Part shown: positions 1-64,000 of the stretch, one piece after another
How positions within the stretch are numbered: the stretch's first letter is position 1
Layout: every line of letters starts with the position of its first letter
DNA from: Pyramidobacter piscolens W5455
GTDB taxonomy: Bacteria > Synergistota > Synergistia > Synergistales > Dethiosulfovibrionaceae
Direction of reading: 5' to 3'
DNA length: 64,000 nt
Assembly: GCF_000177335.1 (NCBI RefSeq)
Contig: NZ_ADFP01000079.1
Location: 1 to 64,000, forward strand
Made by a program: the position numbers and the translations under genes
The notes under the pieces: generated by a model
Told to the model about the DNA's origin: nothing
The model's database searches: none
The model's input: only the letters and a program-made list of their open reading frames with translations

Positions 1-54
1 CCCTGGGAAATCGCGGCAAAAGCTTGCCAAGCGGCGTTGGCTCGTCTAAAATAA
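1..54 (+). CDS. C-terminal end of an upstream gene (partial)
   Basis: Frame 1 is open from the window edge to a TAA at 52-54 and reads as an Ala-rich helical tail ending in ARLK. It could be the last 17 codons of a gene cut by the window edge. Nothing identifies the product, and so short an open frame could be chance. Confidence 0.3.
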   Translation, partial: PWEIAAKACQAALARLK

Positions 55-176
55 ATAGATATCTTCGATCATGTTTCTAACCGGTCGGTAGAAACAAATC
101 CGCTGCCCGGAAGTCGAATTTTTCGTAAAAATGGCGAAGAGTGATGGACCATGATCCCGCGAGGAGGCGCTGAGGC

Positions 177-2294
177 ATGAAGAAAATATGGCGGTGGCTG
201 CTGACGGCGCTGGCGTTCTTCGCGGTGCCGGCCGGCGCGGAAGACAAACCGTACGTGGTCCTGGCGCTGTCCGGCGGCGGCATCAAGGGGTACGCCCACA
301 TCGGCGTGCTTCGGGAACTGGAAAAGGAAGGCGTTGGCATCGCCGGCATCGTCGGCACCAGCATGGGGGCCATCGTCGGCAGTCTCTATGCCAGCGGCAG
401 AACGTCCGAGGAGTTGGAGCGGATTGTCATGGACGTCAATCTCGGCGAGCTGGTTACGGCGAGCGGCGGCAATTATTTCAATTTGTCCGACAAAGCTACG
501 CGCGACATCAGCATGATCCGGCCGGAAATCTACACCGACGTTCACAACAAAGTGGCGGGGCCGCTGGGGTTCGTCGCCGGCACGAGTGTGCTCGAGTACA
601 TCGCTCAGCTGCTTTCCCACGTGACCGTGACCGATTTCCGCCGTCTGCCCATCCCGTTTGCGGCTGTCGCCACCGATCTGGTCAACGGCGAGAAAGTGGT
701 GCTGCGCCGCGGCTCTTTGGCCTCGGCCGTGCGCGCGTCCATGTCCATTCCCGGCGTGTTCGATCCGTGGGAGATCAACGGCCGCCTGCTTGTCGACGGC
801 GGCATGGTCTCCAACATGCCTGTGGAAACGGCCAAAGAGCTATTCCCCGGCTATCCCGTGATCGCCGTCAACCTCACCAGCGAGCTGGCGCCGCGCGAGA
901 AGCTGAGCAGCGTGTTCGACGTGGTCGGCCAGTCCATCACCATCCTTACCATGCAGAACGTGCGCCGCGAGGCGACGCTGGCCGATCTGGTGATCAGCCC
1001 CGGCGTGAAGGAGTATCCCATCCTCGGCGCTTCGCCTGCCGCCGAGATTATCCAGCAGGGGCGCGACGCTGCCGTCAAGGCTTTGCCGCAGATCCGCGCG
1101 CTGCTGAAGAAAGCGCCGCGGCGCCCCGTGAAGGAAAAGGAGCCGGTGCCGCCCGAGCCGCCTCACGTGATGGGCGTGCACGTCGTGGGCGTGCCCGAAA
1201 AGATGGGCAAGGAAATAGAGCGGGAGCTGCTCAAGGTTTGGCTGGGACGCCCTGTTCCCATGAAGGAGATCGTCGCTGCCAGCGCCAATATTGCCAAGCG
1301 CGAGGACGTTCGCAGCGTCGATTACGATCTGCTGGATACCGAGCGCGGCGTTATCGTGCTGCTCAAGGTGCAGCGATTCCCGGCGCACCGTTATTCGCTG
1401 GGCGGCTATGCCAGCACCTACAGCGACATGGGATGGTTGGTGATCGGCAGCCGTCGTTACGATTTGTTCACGCCCGGCGACACGCTGCAGTCGAGCTTCT
1501 ATCTTGGCCAGCGCTGGGGCGCGAATTTCAACTACTTCTGGGACATGGACGTGTCGCGCAGCTCCTTCTGGGAGGCGGACTTGTCGGCGTCTCATTTCAG
1601 GATCGACGCGTCCGGATCTCCGCTGGAATGGGAGCGCTACAACTTCGACGTGCAGCGCCACTTTACGCTGCACGACCGCCTGCGCCTTTCCGCCGGCGTG
1701 TCGGCGACGGCCGTGCGCCGCGTGGAAGGAGGCGAGAGCGCCAACTACGTCGCGCCTTTCCTCGAAGCGACGCTCAACCTGATGGACAATCCTGACGATC
1801 CGGTCAATGGCTGGCTGCTAAACGCCCGCTCCATGTGGTCTTCCGAGACGGGAACCATGCTGATGCGCGCGACTCTGACAGGGCGCCGCCGCATCAGCCC
1901 GAAACTCATGGCTGAGCTCCAGGGCGGCTTCACGGAAGGCGATATGGACGAAAAACGTTTGTTCAGCGCCTATCTTGGCGCCCGCGAAGAACTTTACAGC
2001 CTGGCGGAACACCCCATCGAGGCCGAGCGCTTTGCCTGGTGGCGCGCCAAGCTGCGTTATCCGCTGTCGCAGACCATATTCGGCAACGTCATCGCCGAGA
2101 TCTTCGGCGGCCAGGGGTACGCCTGGGCCGACGATGGAGCCGAGATCGCCCAGCCGTGGGAAGTTGGCCTCGCGCTCTGCGCGCCGCGCCGCCTCATCGA
2201 CGGCAAACTGTACGCCGTTTACACTGATCGTAAGGAATGGCGCTTCGGCGTCAGCATCGGCGTCCCCAACTGGGACGTGTTCCATCTGTTTTAA
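177..2294 (+). CDS. Patatin-like phospholipase fused to an OMP85-type beta-barrel
   Basis: 705-residue exported protein with a signal peptide (about residues 1-21). The patatin domain (about 25-230) shows the oxyanion loop SGGGIKG (32-38), nucleophile elbow GTSMG with Ser62, and the DGG motif with Asp207: the Ser-Asp dyad of NTE/RssA-type lipid acyl hydrolases. A POTRA-like segment follows (about 320-400), then a beta-rich region ending in Phe, typical of an outer-membrane barrel. This matches the PlpD-like class in which a lipase domain is attached to a POTRA/barrel module. It probably acts on phospholipid at or beyond the outer membrane, and implies a diderm cell. The ATG follows GGAGGCGCTGAGGC. 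No operon partner is obvious. Confidence 0.9.
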   Translation: MKKIWRWLLTALAFFAVPAGAEDKPYVVLALSGGGIKGYAHIGVLRELEKEGVGIAGIVGTSMGAIVGSLYASGRTSEELERIVMDVNLGELVTASGGNYFNLSDKATRDISMIRPEIYTDVHNKVAGPLGFVAGTSVLEYIAQLLSHVTVTDFRRLPIPFAAVATDLVNGEKVVLRRGSLASAVRASMSIPGVFDPWEINGRLLVDGGMVSNMPVETAKELFPGYPVIAVNLTSELAPREKLSSVFDVVGQSITILTMQNVRREATLADLVISPGVKEYPILGASPAAEIIQQGRDAAVKALPQIRALLKKAPRRPVKEKEPVPPEPPHVMGVHVVGVPEKMGKEIERELLKVWLGRPVPMKEIVAASANIAKREDVRSVDYDLLDTERGVIVLLKVQRFPAHRYSLGGYASTYSDMGWLVIGSRRYDLFTPGDTLQSSFYLGQRWGANFNYFWDMDVSRSSFWEADLSASHFRIDASGSPLEWERYNFDVQRHFTLHDRLRLSAGVSATAVRRVEGGESANYVAPFLEATLNLMDNPDDPVNGWLLNARSMWSSETGTMLMRATLTGRRRISPKLMAELQGGFTEGDMDEKRLFSAYLGAREELYSLAEHPIEAERFAWWRAKLRYPLSQTIFGNVIAEIFGGQGYAWADDGAEIAQPWEVGLALCAPRRLIDGKLYAVYTDRKEWRFGVSIGVPNWDVFHLF

Positions 2295-2309
2295 GTGAGA
2301 GAACAAAGG

Positions 2310-2400
2310 CCACCGCGGAGAAAACAGAGAAGCGGCGAAAAAATAAACGGATGAAAAAGATTTTTTCGTTTTTCGCCGCTTTTCCGCTCCGCCGCGGTGG
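2310..2400. repeat. Nested long inverted repeat between patatin gene and proS
   Basis: Two perfect nested stems: CCACCGCGG (2310-2318) pairs with CCGCGGTGG (2392-2400), and AAGCGGCGAAAAA (2330-2342) pairs with TTTTTCGCCGCTT (2369-2381). The structure fills the intergenic gap just ahead of the proS ribosome site. It could be a terminator for the patatin gene, a proS leader structure, or a small miniature repeat element. Confidence 0.7.
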
Positions 2401-2444
2401 ATTTTGTTTTGACTTTTGATTCCACGCAGGAGGACAAGAGCGCA

Positions 2445-3881
2445 ATGGCACGCAACATCACCCCGAGAGAACAGGATTATTCACAGTGGTATCTGGACAT
2501 CATCAAGGCCGCCGAGCTGGCCGACTACGCGCCCGTGCGCGGCTGCATGGTCGTACGCCCCACGGGCTACGCGATCTGGGAGGACCTGCAGGCCAAGTTC
2601 GACAAGGCCTTCAAGGAAACGGGGCATGTCAACGCCTATTTCCCGCTGCTGATCCCTTCGTCGTTTTTGCGGAAGGAAGCCGAGCACGTCGAGGGCTTCG
2701 CCCCCGAGTGCGCGGTCGTCACTCACGCCGGCGGCGAAGAGCTGGAAGAGCCGCTCGTCATCCGCCCCACGTCCGAGACGGTCATCGGCGCGATGTACAG
2801 CAAGTGGGTGCAGTCGTGGCGCGATCTGCCCCTGCTGATCAACCAGTGGGCCAACGTGCTGCGCTGGGAAAAGCGCCCCCGCCTGTTCCTGCGCACCTCC
2901 GAGTTCCTCTGGCAGGAAGGTCACACGGCCCACGCCACGGCCGCCGAAGCCGAGGAAGAGACCGTGAAGATGCTCAACGTCTACGCCAAAATCATGAAGG
3001 AAGACATGGCGCTGCCCGTCGTCGAGGGCGTCAAGTCCGAGGGCGAACGCTTCCCCGGCGCGCTCGACACCTATACCTGCGAGACCATGGTCAGCGACAC
3101 CAAGGCCCTGCAGGCCGGCACCAGCCACTTCCTCGGCCAGAACTTCGCCAAGGCGTTCAACATTCAGTTCCAGGACCAGAACGGCGCCATGCAGTACGCC
3201 TGGACCACCAGCTGGGGCGTTTCCACCCGCATGATCGGCGCCATCATCATGACCCACTCCGACAACGACGGCCTGATCCTGCCGCCCCGCGTCGCGCCCG
3301 TCAAGGCCGTGATCCTGCCGATCTCCAAGGACGACGCGACGTTCGCCGAACTCGACGCCAAGGCCCACGAGCTGGCCAATCGGCTCAATTCCGTGCTCGG
3401 GCCGCTGACCGTGCGCGTGGACGAGCAGAACCACATGCGCCCCGCCGACCGCTTCTTCTATCATTTGCAGAAAGGCGTGCCGCTGCGCCTCGAACTGGGC
3501 GAAAAGGACGCCGCCGCCGGAACCGTGCGCGCCGTGCGCCGCGACACCGGCGTCAAGGAAGATCTGAAATGGGAAACGCTGGCCGAGCGCGTGGCCGCGA
3601 TCCTCGAAGACATTCAGAAGAGCCTCTACGAAAAAGCCTGCGCCTTCCGCGACGCCAACACGTACGAGGCAAGCAGCTACGACGAGCTGAAAGCGCGGCT
3701 CGAAAAGGGCGGCTGGGTCAAATGCTTCTTCGCCGGCGGCAAGGAAGACGAAAAGAGGATCAAAGAAGAAACTCAGGCCACCGTGCGCTGCTATCCCCTC
3801 GCCGAAAAAGACCGCACCGGAAAATGCGTTTACACCGGCAAAGAAGGCGCGCATCTGGCCATCTTCGCCAAATCCTACTGA
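2445..3881 (+). CDS. proS: Prolyl-tRNA synthetase, short (archaeal/eukaryal-like) type
   Basis: 478 residues once started at ATG 2445, which has AGGAGG at 2428-2433; an ATG 16 codons upstream lies before the ribosome site and is unlikely. Class II synthetase that charges tRNA-Pro. Visible signatures include the N-terminal YSQWYLDII and MVVRPTGYAIWE segments, motif 2 region LRWEKRPRLFLRTSEFLWQE, and the motif 3-side stretch TSWGVSTRMIGA. The length (about 480, with a C-terminal zinc-binding-like domain and no YbaK-type editing insertion) fits the eukaryote/archaeon-like ProRS group found in several bacterial phyla. Acts in the cytoplasm. Confidence 0.96.
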   Translation: MARNITPREQDYSQWYLDIIKAAELADYAPVRGCMVVRPTGYAIWEDLQAKFDKAFKETGHVNAYFPLLIPSSFLRKEAEHVEGFAPECAVVTHAGGEELEEPLVIRPTSETVIGAMYSKWVQSWRDLPLLINQWANVLRWEKRPRLFLRTSEFLWQEGHTAHATAAEAEEETVKMLNVYAKIMKEDMALPVVEGVKSEGERFPGALDTYTCETMVSDTKALQAGTSHFLGQNFAKAFNIQFQDQNGAMQYAWTTSWGVSTRMIGAIIMTHSDNDGLILPPRVAPVKAVILPISKDDATFAELDAKAHELANRLNSVLGPLTVRVDEQNHMRPADRFFYHLQKGVPLRLELGEKDAAAGTVRAVRRDTGVKEDLKWETLAERVAAILEDIQKSLYEKACAFRDANTYEASSYDELKARLEKGGWVKCFFAGGKEDEKRIKEETQATVRCYPLAEKDRTGKCVYTGKEGAHLAIFAKSY

Positions 3882-3909
3882 TGAGCACATATAGTCTGGA
3901 GGGGTTGAT

Positions 3910-4641
3910 ATGTTTAAAAAGATAACTATTACGCTGTTATTTTGTGTCTTTTTAATCGCTTTTAAAGGAAATGAAGCGAGTGCAAAAAGAATAGAGGTAA
4001 AAAAAGCATTTTTTTCAGATCTGAAAAAAGGGAAGCTTGACGTTCTTGCTTTGGCGAGAGTGCAGGGCGGAACATTAAATTTGAATTATGAAAACGAAAT
4101 AATGAAAGTTGATGCCTTCCCGGTAATTGCGTGGCAAGGTTTTACATCATCTGATATCCGTCGCACGATCAATCATGCTTTTAGCGGACAGGGGGATTTT
4201 ATATTTTACGCTAACGGTATGGGCTTCAGAGGCGAAGCGTACTTAGGCGGTATTGATGGAATAGCAATGAGAATAAGCAATAAAACATCTAAATTACTTT
4301 TTATTGATTTGAATAAATCAGCAATAACCGTGGGATCATATTATGGCGCGCCATTATCATCAGCAAACCGTAATCATGAAAATCCTAATGCAACATTGCC
4401 TCCATTACTCATTCCTCCTAAGGGAGAAGTGACTACAACGTTAAATCGTGCAGATTTTTATAACTCAAGTGACTTTGGTTGGACCTCAGTTTTTGAATTC
4501 CCAACGGATAAGAACATGCTGGGATATATTATTTTTGCGATAGGGGAAAAAGAAACAGAGTATATAACATTTAATTTGGACTATACAGTTCCTTTAGCAG
4601 CCTTAAAAAAATATCGTCGTAATCCCGGAGATTTAAGTTGA
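3910..4641 (+). CDS. AT-rich exported protein of unknown function
   Basis: 243 residues with a clear signal peptide (MFKKITITLLFCVFLIAF, cleavage near ASAKR). The rest is beta-rich and soluble, so it is probably periplasmic. I recognise no family. Base composition and codon use are far more AT-rich than proS and the helicase on either side, indicating recent acquisition. It begins 28 bases after proS, preceded by TGGAGGGG. The stop is followed within 25 bases by the start of the helicase gene, so it may be read through from proS. Confidence 0.8.
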   Translation: MFKKITITLLFCVFLIAFKGNEASAKRIEVKKAFFSDLKKGKLDVLALARVQGGTLNLNYENEIMKVDAFPVIAWQGFTSSDIRRTINHAFSGQGDFIFYANGMGFRGEAYLGGIDGIAMRISNKTSKLLFIDLNKSAITVGSYYGAPLSSANRNHENPNATLPPLLIPPKGEVTTTLNRADFYNSSDFGWTSVFEFPTDKNMLGYIIFAIGEKETEYITFNLDYTVPLAALKKYRRNPGDLS

Positions 4642-4666
4642 AATGTATATTTCAAGAAAATAAAAT

Positions 4667-6496
4667 ATGAAATATCCCTTCTATCCGTGGCAGCTGGAAG
4701 CCTGGGAAAAACTGACGGGGACGGACGGGACTCCCCTGAGCGCCGTGCTGTCGGCTCCGACCGGGGCGGGGAAGACCATGGTGGCCTACCTGTGGGCCGG
4801 CCTCGTCGACGGCGGAGGGAGGCCGCTCACCGACCGCAGCGGCTGCGACCGCGTCATCTTCACCGCGCCCATCAAGGCCCTCAGCAACGAACGCTACATG
4901 GATCTGCTCAAGATGGGCTTCGACGTCGGGCTGGAGACCGGCGACTTCAAAAAGAACGACGGCGCGCCCGTGATCTGCTGTACGCAGGAGATCTACGACC
5001 TCAAATACGCCGGCTGCGACCGCATCCGCCTGATCATCGACGAGTTCCATTACATTTTCAGCGAAAACGAGCGCAGCCGCGCCTACATCGACGGCCTGCG
5101 CAAGACCCATCCCGCCGTCCCCATCCTCGTCATGTCGGCCACCTTCGGCCAGCCGGAAGAGATCCGCGGCTACCTCGAACGCGTCATGGAGCGCGATTTC
5201 GAACTGTATCTGCTCAAGGAGCGTACTACCAGGCTGACCTATCTCAGCCACGCCCTCAGCGCCCGCGAGATCCACGACGCCTTAGTCTTTGCCTTTTCGC
5301 AGAAAGGCGTGCATCAGGTCGCCGACCTGATCGCCGCGCAGCGCATGGACATCGACAAGGACCGCAAAGCCCGTCTGCGCGACCTGGCGTGGATCCTCGA
5401 AGTGAACGTCGTGCAGAAGCACCTTTACAAAGGCGTCGGCGTCTATTACGGCCGCCTGCTGCCCAAGGAAAAACTGCTCGTCGAGCGCGCCTACCGCGAG
5501 CGCATCATCGACGTAGTCGTCGGTACCGACGCGCTGGCGCTTGGCGTCAACCTGCCGGCCGAGACCGTCGTCTTCGCCCAGACGGTCAAGTATTTCGACC
5601 GCCGGCCCCTCACCAAGACCAGCTTCAGCCAGATGGCCGGACGCGCCGGGCGCAAGGGCCTGTTCGACGAAGGTTTCGTCAGCTGGCTCGCCGATTCGCC
5701 CGTGGAATCCCGCGGCGTCGACACCGGCGAGATGTTCAAGGCGCTCGAGCGCACCGGCGACGAAAAGGCCACGATCGAGCTGTGTCCCGACTTCGGCGCC
5801 ATCCTCAAAAAACGCAGCACCGTCGAAAACGAAGCCGATATCGTCGCCCGCTACTCGCTGCCCCAGCTCCGCGCCAAGACCGTGCTCGAAGAGATTCGCG
5901 ACGCCGTGCGCCAGATCGATTCCAGCCTCGGCCTGCTGGCTCCCGGGCGCAAGGAAATGTTCAAGCGCATCCTCGCCGACGTGTGGTACGGCGAGATGGA
6001 GATCGACCAGAATCTGGAAATGGCCGATCTGTTCTTTCGCGGCGCCGGCAGCGGCGAAGAGTACGTCCACCCCGACGGCTTGATCGCCGCCGAGCTGTTC
6101 CAGAAGTACGAAAAGAACTTTTTGCAGGCCCTGCTGCGCGTCAAACGCTATAACAACTCGCTGCCCGACGAGTACAAGTTCAACGGTATGGACAAAGTGG
6201 AACAGGCCATCGAAGAGATCGACCCTACCGTCTTCGGCTTCGAAGACCGCATCCTCGAAATGGACAACACCGCCGTCGACCTGCCGGAAGCTGAAGTGCG
6301 CCTCGTCCCCGGCGACCGCGTGCGCCTCGAAAAGCGCCGTCGCGCCCGCAAAAAAACGCCGCCCGTCCAAAAAAACGTGCCCGAGAAGCAGGAGCCCAAA
6401 CCTGCCAAAAAGCGCCGCGGGCACCGCGGCGGCCGTCGCCGCAGCGCCAAGAAGAAACAGCAGATGCAGGAAGCGCTGAACGCCGCGGAAGAGTAG
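4667..6496 (+). CDS. Ski2-like DEAD/DEAH-box helicase
   Basis: 609-residue superfamily 2 helicase. Walker A is APTGAGKT (30-37), motif II is DEFH (125-128), motif III is SAT, and motif VI is QMAGRAGRKG (322-331), the Ski2/Mtr4-type signature. A helical C-terminal region follows. The last 60 residues are Lys/Arg-rich (KKRRGHRGGRRRSAKKK), suggesting RNA binding. Such proteins unwind structured RNA or DNA using ATP; the exact substrate is not deducible. Its C-terminal domains are shorter than those of eukaryotic Ski2. No weak spots or frameshifts are seen. Confidence 0.88.
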   Translation: MKYPFYPWQLEAWEKLTGTDGTPLSAVLSAPTGAGKTMVAYLWAGLVDGGGRPLTDRSGCDRVIFTAPIKALSNERYMDLLKMGFDVGLETGDFKKNDGAPVICCTQEIYDLKYAGCDRIRLIIDEFHYIFSENERSRAYIDGLRKTHPAVPILVMSATFGQPEEIRGYLERVMERDFELYLLKERTTRLTYLSHALSAREIHDALVFAFSQKGVHQVADLIAAQRMDIDKDRKARLRDLAWILEVNVVQKHLYKGVGVYYGRLLPKEKLLVERAYRERIIDVVVGTDALALGVNLPAETVVFAQTVKYFDRRPLTKTSFSQMAGRAGRKGLFDEGFVSWLADSPVESRGVDTGEMFKALERTGDEKATIELCPDFGAILKKRSTVENEADIVARYSLPQLRAKTVLEEIRDAVRQIDSSLGLLAPGRKEMFKRILADVWYGEMEIDQNLEMADLFFRGAGSGEEYVHPDGLIAAELFQKYEKNFLQALLRVKRYNNSLPDEYKFNGMDKVEQAIEEIDPTVFGFEDRILEMDNTAVDLPEAEVRLVPGDRVRLEKRRRARKKTPPVQKNVPEKQEPKPAKKRRGHRGGRRRSAKKKQQMQEALNAAEE

Positions 6497-6530
6497 CGCG
6501 TTCTTCCCGGTCCTTTTCGAATTAAACGAA

Positions 6531-6581
6531 ACGGGCCTCCGCGTTTATGCAAACGCCGGAGAACCCGTCCCTTGATATAAT
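6531..6581 (+). promoter_or_regulatory. Hairpin and extended -10 promoter ahead of guaA
   Basis: An interrupted hairpin (ACGGG..CTCCG..GTTT / AAAC..CGGAG..CCCGT, 6531-6568) lies after the helicase gene and may terminate it. Right after it is an extended -10, TGATATAAT (TG 6573-6574, TATAAT 6576-6581), about 40 bases before the guaA start. No good -35 is visible, as expected for an extended -10. Confidence 0.5.
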
Positions 6582-6624
6582 AAATCGAACGCCAACTTTT
6601 CCCGATTCGCGAAAGGAGTTCTTC

Positions 6625-8154
6625 ATGGACAACATCGTCATTCTCGACTGCGGCTCGCAGTACACCCAGCTCATCGCCCGCCGCGTGCGCGAAATGAAAG
6701 TGCACAGCGAGATCCTGCCCTGGGACGCGACGATCGAACAGATCATGTCGCGAACGCCCACCGGCCTGATCGTCTCCGGCGGCCCGCGCAGCGTGCTCGA
6801 ACCCAATTCGCCCCGTCTGGCCGAGGGATTTTTCGACCTCAGGCTGCCTATCCTCGGCATCTGCTACGGCATGCAGCTGGCCGCGCTCCAGTACGGCGGG
6901 ACCGTGCGCCGCTCCGCCGCGCGGGAATACGGCCGCGCAACGCTCGTCGTCACGGACGGCAAATGTCCGTTCTTCGCCGGCGTGCCCGAACGCTCGCAGG
7001 TGTGGATGAGCCACGGCGACGACGTGGAAAAAGTCCCCGCCGGTTTCGTCCCCACCGCCGTGTCCGAAGACGGCGTCGTCGCCGGCATGCGCACGCCCGA
7101 CGACCACATCACCGCCGTACAGTTCCATCCCGAAGTCTCGCACACCGAAAAAGGCGCGGAACTGCTCGGCAACTTCCTGTTCAAGATCTGCGGCTGCAAG
7201 GGCGACTGGGACCTCGGCGACTGGGCCGAGAAAATGAAAGACGAGATCCGCGCCACAGTCGGCGAAGACAAAGTCATCTGCGGCCTCTCCGGCGGCGTCG
7301 ATTCCTCCGTGGCCGCCGCGCTGACTGCCGCCGCCATCGGCGACCGCCTGCAGTGCATCTTCGTCAACAACGGCCTGCTCCGCGCCGGCGAAGCCGAAGA
7401 AGTGCTCGCCAGCTACCGACAGATGAAACTCAACGTCGCCTACGTCGACGCCGGCGAAAAGTTCATCAAAGGACTGGCCGGCGTCATCGACCCCGAGAAG
7501 AAGCGCAAGATCATCGGCGAGACCTTCATCCGCATCTTCGAGGAAGAAGCCCGCAAGATTAAAGGCGCCCGCTGGCTCCTTCAGGGCACGCTCTACCCCG
7601 ACGTGATCGAGAGCGGCCAGCGCAAAGGCGCCGCCGTCATCAAGAGCCATCACAACGTCGGCGGCTTGCCCAAAGACATGAACCTGTCGCTGCTCGAACC
7701 CCTGCGCGAACTGTTCAAGGACGAAGGCCGCGCCGTCGGCCGCCTGCTCGGCGTGCCCGAAAACATCGTGCGCCGCCATCCCTTCCCCGGCCCCGGCCTG
7801 GCCGTGCGCTGCCTCGGCGATATTACCAAGGAAAAACTCGAGATCCTGCGCGCCGCCGACAAGATCTATCTGGAAGAGATCAACAAAGCCGGACTGTACG
7901 ACGAGATCTGGCAGGCCTTCGCCGTGCTGCTGCCCGTCTACACCGTCGGCGTCATGGGCGACGAGCGCACCTACGCCCGCGTCTGCGCCCTGCGCGCCAT
8001 CACCAGCCGCGACGGCATGACCGCCGAATGGTACCGCATGCCCCACGAAGTGCTGGCCCGCGCCTCCACAAGAATCTGCAACGAAGTCCGCGGCGTCAAC
8101 CGCGTCGTCTACGACGTCACCAGCAAACCGCCGGCGACGGTGGAGTGGGAATAA
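6625..8154 (+). CDS. guaA: GMP synthase (glutamine-hydrolysing)
   Basis: Converts XMP, glutamine and ATP to GMP in purine synthesis. 509 residues from ATG 6625, which follows AAAGGAG (6612-6618); an upstream in-frame ATG lacks a ribosome site. The class I amidotransferase half carries GICYGMQ with nucleophile Cys80 and the His168/Glu170 pair (HPE). The ATP pyrophosphatase half starts with the PP-loop GLSGGVDSSVAA. The C-terminal dimerisation domain ends in KPPATVEWE, the universal GuaA ending. Full length, no anomalies. It stands alone as a single-gene unit. Confidence 0.98.
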   Translation: MDNIVILDCGSQYTQLIARRVREMKVHSEILPWDATIEQIMSRTPTGLIVSGGPRSVLEPNSPRLAEGFFDLRLPILGICYGMQLAALQYGGTVRRSAAREYGRATLVVTDGKCPFFAGVPERSQVWMSHGDDVEKVPAGFVPTAVSEDGVVAGMRTPDDHITAVQFHPEVSHTEKGAELLGNFLFKICGCKGDWDLGDWAEKMKDEIRATVGEDKVICGLSGGVDSSVAAALTAAAIGDRLQCIFVNNGLLRAGEAEEVLASYRQMKLNVAYVDAGEKFIKGLAGVIDPEKKRKIIGETFIRIFEEEARKIKGARWLLQGTLYPDVIESGQRKGAAVIKSHHNVGGLPKDMNLSLLEPLRELFKDEGRAVGRLLGVPENIVRRHPFPGPGLAVRCLGDITKEKLEILRAADKIYLEEINKAGLYDEIWQAFAVLLPVYTVGVMGDERTYARVCALRAITSRDGMTAEWYRMPHEVLARASTRICNEVRGVNRVVYDVTSKPPATVEWE

Positions 8155-8501
8155 GATGATAGCGTCCCGAGGGTGTCCAGTCATGCTGGACGGTTTCGAC
8201 TGCCGTGCGGTATGCGTAACTTGCTTTGTGGATTTCCCTCGGAGTGCAGTTGTCATTCAATGTTTCAATCAAGTCAACCAATAAACAGTATGAACTAACA
8301 TTGATGCTAGTTCTTCAATTGACAGATAGTGGTCTTTCTCTATATGGCAGAAACAAGTTGCCAATCTATAAGTTCAGAATGATCTTCGAATATGATTGTT
8401 GCGCTACCACGACTTAAAGTACGATGTTATCCTCCTATTTGAGGCAATGTCATCCTTCAGGTTTGATAAAGGAAATTAAGAAAAACAAGGGAATTTAAGA
8501 T
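8155..8501. other. Gene-free AT-rich junction
   Basis: No intact gene. The minus strand has broken reading frames (for example LIETLNDNCTPREIHKASYA, complement of about 8201-8260) interrupted by stops; they may be remains of a lost gene that I cannot name. Base composition drops sharply just after guaA, marking the left edge of an acquired region. Confidence 0.5.
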
Positions 8502-8768
8502 ATGGATTACTTCAAACAAGGAACCGAACTGAGGTTGGCTATTAAAAATCTCGTATACGAATTTATGCTTAAAAATGAAGATTGCTCTAACTTGGCACAA
8601 GGAATGAAGCAGGCAGAAATTTTCCGAGCATGTGGTCTTGATTGGGGAGAATATCTTAATGCAACATCTTCAAACCAACAATATTGGGTCGTTGCGTTGC
8701 TTCGCGAACTTGAACGTGAAGGGAAAATCCAGCGTGACAACACTTCAAAACATTGGCGTCTGAAATAA
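8502..8768 (+). CDS. Small protein, possible winged-helix DNA-binding
   Basis: 88 residues, AT-rich. The fold looks like a winged helix: helix-rich N-terminus, then VVALLREL-EREGKIQRDNTSKHWRL, resembling a recognition helix followed by a wing. There is no catalytic motif and no partner gene. It is followed 8 bases later by a strong hairpin, so it is a self-contained transcription unit between mobile-element remains. Function unknown; a regulator of a lost neighbour is one possibility. Confidence 0.6.
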   Translation: MDYFKQGTELRLAIKNLVYEFMLKNEDCSNLAQGMKQAEIFRACGLDWGEYLNATSSNQQYWVVALLRELEREGKIQRDNTSKHWRLK

Positions 8769-8776
8769 ATAAAAAT

Positions 8777-8807
8777 GTCTTACCGATTTGTGAAAAATCG
8801 GTAAGAC
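8777..8807 (+). terminator. Hairpin after the small orphan gene
   Basis: Perfect 13-bp stem GTCTTACCGATTT / AAATCGGTAAGAC with a 5-base loop. The following T-run is weak, so termination is likely but not certain. Confidence 0.6.
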
Positions 8808-8941
8808 TGATTCTTATATAGTCAGCTTGACATAAAATGTTTAACGTCCTGAGGGGCCCAGTATCTCATATTAGGTTTTGTCGAAAAAACGTCATAACGT
8901 CATATTGCTCAAAGAGTCCGAAGCATTTAAACTTTAGCTGT

Positions 8942-9512
8942 GGAAAGGAGAAGATCTGAACTGACTGGCAGCGGATGTGGTTGAATCAAGGATATTCCGC
9001 CGTCGGCGCACCTTGAGTCAGGCAAACGCAGACGTCCGGCAAAATACGATAACGGCAAAATAATGAAAGGCTTTCTGTGGATCGCCGGAAACAGGGTGTA
9101 GTGGAAAGAGCTTCCTGAACGCTATGGTATATGGCAATGGTAGGCAGTTTATGCACGCTTCCGGCTGTGGAAACAACGGGAAATATCCGGGGACAATCCT
9201 TGACGCGACGTGAACGGGGAAAACATTTCTATTGATTCTACTTCCTGCAAGGGACACCAGGGGGCTAACGGCGAGAAAAAACAGTCGGCATATCGCCTAG
9301 GCCGTAATATGAAGGTCCATGCCATGAGAGAGGTCCTAGGCAATCCCGCGGCTTTTATGCTCTGTTCTGGTAACAACCATGATGCCCTGCATGCCGTTTT
9401 CTTTCTCCACGAGATATAGAAATCAAGGGAAGCAACGTTATCGGCGATAAATCTTATAATTCACAGGCTATCAAGGAACACATTCTTTCTCATCGGACAT
9501 TTTCTCTAAGAG
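8942..9512 (+). pseudogene. Degenerate IS5-family transposase
   Basis: Conceptual translation with several frame changes and stops gives ELTDWQ..., IPPSAHLESGKRRRPAKYDN, GKIMKGFLWIAG, WKELPERYG, YARFRLWKQR, ISIDSTSCKGHQG, YRLGRNMKVHA and IGDKSYNSQAIKEHI. These follow the order of an IS5-family DDE transposase (insertion domain, then the ISIDST aspartate and the later GDKxYDS aspartate). The region is riddled with stops and cannot be active. Its sequence differs from the IS pair at 44 and 53 kb, so it is a separate, older insertion. Confidence 0.8.
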
Positions 9513-9678
9513 CAGTAACACTAGGCTGTGGTTTATAGATCACCACGTTTATAAGGTGCGGTACCTAGTCGAGTACTTCTTTCTTTGTCTTTGCTCTTCT
9601 CATTGTTACCATCGTTGTCTTGACAAAGGAATGCAAACTCTACGTTTTTTAGTAGGCTTGAAAAGTTAGGAGTTGAGG

Positions 9679-10407
9679 ATGATTGTGAATGATCAATCCA
9701 TTCAAGTTGTAAATAGTATGGACAGTGATATAAGTGATTTGCGCGAAATTAATGATTTTATATTGTCTATATTTAGAGATATTTGGGGTGCTGAATACAA
9801 GACTGCAGAAAAGTGTGAGATTTACAATGATCCTAATTCATCGTGTCCCATGTTAATGATTGAAGAAATTCCACTTAAAATTCGTTTAAAACTAACTTCA
9901 TTAAAATGCTGGGCACAGGCTATTTTTCAGCTTTCCCATGAGCTTTGTCATTATATAATACGGCAACATAAATACGACAAGGATTTTATTCTTGGCTGGT
10001 TTGAAGAAATTATTTGTGAAGCTGTATCGCTCTATACATTAGAAATAGCATATAAAAAATGGAAAAGTTGTAGCCTTAGTGAACAAGGTCCTGAATATAA
10101 TATTAAAATTTATGATTATTTACAAAAAGAACTAGCACAAGACGAAACAGACGCGCTAGCTAAATGTACAACTCTTCAGCTACTTGCAGAATATGAGAAG
10201 CGACATATCCATGATAGGGATTCACATAGACACGAACGTAACCGACTTTATAAGTCGATATCCATTGATTCTAAAAATATTCCGATATTATGTAAATATG
10301 CTAACTATATAAATCAGGATAAACTTACACTTGATTTTGACAGCTGGGATAAAAATTATCTATGCTTGATTTTAAAGGAGTTACGTAATATTCAGCCAGT
10401 AAGATAA
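9679..10407 (+). CDS. Putative zinc metallopeptidase-like protein (HExxH)
   Basis: About 242 AT-rich residues. ATG 9679 has GGAG at 9669-9672; a TTG two codons upstream overlaps the ribosome site. The central segment AIFQLSHELCHYIIRQHKYD holds an HExxH motif, followed some 20 residues later by WFEEIICEAVSLY, where Glu could be the third zinc ligand, as in ImmA/IrrE-type or other gluzincin-like peptidases. No signal peptide, so it is cytoplasmic. Isolated between mobile-element remains. The peptidase call rests on the motif spacing only. Confidence 0.65.
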   Translation: MIVNDQSIQVVNSMDSDISDLREINDFILSIFRDIWGAEYKTAEKCEIYNDPNSSCPMLMIEEIPLKIRLKLTSLKCWAQAIFQLSHELCHYIIRQHKYDKDFILGWFEEIICEAVSLYTLEIAYKKWKSCSLSEQGPEYNIKIYDYLQKELAQDETDALAKCTTLQLLAEYEKRHIHDRDSHRHERNRLYKSISIDSKNIPILCKYANYINQDKLTLDFDSWDKNYLCLILKELRNIQPVR

Positions 10408-10465
10408 TGAAAAAGTAAGAAGATTTTTTGCCCTTGCCACACACATTGCCTTTTTACAAAAATAG

Positions 10466-10666
10466 TCATATCCCTTTGGCAGGGGCGTAAACTTTGAGAT
10501 GTCCGTTTCCAATGTGGAAGAGCTTTACGATAAAGTGATAACTGCGGGGATCGAGCCGTTTAGAAGATTATCGACCAGTCGCTACAGAAGCGGGACGGAG
10601 GAGATCGTCCAGAAAGAGTTTTTGGTTCAGGATCCTGACGGGTATCTCTTGAGATTTACAGACTGA
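10466..10666 (+). pseudogene. C-terminal fragment of a VOC (glyoxalase/bleomycin-resistance) protein
   Basis: After an in-frame stop at 10463-10465 the frame reads YPFGRGVNFEMSVSNVEELY, then EFLVQDPDGYLLRFTD and a stop. This is the second half of a vicinal-oxygen-chelate fold protein, with the metal-ligand glutamate in the final EFLVxDPDGYLLRF strand. No first half is present, so this is a truncated relic. Confidence 0.75.
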
Positions 10667-10674
10667 CGAGAAAA

Positions 10675-10706
10675 GCGCATGGCTTGAAGAGCGCATGGCT
10701 TGAAGA
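10675..10706. repeat. Tandem 16-bp direct repeat
   Basis: GCGCATGGCTTGAAGA occurs twice in tandem, immediately after the VOC fragment. It looks like a slippage or insertion scar. Confidence 0.85.
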
Positions 10707-10839
10707 GCGAAAAATCCTTCAGCCATGTGCTTTTTCTGTATTTGTTGAAGAGTGTCGACCTGAAAAACTGTTCCGCGGCGCTGGATATACCAGACGGGGA
10801 GCTGCAGGATGTTTTCGCGCGGGAGGTTGGGCTGGGGCA

Positions 10840-10956
10840 TGAATCGAGGCGCCGTCCGATTTCCGCGAAAGAAACTCCTTGCGCCAGACATTTTTCGACG
10901 TTTTTGCGATCCGACAACGTCAAACGCTTTCTCAGTGCCCATCCCTTTAAAAACAC
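10840..10956 (-). pseudogene. N-terminal remnant of an IS30-type transposase
   Basis: On the minus strand the frame starts MFLKGWALRKRLTLSDRKNV and continues CLAQGVSFAEIGRRLDS, the N-terminal HTH of IS30-family transposases (RLTLxxRxxIExxLxxGxSxxEIAxxLxxS). The similarity then stops and the frame degenerates. No DDE domain follows. Confidence 0.55.
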
Positions 10957-11021
10957 GTCAGAGAAATCGCATCAAACTTAATGCACACCGAAGCTTTCAG
11001 ATTAAATGCAACGATGGCTCG

Positions 11022-11120
11022 ATATTTACATTGCAGTGACTTTGACGATTGGCTGATGTAAATATTTTGATGTAAAAACGTAAAATATTTATTGACGTAT
11101 CTTGAGAGCCGGGCTATACT
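11022..11120 (+). promoter_or_regulatory. Strong sigma-70 promoter with inverted-repeat operator candidate
   Basis: TTGACG (11092-11097), a 17-base spacer and TATACT (11115-11120) form a near-consensus promoter 24 bases before the regulator gene at 11145. Upstream, ATATTTACAT (11022-11031) and ATGTAAATAT (11056-11065) are a perfect 10-bp inverted repeat, and partial TGTAAA half-sites follow. They suggest autoregulation by the encoded HTH protein. Confidence 0.7.
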
Positions 11121-11144
11121 TGGGCCCAAAAGGAGGCTGATAAA

Positions 11145-12305
11145 ATGTATGAGATAGCAGATTTGTTTGATATGCGCAGCGCTGTCGGAGCGAAACTCGA
11201 ATCGATATTGCTTGAACGTGGTTTTACGAAAGCTGGTTTCTGCAAGGCCGCGGGCATATCGCGCCCGACTTTGGACAAGCTTTTGTCCGCAGGCATTACG
11301 AACGAGACGAATTACGAAAAACATATTACAAAGGTTCTTGACGGTTTGAAAATCTCCGCAGATATGTTAATGGGAAACAGCCCGAATCGATTCAATCAAA
11401 CCCGGCTCCTGAAGCAGCTTCTTCGAGTTGACGAGAAGCAGCTGGCCGAATGTACGGGAGTATCGACGGCGCGACTGAAAGAAATTGAAGCCGGCGCAAA
11501 AGCTGAGATCTCTGAACTTCGCGACCTTGCCTATGCCTTGCGCACAGGCGTGCGGAGCCTCCTGGGGACGAATTATTTCCCACCTCAAATAGCAAGGTGG
11601 GAAGCGTCCCTTGACCGTTGCAGCGCAGGAGATGAATTAGCGGAAAACGGGTTCTGGGGGCATATGGGAATTCTCCCCTCATCTTCCGAGAAATATCTTT
11701 GGTATCCGATTACCGGAACCACGCGAAGCATGGTTTATAGTTGGCTCGGACACGGATATCTTGTCATCCCTTGCATGAATAACAAAGTTCTTTTGATCAA
11801 CACAAACAATGTTGATAGAATTGTTTTACTTGACGATGGGTGTAGTGCGCCTAGTTCATGCACCTGGGATTCGTCTGTCGACGAAGGTGATGTTCCGCCA
11901 GTCGTCTACGAGTCATTGAGTGACTACACGTATTACGAAGAGACCAAAGAAAAAATACCGGAAAAACTTATCTCTCCAAATCTGTGCGAAGTGATGGCCA
12001 GTTACGTCGAGAAAGATGACGCTACAAGTGACGCATTATTATCTGAGGAAGCAGTCTGCCGCTACGTCGACGGCAAAACAGAGCAGTATAACATCGATTT
12101 TGGTCAAGAGCAATCCTTGAGTTTTGAAATCTCATTGATCTACGAACTCGGCGATGAAGCTTCTGACGAACGTTTTTTGTTCTTCCATGATAACGATGGC
12201 GCAGAGAATTTTCTAAATAAAGAAAAGATATCGATTCTTGAACTTCCGCTGTTTAATATAGAAGAGACTATTTGCAAAGAGCAGGAAGAGGAGCTCGCAG
12301 AATAA
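11145..12305 (+). CDS. Tandem-HTH XRE-like transcriptional regulator
   Basis: 386 residues; ATG 11145 lies 8 bases after AGGAGG (11131-11136). Two helix-turn-helix units are visible: residues about 12-60 (LLERGFTKAGFCKAAGISRPTLDKLL) and about 85-135 (RVDEKQLAECTGVSTARLKEIEAG). The C-terminal 230 residues are acidic and match no domain I know; they may sense a ligand or bind a partner. It has its own promoter and terminator, so it is monocistronic. No target operon remains beside it, suggesting either a global role or a left-over regulator of a lost element. GC is intermediate between the AT-rich orphans and the core genes. Confidence 0.75.
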   Translation: MYEIADLFDMRSAVGAKLESILLERGFTKAGFCKAAGISRPTLDKLLSAGITNETNYEKHITKVLDGLKISADMLMGNSPNRFNQTRLLKQLLRVDEKQLAECTGVSTARLKEIEAGAKAEISELRDLAYALRTGVRSLLGTNYFPPQIARWEASLDRCSAGDELAENGFWGHMGILPSSSEKYLWYPITGTTRSMVYSWLGHGYLVIPCMNNKVLLINTNNVDRIVLLDDGCSAPSSCTWDSSVDEGDVPPVVYESLSDYTYYEETKEKIPEKLISPNLCEVMASYVEKDDATSDALLSEEAVCRYVDGKTEQYNIDFGQEQSLSFEISLIYELGDEASDERFLFFHDNDGAENFLNKEKISILELPLFNIEETICKEQEEELAE

Positions 12306-12317
12306 AACGAGATATAT

Positions 12318-12364
12318 AAAGGAGCGACAGCAAGATCATACTGCTGTCGCTCCTTTATTTTTTG
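12318..12364 (+). terminator. Rho-independent terminator of the tandem-HTH gene
   Basis: 15-bp perfect stem AAAGGAGCGACAGCA / TGCTGTCGCTCCTTT with a 9-base loop, followed by ATTTTTTT. Confidence 0.92.
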
Positions 12365-12374
12365 ATGCTGAGAA

Positions 12375-12659
12375 AACTGTGCGCGTGCAAAGAAATTGAA
12401 ATATTGGGGCGGAAACATGCAAAGATCACGTTCACATGTTGCTGAGCGTTCCGCCCAAATAAGCATATCGCAGGTGATGGGTAGTTGAAAGGTAAAAGCA
12501 GCCTGATGATTTACGAGAAGTACGCGAATCTGAAGTACGAATATGCAATCGTCATTTTGGGCGCCGCGGGGATTACGCAAACGCGGCAGGACGCACCAAA
12601 GAGGCAGCCTGTGAGAGGTGCACGGCTGACGGGGTGCTCGATGAGCCTCCGGGCTTGAC
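12375..12659 (+). pseudogene. Degenerate IS200/IS605-type TnpA
   Basis: The translation reads KEIEILGRKHAKDHVHMLLS, then KSSLMIYEKYANLKYEY and, after a frame change, an SFWAPRG-like stretch equivalent to HFWxRGYY. The HVHML portion matches the HUH metal-binding motif of Y1 transposases (HxH in DHVHML). Missing codons and frame changes show it is dead. Confidence 0.75.
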
Positions 12660-12667
12660 CTGTGTGA

Positions 12668-13300
12668 TTACCGCCGGCCGGCCATCGCTTCGACGTCTCC
12701 GAGCCAGGCGTCGATAGAGCTTGTCACGTTGCAGAGATGACCGTCGCGGATGTCGGCTTTGGGGGCTGACGCCCGCAGGCTCTCGACGCTCTCGTGGATC
12801 GAACTGCCGCCGCTGGTGGCAAAGGGCAGGATGGTTTTGCCGTCGAGGTTGTGGGCGTCGAGGAAGGAGCGGATGGGCATCGGTTCCACGAACCACCAGA
12901 TCGGATAGCCCAGCAGGATCAGGTCGTAGTCTCCGATGCCGGGCACGGAGGCGGTCAGCGGGGGATGGATGTTTTCGGCTTTTTCCTTTTTGGCCTGAGC
13001 CACGGTGTCGCTGTAACCGGCGGGGTAGGGCGTTTCGGTGCGGATCTCGAAGATGTCGCCGCCGATTTTTTCATGAATGGCGCGGGCTGCCGCGCGCGTG
13101 TTGCCGCCCCAGGAGAAATACGCGACGAGAATCTTCTTGCCGTTTTTGGCGGTCGTGCCGAGCACGTCTTTTTCCGCGGCGGTGGCGTCTACGCGCGCGC
13201 GGCTCGTGTGCAGCCAGCCGACGACGGATTCCCATTTCCACGCGGCGGCGCCGGTGGCGACGAGCACCAGCGCCAGCAGGACCATCATCAGTTTTTTCAT
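12668..13300 (-). CDS. Membrane-anchored or exported flavodoxin-family protein
   Basis: 210 residues from ATG 13300, which is preceded by GAGGTGATC; the in-frame extension upstream has no ribosome site. A hydrophobic N-terminus (MKKLMMVLLALVLVATGAAA) is a signal or anchor. The flavodoxin domain follows: phosphate loop YFSWGGNTRAAA, then the IRTETPYPAGY segment, LLGYPIWWFVEPMPIRSFL and FATSGGSS. The pattern is the flavodoxin_4/NADPH-quinone-reductase-like class, binding FMN for electron transfer, here probably on the outer face of the membrane. Single gene, on the opposite strand to the next. Confidence 0.88.
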   Translation of the reverse strand: MKKLMMVLLALVLVATGAAAWKWESVVGWLHTSRARVDATAAEKDVLGTTAKNGKKILVAYFSWGGNTRAAARAIHEKIGGDIFEIRTETPYPAGYSDTVAQAKKEKAENIHPPLTASVPGIGDYDLILLGYPIWWFVEPMPIRSFLDAHNLDGKTILPFATSGGSSIHESVESLRASAPKADIRDGHLCNVTSSIDAWLGDVEAMAGRR

Positions 13301-13558
13301 CGGGATCACCTCATTTGCAAGATCGCGGCCTATGGCCGCTGTGATGATATCGTCACTATAACACATGGATCAGGCTTCATGGCGTGGGGGATTTTGCATC
13401 CCGTCCGTCTTTTGAGCGGCGCTTCTTTTTGCGGGGAGCTCCTGCTAAAATGATCCTGAAACGTCGGCAGGCGTTTTCGGCGTGCGGAAGAAAAGCCGCT
13501 GCCGCAGCGGTCTTCGCAAAATGAAAAACGGCGCGCACAAATAAAAGGAGTGGCCAAA

Positions 13559-14533
13559 ATGAGCAGGACAACGAAAAAGATTCTCGTGACCGTGATGCCC
13601 GTCACGGAAGAACACAAGACGTGGTTGGAGGAGCAGGCCGAGGGCGGAAATTTCGACTGCCGGTTCGTCTATAAAGAGAGCGGTCTGAGCGCCGCCGATC
13701 TGGAAGACGTGAACGTCGTCATCGGCAACCTGCCGCCGGAGCTGGCCAAAGACGCGCCGAAGCTCGAGTGGCTGCAGCTCAATTCCGCCGGCGCCGATCC
13801 CTACGCATCCCCCGGCGCGCTTCCCCCGGGCTGCCGGCTCACCAGCGCTTCGGGCGCTTACGGGCTGACCGTGTCGGAGCACATGCTGGCGCTGACGTTC
13901 GCGCTGGTGCGCCGCCTCGGGCAGTACGCGCTCAATCAGGCGCGGCGCGAGTGGAGCGCGCGCGGCAAGATCATCTCCGTGGAAGGGGCGACGATCCTCG
14001 TCCTCGGGCTGGGCGACATCGGCGGCTCTTACGCGCGCAAGGCGCACGCGCTGGGCGCTCACGTCATCGGCGTGCGCCGCCGCGTCGGCGAGAAGCCGGA
14101 TTATCTCGACGAACTGCACGCCATCGACGAGCTCGACTCCCTGCTGCCCCGCGCCGACATCGTCGCCATGGTTCTGCCTGGCGGCGCCGCGACGGAACAC
14201 CTCATGGACGAGCGCCGCCTCGGCCTGATGAAAAAGGGCGCTTTCCTCATCAACGTCGGCCGCGGCAGCGCCGTCGACCCGAAGGCGCTGAAAAAGGCGC
14301 TGCGCGCCAGGCATCTCGGCGGCGCGGCTCTGGACGTGACGGAGCCGGAACCGCTGCCCGCCGACGACGAGCTGTGGGGTTTCGACAACGTCATCATCAC
14401 GCCGCACGTGGCCGGATTCTTTTATCTGCCCGAAACGCTGAACCGCATCGTGCGCATCGCCGGGGACAACCTGCGCGCCTGGACGCGCGGCGAGCCGAGG
14501 ACCCATGTTGTCGACGTGAAAAAAGACTCTTGA
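13559..14533 (+). CDS. D-2-hydroxyacid dehydrogenase family protein
   Basis: 324 residues from ATG 13559, 8 bases after AAAAGGAG; an upstream GTG overlaps that site. NAD-binding motif LGLGDIGG sits mid-protein. The catalytic Arg lies in NVGRGSAVD, the Glu in TEPEPLPADDELW and His283 in TPHVAG, so the Arg-Glu-His set of the family is intact. It reduces a 2-oxoacid to a D-2-hydroxyacid, or the reverse; phosphoglycerate is unlikely given the missing ACT domain. No operon partner. Confidence 0.88.
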   Translation: MSRTTKKILVTVMPVTEEHKTWLEEQAEGGNFDCRFVYKESGLSAADLEDVNVVIGNLPPELAKDAPKLEWLQLNSAGADPYASPGALPPGCRLTSASGAYGLTVSEHMLALTFALVRRLGQYALNQARREWSARGKIISVEGATILVLGLGDIGGSYARKAHALGAHVIGVRRRVGEKPDYLDELHAIDELDSLLPRADIVAMVLPGGAATEHLMDERRLGLMKKGAFLINVGRGSAVDPKALKKALRARHLGGAALDVTEPEPLPADDELWGFDNVIITPHVAGFFYLPETLNRIVRIAGDNLRAWTRGEPRTHVVDVKKDS

Positions 14534-14538
14534 ACGCG

Positions 14539-14590
14539 AAACGGCGCGGCCGCCCGTGAAAAATTTTTCATGAGCGGCCGCGCCGTTTGT
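14539..14590. terminator. Bidirectional terminator between convergent genes
   Basis: 15-bp stem AAACGGCGCGGCCGC / GCGGCCGCGCCGTTT (14539-14553, 14574-14588) separates the dehydrogenase (+) from the convergent binding-protein gene (-). A further AAAAATTTTT helix sits in the loop. Confidence 0.85.
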
Positions 14591-14612
14591 TTTGTACTCG
14601 TAGGAAAAAAAG

Positions 14613-15491
14613 CTACCAAGCCGGCATGTAGCGCTGCCGGCCGCGCCGCTCGCGCTGCAGCGATTCCCTCGTGACCACGTGATTTTCGGCGAGAAATCCG
14701 CTGGAAACGGTGCCGGCCGTCAGAAAGTCGTCCATGGCGTGGATAACGCCGAGCGCGACATCGTCCCCGCGGGGGCCGACGGTGGCCGTCATGTCGCCGG
14801 TTTTGACGGAGAACTCCGCCGAGGGAATGCGGTCCGCTCCGCCGACGGGAACGGCGATCCCGTGAGAATGGAGGACGTCGAGCGCTCCCAGCGCCATCAA
14901 GTCGTTGGCGCAGAACACGGCGTCGGGCTCCCACTCGAGAACATGGAACATGGCCTTCTGGCCGCCTTCGCGGGTAAAATCGCTCCAGACCGTGCGCTTT
15001 TCCACGCCTGGAAAGCCGCTCAGCGCGGCGAGAGCTCCGGCGACGCGGCTGCGGCTCTGCCGGGCCCGCTGCGGTCCGCCGATACAGCAGAAGCGGCGCA
15101 GCTTCCGCGCGTGCCTGAGCAGCTCCTGCGTGCAGGCCTTTCCCTGCTCCTGATAATCGCAGAGCGACAGCGGCTGGTATTTGGAAAGAGAGCGGGCCAG
15201 CTTCGGATCGCTCATCGGCCCCAAATCGAAGACGACGGTGCGGCTGCGCGAGGCGGCCGCCGCCTGGGCGACGGCGGTCTCGTCGAGCGGATTGACGAGG
15301 AGCGCGTCGAATCCTTTGCGCAGCAGCGTTTTGCACAGATCGGCCTGCGCCGCCGGATCGAGCGCGTCTTCGGGAAAGAAGATCTGCGCGTGAAAGGGCG
15401 ACTCGGGCAGATAGCGACGATACCACAGAATCTGTTCCTGCCAGAACGGATTGTCCTGATCGCCCAGGAGAATTCCCAGTTCATAAGCCAT
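14613..15491 (-). CDS. Cytoplasmic periplasmic-binding-protein-like (LacI C-domain type) protein
   Basis: 292 residues resembling the ligand-binding half of LacI/GalR regulators and ribose-binding proteins: ELGILLGDQDNPFWQEQI at the start, GFDALLVNPLDETAV, FCCIGGPQRARQSRSR, and DAVFCANDLMALGALDVL for the hinge-side lobe. There is neither a DNA-binding HTH nor a signal peptide, so this is a stand-alone cytoplasmic sugar-binding-like domain. A weak ribosome site (AAAGG) precedes the ATG. It may act as a regulator or sensor with an unknown partner. Convergent with the hydroxyacid dehydrogenase. Confidence 0.75.
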   Translation of the reverse strand: MAYELGILLGDQDNPFWQEQILWYRRYLPESPFHAQIFFPEDALDPAAQADLCKTLLRKGFDALLVNPLDETAVAQAAAASRSRTVVFDLGPMSDPKLARSLSKYQPLSLCDYQEQGKACTQELLRHARKLRRFCCIGGPQRARQSRSRVAGALAALSGFPGVEKRTVWSDFTREGGQKAMFHVLEWEPDAVFCANDLMALGALDVLHSHGIAVPVGGADRIPSAEFSVKTGDMTATVGPRGDDVALGVIHAMDDFLTAGTVSSGFLAENHVVTRESLQRERRGRQRYMPAW

Positions 15492-15839
15492 AAACGTTCA
15501 CGCCTTTCTCGCCGATCGAAGCAGGCGCGCCGGAATGTCCATGCGCGCGAAGCCTTTCGGAATCGTTTCAATCTATAATCATCATAAAGAATATTACTAA
15601 ATTTTATTTATATCATCTGCATATCCGCATCAGGTTTAAAAAAGATGGCGCGCGAAAATTCGTCTTTCTAACGAAAAACCTTCCGCGCCGCTCCGAAACC
15701 GGCGCGCTGGAAAGCCCGCTTGGCCTTCCGCCGAGAGCGTACCAAAAGCGGAACGCCGGACATTGTTCCCGGCCGTTGAAGTCGGGGCGCGCAAGATGTT
15801 ATACTGACCTGCACAGGATAAGCGCGAGGAGAGTGAAGC
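15492..15839. other. Intergenic region with promoter for the HD gene
   Basis: No gene seen. An AT-rich block (15577-15640) may hold the promoter of the minus-strand binding-protein gene. TTGAAG (15776-15781), an 18-base spacer and TATACT (15800-15805) form a plausible plus-strand promoter for the HD-domain gene. Confidence 0.6.
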
Positions 15840-16385
15840 ATGAGCTATATAACGACTTACGGCGGCATCCATTTCGACCCGCTGGCGCCGCGGCCGGAAC
15901 AGATTCTGGCGGAAGACATCGCCCACGCCCTGTCGCTGATCTGCCGCGGCAACGGACACGTGCGGCGTTTTTACTCGGTGGCGCAGCACAGTCTGGCCTG
16001 TTCATACGAAGCGGAAGTTCGCGGCTTTTCGGCGCGCGTTCAGCTGGCCTGCCTGCTTCACGATGCGGCCGAAGCGTACCTGTCGGACGTGACGCGCCCC
16101 ATGAAAGCGCTGATGCCGCAGCTTCGCGCCGCCGAGGAGCGCCTGCTCGACGTCATCTGGCGCAGATTCCTCGACGAGGCGCCGGACGAGAGCGAGCGGG
16201 CGTTGGTCTTTGAGATCGACGACGACATGCTCAGCTACGAGTTTCACGTTCTCATGCCCGAGGATATTTCCGAACGCTGGCGCAAAATCCGCTGTGCCGT
16301 CGATACCCGCTGGGAAGAACCGGAGATCGCGGCGGCGCGCTTCGAGAAGCGGCTGCGCGAACTTTCCCCCACGGTCCCGGAATAA
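15840..16385 (+). CDS. HD-domain phosphohydrolase (YfbR/5'-nucleotidase-like)
   Basis: 181 residues. The metal-binding set of the HD superfamily is visible: His50 (VAQHS), His74-Asp75 (LLHDAAEAYLSD), Glu78 and Asp83 followed by VTRP. This is the pattern of the short YfbR-like or phage-type HD phosphohydrolases that dephosphorylate nucleotides; the substrate is not deducible. GAGGAG precedes the start. It is transcribed from its own promoter. Confidence 0.85.
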   Translation: MSYITTYGGIHFDPLAPRPEQILAEDIAHALSLICRGNGHVRRFYSVAQHSLACSYEAEVRGFSARVQLACLLHDAAEAYLSDVTRPMKALMPQLRAAEERLLDVIWRRFLDEAPDESERALVFEIDDDMLSYEFHVLMPEDISERWRKIRCAVDTRWEEPEIAAARFEKRLRELSPTVPE

Positions 16386-16628
16386 GGGCGGCATTTCTCG
16401 AAGCGACGTTTTCGTGGAGAGGGACACGACGCGGCAGGACGCGGAAAAAAACGCGCGGCATTTCCAATCCGTTTTCGAGCGCCTGTGCCGGAGACGATTT
16501 CTCCGGCAATGCCGGGAACGCCTCTGCGCCGTGGAGATCTCTCCCTTTTGGGGCTTGCCTCGTGATGTATAATGACGGCGGGGAAACGGAGTTTTGTTCG
16601 ATATTTTGCTATTACGGGGGGATTTATC

Positions 16629-17657
16629 ATGGATTACAAAGAAGTGCTGGAAACGGCGCGCAAAGTTCTGGCGCCCAAGTGCCGCGTCTGCCCGGTGTGC
16701 GACGGGCGCGCCTGCCGCGGCGAGGTGCCCGGCGTGGGCGGCAAGGGGACCGGCGCCACGTTCGTGCGCAACGTCGCCGCGCTCGCGGAAGTGAAGCTCG
16801 TGCTCGACACGCTCTACGCCGATCGCGGCCAGGACACGAGCTGCGAGTTCTTTGGACGCGCGTTCGCCATGCCCGTGTTCGCCGCGCCGATCGGCGGCAT
16901 GAAGCTCAATTACGCTTCCGACCTCGGCGAGGGCGCCAACGGCGAGCGCGTCGTCAAAGGAGCTCACGCCGCCGGCAGCGCCGCCTTCACCGGCGATTCG
17001 CCCGACGAAGCCTTTTACGGCCCGCTGGAGGCGATCAAGGCGCTGGACGGCTGGGGCGTGCCCACCATCAAACCCTGGGCTATGAAGCAGGCGCTCGCGC
17101 GCATGGCCGACGCCGTCGCCGCCGGCGCGATGGCCGTGGCCATGGACGTGGACGCGGCCGGACTGGTCAACGTGAAGCTGCGCGGCGAATCCGTCTATCC
17201 CAAGAGCGTCGCCGATCTGCGCGTCCTCGTCGAAGCCGCGGGGAAAACGCCGTTCATCGTCAAGGGCGTCATGTCCGCCAAAGGCGCGCTCAAAGCCCTC
17301 GAAGCCGGGTGCTACGGTATCGTCGTCTCCAATCACGGCGGCCGCGTGCTCGACCACGCTCAATCCACCGTGGAGGTCCTGCCCGAGATCGCGCAGGCCG
17401 TGAACGGCCGCATGAAAATTTTCGTCGACGGCGGCGTCAGAAGCGGCGTCGATGTCTTCAAAATGCTGGCGCTGGGCGCGGACGCCGTGCTGATCGGACG
17501 CCCCGTCACCATGTCGGCCTTCGGCGGCGGCGCCGAAGGCGTGGAGATCTATCTGAAGAAAATCCAGTCCGAGCTTGCGGGGACCATGCTCATGACCGGC
17601 GCGGCCACGCTCGCCGAGATCGGCCGCGACATGGTGCGCGTGCCCGCGTATTTTTAG
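16629..17657 (+). CDS. FMN-dependent alpha-hydroxyacid oxidising protein (lactate oxidase-like)
   Basis: 342 residues from ATG 16629, which follows a GGGGGG ribosome site; an upstream ATG at 16572 lies in a candidate -10. The TIM-barrel flavoprotein family oxidises L-2-hydroxyacids. Motifs: VPGVGGKGTGATF near the N-terminus, FAAPIGGMK, KGVMSAKGAL, VSNHGGRVLDH with the catalytic His, FVDGGVRSGVDVFK and GADAVLIGRP for the phosphate site. The N-terminus has four closely spaced cysteines (Cys18, 21, 24, 29) absent from classical lactate oxidase; they could bind metal or an iron-sulphur cluster. In an anaerobe it probably passes electrons to something other than oxygen. Confidence 0.85.
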   Translation: MDYKEVLETARKVLAPKCRVCPVCDGRACRGEVPGVGGKGTGATFVRNVAALAEVKLVLDTLYADRGQDTSCEFFGRAFAMPVFAAPIGGMKLNYASDLGEGANGERVVKGAHAAGSAAFTGDSPDEAFYGPLEAIKALDGWGVPTIKPWAMKQALARMADAVAAGAMAVAMDVDAAGLVNVKLRGESVYPKSVADLRVLVEAAGKTPFIVKGVMSAKGALKALEAGCYGIVVSNHGGRVLDHAQSTVEVLPEIAQAVNGRMKIFVDGGVRSGVDVFKMLALGADAVLIGRPVTMSAFGGGAEGVEIYLKKIQSELAGTMLMTGAATLAEIGRDMVRVPAYF

Positions 17658-17728
17658 GCGAAGCGCGCCGGAGACGGCCGCCGGAAAAAGGCGAAAACGA
17701 AAAAAACGAGGCAAGGCGATCATAACGA

Positions 17729-17764
17729 AACGCCCGGCGGTTGCTGAACCGCCGGGCGTTTTTT
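17729..17764 (+). terminator. Rho-independent terminator after the hydroxyacid oxidase gene
   Basis: 14-bp perfect stem AACGCCCGGCGGTT / AACCGCCGGGCGTT with a 4-base loop and a run of six T. Confidence 0.95.
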
Positions 17765-17771
17765 ATGCGGA

Positions 17772-17787
17772 TGTTCCACGTGGAACA
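17772..17787. other. parS-like centromere site 1
   Basis: TGTTCCACGTGGAACA is a perfect 16-bp palindrome matching the ParB/Spo0J recognition sequence (consensus TGTTTCACGTGAAACA; the TTCC/GGAA variant is used in Pseudomonas). It is intergenic, directly after a terminator. Two identical 16-mers occur at 40715 and 58308. Confidence 0.85.
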
Positions 17788-17801
17788 TTGGCGAACGATC
17801 G

Positions 17802-18698
17802 CTACTCTTCGACTGTGAAAGAACCGTTTCTCCCGATCCGCGCCTGAAAATCGCTGAAATCGCCGATATGGGTGTAGAGTCCGCGCTCTTTCTGCGTGGC
17901 GATGCGGCCGCGGTAGGCTTTTGTGCCGCCGGTCGCGCGCAGGCTCGCGAGCGCGTCGTGCATGGCTTTCATGGAAGCGCGGATCAGCGTCTGCGGGAAC
18001 TTGACGAGTTTGAATCCCATGTCCGCCAGCTGGTCGACGGTGAAGTCCTCGTTGACGGTGCCTTCGACGACGCTCGTACAGACGGGAAAGGGCAGGGCGG
18101 CGATGCGCTTCATGTCCTCGGCCTTGGGCGGCACGGTGATGAAAATCATGTCCGCTCCGGCGTTACGATAGATCTGGGCGCGGCGCAGCGCCTCGTCGAA
18201 GCCGAGCGACTTGGCCGCGTCGGTGCGGGCGATCACGAAGAAATCGGGATTGGAACGCGCGGCGAACACGGCGCGCAGACGTTCCACCATTTCCTCGGCG
18301 CTGACCACGGCCGTGTTGCTGTAATAGGCGCACATCTTCGGGAAAACCTGATCCTCGATCTGGATGCCGGCGATGTCCAGGGCCTCGTACTCGCGCACCA
18401 TGCGGTAGATGGGCAGCGTGCCGCCGTACCCCGTGTCGGCGTCGACGATCATCGGGATCGTCGTGGCGCCGAGGATATTGAGAAAGTTGTTGCGCAGTTC
18501 GCCGTAGGAGAGGATGCCCACGTCGGCGCTGCCCAGTTCGAGATTTGACATGGACGACCCGCTGACGACCACGGCCTCGAAGCCGGCGTCCTCCACCATG
18601 CGGGCGCCAAGCGCGTCGCCTGCGGCAGGCGCGACGACGACCCGATTGTTTCTGAAGAGATCGCGCAAGACCGCGGCTCGTGATTTTTTACTGTACAT
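17802..18698 (-). CDS. PEP mutase / isocitrate lyase family enzyme (carboxyvinyl-carboxyphosphonate mutase-like)
   Basis: 298 residues. (Beta/alpha)8 lyase with the family metal site VDADTGYGG and the following GIQIEDQVFPKMC segment. Members include methylisocitrate lyase, dimethylmalate lyase and oxaloacetate decarboxylase, which cleave or rearrange 2-substituted oxo- or hydroxy-diacids. The active-site loop usually reading KRCGH is PKMCAYYSN here, so it is probably not a canonical isocitrate or methylisocitrate lyase; a substituted-malate lyase is a reasonable guess. It is the last gene of the minus-strand catabolic module with the amidohydrolase and TctABC, but a hairpin separates it from them. 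Confidence 0.85.
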   Translation of the reverse strand: MYSKKSRAAVLRDLFRNNRVVVAPAAGDALGARMVEDAGFEAVVVSGSSMSNLELGSADVGILSYGELRNNFLNILGATTIPMIVDADTGYGGTLPIYRMVREYEALDIAGIQIEDQVFPKMCAYYSNTAVVSAEEMVERLRAVFAARSNPDFFVIARTDAAKSLGFDEALRRAQIYRNAGADMIFITVPPKAEDMKRIAALPFPVCTSVVEGTVNEDFTVDQLADMGFKLVKFPQTLIRASMKAMHDALASLRATGGTKAYRGRIATQKERGLYTHIGDFSDFQARIGRNGSFTVEE

Positions 18699-18748
18699 AC
18701 AGGGATTCCTCCTTGGACGATCAGATGTGATGCACGTGAAATAAAATC

Positions 18749-18784
18749 GGCCCTTTCAGGCTTCGTCGCGAATCTGAAAGGGCC
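18749..18784. terminator. Hairpin between amidohydrolase and lyase genes
   Basis: Stem GGCCCTTTCAG / CTGAAAGGGCC (18749-18759, 18774-18784). On the minus strand it is followed by GATTTTATTT. It ends or attenuates the amidohydrolase transcript before the lyase gene, which has its own ribosome site. Confidence 0.75.
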
Positions 18785-18821
18785 TTTTCTTTTTTTTTCA
18801 CCGCATGCGGCAAAGCTTGAA

Positions 18822-19988
18822 TCAGCTCTTCTGTCCGTAAAGTTTCAGCGCGTTCTCGCTCAGCACCATGCGGGCGCTGGCTTTCGCCTGGCGTTCGGAA
18901 AGCAGGCCGTCTTCCGCGAACTGTTTCATGACGCGCGCCAGCGCTTTCTTGGCAATGAAGGCGGCGAGCCAGACCATTTCGGCGTACCAGTGCTGCCCCG
19001 TGCCGAGCATGATCTTGTCGTGCGGCGTGATCGAAAGCGCGTCTTCGAGGCAGCGCGCGAACAGCAGCGGCTGCCAGGGCAGCGTCTGGCTCAGGTCGAG
19101 GTACACGTTGGGGAAATTGCAGGCCATGATGGCGGCGTTGCGCGTGAACGGAAAACTCTGGTGCAGGAAAACGATTTTTGCATGGAAGAAACGTTTTTCC
19201 TTGAGGAACGGAGCCATCAGGATCGGATCGACCTGATAGAAGTCGGTGCGATTTTTGAATCCCGTGCTGCCGGAATGAAGATGCAATGGTACGTTCAAAT
19301 CCTGACAGATCGTGAGAATATGGGGGAACATGGCGTGATACACCGTGTCGACGGCTTCTTTTTTGCCGGCTTTCGCGGCGGCGAGGGCTTTTTCCGCCTC
19401 CTGCGCCGTTATGTTGCGCACGGCCATGCCGCCGAACTTTTCGCCGATATGGCCTTTGAGTCCGGCAAACCCCTGCCGAACCGCGTCGTTAATACTTTGC
19501 AGCACTTGATCCAACAGCGCTTTGTAAGAATCCGCCGTTTGGAGCTGTCCGGTAAATACGTTCTCATACTGAAACAGCCGATTCACGCGGCAGGGGAAGC
19601 ACATCGTGTCGCGGTGTCCCATGGGCAGCTCGCAGTCGAGCGTGCAGCCGCAGACCTTTTGGTCAGCGTAGAGCATGCGCGTGTAGCCGCGCAATTCCTC
19701 GGGCGTTTTCGTGCAACTGTTGCGGAAGGCCACGACGCCTTGCAGCGACTCTTCGCAGCCGAATCGGTGCGACATGACGTGAACCAGCGTCTGCACGACA
19801 CTCTGGTACGGCATGTGGCTGAACGCTGCGGCAGACGGACAGGGATTCCCCGCGCCGTCTTCGGCGTCGCGCACGCCGTGATAGTAGTTGAGCGCAAACT
19901 CTTCGGCCGTGACGGATGTCCTGTCCATAAACAGACGGTGCGTGTGGTTGTCATAGAAGGCTTCGTGGCTGAAGTCGAAATCCGCCAT
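18822..19988 (-). CDS. Amidohydrolase_2-family metal-dependent hydrolase/decarboxylase
   Basis: 388 residues. The N-terminal metal motif is NHTHRLF; later ligands fall in VPLHLHSGSTGF and in KIVFLHQSFPFTRNAA; the C-terminal MLGTGQHWYAEM segment has the position of the final ligand region. The family acts on amide, ester or C-C bonds with one or two metals; the substrate is unknown. It starts 16 bases after tctA ends and has its own ribosome site, so it is cotranscribed with the importer and probably acts on the imported acid. Cys-rich stretches (VCGCTLDC, MCFPC) in the middle are unusual and could bind an extra metal. Confidence 0.8.
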   Translation of the reverse strand: MADFDFSHEAFYDNHTHRLFMDRTSVTAEEFALNYYHGVRDAEDGAGNPCPSAAAFSHMPYQSVVQTLVHVMSHRFGCEESLQGVVAFRNSCTKTPEELRGYTRMLYADQKVCGCTLDCELPMGHRDTMCFPCRVNRLFQYENVFTGQLQTADSYKALLDQVLQSINDAVRQGFAGLKGHIGEKFGGMAVRNITAQEAEKALAAAKAGKKEAVDTVYHAMFPHILTICQDLNVPLHLHSGSTGFKNRTDFYQVDPILMAPFLKEKRFFHAKIVFLHQSFPFTRNAAIMACNFPNVYLDLSQTLPWQPLLFARCLEDALSITPHDKIMLGTGQHWYAEMVWLAAFIAKKALARVMKQFAEDGLLSERQAKASARMVLSENALKLYGQKS

Positions 19989-20004
19989 CGGGGAAGCCTC
20001 CGCT

Positions 20005-21495
20005 TTAAGCCGCGGCCTTGCGGCGAGAGCTGATCCACTTGGAGATGTAGGGGAACAGCACGCCGAGGATCGTCAGAGCGATGAAGAACTTGTTCAGACC
20101 GCCGGCGAAGAAAATATCCATGGAGCCGCGGGACATCTGCATGGTGCGGCGCAGGTTGCCCTCCACCAGTTCGCCGAGAACGAAGCCGAGCACCGTGGCC
20201 GCCGGCGCGAACCCCAGTTCCTTCATGACGAAACCGATCAGGCCGAAGACCAGCACGAGAATGACGGAGTAAATGTTGTTGGTCGTGGAGAACGCGCCGA
20301 TGAAGGCGAACAGCATGATGGCCGAGGTGAGATAAATCTTCTTGATGGAGGTGATATACACGCAGGGACGGAGCATCATCAGCCCCACGAAGAGCAGCAC
20401 GATCTGCGCCACGAACATGCTGGCCATCAGGCCATAGGGGACAGCCGGCTGATTGATGAACAGCATCGGGCCGCAAGAGATGCCCGCCAGGCTGAATCCC
20501 ACCATGAGAATGGCTGTCGAATTCGAGCCGGGAATGCCGAGCGCCAGCAGCGGAATCAGGCCGCCGGCGGGGACGCCGTTGTTGGCCGACTCGGGAGCGG
20601 CGACGCCGCGGATGTCGCCAGTGCCGAACGTCTCATTGTTCTTGCAGAACATCTTCGTCTCGGAATACCCGATCCACGAGGCGATCGTGGCCCCTGCGCC
20701 GGGCAGAGCGCCGACCACGGATCCCATGGCGCCGCAGGCCAGAACGATGGGAGTGACGCCGGCGAGCTCCTTCTTGCTGGGGTAGGTCATCTTGATCCTG
20801 TCCTTGATGACGTTGAAAATCTCGCCCGAAAAAATCTGGCGGAACACCTCGCTCAGGGCGAACAGCCCGACCAGCACGGGAATCAGGTCAAGCCCCTCGG
20901 AAAGCCGGAACACGCCAAACGTGAAACGCTGCGTCGACGTGAACTTGTCCATGCCGATGATGGCGAGGAACAGGCCGAACGCGGCGGAGATGATGCCTTT
21001 CATGGGATCCTTGCCGGACACGGCGCCGACGATGGAAAGCCCCATCATGGCCATCCAGAAGTATTGGCTGGGTCCGAACTTCAGAGCGAAACGCGCCAGC
21101 GGCAGCGTGGAAAACACCAGAATGACGACCGAAACCAACCCGCCAACGACTCCGGCATACAGCGAAATGCACAGTGCTTTGCCGCCCAGCCCCTTGCGCT
21201 GCATCTCGTAACCGTCGAGCACTGTGGCCGCCGCGGCGCCCGTGCCGGGCGTCTTGATCAGAATGGCGGGAATCGAGCCGCCGTACTCCGCTCCCACGTA
21301 AACGGCCGCCAGCATGGGCAGCGAATGTGCGGGATCCATGCCGAACGTAAGCGGCAGCAACAGCGACATGGCCACCGAGGCGGAAATGCCGGGAATGGCG
21401 CCGCCGATGATGCCCCAGATGACGCCGAAAGCGATGTACATGATGTTGAGAGGCGTCGCGGCCTGCATCAGCCCCTGACCGAAAAGAGTCAACAT
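20005..21495 (-). CDS. tctA: Tripartite tricarboxylate transporter large permease
   Basis: 496 residues from ATG 21495, with AGGAGG just upstream. TctA signature segments: FGVIWGIIGGAIPGISASVA, AAVYVGAEYGGSIPAILIKTPGTGAAAATVLDGY, and LVALPGAGATIASWIGY-like VGALPGAGATIASWIGYS. It is the large polytopic channel subunit that uses an ion gradient to import a carboxylate delivered by TctC. It lies downstream of tctC-tctB and upstream of the amidohydrolase in one minus-strand operon. Confidence 0.95.
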   Translation of the reverse strand: MLTLFGQGLMQAATPLNIMYIAFGVIWGIIGGAIPGISASVAMSLLLPLTFGMDPAHSLPMLAAVYVGAEYGGSIPAILIKTPGTGAAAATVLDGYEMQRKGLGGKALCISLYAGVVGGLVSVVILVFSTLPLARFALKFGPSQYFWMAMMGLSIVGAVSGKDPMKGIISAAFGLFLAIIGMDKFTSTQRFTFGVFRLSEGLDLIPVLVGLFALSEVFRQIFSGEIFNVIKDRIKMTYPSKKELAGVTPIVLACGAMGSVVGALPGAGATIASWIGYSETKMFCKNNETFGTGDIRGVAAPESANNGVPAGGLIPLLALGIPGSNSTAILMVGFSLAGISCGPMLFINQPAVPYGLMASMFVAQIVLLFVGLMMLRPCVYITSIKKIYLTSAIMLFAFIGAFSTTNNIYSVILVLVFGLIGFVMKELGFAPAATVLGFVLGELVEGNLRRTMQMSRGSMDIFFAGGLNKFFIALTILGVLFPYISKWISSRRKAAA

Positions 21496-21514
21496 GAGAA
21501 AAACCTCCTTGAAA

Positions 21515-21985
21515 TCAGCCGAGCAGCCCGTGAAGCATGCCATCGGGCAAAAGCACGCCCAGCAGTTTGGCGAAGAAAAGATACAGGAAAACGCTGAACA
21601 GCACCGCATAAAGCGCGGCGTTGCGCAGCCGGACCTTCATCTCGCTGGGGTCGAAGTAAATCACCATGCACAGCAGGAACAGAACCGTCGTGGGGATAAA
21701 ACCGAGCGGATTCAGCAGGGTAGCGTAGGCGGCAGAAAGCAGGATCACGTACAGGAACGATCCGTACTTTGGACGCGAAGCGCCGGCGGCGTTTTCGGGC
21801 TTTGCCTTCAGGAAAATGATCAGCGCCGCCAGGCCGATGACCGTGGCGAGAAAACGCGGATACAGCGTGGGACCGACTGCATCGAAGTCGGATGCGGGGA
21901 ACGTCCCCGCTTCGTACCAGACGTAACCGGCAAAGGCGAAGCAAAAGATACCGATCAGGCGATCCTTGCTGAGAAAACTGCTCAA
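21515..21985 (-). CDS. tctB: Tripartite tricarboxylate transporter small permease
   Basis: 156 residues with four hydrophobic segments (starting LIGIFCFAFAGYVWYEAGTFP). The FPxSDFDAVGPxLYPRFLA region is typical of TctB, which scaffolds the large permease. AAGGAGG precedes the start. The ORF ends 19 bases before tctA. Confidence 0.93.
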   Translation of the reverse strand: MSSFLSKDRLIGIFCFAFAGYVWYEAGTFPASDFDAVGPTLYPRFLATVIGLAALIIFLKAKPENAAGASRPKYGSFLYVILLSAAYATLLNPLGFIPTTVLFLLCMVIYFDPSEMKVRLRNAALYAVLFSVFLYLFFAKLLGVLLPDGMLHGLLG

Positions 21986-22023
21986 AGGGATTCCTCCTTG
22001 AACGAAAAATAAAAATCAGTTCC

Positions 22024-22086
22024 CGAAATCGCGGCGAACCGTCGATTTCGATACGAAAGAGCGGACTCGCCGCGCTGCGGCGGCGA
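22024..22086 (-). promoter_or_regulatory. Intercistronic hairpins between tctC and tctB
   Basis: The 123-base gap holds two stems: CGAAATCG / CGATTTCG (22024-22031, 22043-22050) and TCGCCGC / GCGGCGA (22067-22073, 22080-22086). Such structures often protect the binding-protein message or cut down read-through, so that more binding protein than permease is made. Confidence 0.5.
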
Positions 22087-22108
22087 ATCTGCCGGCATTT
22101 CGACAAAA

Positions 22109-23083
22109 CTAGTTTCTCTTGCCGCGCAGAGCCGCCTCGTTGTCCTTGATGGTCGCGGCCACGCCGTCATAGGAGGCGAGGAACGCGGCGCCATCGACGA
22201 ACTTGCCCTCGATAGCCTCGTCGGCCAGATACTTTTTGAACTTCTCGTCGTCAAGGGCGACCTTGAAAACTTCGGCCATGCGGGCCACCAGTTCGGGATC
22301 GGTGCCAGCGGGAGCGGCGAGGCCGCGCAGACGCTCGAAAACGATGTTGAATCCGTTCTCGACGGTGGTGGGCACGTTGAGGCTGTTGCGCTCCTTGGCA
22401 AGCAGCGCGATCAGCTTGAGGTTGCCGGCTTCGACCTGCGGACGCATGTCGACGTATTCGCCTACGCCCACGTCGCAGAAGCCGCCAAGAATGTTGACCA
22501 GCGTGTCGCTGCCGGTGTCGAAAACGATCCGGTTCACGTCGATCCCCGTCGTGCGGATGATCTCGGCGGAGCAGATCGTGCTGGCGCTGGTGGGAGCCGC
22601 GGTGCCCCAGTTGAGTTTGCCGGGGTTATTTTTCGCGTATTCGATCAGCTCGGGCAGCGTGTTGAAAGGCATGTCCTTGCGGGTGAAAACGTACTGAGGA
22701 TCGTTGCCCAGCGCGCAGACATAGGCGAAGTCGGGGTATTTGACGGGCGAATGACCGATCAGGTCGGCGGTGACCACCGTGGTGCTCAGGCAGGCCAGCG
22801 TGTAGCCGTCCTGGGGCGCTCTCTGCACGCGCCCCCAGGGCACGGCGCCGGAAGGATCGATAAGATTCTCGATCACGATGTTGTGCCCGTTCAGCTTGTC
22901 CTTGACGGCGACGGCCATGTTGCGAAGGAACGTGTCGCCGCCCGAACCTGGGCGGGTGTAGTAGACGATGTGAATATCCTTTTCCGGCCAGTCGTCGTAT
23001 TTGCCGGCGGCGAAGGCCACACCGCATGTGATGAACAGCGCGGCGACAGACACAACTTTTGCTAAGACGCTCTTTTTCATCAT
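22109..23083 (-). CDS. tctC: Tripartite tricarboxylate transporter substrate-binding protein
   Basis: About 324 residues from ATG 23083 (the adjacent ATG 23080 is equally possible); AGGGGG lies just upstream. Signal peptide MKKSVLAKVVSVAALFITCG with cleavage near AFAAG. The Bug/TctC fold is shown by WPEKDIHIVYYTRPGSGGDTFLR, ENLIDPSGAVPWGRV, LGNDPQYVFTRKDMPF and the conserved GLAAPAGTD. It captures a carboxylate in the periplasm. First gene of the operon, opposite a LysR gene. Confidence 0.93.
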   Translation of the reverse strand: MMKKSVLAKVVSVAALFITCGVAFAAGKYDDWPEKDIHIVYYTRPGSGGDTFLRNMAVAVKDKLNGHNIVIENLIDPSGAVPWGRVQRAPQDGYTLACLSTTVVTADLIGHSPVKYPDFAYVCALGNDPQYVFTRKDMPFNTLPELIEYAKNNPGKLNWGTAAPTSASTICSAEIIRTTGIDVNRIVFDTGSDTLVNILGGFCDVGVGEYVDMRPQVEAGNLKLIALLAKERNSLNVPTTVENGFNIVFERLRGLAAPAGTDPELVARMAEVFKVALDDEKFKKYLADEAIEGKFVDGAAFLASYDGVAATIKDNEAALRGKRN

Positions 23084-23140
23084 GATCGTCCCCCTGTTGA
23101 ATAATTTCGTATGTGTGAACGCCATTTCGTCCACGGTCTC

Positions 23141-23169
23141 AATATATCAGCCAAGTCCAGTAAAATCAA
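23141..23169 (-). promoter_or_regulatory. Promoter of the tct operon
   Basis: Read on the minus strand: -35 TTGATT (23169-23164), 17-base spacer, -10 TATATT (23146-23141), about 58 bases before tctC. The divergent lysR side has TATACT (23268-23273) with a weaker CTGGCA -35. The 200-base gap between them is AT-rich, as expected for a LysR-controlled divergent promoter. Confidence 0.65.
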
Positions 23170-23333
23170 AGACTTGCGAGGTATCCGTTTTTTGCGTTTT
23201 GCGAATAACCTATCGAAAAAACGTATGTTTAATTTTTCTGAAGGCTGGCAAAATCGTCCCGCGCGTGTATACTTGATTTTAGAAGTTATAAGTTTTTTCA
23301 ATAAGAAATTTTCGAGAGAAGAGAGACCGACAG

Positions 23334-24266
23334 ATGCGATTCGAACAACTTCACCTTTTTGCGACGATTTTGAGCTGCGGTTCTTTTGCCGCCGCCGGAC
23401 GTTTGCTGCACCTGAGCCAGCCGAGCATCACGGCTTCGCTGAGCGCGCTGGAGACGGAAGTAGGGCAGAGACTGTTGGAACGCACGCCCGGGCAGCGGCG
23501 CCCTGTTCGCCCAACGGCGGCCGGCGAGATCTTTGCCACGTTCGCTCGAAAGGCGCTGGCCGATTATCGGGGCATGCTGTCGGCCGTCACACTGTCGTCG
23601 GATGCGCCGCAGACGCCCGTCAGAATCGGCGTCACGCCGACGCCGGGCAGCTCGCTCCTGCCTGTGCTGACCAATAAATTCCGCGAGGAGAACCCTACGC
23701 TTACGGTACAGGTCAAAACGTTTCGCGGTACCGAACTGGCGCGTCGCCTCAAAGAAGGGGAATTCGATCTCGGCGTGACCGGCACTCGACCGCAGGACGA
23801 GGGCATCGTTTTCGACCGGTTCTTTTACGACCCGCTTGTTTTGATCGCTCCGCTCCGCATGGGATTGTCGGGACCGATTACGCTGCGCGAACTGAAACGC
23901 CTGCCGTTGATCGTGCGCGACGCCTCGGGCAATCTGATGCGCCTGCTGATTCAGGCGCTGAACCGCGTCGGCCTGTCGTTGGCGCAGATGAACGTCGTCA
24001 TGCAGGTGTCGGGCAACAACGACGTGCTGTCGTCGGTGACGCTCGGCGCCGGCGTCGGCTTTGTGGCGCGCTCGCTGCTGGCGGCCAATCGCGAAAACCA
24101 TGACATCATGGTCGTGCCGGTGCGCCGTCTGCAGGTGGCGCGTTACGTCTACATGCTGCGGCGCGAAAGCAGTTCCTTCACCGGCGGCATGAGGCTCTTC
24201 TGGGAATACGCCGTGGGCGCGGAATGGCGCGAGCACGTCTTTTCATACAACACGATGATGCTGTGA
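23334..24266 (+). CDS. LysR-family regulator of the tct module
   Basis: 310 residues. N-terminal HTH: FEQLHLFATILSCGSFAAAG then LLHLSQPSITASLSALE, followed by LLERTPGQRRPVRPTAAG. The C-terminal substrate-binding domain spans about residues 90-300. Divergent from tctC with a shared promoter gap, so it most likely controls import and use of the tct substrate, which would be its co-inducer. Confidence 0.92.
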   Translation: MRFEQLHLFATILSCGSFAAAGRLLHLSQPSITASLSALETEVGQRLLERTPGQRRPVRPTAAGEIFATFARKALADYRGMLSAVTLSSDAPQTPVRIGVTPTPGSSLLPVLTNKFREENPTLTVQVKTFRGTELARRLKEGEFDLGVTGTRPQDEGIVFDRFFYDPLVLIAPLRMGLSGPITLRELKRLPLIVRDASGNLMRLLIQALNRVGLSLAQMNVVMQVSGNNDVLSSVTLGAGVGFVARSLLAANRENHDIMVVPVRRLQVARYVYMLRRESSSFTGGMRLFWEYAVGAEWREHVFSYNTMML

Positions 24267-24893
24267 TGCGCATCGTCAAGCGAGAAGTTTGTTTGGCGAC
24301 GCGCCGCAAATGAAAAGGGGGGTGAAAATTTTGTAACGGGCAAGCAAAGATCGCGAAGGCCCTTTTCTTGCGAAAACAAAACCACGATCATAAATTTGAA
24401 GCATAAGAGATATATAATTGATGTATTAGACGCATGAGTGCGGTTTGCTTATAATGGACCGCGTGTCGGGGATGAAAGGAGAGGAGCGATCGACGCGTTT
24501 CCTCGGAGAGTCGTTTCTGTCCATGTGAAGAAAAAAACGGGTTTGAGTGTGTTTTTGAAGTCGGCGCCCGTCACGTCCGCTTTTCATCGCGAAGATGCGT
24601 CGCGTCGCTTTGTGCCCGGGGGGCGACGAAAATAACGGTTCCGTTTCGGAAAAAGAAAGCATAAGCCGTTTCCGTTTCTTAAGGGAACCGGCGCTGTATT
24701 TTAATTAGGTTCACAACATGTCAGTTAGCTTCAATGACAATTTCATTGAATGGCCTGTGCTAGAATTTCGTCAGGTTGTTATAACCTTTCGTATGTCCCC
24801 TGAGATCATTTCGGGCTGGCATATAGAGTTTTTGGCAAGGGCGCTCCGGATGGAGCAGAGGGAAGTATTTCATCTTTATGAGGAGGAAGTACG
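24267..24893. other. Long non-coding leader region upstream of ggt
   Basis: No convincing gene in 627 bases. A perfect inverted repeat TTCAATGA-N5-TCATTGAA (24730-24750) lies just before a -10-like TAGAAT (24761-24766), as expected of an operator over the -35. AGGTT-N5-AACCT follows (24773-24787). A CGGTTCC/GGAACCG stem encloses about 40 bases near 24630-24690. A 65-codon open frame at 24438 has no family match and I do not call it. Confidence 0.55.
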
Positions 24894-26627
24894 ATGAACA
24901 AGAAGGTTTTGGCAGCAGTTGCGCTTGGCCTGAGCGTTCTGGCCGGCAGCGCGAGCGCGAATCTGATGTACAAGCAGACTCGTCCCACGATCAGCGGCCG
25001 CGCCGTCGCCCATGCGGGCAGTCCCGCCGCGGCACTGGCCGGCATGAAGGTTCTGCAGGCCGGCGGCACCGCGTTCGACGCGGCGCTGGCCATGGCCGCG
25101 GCTCAGAGCTACAGCGAGGTCATGATGTGCCATATCTTCGGCGGCGACCTGCAGCTGATCGGCTATTCCGCCAAGGACAAGAAGGTTTTCAGCTTCAACG
25201 GCACCGGCTGGGCCCCCAACAAGGCCAAGGAGCAGCTTGAGAGAGACGCCGAGATCCCCGCCAAGGGCATTTTCTCCATGCACATCCCCGGCGAGTGGTC
25301 GGGCTGGATGACGTTCCTTGCCAAGTACGGCACGATGCCTCTGAAGGACATCCTCGCTCCCGTGGTTGACATGGCCGAGAACGGCATTATCGTCGACGAT
25401 TTCCTGGCCAACATGATCGAGAAGAACGCCGGCCCCATGAACGATCAGGCCAAGGCGGTGTTCTTCCCCAACGGCAAAGCGTTGAAAGCCGGCGACGTCT
25501 ACGTGAACAAGGACTATGCCGATCTGATGAAGACGATGGGCGAGGTGGCGGCCAAGGCGGCCGAGGGCAAGACGCTTGCCGACGGCTTCAAGGCGGCCGA
25601 TGACTATTTCTATCGCGGCCCTGTCGCCGAAGAGATCGTCAAGTGGAACAACGAAAACGGCGGCGATTTCTCCATCGAGGACTTCAACGAGTTCCACGCC
25701 GAGGAGACCACGCCCATCACCACCAACTACCGCGGCATCGACGTGTACTGCACGCCTCCCAACAGCCAGGGCACCGTTCTGATCGAGACGCTCAACATGC
25801 TCGAGAACTATGATCTCAAGGCCATGGGGCACAACAGCAAGGATTACATCAACGTCCTCACCCAGGCTCTGCAGATCGCCATCAACCACCGCAACCGCTT
25901 CAGCGCCGATCCCCGCTTCCACAAGTTCCCCGCCGCGCTCCTGACCAAGGAGTTCGCCAAGGAAATGACCAAGCAGATCGACATGAACAAGGCCGTCGAC
26001 GAGATCCCGCTGGGCGACCAGAAGTATTTCGTCGACTACGAGAAGAAGGGGCCCGACACGACGCATATGTTCGTCTGCGACGCCGAAGGCAACATCGTGG
26101 CCGTGACGCACTCCATCAACCATTTCTTCGGCTCCAGCATGATGGTGCACGGCATCATGATGAACGACCGCCGCATCCAGTACTCGCCCGACATGGATCT
26201 GCCCAACGCGCTGGCGCCTCATAAACGCACCGTGCAGACGATCACGCCTTCGATCGCTCTGAAGGACGGCGAACCCTACATGGCTTTCGGCACGCCCAAC
26301 GCCGACCGTCAGGAACAGACCAAGGTCCAGGGCTTCCTGAACGTCGTCGAGTTCGGCATGCGTCCCCAGGCGGCCGTCGAGACTCCCCGCATCGCCACGG
26401 ACGCCGCCGGCGACACGGCCAGCTTGAACAAGTATCCCAAGCAGATTTCCTATATGGTCAACTACCCGACCCAGGTCGATCCCAAGGTGCTCGACGAGCT
26501 GAAGGCCATGGGCTACAAGATGGTTCCCGTGACCAACACCGGTTCTCTCGGCCTTGGCGTGCGCGAGAACGGTTTCTGGAGCGTCGGCGCCGATCCGACC
26601 AGAAACGCCTACACCTTCGCCTGGTAA
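24894..26627 (+). CDS. ggt: Gamma-glutamyltransferase, exported
   Basis: 577 residues with a signal peptide (MNKKVLAAVALGLSVLAGSASA). Ntn-hydrolase of the GGT family: the precursor is expected to cut itself before the first Thr of the TTHMFVCD motif (Thr389), giving large and small subunits. Residues AVAHAGSPAAALAGMKVLQAGGTAFDAA near the start and the PNSQGTVLIETLNML region support the family. It would release glutamate from gamma-glutamyl compounds such as glutathione in the periplasm, a good carbon and sulphur source for an amino-acid fermenter. The usual DTTHxSVVD is DTTHMFVCD here, so substrate preference may differ. GAGGAGG precedes the start. Confidence 0.93.
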   Translation: MNKKVLAAVALGLSVLAGSASANLMYKQTRPTISGRAVAHAGSPAAALAGMKVLQAGGTAFDAALAMAAAQSYSEVMMCHIFGGDLQLIGYSAKDKKVFSFNGTGWAPNKAKEQLERDAEIPAKGIFSMHIPGEWSGWMTFLAKYGTMPLKDILAPVVDMAENGIIVDDFLANMIEKNAGPMNDQAKAVFFPNGKALKAGDVYVNKDYADLMKTMGEVAAKAAEGKTLADGFKAADDYFYRGPVAEEIVKWNNENGGDFSIEDFNEFHAEETTPITTNYRGIDVYCTPPNSQGTVLIETLNMLENYDLKAMGHNSKDYINVLTQALQIAINHRNRFSADPRFHKFPAALLTKEFAKEMTKQIDMNKAVDEIPLGDQKYFVDYEKKGPDTTHMFVCDAEGNIVAVTHSINHFFGSSMMVHGIMMNDRRIQYSPDMDLPNALAPHKRTVQTITPSIALKDGEPYMAFGTPNADRQEQTKVQGFLNVVEFGMRPQAAVETPRIATDAAGDTASLNKYPKQISYMVNYPTQVDPKVLDELKAMGYKMVPVTNTGSLGLGVRENGFWSVGADPTRNAYTFAW

Positions 26628-26679
26628 GTTTCTCTTGCCTAGCGCTCAAATCTATCCGTTAAAGGAGATTTTCGTAACG

Positions 26680-27237
26680 ATGAAGAAATTTACGCTTGCG
26701 GCGCTTCTTTGCGCCAGCTTTCTCGCTTTCGGCGCGGCTGCCTTTGCCGAACAGCCGGCGCTTCCCACGGTGCAGCAGCCTGTCCTTTTGACCCCCTTTG
26801 GCCAGAGTCAGGACGCCAACGCCGTGAAGCTGATGACGAAAAAGTATCAGGTCGACTACGAGATGGCGGTTTTTGCCAAAGACGTTGACTGGACGAAGTA
26901 CAAGACGCTGTTTGTGGTTCTCGGCGGCAGCGGCAAGGGGCTTGGCGCCGCCGGTCTGGACATTCCTTCCGAGCTGGCCCGCTGCACCGAGCTCATCGCC
27001 GAAGCCAAGAAGAACAACGCGTACGTCGTGGCGCTCCACATCGGCGGCCCCGACCGCCGCGGTCCGAATTCGGCGCCTTTCCTGACTTTCGCCGGCGACG
27101 CCAACTTCATGATCGTTCGTGAGGACGGCAATGCTGATGGTTACTTTACCAACCTCAGCACTGAGAAGAACGTTCCCATGTACACGATTCAGAAGACCGG
27201 CGATCTTCGCAAGATCATGCCGGAGATGCTCAAGTAA
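26680..27237 (+). CDS. Small exported protein (DUF6305-like) paired with ggt
   Basis: 185 residues from ATG 26680, after AAAGGAG (26661-26667). Signal peptide ending near AAAFAEQ. The mature part has a Rossmann-like pattern: KTLFVVLGGSGKGLGAAGLD, ELIAEAKKNNAYVVALHIGG, PDRRGPNS. This resembles the DUF6305 family, known to me by name only. It follows ggt by 52 bases and is closed by a terminator, so the two form a dicistronic unit; it may bind or shuttle the ggt product. Function unproven. Confidence 0.75.
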   Translation: MKKFTLAALLCASFLAFGAAAFAEQPALPTVQQPVLLTPFGQSQDANAVKLMTKKYQVDYEMAVFAKDVDWTKYKTLFVVLGGSGKGLGAAGLDIPSELARCTELIAEAKKNNAYVVALHIGGPDRRGPNSAPFLTFAGDANFMIVREDGNADGYFTNLSTEKNVPMYTIQKTGDLRKIMPEMLK

Positions 27238-27256
27238 TTCAGAAGCATAGAATCTG

Positions 27257-27303
27257 AACGTCATGACTCATTCTTCTTCCGTGGGAGTGAGTCATGACGT
27301 TTT
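27257..27303 (+). terminator. Terminator after the ggt unit
   Basis: 14-bp stem AACGTCATGACTCA / TGAGTCATGACGTT (27257-27270, 27288-27301) followed by TTTT. The next 205 bases to 27508 hold nothing I recognise. Confidence 0.9.
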
Positions 27304-27508
27304 AACGGGGCAGACGCGGATTTTTCGAGCGTTGTTGGAGAACGGTCCCGCTCTTTTTCGGCTTTTTTGCCGACACGACGCTGGAGATTACGCATTGCGC
27401 AGCCCGTCATCCTGTCCGAGTGCGGCACTGTGCGAATTCTTCTCTCTTGTGTAGGAAATACGCAAGGGAAGCGGAGGACTGCAAAAAATTTCAAGGAGAC
27501 TTCAGACG

Positions 27509-29236
27509 ATGATCAATCATGATACTTCCCGCACATGGGATACGATCAAGCGCGATACCGACGAGCGTCTTGCCGCGGCGGCGAAGATCGTCGGCAGCGG
27601 CAAGGTCGTCAGGGCGGAGGATGCCGTGGCTCTGCTCGAAGCGGTTATCCGCCCTTTTGACCGCGTCAACATCGAAGGCGACAATCAGAAGCAGGCTGAT
27701 TTTCTGGCCCAATGCCTGTGTGCCGTCGATCCTGCCAAAGTGCATGGTCTGCACATGGTGCAGTCGGTCCTGACGCTGCCCGAACACCTCGACGTGTTCG
27801 AAAAGGGCATCGCCAAGAAACTCGATTTTTCGTTCTCCGGGCCTCAGTCCGGCCGCATCGCCGAGCTGCTCGGCGCCGGCAAGCTCGATCTCGGGGCCAT
27901 TCACACCTATCTTGAACTTTACGGCCGCTATTTCCTCGATCTGACGCCCCGCGTGGCGCTGGTCGTGGCCGATGCCGCCGATCGAGAGGGCAATCTCTAC
28001 ACCGGTTTCAGCACCGAGGATACGCCGACGATCGTCGAGGCCACCAAGTTCCGCCAGGGGATCGTCGTCGTCCAGGTCAACGAGATCGTGGACAAGTTGC
28101 CTCGCGTGGACATTCCCGCCGATTTCGTCGATTTCATCGTCACGTCGCCCCGGCCGTTCTACATCGAGCCGCTGTTCACTCGCGATCCCGCCAAGATCTC
28201 CGACGCCCGCGTGCTGACGGCGATGATGACCATCAAGGGCATTTACGCCGAGTACGGCATCCAGAACCTGAACCACGGCGTCGGCTACGACACCGCGGCC
28301 ATCGAACTGCTGCTGCCCACGTACGGCGAGGAACTGGGGCTGAAGGGCAAGATCTGTTCCAACTGGATCCTCAATCCGCATCCGACGCTGATTCCCGCCA
28401 TCGAGTCGGGCTGGGTCAAGTCGGTCCACAGTTTCGGCGGCGAACTGGGCATGGAACGCTATGTGGCGGCCCGCCCCGACGTGTTCTTCATCGGCCCCGA
28501 CGGTTCGATGCGGTCGAACCGCTGCATGTCGCAGGTCGCCGGCCATTACGCCATCGATGCGTTCGTCGGCGCGACGCTGCAGATCGATCCTTACGGCAAC
28601 AGCAGCACGGCCACGGCGACGAAGGTCGCCGGTTTCGGCGGCGCGCCCAACATGGGCTGCGATTCACGCGGCCGTCGTCACTCGACGGCGGCATGGCTCA
28701 AGGCGGGGGCCGAAGTCGGCGCCCAGGCCGCTGCCATCGGCCCCGATCTGCACCGCGGCCGCCGCCTGGTCGTGCAGATTCTGAACACGGTCGCCAAGAT
28801 CAGGGACACGAAGAATCCCGGCCAGTTCAAGGAGATCCCCGCGTTCGTGGAGCATCTTGACGCCGAGAAACTGATGAAAAACGCCAACCTACCCATCGAG
28901 CCCGTCATGATTTATGGCGACGATCTCACTCACATCGTCACCGAGCAGGGCATCGCGTATCTGCACCGCTGCCGCGATATCGAAGAACGCCGGGCCGCCA
29001 TCCGCAGCGTCGCCGGCAAAACTCCCGTGGGGTTGCAGGGCAGCGAGGAAGAGCGCCGCCGGATGCGCGAGCTCGGCATCGTCAAAACGCCCGCCGATCT
29101 TGGCATCGACGTAGCCACGGCGACCCGCGACCGACTGGCTGCCAAGAACATCATGGAGCTGGTGGAGTGGTCCGGCGGGCTCTACGATCCGCCCGCAAAG
29201 TTCCTGCCCAGGAAAGAGGATCCATCCCGTCAGTGA
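27509..29236 (+). CDS. mdcA: Malonate decarboxylase alpha subunit-like acyl-carrier transferase
   Basis: 575 residues, closely following MdcA along its length: AEDAVALLEAVIRPFDRVNIEGDNQKQADFLAQ region, LHMVQSVLTLPEHLDVFEKG, SFSGPQSGRIAELL, GAIHTYLELYGRYFLDLTPR, NLYTGFSTEDTPTIVEATKF, STATATKVAGFGGAPNMG and DLTHIVTEQGIAYLHRCRD. MdcA exchanges acetyl for malonyl on the carrier protein MdcC. None of mdcC, mdcD, mdcE, mdcG or mdcB is nearby; downstream genes are a TRAP permease and an M14 hydrolase. It may serve as a stand-alone CoA or acyl transferase, or work with subunits encoded elsewhere. AAGGAGA precedes the ATG. Confidence 0.88.
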   Translation: MINHDTSRTWDTIKRDTDERLAAAAKIVGSGKVVRAEDAVALLEAVIRPFDRVNIEGDNQKQADFLAQCLCAVDPAKVHGLHMVQSVLTLPEHLDVFEKGIAKKLDFSFSGPQSGRIAELLGAGKLDLGAIHTYLELYGRYFLDLTPRVALVVADAADREGNLYTGFSTEDTPTIVEATKFRQGIVVVQVNEIVDKLPRVDIPADFVDFIVTSPRPFYIEPLFTRDPAKISDARVLTAMMTIKGIYAEYGIQNLNHGVGYDTAAIELLLPTYGEELGLKGKICSNWILNPHPTLIPAIESGWVKSVHSFGGELGMERYVAARPDVFFIGPDGSMRSNRCMSQVAGHYAIDAFVGATLQIDPYGNSSTATATKVAGFGGAPNMGCDSRGRRHSTAAWLKAGAEVGAQAAAIGPDLHRGRRLVVQILNTVAKIRDTKNPGQFKEIPAFVEHLDAEKLMKNANLPIEPVMIYGDDLTHIVTEQGIAYLHRCRDIEERRAAIRSVAGKTPVGLQGSEEERRRMRELGIVKTPADLGIDVATATRDRLAAKNIMELVEWSGGLYDPPAKFLPRKEDPSRQ

Positions 29237-29372
29237 ATAACGGTCTGCCGTCGTTCCGTCCGCGGTCGCGGACGGAACGCGGCGGACGGTTCGAAGTTCC
29301 GCGCGTGAGAGTGCTGCCGTGGGGCAGCGAAGCCGAAGTCACAGTTTTACCTTTCTGGAGGTACGAAAGAGA

Positions 29373-30737
29373 ATGACCAATTCGTTAATCGTTTTGGGCG
29401 TCATGCTGGCGATCCTGGTGGCAGGTTCGTTCATGCGTAAGATCCCCGTCGCCGTTCTGCTGGTCGTCGCGTCGATCGCGGGGGCCGTCGTCGGCGGCAT
29501 GACCGATCCCCTTCTGAAACGCGATTACTTCACGTCCATCGCCAGCATATTCGTCGGCAACAGCGAGACCGTGCCGTCGCTGCTGAGGCATTTCATGGAA
29601 GGTTCCATGCTGTTCCTCAACCTGATGTTGACGGTGGCGGCCGGCATGCTCTTCATGAGCATCCTCAAGGAGAACGGCGCCCTGAATCTGCTGACCCGCG
29701 AGATCGTCGGCGGTTTCCACAAATCGCCCACGCTTCTGCTGATCCTGATCATGATCCTGATCATGCTGCCGGCCATGCTCACCGGTTCGGCCCCCGCGTC
29801 GGTCCTCAGCACCGGCGTGCTCGTGCTGCCCATTCTTTTGGAGATCGGCGTCTCGCGCGATGACGCCGCGGCGATCATCGCTCTCGGCTCACTGTTCGGC
29901 ATGGTGGCGCCGCCCGTCAATGTGCCCGCTATGCTGATCGGCACGGGCGTCTACATGCCTTACGAGGGGTTTGCGATCCCGCTGCTGATTTTGACGCTGC
30001 CGTTGGCCGTCTTCTCGGTGCTGTACATCGCTCGCCGCTCGGTCAGCACGGTCGACAAGGAAGCCGTTCTCGCGAAGATTCCCGGCGATCCCGCGGTGAA
30101 GGGATTCCTGCCTCAGTTCCCGCTGGTGTTCCTGATCGGTTACATGATCGTCAAGAGTTATTATCCACAGATCGACCCCGGCACGCCGCTGGTGTTCTGC
30201 ATGGGCATCGTCATGGCGCTGCTGTGCAGCAAAAAGAAGATCAATTTCTGGAAGGTGTCCGTCCAGTCCATGTCCGAGTCCGTCGAGGTCATGGCGCTCT
30301 TTGCCGCCGTCGGCATGATGATTCAGATCATGGGTCTGACCGGCGCCCGCGGCGCTACGGTGCTCGGCGCTCTTGGACTGAAGGGGCCGCTGCTTTATCT
30401 GTCCATCGCGGTCGTCGCGCCCATCGTCGGCGGTCTGCTGATGCCCTTCGGCTGTGCCGGCGTGCTCGGCATCCCTCTGATCATGGCCTTCACGAACAAG
30501 AACGCGATCTGGGTCACCTCCGCCCTGACTCTGATCATGTGCGTAGGCGCGCTGCTGCCGCCGACTTCCGTTTCCGCGCAGTTTGCCGCTCGCGCCGTAG
30601 GGCTTGAGAATCAGGGCAAGATGCTCAAAAAATGCGTTCTCCCCGCCGTCCTGTCGCTGATTCTCAGCGTTGTCGTCATGGTCTATGCCAACGAGATCGT
30701 GGTCTTCCTGCGCGGTCTGGGCATTCCCCTGAAGTAA
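29373..30737 (+). CDS. TRAP-type (DctM-like) large permease
   Basis: 454 residues from ATG 29373, preceded by GGAGG; an upstream in-frame ATG lacks a site. Polytopic membrane protein of DctM pattern: MLTGSAPASVLSTGVLVLPI, ALGSLFGMVAPPVNVPAMLIG and the matching second-half LLMPFGCAGVLGIPLIMAF. No DctP or DctQ-length partner is present. The next gene is a 54-residue membrane protein that might stand in for DctQ. The substrate is probably an N-acyl amino acid or dicarboxylate processed by the neighbours. Confidence 0.82.
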   Translation: MTNSLIVLGVMLAILVAGSFMRKIPVAVLLVVASIAGAVVGGMTDPLLKRDYFTSIASIFVGNSETVPSLLRHFMEGSMLFLNLMLTVAAGMLFMSILKENGALNLLTREIVGGFHKSPTLLLILIMILIMLPAMLTGSAPASVLSTGVLVLPILLEIGVSRDDAAAIIALGSLFGMVAPPVNVPAMLIGTGVYMPYEGFAIPLLILTLPLAVFSVLYIARRSVSTVDKEAVLAKIPGDPAVKGFLPQFPLVFLIGYMIVKSYYPQIDPGTPLVFCMGIVMALLCSKKKINFWKVSVQSMSESVEVMALFAAVGMMIQIMGLTGARGATVLGALGLKGPLLYLSIAVVAPIVGGLLMPFGCAGVLGIPLIMAFTNKNAIWVTSALTLIMCVGALLPPTSVSAQFAARAVGLENQGKMLKKCVLPAVLSLILSVVVMVYANEIVVFLRGLGIPLK

Positions 30738-30755
30738 GAGAGGAGTCTTCTCACT

Positions 30756-30920
30756 ATGGCAATCCAGTACATTATCATGAAGTACGCCTACCTGGTCATG
30801 GTCGCCTTCTTCTCGGCGCTGTTCATCTATAACCTGTTCACCCAGAAGAGCCTTGCCAAGCAGATCGGCTGCGCCATCCTCCTTATTCCTTTCCTTCTGC
30901 GTCTGTTTCTGCTTCACTGA
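30756..30920 (+). CDS. 54-residue membrane protein in the permease operon
   Basis: ATG 30756 follows AGAGGAG. The product starts MAIQYIIMKYAYLVMVAFFS and has two hydrophobic segments (about 6-26 and 36-53) around a short polar loop (NLFTQKSLAKQ). It is 18 bases after the permease stop and 24 before the M14 gene, so it is part of the operon and under selection as a gene. No family recognised; it could be a minimal accessory subunit of the permease. Confidence 0.7.
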   Translation: MAIQYIIMKYAYLVMVAFFSALFIYNLFTQKSLAKQIGCAILLIPFLLRLFLLH

Positions 30921-30944
30921 TCGGTTCAAGAGGGAGAATGAAAA

Positions 30945-32261
30945 ATGTCTGAAAACAATTCTGCGAAAAAAGGCTGCGGCAATTTCCTCACCGGACTGAT
31001 CCTGGCGGCCGCACTCGGCGCCGGAATCTTCACCGTCGGCAAGGAATTCCGCTATCAGTTCAACGTCGAGCCCATTTACAAGGGTCCCGGCGTCACCGAC
31101 GTGAAGATGCTGAGCGATTACAATCCCTTCCTGAAGGGGACCAACGGCGACTCCAAGGTTTACGTCCTTGACAGCGGCAAGCCCGGCGGGAATTTCATCA
31201 TCATGGGCGGCACGCATCCTACCGAGCCCGGCGGACTGCTGGCGGCCATTCTCTTCGTCGAGAACGCCGTGGTCACCGAGGGCAAGATCATGGTGGTGCC
31301 TCACTCCAACAACTCCGGCTTCAGCACCTGCGAGCCCGGTCTCGGTCATGTGCCTTATTTCCACATCGCCACGCCCAGCGGCAAGGTCCGCTATTTCCGC
31401 TACGGCAACCGCGGTTCCAACCCCGTCGATCAGTTCCCCGACCCCGACATGTACCTGCATTATCCCTCGGGGCAGAATCTGGCCGCCGACGAGATCCGCA
31501 ACCTTGACCGCGCCCATCCCGGCAATCCTCACGGCCTGCTGACCCAGCAGATCGCCTACGCTTTCAACCGCATGTGCTGGGACGAGGGCGCCGACATGAT
31601 CATCGACCATCACGAGGCTCCGCCCGAAAAGCCCCTGGTCAACGCCATCTGCGTGCACCAGAAAGGCATCGACCTGACCTCCGAGATGGCGCTGATGCTC
31701 GAGGAGCAGAACATCAGGATGCGCGTCGAGATCTCGCCCATCCCGCTGCACGGATTTTCGCACCGCGAGCTCGGCGACTACACGCCCGCCATCGCTTTCC
31801 TGTCGGAGACGCCCAACCCCAGCCAAGGTTCCGCCCGCGGCGTCACCTATGAAGAGCTGATCATCGACGGCAAGGACGAAGTGTACCGCCATCTGCTCGA
31901 GGACAAGCTGCTAAAGGTCGACTACAAGAGCGAGGGCGTCACTCTGAACGAGCGCACCGGCCGCAACGTGGCCACCGATCTGTCTCTGGCGGAGATCTAC
32001 TCCGACCTGGGCGAAGACGCCCGCAACGAGTACGGCGGTTATCCCAAGAACCTCGGCGAGCTGAAGCCCGACGCGGCGCTGAAGATCGACGACGCCACGG
32101 CGCAGCGGATGCTGGCGAAAGGCCCCGAAGGCGAGCGCAAGATCGTGATCATCAACATGCCTTCCTACGAAGATATCATGCGAAACGGCATCGGCCGCTA
32201 TCTGCGCGACGCCGACGCCACGGCCGAAGAAATCGAAGCCGCCAAGAAAGCTGCCGACTAG
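30945..32261 (+). CDS. Membrane-anchored succinylglutamate desuccinylase/aspartoacylase-like M14 hydrolase
   Basis: 438 residues. A hydrophobic anchor (about residues 14-32) precedes an AstE/AspA-type zinc carboxypeptidase fold. Zinc ligands His91 and Glu94 lie in GGTHPTEPGG; the third histidine is probably in MIIDHHEAPPEK, and the late Glu in AFLSETPNPSQG has the catalytic position. It would remove an acyl or aminoacyl group from an amino acid outside the cytoplasmic membrane or at its surface. It ends the mdcA-permease operon, where it could prepare or process the transported compound. Confidence 0.82.
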   Translation: MSENNSAKKGCGNFLTGLILAAALGAGIFTVGKEFRYQFNVEPIYKGPGVTDVKMLSDYNPFLKGTNGDSKVYVLDSGKPGGNFIIMGGTHPTEPGGLLAAILFVENAVVTEGKIMVVPHSNNSGFSTCEPGLGHVPYFHIATPSGKVRYFRYGNRGSNPVDQFPDPDMYLHYPSGQNLAADEIRNLDRAHPGNPHGLLTQQIAYAFNRMCWDEGADMIIDHHEAPPEKPLVNAICVHQKGIDLTSEMALMLEEQNIRMRVEISPIPLHGFSHRELGDYTPAIAFLSETPNPSQGSARGVTYEELIIDGKDEVYRHLLEDKLLKVDYKSEGVTLNERTGRNVATDLSLAEIYSDLGEDARNEYGGYPKNLGELKPDAALKIDDATAQRMLAKGPEGERKIVIINMPSYEDIMRNGIGRYLRDADATAEEIEAAKKAAD

Positions 32262-32286
32262 ACGACTTTTGTCCTGAGAAAATCGA

Positions 32287-32320
32287 AGTCCCGAATCTGG
32301 CACAGATTCGGGACTTTTTG
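32287..32320 (+). terminator. Terminator of the mdcA operon
   Basis: 12-bp stem AGTCCCGAATCT / AGATTCGGGACT with a 5-base loop and a T5 run. The remaining 200 bases to the ogt stop hold no recognised feature. Confidence 0.93.
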
Positions 32321-32523
32321 CAAGGCCGCGAACGTGAGAGGGCGCGATTCCTCCCGAATGACATTGCGGGACCCCGTCATGCCGAAGGTGTCTTTTCAAA
32401 AAGCCGCGCCGCGTTCTCCTTTTGCCAGGAAAGCGCGGCGCGATCTTTTGCCGTTCCGCGCGGAACAGCAATAAAGTAAAGTCAGCCGTTGGCGGCGTTT
32501 TTCGAATTTTGACGGACCGCTTT

Positions 32524-33057
32524 TTACAGTGCCGTTCCCGTTTTGGGGACGAAGAAGCGGCTCAGGTCGACGCCTTCGAGGCGCAGCAGGGCCTGCTTTC
32601 TGGCGATGCCTCCGGCGTAGCCGGTCAGGCTGCCGCCAGTGCCGACGACGCGGTGGCAGGGCACGATGACGGAGATGGGATTGTGGGCGACCGCGCCGCC
32701 GACGGCCTGCGCCGACATGCGGCTGAGCCCGCGCTCCGCGGCGATCTGGCGGGTGATGTCGCCGTAAGTCGTCACGGATCCGCGGGGAATAGCCAGCAGC
32801 GCGTCCCACACGGCCAGGCGGAAATCGCTGCCGTGCAGGGCAAGCGGCGGGACGGGGCCGGGGTTTTGTCCCGCGAAATACGTGTCCAGCCACGCCGCCG
32901 TTTCGGCGAACACGGGCAGGTCGCCCTCGGCGCGCCGTTCCGTCAGCGTGCGGGCGAAATGTTTCTGTCCCTCGAACCACAGCCCCGTCAGCGCCGCGCC
33001 GTCGGCGGCCATGAGCATTCTGCCGAGCGGCGAATCGTAATATTTTGTGTACGTCAT
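32524..33057 (-). CDS. ogt: Methylated-DNA-[protein]-cysteine S-methyltransferase
   Basis: 177 residues from ATG 33057, which lies 7 bases after AGGAGG; a TTG two codons upstream is a worse start. Repairs O6-alkylguanine by transferring the alkyl group to its own cysteine. The active site IVPCHRVVG and the HTH segment PRGSVTTYGDI are present, with helix RMSAQAVGGAVAHNP. Starts 2 bases after alkA stops, so both are translated from one message as a paired alkylation-repair unit. Confidence 0.95.
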   Translation of the reverse strand: MTYTKYYDSPLGRMLMAADGAALTGLWFEGQKHFARTLTERRAEGDLPVFAETAAWLDTYFAGQNPGPVPPLALHGSDFRLAVWDALLAIPRGSVTTYGDITRQIAAERGLSRMSAQAVGGAVAHNPISVIVPCHRVVGTGGSLTGYAGGIARKQALLRLEGVDLSRFFVPKTGTAL

Positions 33058-33059
33058 TT

Positions 33060-33743
33060 TCAATCCTCCTGATTCTTTGTGTGGGAGCGTTCCCTTTTCT
33101 TCGCCGCGGCGGGATCGCTCAGATCCGCAATCGCGCCGCCGGCGACCGCCCAGAGGTACAGGCTGGCCACGCTGCCGCAGGGCGAAAAGCGGCGCCGGTA
33201 GCGCTCGAAGCGTTCGCGACCGATCTCCCGGTGGCGGTAGACCATGCGGAGCCCGCGCCGGACGGCGAGGTCGCCGAAGCTGAAAATATCCAGGCGCTGC
33301 AGGCCGAACAGCAGGATCATTTCCGCCGTCCAGACGCCGATGCCTTTCAGCGACGACAACGCCGCGATCGCCTCAGCGTCGGGCATCCGTTCCACGGCGT
33401 CCAGATCGAAAGCGCCCGAACGCACTCTTGCGGCGAAGTCGGCGATGTACTCGGCCTTTTTGAAAGTCATGCCCAGCGCTTGCAGCGCGCCGGCGCCCGC
33501 CGCGAGGACGGTGCGCTCGTTCACCTCGCCGAGCGCGCCTCTCATCCGCGCCCACACGGTCTGCTGAGCCTTCGTGGAGATCTGCTGGCCGACGATGTGG
33601 CGCGCCGCGGACGAGAACAGGTCGCCGTCGACGGGGCGGCGGATGGGGCCGATCCGGTCGATGATCTGCGACAGTCTTTTGTCCCTCGATTTGAGATAGT
33701 CCGTTTCTTTTTCGCCGTAGCGGAAATACGCCGCGCCGCTCAT
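33060..33743 (-). CDS. alkA: DNA-3-methyladenine glycosylase II (AlkA, HhH-GPD)
   Basis: 227 residues. Base-excision glycosylase with helix-hairpin-helix ALSSLKGIGVWTAEMILLF and the catalytic Asp in IFSFGDLAVRRGLR; IVGQQISTKAQQTVW is the family N-terminal helix. The E. coli AlkA N-terminal domain is missing, as is usual in the short bacterial forms. The ATG overlaps the stop of a 28-codon upstream frame (ATGA) and has only a weak ribosome site of its own, so its translation may be coupled to that leader. Confidence 0.93.
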   Translation of the reverse strand: MSGAAYFRYGEKETDYLKSRDKRLSQIIDRIGPIRRPVDGDLFSSAARHIVGQQISTKAQQTVWARMRGALGEVNERTVLAAGAGALQALGMTFKKAEYIADFAARVRSGAFDLDAVERMPDAEAIAALSSLKGIGVWTAEMILLFGLQRLDIFSFGDLAVRRGLRMVYRHREIGRERFERYRRRFSPCGSVASLYLWAVAGGAIADLSDPAAAKKRERSHTKNQED

Positions 33744-33826
33744 CGTTTTCCCGAGCCCCCGCGCGCATGCCGTCCGCCCCGAGGCGAATGTGGCGGGGCG
33801 GTTTCATGCCGATGTCCTGAGATCAT
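33740..33826 (-). CDS. 28-codon leader ORF coupled to alkA
   Basis: ATG at 33826 follows GGAGGGAG. The frame reads MISGHRHETAPP and ends in GGSGKR, with its TGA overlapping the alkA ATG. A -10-like TATAAT (minus strand 33882-33877) lies upstream. The peptide is basic and of low complexity; its role, if any, is to couple or regulate alkA translation. Confidence 0.4.
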   Translation of the reverse strand: MISGHRHETAPPHSPRGGRHARGGSGKR

Positions 33827-33938
33827 GTTCTCTCTCCCTCCGCGTCGTGCCGGCGCAGAAAATTTTTCTCACCGATATTATACCGTCAATTGCCTTTGCG
33901 GCGCGTCGATCCCGGCGTGTCTTGCCGGCGGCGCTCCA

Positions 33939-33990
33939 TTGACACGCCGCCGTTCGGGGTGTTATGATAACATTGTTAGATGGATCTAAC
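33939..33990 (+). promoter_or_regulatory. Promoter with two palindromes, one DtxR-like
   Basis: TTGACA (33939-33944), an 18-base spacer and TATGAT (33963-33968) form a clear promoter. GTTATGATAAC (33961-33971) overlaps the -10. GTTAGATGGATCTAAC (33975-33990) is a perfect 7+7 palindrome of the form TTAG-N6-CTAA, the core of DtxR/IdeR operators, sitting at the expected start of transcription. Confidence 0.75.
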
Positions 33991-34013
33991 CAAGGCAACC
34001 AAGGAGGCTGAAC

Positions 34014-35291
34014 ATGTTGAAGAGCAGACTGACGGCGGCAATCGCCGTGCTGGCACTGGCGGCGTGCGGGGCAGGGAGCGCCGAGAGCGCGCAGGTTTAC
34101 GTGCTGATGAACGTTCCCTACAACGATTTTTACAAGGCGGAACTGACGAAAAACGCCGTGCCGGTGGATGCGGTCACCTCGGCGACCGTCGCCAAGGCGA
34201 AAAACGCAAACCTGGTCGGAGGCACCTACCACACCGGCGACGACAAAGCGCTGGTCATCGAAGGCGTGACGTTCCCCGTCAAGACCGACGAGGCGGCGCT
34301 GAAGGGATTTGTCCACGCCGCTTCGGCCGACGAACTTTTCGCGCTCGGCAGCTACGCCTGGACTGAACTGGCGCAGGAGCCCGCGTTTTTCAAGGAAATG
34401 AGCGTATCCGACGGCGCGCCCGCCTTCGGCAAGGTGCAGGGACTGCCGGAAGTGGCCGTCGCGAACGTGAAAGGCAGCGTCAGGACCATGACTCGGCGCG
34501 GCGACTACCAGATGAAGCTGGACGGCTTCGACACCGACCCCGAGAAAGAAACGCTGTACGGCGTGATCGTCCGCACGGCGCAGAACGATTACGGCATGCG
34601 CCGTCTGGAGAACATCTGGCGCGGCGGCCGCGAGCTGGGCTGGAACGTGGGCTACACCAAGTTCATCAAGGACGTCAACCCGACCTTCCCCGAGCACTAC
34701 AAGACCCTGATGGGCACGACGATCACCGGCCTGAGCTATATCACCGACAAGGCCGTCTACAACGTGGACGCGCAAGTTTACCTGCCCGTCCTCACCGGCT
34801 GCCGCCTGAAGGTGGAAAACGCCATGGCCGCGGCCGGCGGCACGGCGTTTGCGATCGAGGGCGAGCTGCCCAGGGATTACGTTCCCGCGTTCGACGTGCA
34901 TGCGCTTGACGGCGCTTCGGCCGCCGACGGCCGCATCGTTTGGTCCGCGCAGAACAATCCCGGCGAATACGAGGTGTACGTCAAGGACGAAAAAGGCGTG
35001 TACGAGACGCTGACGGCCGCGTTCGTGCTCTCGACCGACGCGCTGCCCGCCGCTTACGACGCGGAGGGCGGACGTCTTGTTCCCGTCGGCGGCGAAGAGG
35101 ATTTCAAAAACTATCTGCGCTGCGTCCGCGAGCTGACGATCGACGGCAAAGCGGTCAACCCGAAGAGAGCGAAGGTCATCGACGGCGAAGGCCGGCTCGA
35201 TCTTTCCGCGCCGCTCTTCAAGGAACGCAGCGCCGTAACCGTCCGCGCCGCCGGTTATCCCGACCTGAGCTTCGAGGCCGCGCGCCGCTAG
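34014..35291 (+). CDS. Tp47-like lipoprotein
   Basis: 425 residues; AAGGAGG precedes ATG 34014. Signal peptide with lipobox LALAAC (Cys18). The segment YVLMNVPYNDFYKAE followed by VDAVTSATVAKAKN and GGTYHTGDDK, and later GLSYITDKAVYNVDAQVYLP, recalls the family of secreted proteins related to Treponema Tp47 and annotated as Tp47-domain proteins. The role of these is unclear; some lie near metal or haem uptake genes. A DtxR-like box in the promoter suggests metal control here. Monocistronic. Confidence 0.7.
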   Translation: MLKSRLTAAIAVLALAACGAGSAESAQVYVLMNVPYNDFYKAELTKNAVPVDAVTSATVAKAKNANLVGGTYHTGDDKALVIEGVTFPVKTDEAALKGFVHAASADELFALGSYAWTELAQEPAFFKEMSVSDGAPAFGKVQGLPEVAVANVKGSVRTMTRRGDYQMKLDGFDTDPEKETLYGVIVRTAQNDYGMRRLENIWRGGRELGWNVGYTKFIKDVNPTFPEHYKTLMGTTITGLSYITDKAVYNVDAQVYLPVLTGCRLKVENAMAAAGGTAFAIEGELPRDYVPAFDVHALDGASAADGRIVWSAQNNPGEYEVYVKDEKGVYETLTAAFVLSTDALPAAYDAEGGRLVPVGGEEDFKNYLRCVRELTIDGKAVNPKRAKVIDGEGRLDLSAPLFKERSAVTVRAAGYPDLSFEAARR

Positions 35292-35321
35292 CCGCTTGTT
35301 CGCGCCCGGCGCGGCATGGAA

Positions 35322-35366
35322 AAGCCTCCGGAAATTCCGCAGGAACGCGGAAAATTCCGGAGGCTT
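35322..35366. terminator. Bidirectional terminator
   Basis: 12-bp stem AAGCCTCCGGAA / TTCCGGAGGCTT (35322-35333, 35355-35366) with an inner TCCG/CGGA helix, then CTTTATATATAT. Serves the lipoprotein gene and the convergent ZIP transporter gene. Confidence 0.88.
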
Positions 35367-35407
35367 CTTTATATATATAATCATGAGTTGTTCTTCAACC
35401 GCCGTTC

Positions 35408-36196
35408 TTATCCCAACACCACGTCCAGCGCCATCATGACGCTGAATCCCAGCGCGAACGAGAGCGTGCCGTAGTCGGAATGGGGAGGCTGCGACATCTC
35501 CGGGATCAGTTCCTCGACGACGACGTAGATCATGGCGCCGGCGGCGAAGCTGAGCAGATAGGGCATGGCCGGCACGACGAGGCCGATGGCCAGCAGCGTG
35601 CCGGCTGCGCCCAGCGGCTCGACGGCGCCGGAGAGCACACCGCCCGCGAACGCTTTCCATTTGCTCTGCCCTTCGGCGTGGAGCGGCATGGAGATGATCG
35701 CCCCTTCCGGAAAGTTCTGGATGGCGATGCCAACGGCCAGCGCCAGCGCGCTCATCGGCGTGATGTTCGCCGTGCCCGCCAGCAGCCCGGCGTAAACGAC
35801 GCCGACGGCCATGCCCTCGGGCACGTTGTGGATCGTCACCGCCAGAACCATCATCGTCGTGCGCGCCAGGCGGCTGCGCGGCCCCTCCGCCTCTTCGCTG
35901 AACTGGTGCAGGTGCGGAATGGCGTGGTCGAGCAGCAGCAGAAACAGGATCCCCAGCCAGAAGCCGGCGACCGACGGCACGACGGCGCCCCGGCCGTAAT
36001 GCGCCGCCAGATCGATGGCCGGGATCAGCAGGCTCCACACGGAGGCGGCGACCATCACGCCGGCGGCGAAGCCGGTGAGGCTTTTCTGCACGTTTTCCCT
36101 CATGCTGCCCTTCATGAAAAAAACGCAGGCCGCGCCCAGGCTCGTGCCCAAGAATGGGATCAGGATCCCCGCGGTCACGTGAACGGCGTTTGTCAC
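35408..36196 (-). CDS. zupT: ZIP-family metal transporter (ZupT-like)
   Basis: 262 residues. Eight-helix ZIP fold with the two metal-binding helices visible: VTIHNVPEGMAVGV and VGIAIQNFPEGAIIS. A short His/acid loop (DHAIPHLHQFSEE) lies between helices. Imports zinc, iron or manganese across the inner membrane. It is third in a minus-strand operon behind two methyltransferases (16-base gap), with a DtxR-like box ahead of the operon. Confidence 0.93.
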   Translation of the reverse strand: MTNAVHVTAGILIPFLGTSLGAACVFFMKGSMRENVQKSLTGFAAGVMVAASVWSLLIPAIDLAAHYGRGAVVPSVAGFWLGILFLLLLDHAIPHLHQFSEEAEGPRSRLARTTMMVLAVTIHNVPEGMAVGVVYAGLLAGTANITPMSALALAVGIAIQNFPEGAIISMPLHAEGQSKWKAFAGGVLSGAVEPLGAAGTLLAIGLVVPAMPYLLSFAAGAMIYVVVEELIPEMSQPPHSDYGTLSFALGFSVMMALDVVLG

Positions 36197-36212
36197 GATG
36201 ATTTCACTCCCG

Positions 36213-37004
36213 TCATTTTCTTCCCGTCAGCAGCGTCGAGCCCTTGAGCATCAGACGCCGGGCCTCGGCCGGGCTCATGAACATGCCCCCGGTCGTGTCG
36301 AGCAGCTGAACTTCTTCATACCCCCGCCGCTTCAGTTCGTCGGCGAAGGCCCGCATGTCGCCGTAGCGCGACGGCGTCATCAGGTCGTGAATGGCGAAGA
36401 CGCCGCCCTTCTTCAGCACGCGCAGCGTTTCCAGAAGCAATTCCTGTTTGTCGGCGCCGGTCACGTTGTGATACACGTAGTTGCTGGTGACGGCGTCGAA
36501 GCTCTCGTCGGGAAAGTCCAGCTTCAGCGCGTCGCCGCGGGCGAAGCTGACGTTGTTCGTCCCCTCGGCCGCCGCGTTGCGCTCGCAAAGCGGCTTGTTG
36601 TACGAGGCGTACTCGTGCCCCCAGCGGTCGACGCCCAGCATGGAACCCTGCGGATTGCGTTTGGCGCAGGCGATCGTCAGCGCGCCGCTGCCGCAGCCCA
36701 CGTCCAGCCCGCGGCCTCCCGGCGGCAGTTTGACGTACCGCGCCGTTCCCTCCACGACCTGACGCGCCAGCTGCCGTTTGCCATTATAGGAAAAAGCGCG
36801 GTACATGACGATGAACTGCGCCGCGAGAAGGGCGCAGAGCGCGCAGATCGTCCCGGCGGCGACGGCCCATGCGATCCGCGCCGTCCATCCCACGCCCCAG
36901 CCGGCGACGCCGAAGACGGCGAAACAAAGCCCGGCGGCCGCGGCGGCGGCGAGCAGCGCCACGATCAGACCTTTCGGCACCCAGTTTTTATAATCGGCTT
37001 TCAT
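36213..37004 (-). CDS. Membrane-anchored SAM-dependent methyltransferase
   Basis: 263 residues. Two N-terminal hydrophobic segments (about 13-35 and 45-65) anchor a class I methyltransferase domain: GLDVGCGSGALTIACAKR (motif I), MLGVDRWG, GDALKLDFPDESFDAVTSNYVYHN, LLETLRVLKKGGVFAIHDL. Substrate unknown; membrane location suggests a lipid, quinone or metallated compound. AGGAGA precedes ATG 37004. The gene lies between another methyltransferase (19-base gap) and zupT. Confidence 0.85.
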   Translation of the reverse strand: MKADYKNWVPKGLIVALLAAAAAAGLCFAVFGVAGWGVGWTARIAWAVAAGTICALCALLAAQFIVMYRAFSYNGKRQLARQVVEGTARYVKLPPGGRGLDVGCGSGALTIACAKRNPQGSMLGVDRWGHEYASYNKPLCERNAAAEGTNNVSFARGDALKLDFPDESFDAVTSNYVYHNVTGADKQELLLETLRVLKKGGVFAIHDLMTPSRYGDMRAFADELKRRGYEEVQLLDTTGGMFMSPAEARRLMLKGSTLLTGRK

Positions 37005-37023
37005 GATGCGGATTCATCTCCTG

Positions 37024-37584
37024 TCATTGTGATTCCGGCTTGCGCCCGACGACGGTGTAGATCAGGCCGCGCAGCCGTTCGTTTCTGATCACCGCGAAGC
37101 CGTGGCGCTCCATGCGCGCCGCGATGGCGTGCCGGTTTTCGGTGTGGCAGTCGCCGCTTCGCAGCAGCGGGAAAACGATGTGGTTGTCAAACCACGCTCC
37201 CAGGCCGCCGACGCCCGTGTCGGAGAGCAAATACAGCCCTCCCGGCTTGAGAACGCGGTGGGCCTCCCGCATGGCCTCGTCGGCGTAGGGATAATGGTGA
37301 AAGCTCTGAATACACGTGACGACGTCGAAAGTTCCGTCCGCCCAGGGCAGTTTGTTGGCGCTTCCCAAAACGAATTCTGCGCCGGGGATTTTTTTTCCGC
37401 GCGCGATTTCGATCATCCCTTCCGAGATGTCAAGCCCCTTGTAAACGGCGCGCCGCTGCCGGGCCAGCCCGTCGAGGAGAAACCCCGTGCCGCAGCCGAC
37501 GTCGAGCAGCGATTCGTACCGTATCTCCCGGAAATACGCCAGCGCGTCGGCGCCGCTGACTCTGGCCGGGCCGGAATAATACAC
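37024..37584 (-). CDS. SAM-dependent methyltransferase with displaced start
   Basis: Class I methyltransferase: LLDVGCGTGFLLDGLARQ, GLDISEGMIEIARGK, NKLPWADGTFDVVTCIQSFHHYP, REAHRVLKPGGLYLLSD. The only usual start is GTG 37584, but the frame continues upstream with family-like residues (TKNYEELSRRHFNKQAAVYD) to a stop, without any ATG, GTG or TTG. An ATG at 37673 is out of frame by one; one extra G in the GGGG run right after it would join the two exactly. Either a one-base deletion has broken the N-terminus, or an unusual start is used. First gene of the zupT operon. Confidence 0.75.
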   Translation of the reverse strand: MYYSGPARVSGADALAYFREIRYESLLDVGCGTGFLLDGLARQRRAVYKGLDISEGMIEIARGKKIPGAEFVLGSANKLPWADGTFDVVTCIQSFHHYPYADEAMREAHRVLKPGGLYLLSDTGVGGLGAWFDNHIVFPLLRSGDCHTENRHAIAARMERHGFAVIRNERLRGLIYTVVGRKPESQ

Positions 37585-37691
37585 GCCGGTGTTTTCGTCG
37601 TAGACGGCGGCTTGCTTGTTGAAATGGCGGCGGGAAAGTTCTTCGTAGTTTTTCGTGCCGATCGCCTCCCCATTGTCTTCTTCGAATATGA

Positions 37692-37707
37692 ATTAGTTTC
37701 AGCTAAC
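37692..37707 (-). promoter_or_regulatory. DtxR-like box ahead of the methyltransferase-zupT operon
   Basis: ATTAGTTTCAGCTAAC contains TTAG-N6-CTAA (37693-37706), the same spacing as the box at 33976 and as the DtxR consensus TTAGGTTAGCCTAA. It lies in the AT-rich upstream region of the minus-strand operon. Confidence 0.55.
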
Positions 37708-37804
37708 TATAAATATATCACGCGCCGCTTGAAAATCAAGACCTCGGGCCGCTTGGAGGAAGCGTGGAGCGCGAAGCCGTTTTTGCGCCGGCCGCCGGGC
37801 GCAT

Positions 37805-37846
37805 TTGACAAGATGAAGAAATATGTTATATTTTAGCCGAAATTAA
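37805..37846 (+). promoter_or_regulatory. Promoter of the P-type ATPase operon with a DtxR-like box
   Basis: TTGACA (37805-37810), a 16-base spacer and TATATT (37827-37832) form a strong promoter. TTAGCCGAAATTAA (37833-37846) follows at the start point. Its complement, TTAATTTCGGCTAA, matches the box at 37693 (TTAGTTTCAGCTAA) in 12 of 14 positions. Confidence 0.65.
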
Positions 37847-37910
37847 GCGGAACGACACTGAAATCGGCATTTTTGAGGGAGATCTCCCTGATGGAAAGGA
37901 TGATCCGAGA

Positions 37911-38138
37911 ATGGACAACAAGTGGCTCTATTTTGCGGCGGGAATCGTGGTTGGCGCCGGCGCCTACGCGCTGGTGCAGAGCGGCGCGGCCCGAAAGGCC
38001 GCCGTGAAGATCGCCGGCAAAGGCTTGGAACTTCAGGAAAAAGTCGCCGCCATGGCCGCGCAGGCGAAAGAATCCGCGGAAGACATTGTGGCTGAGGCGA
38101 AGGCGGCCAGGGAAACCGCCGGCGCCGCGGAAGCGTAG
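37911..38138 (+). CDS. Small single-span membrane protein partner of the P-type ATPase
   Basis: 75 residues: one N-terminal membrane span (WLYFAAGIVVGAGAYALVQS) and an Ala/Glu/Lys-rich cytoplasmic helix (KESAEDIVAEAKAARETAGA). It resembles the DUF6110-type proteins, and in layout the PacL (DUF1490) chaperones encoded beside CtpC-type ATPases in mycobacteria, which hold metal and stabilise the pump. No His or Cys is present, so any metal handling would rest on acidic residues. It is 54 bases ahead of the ATPase gene on one transcript. Confidence 0.65.
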   Translation: MDNKWLYFAAGIVVGAGAYALVQSGAARKAAVKIAGKGLELQEKVAAMAAQAKESAEDIVAEAKAARETAGAAEA

Positions 38139-38192
38139 CAGAGGACTGAAGGCGAGGCACGAACGGCGCTTCGCCTTCGTTTTATTTTCGAC

Positions 38193-40283
38193 ATGAAATA
38201 TCAGATTGTTCATGAATTGCCGGGGCGCATCCGCTTCCGCGTCGATCCCGCCGAGGCGTTTTCCGTCCGCGAGGCGGCGGTCGTCGCCGCCCTGCTGGAA
38301 ACGCAGCCTGGCATCGCGCGGGCGCAGGCGAACTGGCGCACGCGCGGCGTGCTGGTGAACTTCGCGCCGCAGAGCCGCGACGCCGTGCTGATGACGATGA
38401 CGGCGCTGACGAAAGAATTTTACGGAGAGATCGCCGCGGAGATGCCCGCCGCGCCGGAACGCCAGCCCGGGCTGGCGCAGATCCTTCTGGGCACCGCGGC
38501 GCGCGTCGCGTTCCGTTCGTTGTTCCCGCTGACCGTGCGCAACGTCATGACGGCCTGGCGCGCGCTGCCGTACTTCCGCCGCGGGCTGGGGAGCCTTGTC
38601 GGCCGGCGGCGGCTGAACGTCTCCGTCCTCGACGCGGCGGCTATCGCCGCCTCCATGCTGCAGCGCGATTTCCGCACGGCCTCGACGGTGATGTATCTGC
38701 TTGGCCTCGGCGACGAACTGGAGGAGTGGACGCATCGCCGCTCGCGCCAGAACCTCAGCGACAGCCTGCAGCTCAAAGTCGATTCCGTCTGGCTCTGCGG
38801 CGACGACGGCGTCGAGCGGAAGATCCCCGCCCGGCTCCTGAAAAAAGGCGACCGCATCGTCGTGCGCCAGGGCAGCATGATCCCCGCCGACGGCGTCGTC
38901 GTCGGCGGCGAAGCCACCGTCAACCAATCGACGATGACCGGCGAATCGGAGCCGGTGCACCGCACGCGGGACCAAAGCGTTTTCGCCGGTACGATCCTCG
39001 AGGAAGGCGAGCTGACCGTCCGCGTTACGGCGCTTGCCGGCGGCACGCGCGTCGACGAGATCGCGCGCCTGATCGACGAGTCCGAGAGCCGCAAAGCCCT
39101 CGTGCAGACCCGCGCCGAACGCATGGCCGACTCGCTCGTGCCCTACAACTTCCTGCTGGCCGGATTGATTTTCCTGTTCACGCGCAGCGTGCGGCGCGCC
39201 TCGGCGGCGCTGATGGCCGACTACTCCTGCGCGATCAAGCTGGCGACGCCGCTGACCATCCTCACGACCATGTCGGCGGGCGTCAAGCAGGGTGTGCTCA
39301 TCAAGGGCGGCAAATATCTCGAAGCCCTCAGCGCCGTGGACACCGTCGTCTTTGACAAAACCGGCACGCTCACCGTCGCGTCGCCGCAGGTGGCCCGCGT
39401 GGTGCCGCTCAACGGCTCCAGCCGCTACGACGTGCTGCGGATCGCCGCCTGTCTCGAAGAACATTTTCCGCATTCGCTGGCCCGCGCCGTCGTGCGCCGG
39501 GCCCAGGACGAAGGGCTCAAGCACGAAGAGGAGCACGACAAGCTCCAGTACGTGGTCGCGCACGGCATCCGTTCCACGCTCTACGGGCGGCAGGCCCTGA
39601 TCGGCAGCGCGCACTTCGTCTTCGACGACGAACGCGTCGCCTGCCCCGCCGCGCTCAAACGGAAGATCAGCGCCGAAGCCCGCGGCGCCACCACGCTCTA
39701 TCTGGCCCTCGGCGACAAACTGGCCGGCGTCATCTACATCGAAGACCCGCTGCGCGCCGAGGCCAAATCGGTGATCGGCGAACTGCGCCGCGAAGGCGTG
39801 CGCCGCGTCGTCATGCTCACCGGCGACAACGACCACACCGCCCGCCACGTGGCCTCCGCTCTCGGCGTGAACGAATACCGCGCCGAACTGCTGCCCGCCG
39901 GCAAGATCGACTGCATCCGCCGCATGACCGCCGCCGGCAGCAGAGTCGCCATGGTCGGCGACGGCATCAACGACAGTCCGTCGCTGGCCGCCGCCAGCGT
40001 GGGCGTCTCGCTGAGCAGCGCCACCGACATCGCCCGGGAAGTGGCCGACGTCGTGCTTTATCAGGGGCTCTCCAAGCTGCCCGTCGCCCGCCGCCTCAGT
40101 TGCCGCGCCATGGCCAAGATCCGCCGCAACTACAACGGCATCGTCGGCGTCAACTCGGCCATCATCCTGCTCGGCGTGGCGGGGATCCTCTCGCCCGGCG
40201 TCTCGGCCCTGCTGCACAATCTTTTCACGCTGGGCGTGTCGCTGTACAGCATGAAGCCCGTCAGCGGCGAAAGGGAGGATTGA
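38193..40283 (+). CDS. P1B-type metal-transporting ATPase
   Basis: 696 residues. An N-terminal HMA_2-like domain without the CxxC motif (YQIVHELPGRIRFRVDP) is followed by the pump core: actuator motif MTGESEPV, phosphorylation site DKTGTLT with Asp388, and hinge MVGDGINDSPSLAAA. The membrane metal site normally CPC reads YSCA (Ser345-Cys346-Ala347) in DYSCAIKLATPL, as in CtpC-like pumps rather than copper or zinc CPC pumps. It likely exports manganese, zinc or iron from the cytoplasm. The operon encodes a small membrane partner before it and an HMA-like protein after it; the first TTAG-N6-TTAA box suggests metal-responsive control. Confidence 0.92.
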   Translation: MKYQIVHELPGRIRFRVDPAEAFSVREAAVVAALLETQPGIARAQANWRTRGVLVNFAPQSRDAVLMTMTALTKEFYGEIAAEMPAAPERQPGLAQILLGTAARVAFRSLFPLTVRNVMTAWRALPYFRRGLGSLVGRRRLNVSVLDAAAIAASMLQRDFRTASTVMYLLGLGDELEEWTHRRSRQNLSDSLQLKVDSVWLCGDDGVERKIPARLLKKGDRIVVRQGSMIPADGVVVGGEATVNQSTMTGESEPVHRTRDQSVFAGTILEEGELTVRVTALAGGTRVDEIARLIDESESRKALVQTRAERMADSLVPYNFLLAGLIFLFTRSVRRASAALMADYSCAIKLATPLTILTTMSAGVKQGVLIKGGKYLEALSAVDTVVFDKTGTLTVASPQVARVVPLNGSSRYDVLRIAACLEEHFPHSLARAVVRRAQDEGLKHEEEHDKLQYVVAHGIRSTLYGRQALIGSAHFVFDDERVACPAALKRKISAEARGATTLYLALGDKLAGVIYIEDPLRAEAKSVIGELRREGVRRVVMLTGDNDHTARHVASALGVNEYRAELLPAGKIDCIRRMTAAGSRVAMVGDGINDSPSLAAASVGVSLSSATDIAREVADVVLYQGLSKLPVARRLSCRAMAKIRRNYNGIVGVNSAIILLGVAGILSPGVSALLHNLFTLGVSLYSMKPVSGERED

Positions 40284-40284
40284 C

Positions 40285-40596
40285 ATGAATAATCTTGTGG
40301 AAAGCTTCATCCCCGGGCGCGTGCGCCTGCGCAGCTCGCTGCTGAAAAGTCCCGCCGCGCCGCTGATCCTCGCGGCCTTCGAGGATTTGCCCGGCGTCCG
40401 CAGCGTCGAACTGAACCGGCTCACCGGCAGCCTGCTGCTCAAATACGACGCCGCCGTCCTCACCGCCGAGCGTTTGATGCCGGCCCTGCCGCTGCTCGAA
40501 CAGATCAAGGCCCTCGAACGCGAAGCTCCCGCGCCGGCGTGCACGGAACGCCTGCGCGCCCTGCTGGAACAGCTGCGTGCCCTGATCGGGCGGTAG
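40285..40596 (+). CDS. HMA-like small protein following the ATPase
   Basis: 103 residues. Opens VESFIPGRVRLRSSLLKSP, which parallels the ATPase N-terminus (HELPGRIRFRVDP); it is a separate HMA_2-type ferredoxin-like domain, also without CxxC, then a helical tail. It starts 1 base after the ATPase stop, so translation is coupled. It probably regulates or feeds the pump. Confidence 0.75.
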   Translation: MNNLVESFIPGRVRLRSSLLKSPAAPLILAAFEDLPGVRSVELNRLTGSLLLKYDAAVLTAERLMPALPLLEQIKALEREAPAPACTERLRALLEQLRALIGR

Positions 40597-40618
40597 ACTT
40601 TTCTTTTTGCTTCGCCGA

Positions 40619-40660
40619 CGGATGGGATTCGATCGTTACGACCGAATCCCATCCGTTTTT
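40619..40660 (+). terminator. Terminator of the ATPase operon
   Basis: 13-bp stem CGGATGGGATTCG / CGAATCCCATCCG (40619-40631, 40643-40655) followed by TTTTT. Confidence 0.93.
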
Positions 40661-40714
40661 GCGTTTCCGTCAAAACCCTCCAGCGTAAGGATTGGCGCGG
40701 ATCGGCGGATGAAA

Positions 40715-40730
40715 TGTTCCACGTGGAACA
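40715..40730. other. parS-like centromere site 2
   Basis: TGTTCCACGTGGAACA again, embedded in a 20-bp palindrome (AATGTTCCACGTGGAACATT, 40713-40732). Intergenic, downstream of a terminator, identical in its 16-bp core to sites 1 and 3. Confidence 0.88.
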
Positions 40731-40881
40731 TTCCTTGGCGGAAAACGGCGAGGCCCCGCGGTGTCGGCAAACTTGAAAAAGGTTGATTTTGCCTCCGCTC
40801 TGCGTTACAGTAGGCGAATCGCGGTTCGAACCGCCGCGCCGGCAAAAATCTGCCGAAAAGATGCGAGGGAGTGACAGTCCA

Positions 40882-41793
40882 GTGAAAGAAAACAGCGAAC
40901 GCGCCGGGGCGCTGTACGTGATCGCCTCGGCCGTGCTCTTCGGCCTGATGCCGCTGCTTGCCAAGATCGCCTACGCAAGCGGCGCCAACGCCTTCACGGC
41001 GGCGTTCGGACGTTTTTTCACAGGCAGCGTCATGGCTTTCGCGTACCTCGAATACAAAGGCGTGCCGCTGCGCGTCGGCCGCCGGCAAATGGGCGAACTC
41101 GCCTTTCTGTCGGTCTTTTACGCGCTCACGCCGGTGCTGCTTTACCTGTCTTACGGCTTCATTGGCTCCGGTCTGGCGACGACGCTGCACTTCACCTATC
41201 CCGTCGCGGTGATGTGCCTGATGGGCCTGTTCTTCCGCGCCCGCTTCACGCCCCGCCAGGTGCTCTGCGCGGCGCTGTGCGCGGCGGGAATTTTTCTGCT
41301 CTACCGCCCCGGGCGGAGCGCCGACGGCTTCGGCACGGCGCTCGCCGCCGCGTCCGGCCTGCTCTACGCGGGCTACATCATCGCGCTGGGACGCAGCCAT
41401 CTGCGCGACGTCGATATATTTGTGATCACATTTTGGATCTCTGTGTTTTCGGCGTTCATGATCGGCGCGTTCGCGGCTCTGACGGGCGGCCTGGCCTGGA
41501 ACCAAGGCGCGTCCGCCTGGGCGGCCGAAGCGGGGCTGGGGCTGCTGGCGACCGTGCTGGCGCTGGCCTTTTTTCAGAAGGGGCTGTTCCTCTGCGGCGA
41601 GGTGAAAGCGTCGCTGCTGAGCACCTTCGAGCCGCTGACCAGCATCGCCGTCGGCCTGGCCGTTTACGGCGAAGCCATGACGCCGCGTCTCGCCGCCGGC
41701 ATGACGCTGATCCTGCTGTCGTCCGTGCTCCTCGTGCTGGGCAGGAGCCAGCCGCGGAACGCCGGAGACGAAGCGAAAAAGAGTTTGTCCTGA
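40882..41793 (+). CDS. EamA/DMT-family transporter
   Basis: About 303 residues from GTG 40882, 10 bases after GAGGGAG; an ATG 7 codons upstream precedes that site. About ten hydrophobic segments in two EamA repeats (LYVIASAVLFGLMPLLAKIAY ... and FVITFWISVFSAFMIGAF ...). A late LLSTFEPLTSIAVGLAVYGE is typical of drug/metabolite exporters. Substrate unknown. It is only distantly similar to the EamA copies downstream. Confidence 0.88.
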   Translation: MKENSERAGALYVIASAVLFGLMPLLAKIAYASGANAFTAAFGRFFTGSVMAFAYLEYKGVPLRVGRRQMGELAFLSVFYALTPVLLYLSYGFIGSGLATTLHFTYPVAVMCLMGLFFRARFTPRQVLCAALCAAGIFLLYRPGRSADGFGTALAAASGLLYAGYIIALGRSHLRDVDIFVITFWISVFSAFMIGAFAALTGGLAWNQGASAWAAEAGLGLLATVLALAFFQKGLFLCGEVKASLLSTFEPLTSIAVGLAVYGEAMTPRLAAGMTLILLSSVLLVLGRSQPRNAGDEAKKSLS

Positions 41794-41799
41794 TCCTGA

Positions 41800-41826
41800 T
41801 TTTCAATGAAAATGCCTCATTGAAAA
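41800..41826. repeat. Inverted repeat after eamA
   Basis: TTTTCAATGA-N7-TCATTGAAAA, a perfect 10-bp inverted repeat. Its core TTCAATGA/TCATTGAA is the same as in the palindrome upstream of ggt (24730-24750), with a spacer of 7 instead of 5. Confidence 0.7.
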
Positions 41827-41985
41827 TGCCGCGCTTCGCGCGCCCGTGCCGCAAAGAACATGCGTCACGCGATTTCATGCCGTTTTCGACGCGCCGTTGA
41901 CGCTCTGAAAAGAGCAGAGAAAACTTGGCCTTTTTAACGAAAACTCGGATGAAAATTTTTCCGCACCGCCTTTTGCGCCGGGTTT

Positions 41986-42357
41986 TTGCCGCCGGCCGGC
42001 GCCGAAGCGAACGAACGGAACGGGGCGAGCTGTTCTTCGCAGCGTTTGCGCAAAAAACTGGCGCCGATGCTGGCGCTCGGCCTGTTCTCCTCGGCCGTGC
42101 CCTATGGATTCTTTGCCGTGGTCTTGGCGCGGCTCGACGTCGGCCAGGTCTACACCATCGGCCTGGTGGAACCTCTTACGGCGGCGCTGCTGGGAATCGC
42201 CCTGCTGGGCGAGCGGATGGCCGGCGGACAGGCGTCGGGCATGGCCTGCCAGTTCCTCTGTATGGCCCTGACCGGCTGGGATGTGATGCGCCGCCCTCGA
42301 ACAGAAGACGCGGCCGCGCGGCGGCGAGTGAACGCAAAAAACGGCGGCGACCGCTAA
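41986..42357 (+). pseudogene. C-terminal remnant of an EamA transporter
   Basis: From about codon 25 the frame reads LALGLFSSAVPYGFFAVVLA, then VGQVYTIGLVEPLTAALLGIALLGE and CMALTGWDVM, aligning with the last 90 residues of the intact EamA gene at 55533. The first two thirds are absent and the start is not native, so this is a relic. Confidence 0.75.
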
Positions 42358-42396
42358 GAAATATATTCCCCAGTCGGTATGCCTGACGGCACAAAA

Positions 42397-42741
42397 GTGC
42401 AGGACAGAAATATCAGGGGTATTCCTTCCATAAGAAGGAATCCTGTGCTCGCCGATTTTTTGCCATGTTCGGCTATATGGAGCGTTCCGGAAGCGGGCTG
42501 GGAAAGATTATCAGTAAACAATCCGGCGGATAGACCGGCAGATCCGGCAGATCGCCTGAATGAGCGACACAAGCAGATTCTGCGGTGGATGGCAGCCGGA
42601 AGAGAGTACAATGCGGCTGAAATATCGGACGTGCCTGGATTGAAAGGTTCCAGAACAAGAGAGCTGTTGAACGATTTGGTTCGAAAAAGTCTGCTCAAAG
42701 TGACGGCTGAAAACAATAGACGGCGGTATGTCAAGGTGTAA
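42397..42741 (+). pseudogene. Remnant of an AlbA_2/ATP-binding DNA-response regulator
   Basis: In one frame RRNPVLADF is followed, after a one-base shift, by AMFGYMERSGSGLGKIISK. The first frame later gives a winged-helix tail, NERHKQILRWMAAGREYNAA through RRRYVKV. This is the order seen in the C-terminal part of COG2865 (AlbA_2-type) proteins. The N-terminal domain is missing and the frame is broken. Confidence 0.6.
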
Positions 42742-42931
42742 TAGTCTATGGGATTCCAGCGCTGCGCGCTTCGGGCAAGCTCCGGTAAAGGGAATCCACA
42801 AAACAAGAGGCACGGCGATCCGTTCCAGCGGTCGCCGTGCCTCTTTTGCGCGAGATGGCGGCCGCTGTCCGGGGCGAGGCTCACCCTGCTATAATGAGCG
42901 GAAAAGATCAAAGCGACGGGGGATGGTAAGA

Positions 42932-43494
42932 TTGAGTTCTGCGTCACGAAGTCTGGGCGTTTTCGCCATGCTCATGGCGGGACTGTTCTGGGGCGGCAGC
43001 GGCACGATTTCGCGCTTCGCGCCGGCGGCGGCTCTCGATCAACCGCTGGCGCTGGCGTGGACACGGCTGTTTTTCGGCGGCGTCATGCTCGGCGCGGCGG
43101 CGTTGGCCGTTCGCCGACGCGGCGTTTTTTTGGCGGCGCGCGCGGCGCTGCTTGCCGGAGTCTGCACGGCGATGAACCAAACGGGGTTTTTCATGTCCAT
43201 GGATGTGCTCGGCGTGGCGCTGAGCACGATGCTGGTGATCGGATCGTCGCTGGTGATGGCGGGCGTTCTCGGCTGTTTTCTCGGCGAGGTTCCGTCGCGG
43301 CTCTGGTGGTTCGCGGCGCTGCTGGGCATTGCCGGCAGCTGTCTGGCGGCCGCGCCCGGCTCGGCGGGAGCTTTTTTCAGTTGAAGGGACTGCTGGGCGA
43401 CTTCGTACCGCCGGAACGCAGGTGGCATAGCTGTCAGCTTCTCTACATGTCTCCGATGGGCTGGTACGTGATGCGTTGTCTTGTTCTGAAATAA
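42932..43494 (+). pseudogene. Frameshifted, internally deleted EamA copy
   Basis: Starts at TTG 42932 (or ATG 42923). The first 150 codons are almost identical to the intact gene at 55533. At 43371 the sequence GCTTTTTTCAG lacks one base compared with GCTCCTTTTCAG, creating a stop at 43384. Beyond it the other frame reads LKGLLGDF and then jumps to CQLLYMSPMGWYVM, the C-terminal end, so some 350 bases are also deleted. Confidence 0.85.
42977..43372 (+). repeat. Left copy of a 396-bp eamA direct repeat
   Basis: Matches 55578-55973 without gaps and with only about a dozen base differences by eye. The two copies are in the same orientation and bracket about 12.2 kb holding the IS pair and the panE-panB-TRAP operon. 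Confidence 0.85.
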
Positions 43495-43836
43495 TAAAAC
43501 ACCATCACAGCAACCGGACAGATTTTCTTCCATTGCTTTCCGCTTGAGCTAGGGACTATCTGCGGTACAGTGGACGAACGGCTTGGGCACCTGGATTCTG
43601 TCAGTCTCATAATGCTTGTCCCGCTCTCTGACGCCGCTCGTGTCCACACCGGGCTACCTCGGATTGCCGACGATCCGTTTTCTCGCCCTGTCAGAAGGTT
43701 GGAGCTACCTCTCTTCGCTTCAGCGTTGGTCTTTGAGCTGTATGATAAAATTATGCTCCTTTCTCAAGGGCAGTGATTGTTTATTTCACTGCCTCTCGTG
43801 AAGGGAGCATGTCAAATCCGTCCTTAAAATGACTAG
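43495..43836. other. Unassigned stretch left of the IS copy
   Basis: No gene recognised. Short open frames on both strands lack ribosome sites or family patterns. An imperfect CACTGCC/GGCAGTG stem lies near 43770-43795. The last bases, CTAG (43833-43836), look like an IS target site. Confidence 0.5.
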
Positions 43837-44644
43837 AGCGTGTTCACGCTAAATTGCATCTACAATCATAGCAAAGTAGATGAATCCACAGAACAGCATG
43901 TCAAGCTTATCGTAACGGGTAAATATTTTCCGAAATCGCTTAAGACGCAGGAAATATCGCTCTATCTCATTGCGTTGCTTTTATCATACTCTCTTGGATC
44001 TGTGCGGTTCGATTTTGGAGGAACAACCGGAGAATACCCCTTCTCCACCGCTTTTCTCCGTATATTCTCTCCCTCGTAAGCTTTGTCTATCAGGATGTAT
44101 TTTTGCTCTGGGACTCTTATGATCTTGTCAAGCAGAGCGAGCCCTTCCAGCGAGTCATGGGCTTCTCCCTCGGAGAGCGCGAAGCTGACAGCCGATCTGT
44201 CAGTTGCGGTGACCATATGAATCTTCGTTGTGAGCCCGCCTCATGATCTTCCAATGGCCTGTTTTCCTCTTTTTTTAAAGCGCCTGTTCCGTTGGGATGA
44301 ACCTTTACCGATGTGCTGTCCAGGCAGATCGATTCGACCTTTATGCGAATAATGTTCTCCACTTGCAACGCTTCAAACAGGCGCTGTAAAACGCCGTTTT
44401 TGCTCCACCTGTTCATGCGTACATAAATCGTATGCCAGTTTCCATAGGATTTCGGCAATGCCCTCCATTTGCAACCGTTTCCCGTGACATACAGTATCGC
44501 ATTGATCAGTTGGAGATTGCTCATACTCACATTCCCGCGCTGACGCGGCAAGTGTTTTTCAATCCGATCATATTGTTCTTGCGTAATTTCCATATGTACA
44601 TTATAGATTACTATTGGGTAATTGTCTATTAGTGTGAACATACT
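43837..44644 (-). mobile_element. IS5-family element, left copy (defective)
   Basis: Terminal repeats AGTATGTTCACACTAA (complement of 44629-44644) and AGCGTGTTCACGCTAA (43837-43852). Two overlapping transposase frames on the minus strand: the first 44117-44593, the second from 44216 downwards. Compared with the copy at 53289, a 10-base deletion near 43983 shifts the second frame and truncates it at DPREYDKSNAMR. Flanks are CTAG on one side and CTAA on the other, so there is no perfect target duplication. This copy is inactive. Confidence 0.88.
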
Positions 44645-44732
44645 CTAATCGAAAAACAGGACATTGACTCTGTTATTTTTTGTTCTTTATCATCCTGAGA
44701 TCATGTTCGATGTTAGTTCAAAGTAAACTGAA

Positions 44733-46394
44733 TCATCCTTCTCTTCGTCTTTCATACTCCACAATGCCGTCAATCATCGTTAAATCTACATTGAGATCAG
44801 CGATATTCATGGGATCGATCTTTAAGATATTATCGGAAAGGACTATCATGTCGGCAAGCTTGCCAACCTCAATGCTGCCCTTGATTTTTTCTTCGAAGGA
44901 TCCGTAGGCGCCGTTCAGTGTGGCGCAGCGGATAGCCTCAAGAACGGTCACGGCCTGGGTCCGGTCACACTGCACATTTTTGATTTTGTCGTAACGGTTT
45001 ACACATCCATCAATGCACTTGAGTCCCACTGGCCCTGAAGGTGCGTCACTGTGAAGGGAGCATTTTATGCCGGCCTTGAGCATACTTTTCAGCGCGCCAA
45101 GGTATCTGTTGCGCTGGCCATAGAATTTTGTAAAGTTTTCTCCCAGCATGGCCACAAGCCCGGCATTTACTGAAGGGCAAATGTTCATTCGTGCCATGCG
45201 GTCAATCAGATCCTGATCCACGATGGTACAATGCTCGATACGATGGCGCAGGTGACGAACCTTTTCCGGATTCTCGGCGAAGACCTTCTCGTAACCCTCC
45301 ACCATGAATTCAATAGCCAAGTCTCCAATGGCGTGGGCTGTGATTTGGCATTCGGCGTCGTTAATGGTCTTGATATAGCGTGCTGTCTCATCGCGTTCCC
45401 AGCCTCGCTCGCGAACCATGGAGGGATCGTGGCTGTAGGGCTCACGGGTGGCACAGGATGGACCGCCTGAACCGCCATCAATCATGAATTTGCATGGTCC
45501 CACGCGGAAGTGTTCATCGCCTAGCCCAGTCATGAAACCAAGATCCAGCCAATGCTGGTTGTCAGCTAAGGAGTAAGATTTGCCAAAAATACTGTGAAGC
45601 GCCATATAGACGCGAACCTTGAACTCTCCGTCACGACAGAGCTTCTGCATAATATGATATGAAGATTTATCACATTCACCCATATCGCCTACCGAGGTGA
45701 TGCCTGCTTCAAGAAGCTGTTTGTGGGATTTCATGGCGGCGCGTTTCTGCTGTTCTTCTGTGTAGTCTACCTGTCCCCAAAGCCCAAAGTGCGTATGACC
45801 GCGGACCATTCCCGTCAATTTTCCGGCGCAAACTTCTACTTCATCAGCAGGATATTTTACGGCATCAGAGGGACTATAAACGCCCAGATATTCCAAAGCT
45901 TTTGAATTGTACATACAGATGTGCCCGCCGCCGTGCATGCAGTGAACAGGGTTATTGGGCGCAGCTGCATCAAGCTCTTCAAGAGTGGGGTGTCTTCTTT
46001 CGGGGAAAAGAAGCGGTTCATATCCCATCATTGAGATCCATTGTCCGGGCTTTTTGATCTTCACTGTTTGTCGTATCAGTTCTAGCATTGCTGCAAGAGA
46101 TGAGCAGTGCTTAGGTGTGGTATCGAGTATGGCGGAGTCCAGTTCTGTTCCCAGCATACCGTTCAGGATAGGATGAAAATGGCTGTCGTTGATTCCTGGC
46201 ATCAGCGTACGCCCGTCTAGGTCGTAAACCTTTGTGTGCAAGTCGAGCAGTTCATGCAGTGCTTCGTTAGACCCTACAAATGCGATTTTATTGCCCTTGA
46301 CGCCTACAGCCTGAGCCTCGTCGTCGTTGGCATTTACCGTAATAACGCTTCCATTTCTAAAGGCAATGTCAAGATACGAATGATCAGAGCTCAT
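44733..46394 (-). CDS. YtcJ-type metal-dependent amidohydrolase
   Basis: 553 residues, the YtcJ/NfdA amidohydrolase group. N-terminal beta-sandwich strand then metal site DSHFHPILNG; carbamylated or bridging region around KFMIDGGSGGPS; later ligands in ITAHAIGD, RHRIEHCTIVD and LHSDAPSGPVG; C-terminal GSIEVGKLADMIVLSDNIL. Members cleave amide or N-formyl bonds with a mononuclear or binuclear metal centre. It is the last gene of the minus-strand operon, behind the GltS-type symporter by 110 bases. With panB and panE in the same operon, pantothenate (an amide of pantoate) is a candidate substrate; this is inference. AGGAGG precedes the start. Confidence 0.87.
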   Translation of the reverse strand: MSSDHSYLDIAFRNGSVITVNANDDEAQAVGVKGNKIAFVGSNEALHELLDLHTKVYDLDGRTLMPGINDSHFHPILNGMLGTELDSAILDTTPKHCSSLAAMLELIRQTVKIKKPGQWISMMGYEPLLFPERRHPTLEELDAAAPNNPVHCMHGGGHICMYNSKALEYLGVYSPSDAVKYPADEVEVCAGKLTGMVRGHTHFGLWGQVDYTEEQQKRAAMKSHKQLLEAGITSVGDMGECDKSSYHIMQKLCRDGEFKVRVYMALHSIFGKSYSLADNQHWLDLGFMTGLGDEHFRVGPCKFMIDGGSGGPSCATREPYSHDPSMVRERGWERDETARYIKTINDAECQITAHAIGDLAIEFMVEGYEKVFAENPEKVRHLRHRIEHCTIVDQDLIDRMARMNICPSVNAGLVAMLGENFTKFYGQRNRYLGALKSMLKAGIKCSLHSDAPSGPVGLKCIDGCVNRYDKIKNVQCDRTQAVTVLEAIRCATLNGAYGSFEEKIKGSIEVGKLADMIVLSDNILKIDPMNIADLNVDLTMIDGIVEYERRREG

Positions 46395-46504
46395 TTTTTC
46401 CTCCTTTGCAAGAGCGTATTAACATGGAAGGTGTCGAAATTCCCAGTCGCTGTGCTCTTTGCTGCCCACCATATTCTAATCATGAATTATATCTCAAATA
46501 TTAT

Positions 46505-47941
46505 TTAGTTTACTGGTTTGCCATCTTTCATGATAAGTTTACCGTCTTTATACTTCTCTCCCTTGTTCATGTCGAAGGTTTTTTTACCCCATACGCCAAC
46601 GACGCGCATGAAGATCAAGTAACCCACGAGAACGGCCACAAGGCACAGAATCATGGATATCTGAGTCATCGTTTTGGCTGCGAAAGCCAGAATGGCAGGC
46701 ATGACAAAGTAGGATGCCGGAACGTTCACGATGTTTGCGGGCCCCAACTCCGCTGCAGTGGTGGTCTCAGCTTCCGGATCGACGATACGGACCAATGACA
46801 GCCCCGTAGCATTTGTTCCTGTTGCCGTTCCCCATTCGCCGAGGATGCGCTCAAAGTCATTGCTGCCTCCAAAGCGGGCGCCGAAGTATTTAATAGTAAC
46901 CCAGGTAACTCCGGATACAACTACGCAGATGATGGTGATAGGAACCATCCATTTGCCAACGATATCCATGTCAATAGCCATGAAAGCCGCTGTTACCATG
47001 ATATCGGTGCATGCTCCGCCGATGCGGAGCTGAGTGCCGCGGTCAAGATATTTGCTGACCCCAAGTCTACCTATGATCCAGCGCAGGCCATAGCCGCAGA
47101 GCATACCGTTGAAGAACAGAAGCATTGAAAAGAGTTGACCGAAGTATCCTGGGAACAAGCCCCAGAGCTTGCCTAGATAGGTACCCAAGATCCATGCTAC
47201 CCCTACAAGGGCGATATGGAACGTCAGCACATCGAGGTTGCCGCCAAAGGTTGTGATTTTACCGTAGGGCTCCTGCTTTTCAGGTTCATAGAAGCCAAAG
47301 GCCACATCGGGGCTCAGACGGATCTTGGAACTGGCGATACCCATCTTGATACCCTTTTTGGCATAAGGGACGCCGAGGATAAAGGCGACTAGGAAGCCAA
47401 CGGATGCAAAGGTGATGCCCACCTGAATTGCATGACTCCATCCGGCCGCTTCCATCTGGGCGCCGTAGGTAACGGCCTGGCCGGGGCCCTGAGCGAACGC
47501 GAAGGAGATAAGCAGGCCATAGGTGGGATCCATGTCCCAGTACTTGCCGATGAGACACAAAATACCAAAACCGATCAAGGCTTGGAATGAATAGGCCAGC
47601 GCCCAGTAGGACCCCATACCGAAGATACCCGAGAACATGCTGTCGCCCATGCGCGCACGTAGCTCTTTCAGATTTTTGATCTTCTCTTTTTGAGGGGTAT
47701 CAAGTTTTTTCGCAGCAAGAGTAACGCCCATATTGATGAACAGGAAGGTGTAAAGCTGCCCTGAAATATAGCCGTAATCTCCGGCTTTGCTGCCTCCAAG
47801 CCCGCAGGTGTTCATCAGAATAAAACCGATGACTCCGGCAATGACACAAGCAGGCACCAGAGATCTTCCGAGAAAGTTTATCTTCGCTCTCAGAATTACC
47901 GCAATGATAAACATAACACCGATCCACGCTAATGCTGTCAT
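46505..47941 (-). CDS. GltS-family sodium:carboxylate symporter
   Basis: About 478 residues from ATG 47941, after AAGGGGGA. Polytopic. GltS-like features: RSLVPACVIAGVIGFIL, FAFAQGPGQAVTYGAQ (first reentrant loop) and GEWGTATGTNATGLSLVRIVDPE in the second half. GltS proteins take up glutamate or related anions with sodium. It is longer than E. coli GltS (about 400). In an operon that already encodes a TRAP importer, it may take up a second substrate or export a product such as beta-alanine or a keto-acid. Confidence 0.82.
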   Translation of the reverse strand: MTALAWIGVMFIIAVILRAKINFLGRSLVPACVIAGVIGFILMNTCGLGGSKAGDYGYISGQLYTFLFINMGVTLAAKKLDTPQKEKIKNLKELRARMGDSMFSGIFGMGSYWALAYSFQALIGFGILCLIGKYWDMDPTYGLLISFAFAQGPGQAVTYGAQMEAAGWSHAIQVGITFASVGFLVAFILGVPYAKKGIKMGIASSKIRLSPDVAFGFYEPEKQEPYGKITTFGGNLDVLTFHIALVGVAWILGTYLGKLWGLFPGYFGQLFSMLLFFNGMLCGYGLRWIIGRLGVSKYLDRGTQLRIGGACTDIMVTAAFMAIDMDIVGKWMVPITIICVVVSGVTWVTIKYFGARFGGSNDFERILGEWGTATGTNATGLSLVRIVDPEAETTTAAELGPANIVNVPASYFVMPAILAFAAKTMTQISMILCLVAVLVGYLIFMRVVGVWGKKTFDMNKGEKYKDGKLIMKDGKPVN

Positions 47942-48092
47942 GCTTTTTCCCCCTTTTGTGCAGTAGTTCTCATGTTGTTTTTCATTGTAAGAAAACAATA
48001 TTATTTTCTTATTTTCCTAATGGAAATACTGCGAGTATAAGCATTTTTCGAGAAAACTCGGTTTTATCTATATGCTCGTTAAGTTGGGATCT

Positions 48093-49379
48093 TTACATCA
48101 ACGCATTCGGAAGCCAGGTACTGAGGCAGGGTAGGTAGGTAACCAGAATCACATCCAGAATGAGCATCAGGATGAAGGGAAGCACGCTTTTTACTATGCG
48201 TTCAAGCTTGATGTCCGCCACTCCGCAAGCGACGAAAAGGCAGATGCCGAAAGGTGGCGTCACTTGACCGATAGCTAGGTTGACGCAGATGATGAGCCCA
48301 AAGTGAACAGGGTCGATGCCCAGCTGTGCGGAAATGGGGAAGAGAATCGGCACCAGAATAATGAGTGCTGCTACGGTGTCAAGAAATGTTCCCACGCTCA
48401 GAAGAAGAAGGTTGATCAGCATCAGGATGATGATGGGATTTTTTGAGATGGACATCAGCCATTGCGCTATGGCGTCAGGGATACGGTTGTTGGTAAGTAT
48501 CCAGCCGAAAAGCGATGCAGCGGCGATGAGGAATAAAATGCCCGCCGTACTTACCGCTGATTCTGTGAAAACTTTCATGATAGTTTTGAGAGTCAGCTCA
48601 CGATAGACCAGAACTCCTACCGCCAAGGCGTAGACCACGGCAACTACGGCCGCCTCTGTGGGCGTAAAAAATCCCGAATAAATACCGCCGATGACGATAA
48701 TCGGCATAAACAGCGCCAGAATAGAGTTCTTAAAGGCTACCCACCTAGCATGCCATGTCGCCTTCTGCTCGTCCTTGTAACTGCGCTTGTATGAGATGCC
48801 GTAGGTTAAAGCTATCAATGACAGTCCCATCAGAAGTCCTGGCACCATGCCGCCCAAAAACATGCTTGCTACAGAAGAGCCGGTGAGCACAGCATAAGTG
48901 ACAAAGGGTATGCTTGGCGGAATGATGATGCCAATGGTCCCTGAAGCTGCGTTGATCGCAGAAGCAAAACCCACGTCATAACCATGACTGACCATGGCGG
49001 GAATCATAATGCTGCCGATAGCTGCTGTCGTTGCCGCTGAGGATCCGGAGATGGCTGCAAAAAACATGCATGCAACGATCGACACCATACCGAGCCCGCC
49101 GTGGCAGGCACCGAGAAATGAACTCGCAAGAGCAATGAGCCGCCTCGATATGCCTCCCTGCTCCATGAGACTTCCTGACAGGATAAAAAATGGCACTGCC
49201 ATGAAGGGAAAGGAATCTGTCGCCGTAAAAAGGCGCTGAGGTACCACTTGAAGGGGAATACGGGTGCACAGCGTCAACGTCAACACCGACGAAAGGCCTA
49301 TAGCAAACCCAATAGGGACCTTCAAAAAGAAGAATAGTAGCAGAGAGCCGAAGAGCACCAGCGCGACTTCGTTAGTCAT
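48093..49379 (-). CDS. dctM: TRAP transporter large permease
   Basis: 428 residues. DctM-type: LFFFLKVPIGFAIGLS, ISGSSAATTAAIGSIMIPAM, ASGTIGIIIPPSIPFVTYAVLTG and the C-terminal VNLAIGQVTPPFGICLFVA. Imports an organic acid using a sodium or proton gradient and the DctP protein. Its start overlaps the dctQ stop by 8 bases, so the two are coupled. Confidence 0.95.
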   Translation of the reverse strand: MTNEVALVLFGSLLLFFFLKVPIGFAIGLSSVLTLTLCTRIPLQVVPQRLFTATDSFPFMAVPFFILSGSLMEQGGISRRLIALASSFLGACHGGLGMVSIVACMFFAAISGSSAATTAAIGSIMIPAMVSHGYDVGFASAINAASGTIGIIIPPSIPFVTYAVLTGSSVASMFLGGMVPGLLMGLSLIALTYGISYKRSYKDEQKATWHARWVAFKNSILALFMPIIVIGGIYSGFFTPTEAAVVAVVYALAVGVLVYRELTLKTIMKVFTESAVSTAGILFLIAAASLFGWILTNNRIPDAIAQWLMSISKNPIIILMLINLLLLSVGTFLDTVAALIILVPILFPISAQLGIDPVHFGLIICVNLAIGQVTPPFGICLFVACGVADIKLERIVKSVLPFILMLILDVILVTYLPCLSTWLPNALM

Positions 49380-49872
49380 GAGAGTTCACCGTCGCTTTAT
49401 TTGAGAATTTCTGAAGTAAGTTATCGACGGAGTGAAGCATCATTAAAGCAGCTCCAATGGCGATAGACGCGTAAATGTAGCCCATTTTGACGCCCATGGC
49501 TGGGGAAGTCTGACGCAGCGTGAACAGGACAATTTTGACGCCGTAACGGAGGAGTACGTAAAAAAAGGCCATATTCAACAGGGTCACAAAAAGAGCGCCT
49601 GTATTCTGGATTTGGGGAGGAAAGAGGTTCATGAAAGCTTCTATATTAATAAGAACACCTCGCTTAACGCCCACACTCAGCCCAAGAAAAGTCAGATAAA
49701 CCATCATGTAACGCGATAATTCCTCGGACCACGGCAAAGAGCCCTGTATAAGTCTGCATACTACCTGCGCAAAGGTTACCGCCGTCATGCCTGCGAGCAG
49801 AAGGCAGATAGTCTTCTCTACGAGGCTGTTCAAGAGCTCGCTTGTTCTATGTATCAGTCCAGTCAGTTGCAT
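49372..49872 (-). CDS. dctQ: TRAP transporter small permease
   Basis: 166 residues from ATG 49872, directly after AGGAGGACCT; the upstream extension is not needed. Four hydrophobic segments with the DctQ pattern CRLIQGSLPWSEELSRYMMVYLTFLGLSVGVKRG. Between dctP and dctM in the operon. Confidence 0.92.
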   Translation of the reverse strand: MQLTGLIHRTSELLNSLVEKTICLLLAGMTAVTFAQVVCRLIQGSLPWSEELSRYMMVYLTFLGLSVGVKRGVLINIEAFMNLFPPQIQNTGALFVTLLNMAFFYVLLRYGVKIVLFTLRQTSPAMGVKMGYIYASIAIGAALMMLHSVDNLLQKFSNKATVNSHD

Positions 49873-49959
49873 AGGTCCTCCTTTCCAAAACAGACCGTGC
49901 TTTTCAGGGCACGGCCTGTCCTTTGCGTTCAAGATAGAAAATCGACCCTTCTGTTTGTG

Positions 49960-50925
49960 TTATTTTGTATTGATGATATTGTCGATAAGCTTTTTATCAA
50001 AGCGCTCTTCGTACTTTGTGTAAATAGACTGGCAGGCGGCCTTAAATTCAGCCTGATCAGGATAGGTGACTGCCATGCCCTGCTTCTGAAGGAGTCCAAT
50101 CTGCTCTTCATCCATTTGCTTGATCAGGCCGCGCTCGTAGAAGGCCACTTCTTTTGCTGTATCTACAAGGACAGCGCGGGTCTTTGCATCAAAGCGCTCC
50201 AGAGTGATAGCGCTGATCAGAAACAGCGAAGGTGAATAAACGTGGTTGGTCATTGCTAAATACTTCTGACCGGCCTCGATCAGTTTCTGAACGTAGATGA
50301 TAGGCACAGGATTTTCCTGACCGTCGATAACCCCCTGCTGCAGCGCTGTGAAGACCTCACTCCAGGCCATGGGGGTAGGATCGACGCCAAGAGCGCGAAA
50401 GGCATCTATGTGAACCTGATTCTCCATAGTACGGAGCTTAAGTCCCTTGATATCGTTGACGGAGTTGATCGGACGCTTGGAGTTGGTGACCTGACGGAAC
50501 CCATTCTCCCAGTAGGCGGCACCGACAATACCTACATCGATGAGTTTCTTTAGGAGTTCTTGTCCCACAGTGCCGTCGAGAACCTTGTAAACATGCTCAC
50601 GGTCGCGGAACAGGAAGGGCAGGTCAAACATAAAGAAGCGGGGTTCAAATCCGCCCATGGGGCCCGTGGAGGTAACGCAGATGTCCAGAGTTCCCATCTG
50701 AAGGCCTTCGATGTTATCCCGCTCGTTGCCAAGCTGGGCGGAATGGAAGATATCAATTGTCACAGCACCATTGGTACGTTCCGTCACCAACTCGGCATAC
50801 TTGACGAGTCCAAGGTGATACGGATGGGACGGAGCCACGGAATGAGAAGCCTTGAGGATCTCAGTGGCTGAAGCTGACGCGCAGAGCAGCGCTAAAACCA
50901 CAAGAGCAGCATATAACTTCTTCAT
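49960..50925 (-). CDS. dctP: TRAP transporter solute-binding protein
   Basis: 321 residues; signal peptide MKKLYAALVVLALLCASASA. The DctP fold: LVTERTNGAVTIDIFHSAQLGNERDNIEGLQMGTLDI, then KGLKLRTMENQVHIDAFRALGVDPTPMAWSEVFTALQQG with the Arg that usually binds the substrate carboxylate, and VIDGQENPVPIIY. So the ligand is an organic acid. It follows panB by 133 bases and has AAGGAGG. Confidence 0.95.
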   Translation of the reverse strand: MKKLYAALVVLALLCASASATEILKASHSVAPSHPYHLGLVKYAELVTERTNGAVTIDIFHSAQLGNERDNIEGLQMGTLDICVTSTGPMGGFEPRFFMFDLPFLFRDREHVYKVLDGTVGQELLKKLIDVGIVGAAYWENGFRQVTNSKRPINSVNDIKGLKLRTMENQVHIDAFRALGVDPTPMAWSEVFTALQQGVIDGQENPVPIIYVQKLIEAGQKYLAMTNHVYSPSLFLISAITLERFDAKTRAVLVDTAKEVAFYERGLIKQMDEEQIGLLQKQGMAVTYPDQAEFKAACQSIYTKYEERFDKKLIDNIINTK

Positions 50926-51058
50926 GTCGAGAAAGCCTCCTTGAAATTTTGTGGAATGAAATGGCGCAGCGGGCGCACTTGTATGTCCTTGTCAAAGTAC
51001 CCCCAGGGAGGCGCACGGTGCTGCGGAAGGGCTGGTTTTATTTCAGAACTTCTCTTGC

Positions 51059-51895
51059 TTATTCCCTGGCCGGCGGGATATCGACTTGCTTGTTGAAACT
51101 GAACTCGGGTGATGGGAATGATCCGTTCAGAGTCTCCTCGTGGAACGCATTAAGACCATCCACCATGGCCTTGCGAATCTGAGCAAACTGCTTGACGAAC
51201 TTGGGCTTGAAATCACCGTACATGCCAAGAAGATCCTGTGTCACCAACACCTGACAGTCCACATCGGGACCAGCACCAATACCGAGAATAGGAACACGGA
51301 CTTCTTTGGACATGGCCCTTGCGACACAACTGGGCACGCACTCAAGGACGATGGAGAATACGCCGGCTTTTTCGATGGTCTTGGCATCTTCAATAAGTTT
51401 GCGGGCGCTTTCAGGCGTACCGCCCTGAACCTTGAATCCTCCGAGCGAAGTTGCGGTTTGAGGAGTCAGACCTATGTGCCCCATCACGGGAATACCAGCA
51501 TTCACGATTGCTGCGATCTTGTCGGCCATGTTGATGCCGCCCTCAAGTTTGACGCAGTCGCAGCCTGTTTCCTTGATCATGCGGATGGCATTGGTCATCG
51601 CTTGCTCACAGGAAACCTGATAGGAACCGAAAGGCATATCGCCAATGACAAAGGTGTGAGGAGCTCCCTGTACTACTGGACGGATATGATGGATCATGTC
51701 GTCCATGGTTACTGCCGTTGTTCCCTTGTAGCCAAGCATGATCATGCCTAGAGAGTCGCCGACAAGAATAACCTCCACATCACTGTCGTCCACGATAGAT
51801 GCAGTCGTATAATCATAAGCCGTCACATAGGAGAACTTTCTGCCTTCATCTTTGTACTTCTGAAAATCCATAACCGTCATTTTCTGCTTTTCCAT
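51059..51895 (-). CDS. panB: 3-methyl-2-oxobutanoate hydroxymethyltransferase (ketopantoate hydroxymethyltransferase)
   Basis: 278 residues from ATG 51895. PanB makes 2-dehydropantoate from 2-oxoisovalerate and methylene-tetrahydrofolate, and the reaction is reversible. Signatures: TAYDYTTASIVDDSDVEVILVGDSLGMIMLGY with the magnesium Asp, DMPFGSY, VKLEGG, VMGHIGLTPQT, GVFSIVLECVP with the catalytic Glu, and ILGIGAGPDVDCQVLV. Full length, key residues intact. It sits in an operon with panE and importers rather than with panC and panD, suggesting a catabolic, retro-aldol direction. GC is lower than in core genes. Confidence 0.94.
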   Translation of the reverse strand: MEKQKMTVMDFQKYKDEGRKFSYVTAYDYTTASIVDDSDVEVILVGDSLGMIMLGYKGTTAVTMDDMIHHIRPVVQGAPHTFVIGDMPFGSYQVSCEQAMTNAIRMIKETGCDCVKLEGGINMADKIAAIVNAGIPVMGHIGLTPQTATSLGGFKVQGGTPESARKLIEDAKTIEKAGVFSIVLECVPSCVARAMSKEVRVPILGIGAGPDVDCQVLVTQDLLGMYGDFKPKFVKQFAQIRKAMVDGLNAFHEETLNGSFPSPEFSFNKQVDIPPARE

Positions 51896-52005
51896 CACGA
51901 AATGCCCCCTATTTAAAGAATATGCCAAGTTTTCATCGCCATTTTGCTGTTTTTGTCCGACGAGTTGCCATCTTTAAACCACATCTTTATTCTCGGGAAA
52001 TTCAC

Positions 52006-52908
52006 CTATTCTTTTGCGTGGATCAAATTTACGATCAGACGATTGGCCGGCACATCCACGCCATGAGCTTCTGCTTCTTTCACAATGGCACCGTTGATTT
52101 TATCAATCTCAGTTTTACGCTTCTTAGACACATCCTGAAGCATGGATGAGCGATTCAGGCCTGTTTTGCGGGCGACTTCCACTACATTTGCAAAAACTGT
52201 GGCTGCGTCAAAATTAGCACCGCCAGCATTGGCTGTCGCGACAGCTTCATAAACTAGTGCCTTCGACACTGCATTGGCGCAGGGATTGTCGGCAATACAG
52301 GCATTTGTTCTGTCTATAAGAGCTGTAATTGCGTTGATGCCGACATTCACAAAGAGTTTGTTCCACACAAGTTTCATTACGTCATCAGAGACGTCCGTAA
52401 TGAGATCACATTCATTCAGGACAGCAGCTACTATCTCTGCCGCATTTCGATCACTGCTTACGGGACCAATATGATTCTGGCCGACGCCGGCATGGTAAAC
52501 AAATCCCGGCTCTTTCATCGTGCAGCCATGGGCTGTCGTTCCTAGAACGATATTTTTCTTATCCACAAACTTGCGGATATCCGCATCATTCCCATAACCG
52601 TTTTGAAGAGAGAGAACCATAGTGTCTGGCCCGATCAGTGAAATGTTTTCTTCCATAGCCTCAATGGTCTGGATAGACTTTACAAATACAACAGCAAGCT
52701 CTACGACTCCTACAGTTTTTGCATCTGTCGTCGCTTTAGGATGGAAGATTCGAATCTGCCCATCCTGCTCCTCAATTTTCAGCCCGTTTTCATTTATGGC
52801 CTGCACGTGCTCTGCCCAGATATCCACAAGATAGACGTCGTTTTTTTGAGAAAGATATCCGCCGAAGAGGCTTCCCATCGCGCCGGCTCCGACCACAGCA
52901 ATTTTCAC
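52006..52908 (-). CDS. panE: 2-dehydropantoate 2-reductase (ketopantoate reductase)
   Basis: 300 residues from a GTG start (52908), with GGAGG upstream. Nucleotide-binding GAGAMGSLFGGYL at the N-terminus. The catalytic Lys is in MKLVWNKLFVNVGINAITAL, the typical PanE helix, and the Glu/Asn C-terminal set in SSMLQDVSKKRKTEIDKINGAIV. Interconverts pantoate and 2-dehydropantoate. First gene of the seven-gene minus-strand operon, divergent from the IclR regulator. Cofactor choice is not clear: the second strand ends in VDIW, where an acidic residue may favour NAD over NADP, which would suit an oxidative direction. Confidence 0.93.
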   Translation of the reverse strand: MKIAVVGAGAMGSLFGGYLSQKNDVYLVDIWAEHVQAINENGLKIEEQDGQIRIFHPKATTDAKTVGVVELAVVFVKSIQTIEAMEENISLIGPDTMVLSLQNGYGNDADIRKFVDKKNIVLGTTAHGCTMKEPGFVYHAGVGQNHIGPVSSDRNAAEIVAAVLNECDLITDVSDDVMKLVWNKLFVNVGINAITALIDRTNACIADNPCANAVSKALVYEAVATANAGGANFDAATVFANVVEVARKTGLNRSSMLQDVSKKRKTEIDKINGAIVKEAEAHGVDVPANRLIVNLIHAKE

Positions 52909-53054
52909 GAGTTATTTTCCTCCTTTCAATCAGTTCTTAACGGTTTTTAACTGTCTTGCTCGTGCTGTTTATAGATTATGCCTCCTTTCTATGCTATAAT
53001 TTATCTCATATATAAATTTATTTTTCCGGAAAAATACGCCATAAATAATAGCTT

Positions 53055-53071
53055 GTTTCGCATTGCGAAAC
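53055..53071. promoter_or_regulatory. Perfect palindrome, candidate IclR operator
   Basis: GTTTCGCATTGCGAAAC: 8-bp arms around one central base, in the gap between panE and iclR. Its length and symmetry fit IclR-family operators. It lies next to a plus-strand promoter and about 150 bases from the panE start. Confidence 0.65.
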
Positions 53072-53083
53072 GGCATATTGTTT

Positions 53084-53111
53084 TTGACTTGTAGAATAAT
53101 TATAATATAAA
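53084..53111 (+). promoter_or_regulatory. Plus-strand promoter towards iclR
   Basis: TTGACT (53084-53089), a 16-base spacer and TATAAA (53106-53111). It is 13 bases beyond the palindrome. The IS copy at 53289 now lies between this promoter and iclR. The whole gap 52909-53258 is AT-rich and otherwise gene-free. Confidence 0.55.
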
Positions 53112-53258
53112 AATGCCGTCTGTCAATCATTATTTTTCAAATGAATCTTAGGTCGCATAAGTGAGGTTTTGCAGTTTATAAAAAACAAAAAATAAATTCA
53201 TGGGAAACAAGATCGTTGCTATACTAAAAAACACCATCAACTGAAAGGAGATTTTTCC

Positions 53259-53288
53259 ATGAGCAGCAAAAAAGAATTTTTCCACTAG
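53259..53288 (+). CDS. Nine-codon leader ORF at the IS insertion point
   Basis: AAAGGAG precedes an ATG reading MSSKKEFFH and a TAG that is itself part of the CTAG target site. Without the IS this frame would end about 30 bases before the iclR start. It is either a leader peptide of iclR or the stump of an older gene. Confidence 0.35.
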   Translation: MSSKKEFFH

Positions 53289-53339
53289 AGAATGTTCACA
53301 CTAATAGCCAATTACCCAATAGTAATCTATAATGTGCAT

Positions 53340-53795
53340 ATGGAAATTACGAAAGGACAGTATGAGCGAATTGAAAAATACTTGCCACGTCAGCGCGGGA
53401 ATGTGAGTATGAGCAATCTCCAACTGATCAATGCGATACTGTATGTCACGGGAAACGGTTGCAAATGGAGGGCATTGCCGAAATCCTATGGAAACTGGCA
53501 TACGATTTATGTACGCATGAACAGGTGGAGCAAAAACGGCGTTTTACAGCGCCTGTTTGAAGCGTTGCAAGTGGAGAACATTATTCGCATAAAGGTCGAG
53601 ACGATCTGCTTGGACAGCACATCGGTAAAGGTTCATCCCAACGGGACAGGCGCTTTAAAAAAAGAGGAAAACAGGCCATTGGAAGATCATGAGGCGGGCT
53701 CACAACGAAGATTCATATGGTCACCGCAACTGACAGATCGGCTGTCAGCTTCGCGCTCTCCGGGGGAGAAGCCCATGACTCGCCGGAAGGGCTAG
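53340..53795 (+). CDS. IS5-family transposase, first frame
   Basis: About 151 residues from ATG 53340; an ATG at 53292 lies inside the terminal repeat. It contains the DUF4096-like N-terminal domain (INAILYVTGNGCKWRALPKSYG) and the first catalytic Asp in ICLDSTSVKVHPNG. At an A7 run (about 53658) a -1 shift would give KKRGKQAIGRS, the expected continuation, but an in-frame TGA then stands where family members have CGA (GRSRGG). Both IS copies share this TGA. So expression of a fused transposase from this copy is doubtful. Confidence 0.8.
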   Translation: MEITKGQYERIEKYLPRQRGNVSMSNLQLINAILYVTGNGCKWRALPKSYGNWHTIYVRMNRWSKNGVLQRLFEALQVENIIRIKVETICLDSTSVKVHPNGTGALKKEENRPLEDHEAGSQRRFIWSPQLTDRLSASRSPGEKPMTRRKG

Positions 53796-54094
53796 CTCTG
53801 CTTGACAAGATCATAAGAGTCCCAGAGCAAAAATACATCCTGATAGACAAAGCTTACGAGGGAGAGAATATACGGAGAAAAGCGGTGGAGAAGGGGTATT
53901 CTCCGGTTGTTCCTCCAAAATCGAACCGCACAGATCCAAGAGAGTATGATAAGGAGAGATATAAGCAACGCAATGAGATAGAGCGATATTTCCTGCGTCT
54001 TAAGCGATTTCGGAAAATATTTACCCGTTACGATAAGCTTGACATGCTGTTCTGTGGATTCATCTACTTTGCTATGATTGTAGATGCAATTTAG
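53717..54094 (+). CDS. IS5-family transposase, second frame (DDE C-terminal part)
   Basis: 125 residues beginning MVTATDRSAVSFALSGGEAH. The second catalytic Asp is in ILIDKAYEGENIR and the final Glu in RNEIERYFLRLKRFRKIFTRYDK, so the C-terminal catalytic half is intact here, unlike in the left copy. It overlaps the first frame by 79 bases. Confidence 0.85.
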   Translation: MVTATDRSAVSFALSGGEAHDSPEGLALLDKIIRVPEQKYILIDKAYEGENIRRKAVEKGYSPVVPPKSNRTDPREYDKERYKQRNEIERYFLRLKRFRKIFTRYDKLDMLFCGFIYFAMIVDAI

Positions 54095-54143
54095 CGTGAA
54101 CACGCTCTAGATATAGAAACATTGAGTAAAAGGAGAGAAATCC

Positions 54144-54962
54144 ATGAAATCGCATTCAGAGCGAACTGGCTTGGTCCAGTCTATAGAGCGTGCTTTTTCT
54201 ATAATTGAAGCGTTGAAAGAGCATCAGGAACTTGGCATTGCAGAGCTCAGCGCACAGCTTTCGCTCGATCGAAGCACCGTGCACCGTCTCTTGGCAACAC
54301 TTCGCGTTCTTGGATATGTGAATCAAAATAGAGAAAACTTCAAGTACTCCAACAGCCTAAAGTTTTTTGACATTGGGCACAGCGTCGTGAGATCCCTTGG
54401 ACTTGGGCGTATCGCTATGCCCTTCATGAAGGCGTTGGCCGAAGAAACTCAGGTAGGCATCAATCTTGCTGTGATGGAATCGTATTCCGTGGTTTATATC
54501 GAGAAGATAGAAAGCCAGTCTACAATCCGTGCCACATTGCCTCTGGGCGTCTATATGCCTGCCTACTGCACGGGGCTTGGCAAAATGCTTTTGTCCTGCA
54601 TGGATGAAAAGGAAATTCGGGACGTTTTCAGGAGTTCCGACGAGGCAGCGTCACGCAGTACTCCTCATGACAATATCAAACTTCGCCGCTATACGGCGAA
54701 TACAATTACCAATCTTGATTTGCTCTGTGAAGAGCTGGCGAATATCCGCAAACGGGGATACAGTCTCGACGACGAAGAGTACATCAGCGGACTCTACTGC
54801 ATCGCAGTGCCGATCCGCGATTATCAAGGACGTACTGTGGCCGCCATGAGTGCTGTCCTGCTCAAGATAATTGGCACGGATATCCAGAGCAAATCCCAGG
54901 ATGTGCTGAAGAAGCTTACCGCAGCAGCCGGCAGCATATCAGCCTCTTTGGGCTATCACTGA
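54144..54962 (+). CDS. IclR-family regulator
   Basis: 272 residues; AAAGGAGAG precedes the ATG. N-terminal winged helix: SIERAFSIIEALKEHQELGIAELSAQLSLDRSTVHRLLATL, then an IclR effector domain with LPLGVYMPAYCTGLGKMLLS and DDEEYISGLYCIAVPIRDYQG. Typical control: repression or activation of a divergent catabolic operon in response to an organic-acid pathway intermediate. Here the divergent operon is panE-panB-TRAP-GltS-amidohydrolase. An IS copy lies between its likely native promoter and the gene. Confidence 0.93.
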   Translation: MKSHSERTGLVQSIERAFSIIEALKEHQELGIAELSAQLSLDRSTVHRLLATLRVLGYVNQNRENFKYSNSLKFFDIGHSVVRSLGLGRIAMPFMKALAEETQVGINLAVMESYSVVYIEKIESQSTIRATLPLGVYMPAYCTGLGKMLLSCMDEKEIRDVFRSSDEAASRSTPHDNIKLRRYTANTITNLDLLCEELANIRKRGYSLDDEEYISGLYCIAVPIRDYQGRTVAAMSAVLLKIIGTDIQSKSQDVLKKLTAAAGSISASLGYH

Positions 54963-55003
54963 ACAATAGAACAGTATGACCGGTCATGTCTGGATACATT
55001 CGA

Positions 55004-55046
55004 GAGCAGCGGCGCGGCGCCGTGTAACAGCGCCGCGCCGCTGCTC
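55004..55046 (+). terminator. Long GC-rich hairpin after iclR
   Basis: 17-bp perfect stem GAGCAGCGGCGCGGCGC / GCGCCGCGCCGCTGCTC with a 9-base loop. There is no T-run after it. Confidence 0.7.
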
Positions 55047-55049
55047 GTA

Positions 55050-55229
55050 TTGGTCTTATGCTGTTCCCTGTTGCCTTTTTCTGCGGCGCTGTCGCGCATA
55101 GGTGTCGGTCAGGTTTATACCATCGGTTTGATCGAAGCGCTCGTGGCTGGGGTGCTGGGGATCGCGCTGCTGGGCGAGTGCGTTGCCGGAACGCAGGCGA
55201 CGGCGTGCCCTGACAGTTCCTCCGCATAG
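55050..55229 (+). pseudogene. Second C-terminal remnant of an EamA transporter
   Basis: The frame reads CCSLLPFSAALSRIGVGQVY, TIGLIEALVAGVLGIALLGE and CVAGTQATACP before a stop, parallel to the C-terminal part of the intact EamA. It stands just upstream of the intact gene, as the remnant at 41986 stands upstream of the broken copy. The next 300 bases hold no gene; an extended -10 (TGGTATAAA, ending 55436) may drive the intact eamA. Confidence 0.7.
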
Positions 55230-55532
55230 CTTTGACCGGCCAGGATGCGATGTGCCGCCGGTCCCGAAAGGACTCGCTGCGCTTCAAGCATGGCATGGTC
55301 AGTAAAATTTCCTAAATAATTGACGGCGGGGAGTGACGCGGCAAGGGCGTTGCCCCTGAATGAAGTCTCCGGAAGGCGGCGACGTTCTGAAGCCGATAAA
55401 GCGGAATGGACGCGGAGCGTTACAGTATGGTATAAATTAAAAGAACGAACGGCGGCGCGTGTTTTATCACGGCGGAAGAATGATCGGCAGAGCCTGCAGA
55501 ACAGCTGAACGACCGACAAAGGGAGTGCAGGG

Positions 55533-56414
55533 ATGAAATCTTCTTCAAGCGTCTTGGGAATTGGGGCGATGCTGGCCGCGGGACTGTTCTGGGGCGGCAG
55601 CGGCACGATTTCGCGCTTCGCGCCGGCGGCGGCTCTCGATCAACCGCTGGCGCTGGCGTGGACGCGGCTGTTTTTCGGCGGCGTCATGCTCGGCGCGGCG
55701 GCGTTGGCCGTTCGCCGGCGCGGCGTTTTTTTGGCGGCGCGCGCGGCGTTTCTGGCCGGGATCTGCACGGCGATGAACCAAACGGGGTTTTTCATGTCCA
55801 TGGATGTGCTCGGCGTGGCGCTGAGCACGATGCTGGTGATCGGATCGTCGCTGGTGATGGCGGGCGTTCTCGGCTGTTTCCTCGGCGAGGCGCCGTCGCG
55901 GCTCTGGTGGTTCGCGGCGCTGCTGGGCATTGCCGGCAGCTGTCTGGCGGCCGCGCCCGGCTCGGCGGGAGCTCCTTTTCAGCTGAAGGGGTTGCTGTGG
56001 GGATTTCTTGGCGGGCTCGGCTACGCGCTGCTGGGGCTGAACTTGAAACTTTTGGGCCGGCGCGGGCTCGGCCCGTTGGAGAGCAACGGCGCGGCGCTGT
56101 TGTGGGGCGCGGCGCTGATGCTGCCGCTGCTGTGGAAAAGCGACATGAGCTGGCTGGCGACGGCGCGCGGCATGGCGAGCGCGCTGGCGCTGGGTTTTTT
56201 CCCCACGGCGGTGCCTTATTTCTTCTTCGCGCTGGCGCTCGCGCGTATCACCGTGGGACAGTCCTACACGATCGGACTGCTGGAGCCGCTTACGGCGGGG
56301 CTGCTGGGGCTGTTCTTCCTCGGCGAGACGGTAACGGCCGTGCAGGCGGCCGGCATGGCGCTGGAATTCGCCTGTATGGCGCTGACTGGTTGGGACGCTC
56401 TTCATAAAAGGTAA
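55533..56414 (+). CDS. EamA/DMT-family transporter (intact copy)
   Basis: 293 residues with about ten hydrophobic segments; starts MKSSSSVLGIGAMLAAGLFW after GGGAGTGCAGGG. EamA features: GLFWGGSGTISRFAP, GICTAMNQTGFFMSMDVLGVALSTML and the second-half VGQSYTIGLLEPLTAGLLGLFFLGE. Likely exporter of a small metabolite or amino acid. Its first 400 bases are the right half of a long direct repeat with the pseudogene at 42932, indicating recent duplication or gene conversion. Confidence 0.9.
   Translation: MKSSSSVLGIGAMLAAGLFWGGSGTISRFAPAAALDQPLALAWTRLFFGGVMLGAAALAVRRRGVFLAARAAFLAGICTAMNQTGFFMSMDVLGVALSTMLVIGSSLVMAGVLGCFLGEAPSRLWWFAALLGIAGSCLAAAPGSAGAPFQLKGLLWGFLGGLGYALLGLNLKLLGRRGLGPLESNGAALLWGAALMLPLLWKSDMSWLATARGMASALALGFFPTAVPYFFFALALARITVGQSYTIGLLEPLTAGLLGLFFLGETVTAVQAAGMALEFACMALTGWDALHKR
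55578..55973 (+). repeat. Right copy of the 396-bp eamA direct repeat
   Basis: Gap-free match to 42977-43372 in the same orientation; recombination between the two would delete the panE-panB-TRAP-IclR region as a circle of about 12.6 kb and leave one eamA. Confidence 0.85.
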
Positions 56415-56439
56415 AAGCTGACGAAGGGGAGAGGATGAA

Positions 56440-57405
56440 ATGTACGAATCGCTGCTGACTCGTTTCAGCCGGGACCATCCCTGCTGGAACCGCGATCTGT
56501 TGGAACGCGCCGGAGAGGACGCGGCCGGACTGGACGAACTTGCCGCGCGGGGGCTGCTGAAGGAGCGCGGCGGAGTCTGCACGCTGACGGCGGCGGGAGC
56601 GGAATCGTTCCGCCGGGCCGCGGCGGAGATGTTTCTCGACGAGTGCCCCGGCGGCGAGCCGGAAGACGCGGAACGCTGCCTGCTGACCACGGCGCTGTGG
56701 CTGGAACTGGAGCGCACGAACGTGCAGCGCTGGGGGCTGAAGCGCTACGTCGTCCGCCTCGATTGGCCCGTGCATCCGGCGCTGCGGCGCGAAGAAGTGT
56801 GGCGTCTCGAGGACGGAAAATTGCGCTGGCTTTATCCCGACGAACCGCGCTTCAAGGCCATGCTCGCAGCCCGTCCTGCCGTGCCGCATCACCGCCGCCG
56901 GCCGGAAATCCCCGACCCCGCCGCTTGGACGGCGTGGCGCGCGCTGCCCGGCGAGAGGCTTGGGCTCGATCTGGCGCTGATCGTCAACTACGATTTCGAG
57001 AACTATCTTGACTTTAAAGGACATGCGGGCGACGAGCACCGGCTCATCAACACCGACCGCTTTTACTTCTCGGCCGCGGCGACGGCGGAAGAACAGCTCG
57101 ACGCGCTCGGCCGCTTCCACCGGCTGCTCTGGGAACTGCGGCGGCTGGCGATCCCCGGCTATCTCGACTGCGACGTTCACGAACAGGACAGCGTCAACTG
57201 GCTGATCTTCGTCAGCCGCACCCGCGCCGAGGCCGAAGCCTCTCTGGCGCGGCTGAAAACGCTGGGCGACGAGCTGATCCGCCCCGTCAACCCGATGGAG
57301 ATCTGGACGCTCGCGCTCGAAGATCTGAGAGCCGTCCCCGACCGCTGCGAAGTGATCTGGGACGTGCTGCCCCAAGCCGCCCGCCCCGTCTGCCTGACGC
57401 TGTAA
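56440..57405 (+). CDS. Conserved hypothetical cytoplasmic protein
   Basis: 321 residues, 25 bases after eamA with AAGGGGAGAGG, so probably cotranscribed with it. No signal peptide or membrane span. The N-terminal 70 residues look like a winged helix (LLERAGEDAAGLDELAARGLLKERGGVCTLTAAG). The rest is mixed alpha/beta, rich in Trp and Arg, with LALIVNYDFENYLDFKGHAGDEHRLINTDRF, reminiscent of metabolic sensors, but I can assign no family. High GC and codon use match the core genome. Confidence 0.75.
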   Translation: MYESLLTRFSRDHPCWNRDLLERAGEDAAGLDELAARGLLKERGGVCTLTAAGAESFRRAAAEMFLDECPGGEPEDAERCLLTTALWLELERTNVQRWGLKRYVVRLDWPVHPALRREEVWRLEDGKLRWLYPDEPRFKAMLAARPAVPHHRRRPEIPDPAAWTAWRALPGERLGLDLALIVNYDFENYLDFKGHAGDEHRLINTDRFYFSAAATAEEQLDALGRFHRLLWELRRLAIPGYLDCDVHEQDSVNWLIFVSRTRAEAEASLARLKTLGDELIRPVNPMEIWTLALEDLRAVPDRCEVIWDVLPQAARPVCLTL

Positions 57406-57483
57406 CGCGGGCATTTTGCCCCTGAACGACGCAAAGCGGGCGGAATTATTTCGTTTTGTCTTTTGGACATGAGGCGATACGTA

Positions 57484-57511
57484 TTGACACGTAATCAATC
57501 GGTTGTATGAT
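57484..57511 (+). promoter_or_regulatory. Promoter of hicAB
   Basis: TTGACA (57484-57489), a 16-base spacer and TATGAT (57506-57511). Because the -10 covers the ATG at 57507, the toxin must start downstream, at GTG 57543. Confidence 0.75.
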
Positions 57512-57542
57512 AGATTCGGCACAAAAGAAGGGAGTCCGCGCG

Positions 57543-57899
57543 GTGGGCAAAGTTTACGGCCAAAAAGAATTCATCAGGGAGGCGGTCTCCAGAGGCTGGA
57601 CGATCAGTTACGGGCGCGGCAAGGGAAGCCACGTCTGGTGCTGCAAGGAAGGAGAAAGGCCGTTCCCCATACCGCAGAAGATCAAAACGGGAATGAACGC
57701 GGACATCGAGAAAAGGCTGGGGATCAAAGACGAGAGACGTGCACGTCTTTCGTTTCCGTTTTATGCCGAAAACACGAAGGAGATGAATTTCAATGGAGAA
57801 AAAGCCGCCGGTGTATTGTTACCCTGCTGTATTCAACGACGGCGAAGGTTTTTGGAGCGTTCGCTTTCCCGATCTGGAGAACGCGTTTACGACCGCTGA
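57543..57899 (+). CDS. hicA: HicA-family mRNA interferase toxin with a C-terminal extension
   Basis: 118 residues from GTG 57543, after AAGGGAG. The first 60 residues are a HicA double-stranded RNA-binding-like fold: FIREAVSRGWTISYGRGKGSHVWC with catalytic His30, then IPQKIKTGMNADIEKRLGI. HicA toxins normally end about here (60-80 residues). This frame instead runs 50 residues further, overlapping hicB by 107 bases in another frame; the tail is basic (RRRRFLERSLSRSGER). It cleaves mRNA when free of HicB. Whether the tail is functional is unknown. Confidence 0.82.
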   Translation: MGKVYGQKEFIREAVSRGWTISYGRGKGSHVWCCKEGERPFPIPQKIKTGMNADIEKRLGIKDERRARLSFPFYAENTKEMNFNGEKAAGVLLPCCIQRRRRFLERSLSRSGERVYDR

Positions 57900-58224
57900 T
57901 ACCCTGGATCAGGCGATCTTGGAAGCCAAGACCGTGCTTGAAGAATGTCTCTATTTTCGCGAGGAAAGCCGCGACGAAATTCCGCAGCCTACTCCGTTGG
58001 ACGAGATCAGACGCTCCGCAGGAGATGCGCTCGTTCAGCTTGTCGTCGCCGACATGGCGCAGGCGAGACGCGAAATGTCGCAGCGCGCCGTGAAAAAGAC
58101 GCTGAGCATTCCCTACTGGATGGAGGAAGAGTTGAAAAAAGTTCCGACCTTGAACGTTTCGGGGCTGCTTCAGCAGGCTGTGATCAAAGAACTGAATCTT
58201 AAAGAGCCGTATACCGCTGGTTAA
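57793..58224 (+). CDS. hicB: HicB-family antitoxin
   Basis: 143 residues; AAGGAG lies 11 bases before ATG 57793, inside the hicA frame. The N-terminal RNase H-like fold is typical: YCYPAVFNDGEGFWSVRFPDLENAFTTADTLDQAILEAKTVLEECL. The C-terminus (LSIPYWMEEELKKVPTLNVSGLLQQAVIKEL) is a ribbon-helix-helix DNA-binding domain. It binds and neutralises HicA and represses the operon. The toxin-first order is usual for hicAB. Confidence 0.9.
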   Translation: MEKKPPVYCYPAVFNDGEGFWSVRFPDLENAFTTADTLDQAILEAKTVLEECLYFREESRDEIPQPTPLDEIRRSAGDALVQLVVADMAQARREMSQRAVKKTLSIPYWMEEELKKVPTLNVSGLLQQAVIKELNLKEPYTAG

Positions 58225-58255
58225 GCGAAAATGTTACGGAAGCGTAACAGGCAAA

Positions 58256-58303
58256 AAGCGGGCGGAAGCCGATGAAATCTGACTCATCGGCTTCCGCCCG
58301 CTT
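58256..58303 (+). terminator. Terminator of hicAB
   Basis: 20-bp perfect stem (58256-58275 with 58284-58303), 8-base loop; arms begin AAGCGGGCGG and end CCGCCCGCTT. Symmetry suggests it also serves the convergent lysR gene. Confidence 0.9.
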
Positions 58304-58307
58304 TCGT

Positions 58308-58323
58308 TGTTCCACGTGGAACA
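58308..58323. other. parS-like centromere site 3
   Basis: Third perfect TGTTCCACGTGGAACA, 5 bases after the hicAB terminator, between convergent genes. Confidence 0.88.
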
Positions 58324-58348
58324 TTGCCCGGCGGAGGCGCGGCTTTTT

Positions 58349-59221
58349 TTAACGAGGTTTTTTCAGCAGGCCGTGGAAGTAGTCGACGACGAAGTCGAGG
58401 AACATTCGCGTCTGGTCGTTGAGTTTGCCGCGTTCGTCGCAGGTGATGTAGATGTTGCGGCTGCACAGCGGGTCGGAGATATGCACCAGCCGCGCCTTGT
58501 CGGTGGCCAGATGACCCCACGTGGCTTCCGGCCAGAACGAAATGCCCAGGCCGGCGCTGACGAGGCCGCGGATCGTGCCGGGATTGTCGCTTTCGAATCC
58601 CACGTGCGGGACGAAGCCGCACAGCGCGAAAAAGTGGTCGGCGATCTCGCGCATCGGACTGCGCTTGCCGAGCATGATGAAGTTCTCGTTGCGCAGGTCC
58701 TTGAGCCGCACCGACTCTTTCAGCGCCAGATGGGACTGCATGGGGACGGCCAGCAGGATCTCCTCGTTCATGACCACGCGGCCGTTTCCCGGCGCCGCGT
58801 CGGGCAGAGCCGTGCGCATGCAGAGGTCGCACTTGGTGGTGCGGGCGTTCTGGATGATCTGGAAGTCGATGAAGGGATGCATGGCCTTGAACTTGAGGAG
58901 GATGTCGGGCAGCAGCGGCGATCCGGCCAGCACGTTGAAGACGATGGTCGAGCGCGAATGTCCCGCCACGACCCTGAGCTCTTTGGAGAGATTGTCGAGG
59001 ATGCTCATCACGGGCTCGAGCTTGCGCTTCAACGCCAGCCCCGTGTCGTTGAGCTGCACGCGCTTGCCTTTGCGCAGAAACAGCGACACGCCGAGCTCCT
59101 TCTCCAGCGAGAGCACGGCTTTGCTGATGGACGGCTGGGAGATGTACAGTTCCTCGGCGGCCTTCGAGAAATTTTCGTATTTAGCGACAGTCATAAAGTA
59201 TCGTAAATGAAAGAGTTCCAT
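58349..59221 (-). CDS. LysR-family regulator
   Basis: 290 residues from ATG 59221, with GGAG 8 bases upstream; the longer start is less likely. HTH: MELFHLRYFMTVAKYENFSKAAEELYISQPSISKAVLSLEKELGVSLF. Effector domain from about residue 90 with HPFIDFQIIQ and GLGISFWPEATWG. Target unknown: neighbours are a toxin-antitoxin pair and a DNA repair gene, neither an obvious metabolic partner. Confidence 0.92.
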   Translation of the reverse strand: MELFHLRYFMTVAKYENFSKAAEELYISQPSISKAVLSLEKELGVSLFLRKGKRVQLNDTGLALKRKLEPVMSILDNLSKELRVVAGHSRSTIVFNVLAGSPLLPDILLKFKAMHPFIDFQIIQNARTTKCDLCMRTALPDAAPGNGRVVMNEEILLAVPMQSHLALKESVRLKDLRNENFIMLGKRSPMREIADHFFALCGFVPHVGFESDNPGTIRGLVSAGLGISFWPEATWGHLATDKARLVHISDPLCSRNIYITCDERGKLNDQTRMFLDFVVDYFHGLLKKPR

Positions 59222-59376
59222 ATAAAACACTCCTTTATAACTGGAATCTATAATATGATTCTACACGAAAGCCCGTCAAACGGCAATGGCGCGGAAGGAT
59301 GCGGAAAAGCGCCGCAGCGCGATGCGAAGAAAAGCAAGAAGGACGCCGCTTGCGGCGAAACCTCAAGGATAAAAAA

Positions 59377-59414
59377 GTCTCGTCTGGAATGCGCATTCCA
59401 GACGAGACCTTTTT
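59377..59414. terminator. Perfect 32-bp palindromic terminator
   Basis: GTCTCGTCTGGAATGC is followed directly by its complement (59377-59408) and then TTTTT. On the minus strand AAAAAA lies on the other side, so it can end the uracil-DNA glycosylase transcript. Confidence 0.9.
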
Positions 59415-59459
59415 CGTTTTCTTTCGCGTTTTTGCGGCGGCTTCCGTTGGGCGGCGCGC

Positions 59460-60065
59460 TCACTCTTGCCCGGCGAGGAACCGGCGCGCTTCGACGAGGT
59501 CGCGGAGCATTTTGTCCCACGGCGAGCCCTCGACGCGGCGCGGGTTGCGCAGCAGGTAGGCGGGGTGGAACAACGGGCGCAGCGTCATGCGCCGGCCGTT
59601 CCACGTGAATTGATGAAAGCGGCCGCGCAGACCGTTGATGCCGGTCTTGACGCCGAGCAGCGTCTGCGAGGGCACGTTGCCGACGGCAAGCACCAGGCGC
59701 GGACGGATCGCCTCGAACTGATCCGTCAGCCACGGCAGGCAGGCGGCGATCTCGGTTTTGAGCGGATTGCGGTTTTTCGGCGGCCGGCATTTGCATATGC
59801 TGGTGATGAAGATCTCCTCACGCTTCAATTCCGCCGCGGCGAGGATCTCGGTGAGCAGACGGCCGGAGCGGCCGACGAAGGGGCGGCCGGTGCGCTCCTC
59901 TTCGGCGCCGGGCGCCTCGCCGACGATCATGAGAGAGGCGTTTTCGGGGCCTTCGCCGGGCACGTGATAAAAGGCGGAGCCGTCCTCGCGGACGCCGTCG
60001 GCCTGTCCCAGCGGACAGTTGCGACATTGGCAGACGCGCCGATGGAGCGCGCTCAGTGCGGACAT
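59460..60065 (-). CDS. Uracil-DNA glycosylase, family 4 (iron-sulphur type)
   Basis: 201 residues. Removes uracil from DNA. Cysteines CQCRNC near the N-terminus and CKC in ICKCRPPKNRNP are the iron-sulphur ligands; the active motif is GEAPGAEEERTGRPFVGRSG and the late HPAYLLRNP holds the conserved His. The length fits family 4, common in thermophiles and anaerobes. Minus strand, followed by a palindromic terminator. Confidence 0.94.
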   Translation of the reverse strand: MSALSALHRRVCQCRNCPLGQADGVREDGSAFYHVPGEGPENASLMIVGEAPGAEEERTGRPFVGRSGRLLTEILAAAELKREEIFITSICKCRPPKNRNPLKTEIAACLPWLTDQFEAIRPRLVLAVGNVPSQTLLGVKTGINGLRGRFHQFTWNGRRMTLRPLFHPAYLLRNPRRVEGSPWDKMLRDLVEARRFLAGQE

Positions 60066-60109
60066 GCGGATTCCTCCCCGGAAAAGTTCTCGAGGGTATT
60101 ATACACGAA

Positions 60110-60607
60110 TTATTTGAGTTTGAGCGGCAGCCCGCTGACGCACAGGTAGACCGAAGCGGCCAGCGCGGCGACGCGCTGGTTGAGGCGGCCGACGACGTCG
60201 CGGTAACGGCGCTCGGCGATCCGCTCGGAAGAAAGGCCCATGCCCAGCTCGCGGGTGACGACGATCACTTCGCAGGGCGGCAGGCGCAGTTTTCCGACGA
60301 ACGCTTCGATTTCGGGGCAGGTCTCGCCGGCGAAGCGGGAACTGCCGTTCGTCAGGTTGCTCACCCAGGCGCCGAGGTCGTCGACGATGCACACGCCGCC
60401 TCTGACTTTATCGAGCGCGCGGGCGAGATCGAAGCCTTCGACGATGGTTTCGCAGCCGTCGTCGAGCCCTTTTTGATAGAGCGCGATGTGTTCCAGCACG
60501 TCCGCTTCGGTGGAGGTCTGTGTGGAAACGATCGTTTTCCGCTCCCAGTCCTGCGCCAGTTTCAGCGCGAAAGCGCTGGCGCCGCTGCGCCAGCCTCCGA
60601 TGACCAT
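60110..60607 (-). CDS. cobU: CobU-like adenosylcobinamide kinase homologue, probably decaying
   Basis: 165 residues as started at ATG 60607. Similar to CobU along its length: MVIGGWRSGASAFALKLAQD, IVDDLGAWVSNLT, EVIVVTRELGMGLSSERIAERRYRDVVGRLNQRVA and the final SGLPLKLK. Two defects: the P-loop GGxRSGKS reads GGWRSGAS, losing the ATP-binding Lys; and the natural start appears to be ATG 60649 (AGGAGG 8 bases before it), after which codon 5 is TAG (60637-60635). ATG 60607 has no ribosome site. So the kinase/guanylyltransferase step in cobalamin salvage is probably not made by this gene. No other cob genes are near. Confidence 0.7.
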   Translation of the reverse strand: MVIGGWRSGASAFALKLAQDWERKTIVSTQTSTEADVLEHIALYQKGLDDGCETIVEGFDLARALDKVRGGVCIVDDLGAWVSNLTNGSSRFAGETCPEIEAFVGKLRLPPCEVIVVTRELGMGLSSERIAERRYRDVVGRLNQRVAALAASVYLCVSGLPLKLK

Positions 60608-60704
60608 GCGGACCTGGACGCCCGCAGGCGACTTCTATTCGCTGCCCATGAGCAACGCCTCCTTCAATCGAAAATTTTTTTCGGCGCGGCGGACGCGCCG
60701 CTTC

Positions 60705-63700
60705 TTACGCTTCCTCGCGGATCAGCGCCGCCAGCGCCTCGAGGTCGAGCGAACGCGGCGTCCCCGCGCCGGCAAGCAGGCTCTCGGCGAGGCCGCGCTT
60801 GCGGCGGTGCAGCTCGACGATCTTCTCCTCCACGGTGTGGGCGGCCACGAAGCGGTAGACGGTGACCGGGCGCGTCTGGCCGATGCGGTAGGCGCGGTCC
60901 GAGGCCTGGTCCTCGACGGCGGGGTTCCACCACGGATCCATGTGGACGACGAAATCGGCGCCGGTCAGATTCAGCCCCGTGCCGCCGGCGCGCAGGCTGA
61001 TCAAAAAGCAGTCGCCGCGCCCCGACTGGAACGAGCTGACCAATTCGGCGCGTTTGCCCGGCGGCGTGGAACCGTCCAGATAGAGGCAGGGCACGCCCCG
61101 CTCCGCGAGCGCCCGTTCGATCAGGCGCAGGTGATCGGTGAACTGGCTGAAAACAAGGGCGCGGTGCCCGCTTTCGCGCAGCTCGTCCACGAGTTCGAGC
61201 AGCGCTTCCAGTTTGGACGAGGGAATCGCCGCGCCGACGCCGTCCGAGACGAGGCTGACGGCGCAGCAGCAGCGGCGGAGTTTCATCAGCTGGGCGAAGA
61301 CGGCGAAGCGCTTGTCTTCTTCCGGAGAGTTCCCGGCGGCGTCGATGGCCTCGACGGCGGACTGGCGCAGCGCTTCGTAGAACGCGCGCTCCTGCGGGCT
61401 CAGTTCGACGCGGCGCGTCACTTCGGTGCGTTCGGGCAGATCGTCGAGTACCTGCTCCTTGACGCGGCGCAGCAGAAACGGCGCGATTGCGCGGCGCAGG
61501 CGGCTCCGCGCGCCGTCGTCGCCCGCGGCGACGGGGGAAGCGAAGCGCCGGTTGAAGCGTTCCAGCGAGCCGAGCAGGCCGGGGTTGAGGAAGCGGAACA
61601 GGTTCCACAGCTCGCTGAGGCGGTTTTCGATCGGCGTGCCGGTCATGATCATGCGGAAGTCGCCGTGCAGGCCCATGACGGCGGCGGAACGTTTGGTGGA
61701 CATGTTCTTGACCGCCTGCGCCTCGTCGAGCACGACGGTGTGCCACCGTTTCTGCGCGAACGACTCCGCGTCGCTCTGCAGCAGGCCGTAGGACGCCAGC
61801 ACGACGTCGAACGGTTTGAGCGCGGCGAGAACCTTTTCGCGGCCGGCGCTGCGGTAGTCGATGACGTTCAGCGTCGGCGCGAAACGCGCCGCCTCCTCGA
61901 TCCAGTTGCCGCAGACCGACGTGGGCGCGGCCACGAGCGCCGGGCCGCCCTCGGCGCGGTGCAGCAGCAGCGCCAGCGTCTGCACGGTTTTGCCCAGCCC
62001 CATGTCGTCGGCCAGACAGGCGCCCGCGCCCCAGTGGGCGAGGCGCGCCAGCCAGCGGAAGCCTTCCAGCTGATAGGGGCGCAGCTGCGCGCGCAGCGTG
62101 CGCGGTGCTTCAGGCGCGAGAGCCTGCGCTTCGTCAAAGCGCTCGCACAGCTGCTGCCATTTTTTGTCGGCGGCCAGAGCGCCTTCGTCGAACAGCTCCG
62201 CCACGGCCGCCGCGGCCGGCGCCGGCACGCGCAGTTCCTGCCCCTTGGCGTCGGTCATGGCGTCGAGCGTTTCCAGGCGGCGCTGGAATTCCCGCGTCAG
62301 CGCCACGAACTGCCCCGCGCCGACGGGGACGAAGCGGCCTTTGCGCTGCCGCAGCAGATCCATGAGCTGGCGCAGCGACAGCGTCAGTTCGCCGTCGACG
62401 GCGACGGTGCCGGAGAGCGCAAACCAGTCGGTGCCGCCGCTTTGGATCGCGCCGAGCATGGCGCTTCCGTCCAGCTCGCGGCGCACGGTCATGACGCCGC
62501 CGCGCGGCCATTCGACGGTCACGTCGGGGATTTTTTGCAGCTGCAAAAGCAGTTCGAGGCACGCGTCGGGAGCGGCGAGCTGCGCGCGGCCGTCGTCGGG
62601 ATCGCCGTTTTCGGCCAGCGCCGGGCAGGCGGCGAAAAATTCCTTCGTCTTCCGCGCTTCGGCGGCGAGGTCGCGTTTGACCTGCACGCGCCGTTCGCCT
62701 TCCGCGCCGTCCCTCTTCAGGCCGAACAGCGTCGGCGCGCCGCCGCCGGGACGGCAAGACAGCCCCTCGCCGCCGAACGGGCGCACGACGACCTCCACGT
62801 TCAGACCGTCGCCGCAGGGCGAGAGCTGCACGTGCAGGCGCGCGTCGGCTTCTTCGACGGGAACGCTCTGCGGCGCGCCGTCCAGTTCGGACTGCACGGT
62901 CACGTTCGCGGCCAGCCGGGAAAGGATCTTCAGCGTGCGGGCGCGCGCTTCCTCGGGAACGACCGCGCCCTCGCCGCCGAGAATGGCGGAGATGTTGCGG
63001 TGCGTCTGGGTGAAATGGGTGACGCGCAGCCGCGACGGCGACTCTTCGCTGAGCGCGTATTCGCGTCCCCGCGGGTTGGCGGGCGTCATGAGGACGCGGC
63101 AGCCGGACGGGACGCGGGTCACTTCCAGCTGCGGTTCGCCGACGACGACTTCGAGCGGCGAAAAGTCGTCGGCGCGGACGAGGTTGGGCAGCCCGGCGAG
63201 GATGTGCAGCGCCTGCATTCCGTCCAGCCACAGCTCCGACTTGCCGTAAGAGCCGCGATCGTACACGGCGTCGGCGACGCGGCGTTCCTGCTCGCTCAGG
63301 CCGGGAATGCGTTCCAGCCCGTTGGCGATGGAGCTGAGGGCGATCTCGCGCCCCTTGCTCCATTTTCCCGAGCCCTGCAGCGTCTGTTCGAGCGGGCGCA
63401 CGGCGACGATCGGTTCGTCCTCCTCCAGCCACGCCGGTCTGGCGAGCTCGACGAGCCAGAGGAGGCGGCGTTCGCCTTTCTTCCTGACTCCGCCGGCGTC
63501 GCCGGCGAGCGATTCCAGAGCGTCGAGGGCGCACTCCCACGGCGGACGCGGGCTGAACAGGTCGCGAAGCGGGTGCCAGCCGTTGTCCTGTCGGCTTGCC
63601 AGCGCTTCGCCGGCGGATTCCAGCTCGCTGGCGACAAACGACATGCCGAGGCTGCTCAGGTGGAACGCCGCGATGCGGTAGAACGGCCGCCACGTTCTGG

Positions 63701-64000
63701 CCAGCCGGGGCGCGATCCAGCGCGCCGCCAGCAGCAGATGGCACAGGTCGGCCGCGCCGAGGCCGAGGGCGTCCATCAGCTTCGCGAGCCGCTCGTCGAG
63801 CGCTTTTTCGTCCTGGCGGGGCGGGGCACACAGCATGGAGCGAACGGCCTTGTCGAGCGTCTTGACCAAATCGTCTTCGGCGAACAGCGCCGCCTGATTG
63901 GCGGAACTTCCTTTGGCGAGGACGCCGAGCGCGTCGTAAAGGCGTCCGCCGCGCGCCCATTCGGCGCGGTTGCTTTCCTTGTGCGCGGCGGCGGCGATCT
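60705..64000 (-). CDS. SNF2-family helicase (partial, 5' end beyond the window)
   Basis: The frame is open from 60705 to the right edge; no true start is seen (the TTG at 63869 is internal, with coding-like residues such as RLYDALGVLAKGSSANQAAL before it). Over 1,098 residues are present. The N-terminal two thirds have no named motifs. The C-terminal SNF2 core shows DDMGLGKTVQTLALLL (Walker A), VVLDEAQAVKN (DEAQ box), MTGTPIENRL, VFSQFTDHL, LISLRAGGTGLNLTGAD and DRAYRIGQTRPVTVYR. Bacterial SNF2 (HepA/RapA-like) proteins translocate on double-stranded DNA to remodel polymerase or repair complexes. Confidence 0.93.
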   Translation of the reverse strand, partial: IAAAAHKESNRAEWARGGRLYDALGVLAKGSSANQAALFAEDDLVKTLDKAVRSMLCAPPRQDEKALDERLAKLMDALGLGAADLCHLLLAARWIAPRLARTWRPFYRIAAFHLSSLGMSFVASELESAGEALASRQDNGWHPLRDLFSPRPPWECALDALESLAGDAGGVRKKGERRLLWLVELARPAWLEEDEPIVAVRPLEQTLQGSGKWSKGREIALSSIANGLERIPGLSEQERRVADAVYDRGSYGKSELWLDGMQALHILAGLPNLVRADDFSPLEVVVGEPQLEVTRVPSGCRVLMTPANPRGREYALSEESPSRLRVTHFTQTHRNISAILGGEGAVVPEEARARTLKILSRLAANVTVQSELDGAPQSVPVEEADARLHVQLSPCGDGLNVEVVVRPFGGEGLSCRPGGGAPTLFGLKRDGAEGERRVQVKRDLAAEARKTKEFFAACPALAENGDPDDGRAQLAAPDACLELLLQLQKIPDVTVEWPRGGVMTVRRELDGSAMLGAIQSGGTDWFALSGTVAVDGELTLSLRQLMDLLRQRKGRFVPVGAGQFVALTREFQRRLETLDAMTDAKGQELRVPAPAAAAVAELFDEGALAADKKWQQLCERFDEAQALAPEAPRTLRAQLRPYQLEGFRWLARLAHWGAGACLADDMGLGKTVQTLALLLHRAEGGPALVAAPTSVCGNWIEEAARFAPTLNVIDYRSAGREKVLAALKPFDVVLASYGLLQSDAESFAQKRWHTVVLDEAQAVKNMSTKRSAAVMGLHGDFRMIMTGTPIENRLSELWNLFRFLNPGLLGSLERFNRRFASPVAAGDDGARSRLRRAIAPFLLRRVKEQVLDDLPERTEVTRRVELSPQERAFYEALRQSAVEAIDAAGNSPEEDKRFAVFAQLMKLRRCCCAVSLVSDGVGAAIPSSKLEALLELVDELRESGHRALVFSQFTDHLRLIERALAERGVPCLYLDGSTPPGKRAELVSSFQSGRGDCFLISLRAGGTGLNLTGADFVVHMDPWWNPAVEDQASDRAYRIGQTRPVTVYRFVAAHTVEEKIVELHRRKRGLAESLLAGAGTPRSLDLEALAALIREEA

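Follow-up and report, generated by a model that had tools for sequence, protein, structure and literature searches.

The original ferrosome paper reportedly identified FezB as a P1B-6 ATPase and found fez operons to be sufficient in foreign hosts. The ferrosome set consists of a P1B-6 ATPase (FezB) and a small membrane protein (FezA) according to excerpts of PMC12574912 and PMC11334425. The PMC12574912 excerpt states that the membrane protein FezA and the transporter FezB are needed for C. difficile ferrosomes and that the fezA and fezB products are repressed by Fur. The C. difficile operon is fezXAB and the ferrosome content is iron phosphate (PMC11533511, in part), and six fez genes give rise to ferrosomes in R. 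palustris CGA009 (PMC12016538, in part). FezC is a ferrosome cytochrome with DUF4405 homology and heme binding in the accessible part of PMC11334425.

PacL1–CtpC of Mycobacterium tuberculosis has a single-span, Ala/Glu-rich protein encoded ahead of a P1B pump, as does the locus described here, and PacL1 holds CtpC in membrane foci. The accessible text of PMC9374683 describes DUF6110 proteins as related to PacL, without its metal-binding motif, and typically encoded with P1B6 pumps, and that of PMC13043812 terms them PacL-like. The PacL-like layout that the first-pass annotation saw in this DNA is therefore in print already for DUF6110 proteins paired with P1B6 ATPases. Those pairs, recognized from gene neighborhoods, correspond in kind to the pair found here. 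They differ in that the copy described here scores below the Pfam cut-off for DUF6110 (PF19605; 21.3 versus 26 bits) and is accompanied by a third, HMA_2 gene. The sections of the two papers that were available propose efflux platforms, not iron stores.

The window is a 64,000-nucleotide stretch of the 2.56 Mb genome of Pyramidobacter piscolens W5455. Three of its ORFs form one plus-strand operon, with 54 bases between genes 1 and 2 and a single base between genes 2 and 3. Judged by its likeness to FezA, FezB, and FezC in subfamily, gene order, and domain content, this trio is probably a compact fez cluster that loads Fe(II). The ORFs and their translations agree with the first-pass description of a 75-residue single-span protein with an Ala/Glu-rich tail ahead of an ATPase, a metal site that is SCA and not CPC (DYSCA in the translation), and an HMA-like protein without CxxC that starts 1 base after the ATPase. 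The promoter scan returned four promoter-like sites in the scanned stretch compared to 0.5 expected. The terminator-like hairpin was missed by the automated scan, whose loop limit of 8 is shorter than its loop. Compared over 636 codons with a relative from the same genus, the ATPase gene differs 147, 109, and 290 times at codon positions 1, 2, and 3, a pattern that is as expected for a selected protein. This third-position bias and the recurrence of the triad in other genera argue that the trio is not a chance arrangement.

Table 1. Features of the trio and of the divergent operon beside it, in window coordinates.
Feature	Position	Strand	Remarks
ZIP (ZupT-like) transporter	35408-36196	-	divergent operon 35408-37584 beside the trio
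Two methyltransferase-domain proteins	36213-37004, 37024-37584	-	divergent operon 35408-37584 beside the trio
Palindromic box AATTAGTTTCAGCTAAC	37691-37707		overlaps or directly adjoins the -10 of the leftward sites listed below
Leftward promoter-like sites	37739-37706	-	scan
Promoter-like site TTGACA-16-TATATT, 5' of first gene	37805-37832	+	sigma-70-like, 11/12 matches (scan)
75-aa single-span small protein, FezA-like/PacL-like, DUF6110 relative	37911-38138	+	
696-aa P1B-6-type ATPase, FezB-like, HMA-like N-terminus without CxxC	38193-40283	+	
DYSCA metal-site motif, residues 343-347, replaces CPC	39219-39233	+	invariant, 26 aligned relatives
HN motif, residues 675-676, last membrane helix	40215-40220	+	invariant, 26 aligned relatives
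103-aa HMA_2 protein, FezC-like N-terminal half, without two-histidine membrane hairpin	40285-40596	+	
Terminator-like GC-rich hairpin and T-run, 3' of third gene	40620-40660	+	by eye

The ATPase matches TIGR01525 with 500 bits (cut-off 346), and its metal-site sequence is LMADYSCAIKLATP. The catalytic motifs are complete in the alignment of 26 relatives, where DKTG (residues 388–391) is as invariant as DYSCA and HN. In the P1B classification literature, P1B-6 pumps are marked by a metal-site helix that carries an SCA-type motif and not CPC. HN in the last membrane helix is named as a P1B6 feature in the accessible text of PMC9374683, which gives it for CtpC as well, and the window pump shares it with CtpC. 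The N-terminus scores 18.7 bits for HMA_2, under the cut-off of 30. The AlphaFold model has a mean pLDDT of 81.9 and a pTM of 0.68, and the closest structure to it is the zinc P1B ATPase 4umw (E 2.9e-43). Maximum-likelihood analysis placed all 22 SCA-type pumps, one of which reads SCV, in one clade with support of 100/99 in a midpoint-rooted tree of 33 of the 34 chosen rows (L078, with no frame that passed the filter, left out) that has several long branches. The clade includes pumps of Desulfovibrionaceae, Azospirillum, and others. Its sister, also with support of 100/99, is a Rhodococcus CPC pump encoded downstream of a DUF1490 (PacL) protein, and both CPC paralogues of the window genome fall outside the clade. 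Relatives of the pump on viral contigs served only as an outgroup because the metal sites read were CPC, SPC, or GAC. The SCA and HN motifs, the HMA-like N-terminus without CxxC, and a place in the tree among the SCA pumps and separate from the CPC pumps assign the window ATPase to the P1B-6 type. Fe(II) is given as the P1B-6 substrate in a review table (PMC7558416), and iron is favored over manganese as the likely substrate on family grounds only.

The small protein has a glycine-rich single span and, after it, a charged Ala/Glu-rich segment that contains KGLELQ and DIVAEA, in agreement with the family pattern. Its other Pfam scores are 17.9 bits for YtxH and 15.7 bits for DUF1490 (E 0.017, under the cut-off of 28.4); one relative reaches E 7e-5 for DUF1490, also under the cut-off. 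The family profile matches Rhodococcus PacL with E 1.9e-5 and probability 78, and it matches the YtxH-type protein of an Azospirillum gene run described below with E 9e-7 and probability 91. Rhodococcus PacL has a C-terminal His motif. The first-pass annotation held that the small protein has no His or Cys metal ligands, and neither residue occurs in its sequence, so the C-terminal metal-binding motif of the PacL type is absent.

In a survey of named loci, the small protein counted as linked to the pump if it was encoded upstream on the same strand, no more than 900 nt from where the ATPase starts. Linkage by this measure holds for 77 of 80 named loci, which are the 80 best among at least 595 stretches that match an SCA pattern; this is not a random survey because the loci were picked by pump likeness and the HMM was made from 13 Synergistota copies. 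Two of the three unlinked loci in this set have no upstream sequence. The 80 best loci come from Synergistota, Desulfovibrionaceae, Sutterellaceae, Bacillota, and Archaea. Of 149 Synergistota genomes, 17 have DUF6110, at 19 places (15 above the Pfam cut-off), and 28 have the pump, at 30 places (E up to 1e-110). A pump match was obtained in 33 Synergistota stretches, most of them located via DUF6110; the small protein lies upstream in 30, and two of the three misses lack upstream sequence. Among the Synergistota loci located via the pump alone and having upstream sequence, the window excluded, it is present in 11 of 12. The neighborhood survey proposed in the first-pass annotation thus finds the two genes linked, both in the named loci and in the pump-located Synergistota loci, and their pairing is conserved across phyla, as is the place of the small-protein gene immediately ahead of the pump gene.

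The third protein matches HMA_2 (PF19991) with 44 bits (cut-off 30), and the GRxRxR with which it begins is also found at the N-terminus of the ATPase. In structure comparison its top matches are HMA domains from copper and mercury proteins, the best at E 0.03 and none below 0.001. An HMA_2-type protein follows the pump in 55 of the 80 best named loci, or in 53 of the 75 among them with more than 350 nt of downstream sequence. It was found in 22 of the 33 Synergistota stretches, was doubtful in one more, and was undetected in 10. The window protein has the same HMA_2 start as proteins encoded after SCA pumps in Sutterellaceae and many Desulfovibrionaceae, where a hydrophobic hairpin with two conserved His extends the chain. 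Of four hairpin-bearing proteins scanned, one matched DUF4405 weakly (E 0.07), the family to which FezC is reported to be homologous. Both the window protein and the corresponding Synergistota proteins end ahead of the hairpin position, and the trio's third protein therefore differs from FezC in the absence of the heme-type hairpin reported for the latter. The hairpin-bearing form of FezC, present in D. magneticus, is not general to ferrosome clusters because the C. difficile operon is fezXAB. Nor is the reduced third gene unique to Synergistota, since several Desulfovibrio loci (L116, L118, L119, L132, L133, L135, L136, L138, L139, and L148) have a hairpin-less HMA_2 protein of ~95–100 residues after the pump.

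The idea that a separate DUF4405 cytochrome stands in for the missing hairpin was considered and rejected. The window genome has one DUF4405 match, a membrane protein (L170 5249-7908, G000:C24) near a frame that is ApbE-like by eye, and it therefore probably belongs to a flavinylation electron-transfer cluster. The contig also carries a FeoB gene, at a distance of ~8 kb.

The trio shares with the fez clusters (D. magneticus fezABC, C. difficile fezXAB, and R. palustris RPA2333-2338) a P1B-6-type pump and an adjacent small membrane protein, and, as in D. magneticus fezABC, the FezC-like gene comes directly after the pump. Desulfovibrionaceae, which contain relatives of the trio, are presumably the family of the first ferrosome species. 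An Azospirillum plasmid carries a six-gene run (HMA2, HMA2/cation transporter, two hypotheticals, YtxH, and an SCA pump) adjoining an iron ABC transporter. This run resembles the six fez genes of R. palustris, and a similar run on an Arcobacter plasmid is near TonB receptors. Unlike the described fez clusters, the trio is in Synergistota, and no Fur box was seen upstream of it. Fur-like boxes matching at least 11 of 14 positions occur in 8 of 97 upstream stretches of relatives compared to 1.6 expected (maximum 7 in 200 shuffles), where the 97 contain some loci in duplicate and the 8 include one near-identical pair. At 12 or more of 14 positions, there are 3 of the 97 compared to 0.14 expected (maximum 2 in 200 shuffles).

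Because FezB is said to be a P1B-6 ATPase and fez operons reportedly suffice in foreign hosts, the trio should load Fe(II) into vesicles, and P. piscolens would be expected to form ferrosomes. Powered by ATP, the FezB-like ATPase would move a divalent metal, most likely Fe(II), from the cytoplasm to the other side of a membrane. The FezA-like/PacL-like protein would act as a scaffold that clusters or stabilizes the pump and may help the pump-rich membrane become intracellular iron-storing vesicles. The HMA_2 protein appears to be a FezC relative that has the ligand-free ferredoxin-like domain but no heme-type hairpin in the membrane. Its probable docking site is the pump, whose N-terminus has a like domain. 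Points against the fez reading are the small protein's DUF6110 score below the cut-off, the lack of a Fur box ahead of the trio and of a heme hairpin in the third protein, the 10 of 33 Synergistota stretches in which the third gene was undetected, and a ferritin that the genome also encodes. The idea that a ferrosome takes the place of ferritin was rejected because the window genome and one other (G007) carry both pump and ferritin.

The first-pass annotation favored a manganese- or iron-type export system. A plasma-membrane exporter modeled on PacL1 would expel excess Fe(II) or Mn(II), with the small protein keeping the pump in membrane foci. It draws on the PacL-like label given to DUF6110 proteins in the accessible text of PMC13043812, on the profile match to Rhodococcus PacL, and on the PacL-linked pump that is sister to the SCA clade. 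The trio differs from PacL1–CtpC, however, in its SCA motif in place of CPC and its non-actinobacterial host, and the small protein lacks the C-terminal metal-binding motif, which is a His motif in Rhodococcus PacL. The characterized SCA-type (FezB) systems make iron stores, in the excerpts available. Export is consequently the less supported claim: a P1B-6 ATPase with a small membrane protein is the set needed for ferrosomes in those excerpts, so filling an intracellular iron store is likelier than efflux, and we regard a plasma-membrane exporter as unlikely. A manganese exporter is not the leading reading because the texts that give this pump type and its adjacent small protein a tested role concern iron storage; it is retained as a rival. 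Ferrosome-like vesicles could instead hold another metal such as manganese or cobalt, given that SCA and HN alone do not reveal metal choice and that the divergent operon has a ZIP-family (ZupT-like) gene. This is improbable: the ferrosomes described so far contain iron in the accessible accounts, and relatives of the trio have Fur-like boxes or adjoin iron uptake genes.

A decaying, non-functional operon retained by chance is more improbable still. The operon is patchy in the genus, being present in the window genome and two of five other same-genus genomes and absent from the remaining three, and the sister species (G001) retains only scraps. Against decay in the window itself are the three intact frames, the complete catalytic motifs, and the third-codon-position bias of the differences. 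A search for the pump (E up to 1e-90) found it in 4 of 41 genomes including the window's own, and contig ends truncate two of the three matches in other genomes. The flanks of the trio site in G001 are 90–92% identical to the window, and the interval holds ordered scraps that correspond to window positions 38829-38868, 39488-39575, 40528-40563, and 40573-40726. Tblastn recovered pump residues 208–226 and 431–468 and third-protein residues 79–94 from G001. The operon was most likely lost in G001. Recent horizontal gain is not favored because these ordered ATPase and third-gene scraps at the same place indicate deletion of an older copy. The deletion scar lies at about 6880-7330 of L161, reverse strand. 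The match to the window stops at 37727 in G004 and G005, and at this point G004 has a 155-aa frame that is IS30-type transposase-like by eye (L162 6647-7114). A 174-aa frame in the window (44117-44641, minus strand) resembles an IS5-type transposase fragment by eye.

The trio does not appear to be a new kind of exporter. It looks like a member of a known cluster type, the ferrosome cluster, unremarkable in kind and with good support as a family. A compact fez cluster here would extend the ferrosome system to Synergistota and make a testable organelle system of an operon that family libraries label as no more than a heavy-metal ATPase accompanied by unknown partners. We give about even chances to a broader proposal that the PacL–Ctp platforms and FezA–FezB derive from one ancestral scaffold/P1B module, and that Synergistota have a minimal ferrosome maker in which FezC became a heme-free, ligand-free HMA_2 adaptor. 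If this is correct, PacL-like proteins and FezA build pump-dense membrane by one mechanism, and iron storage does not need heme redox by FezC. If FezA and PacL are one family, PacL1 tools could be used on FezA ferrosome building, and vice versa. In the open-access literature searched, no paper joins 'PacL' with 'FezA' or 'ferrosome'. The accessible part of PMC13043812, a 2026 effluxosome paper, discusses DUF6110 as 'PacL-like' and does not contain the words 'ferrosome' or 'FezA'. The comparison made here brings together PacL and ferrosome work, which appear separate in that literature. Specialist attention is best given to the third protein, which is heme-free, and to the PacL connection.

The palindromic box AATTAGTTTCAGCTAAC was considered as a metal-responsive control site of the trio and rejected because it lies at or next to the leftward -10 and is still present in sister genome G001, which lost the trio. 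Its position and retention make it likelier part of the methyltransferase–ZIP operon. A close match to this box, the perfect palindrome AATTAGTTTAAACTAAT, occurs elsewhere in the window genome (L168 2302-4026, G000:C59) between a gene that is flavodoxin-like by eye and a divergent gene. The flavodoxin-like gene adjoins the only DtxR-type regulator found in this genome, and the box and its match near the trio suggest a DtxR-type regulon.
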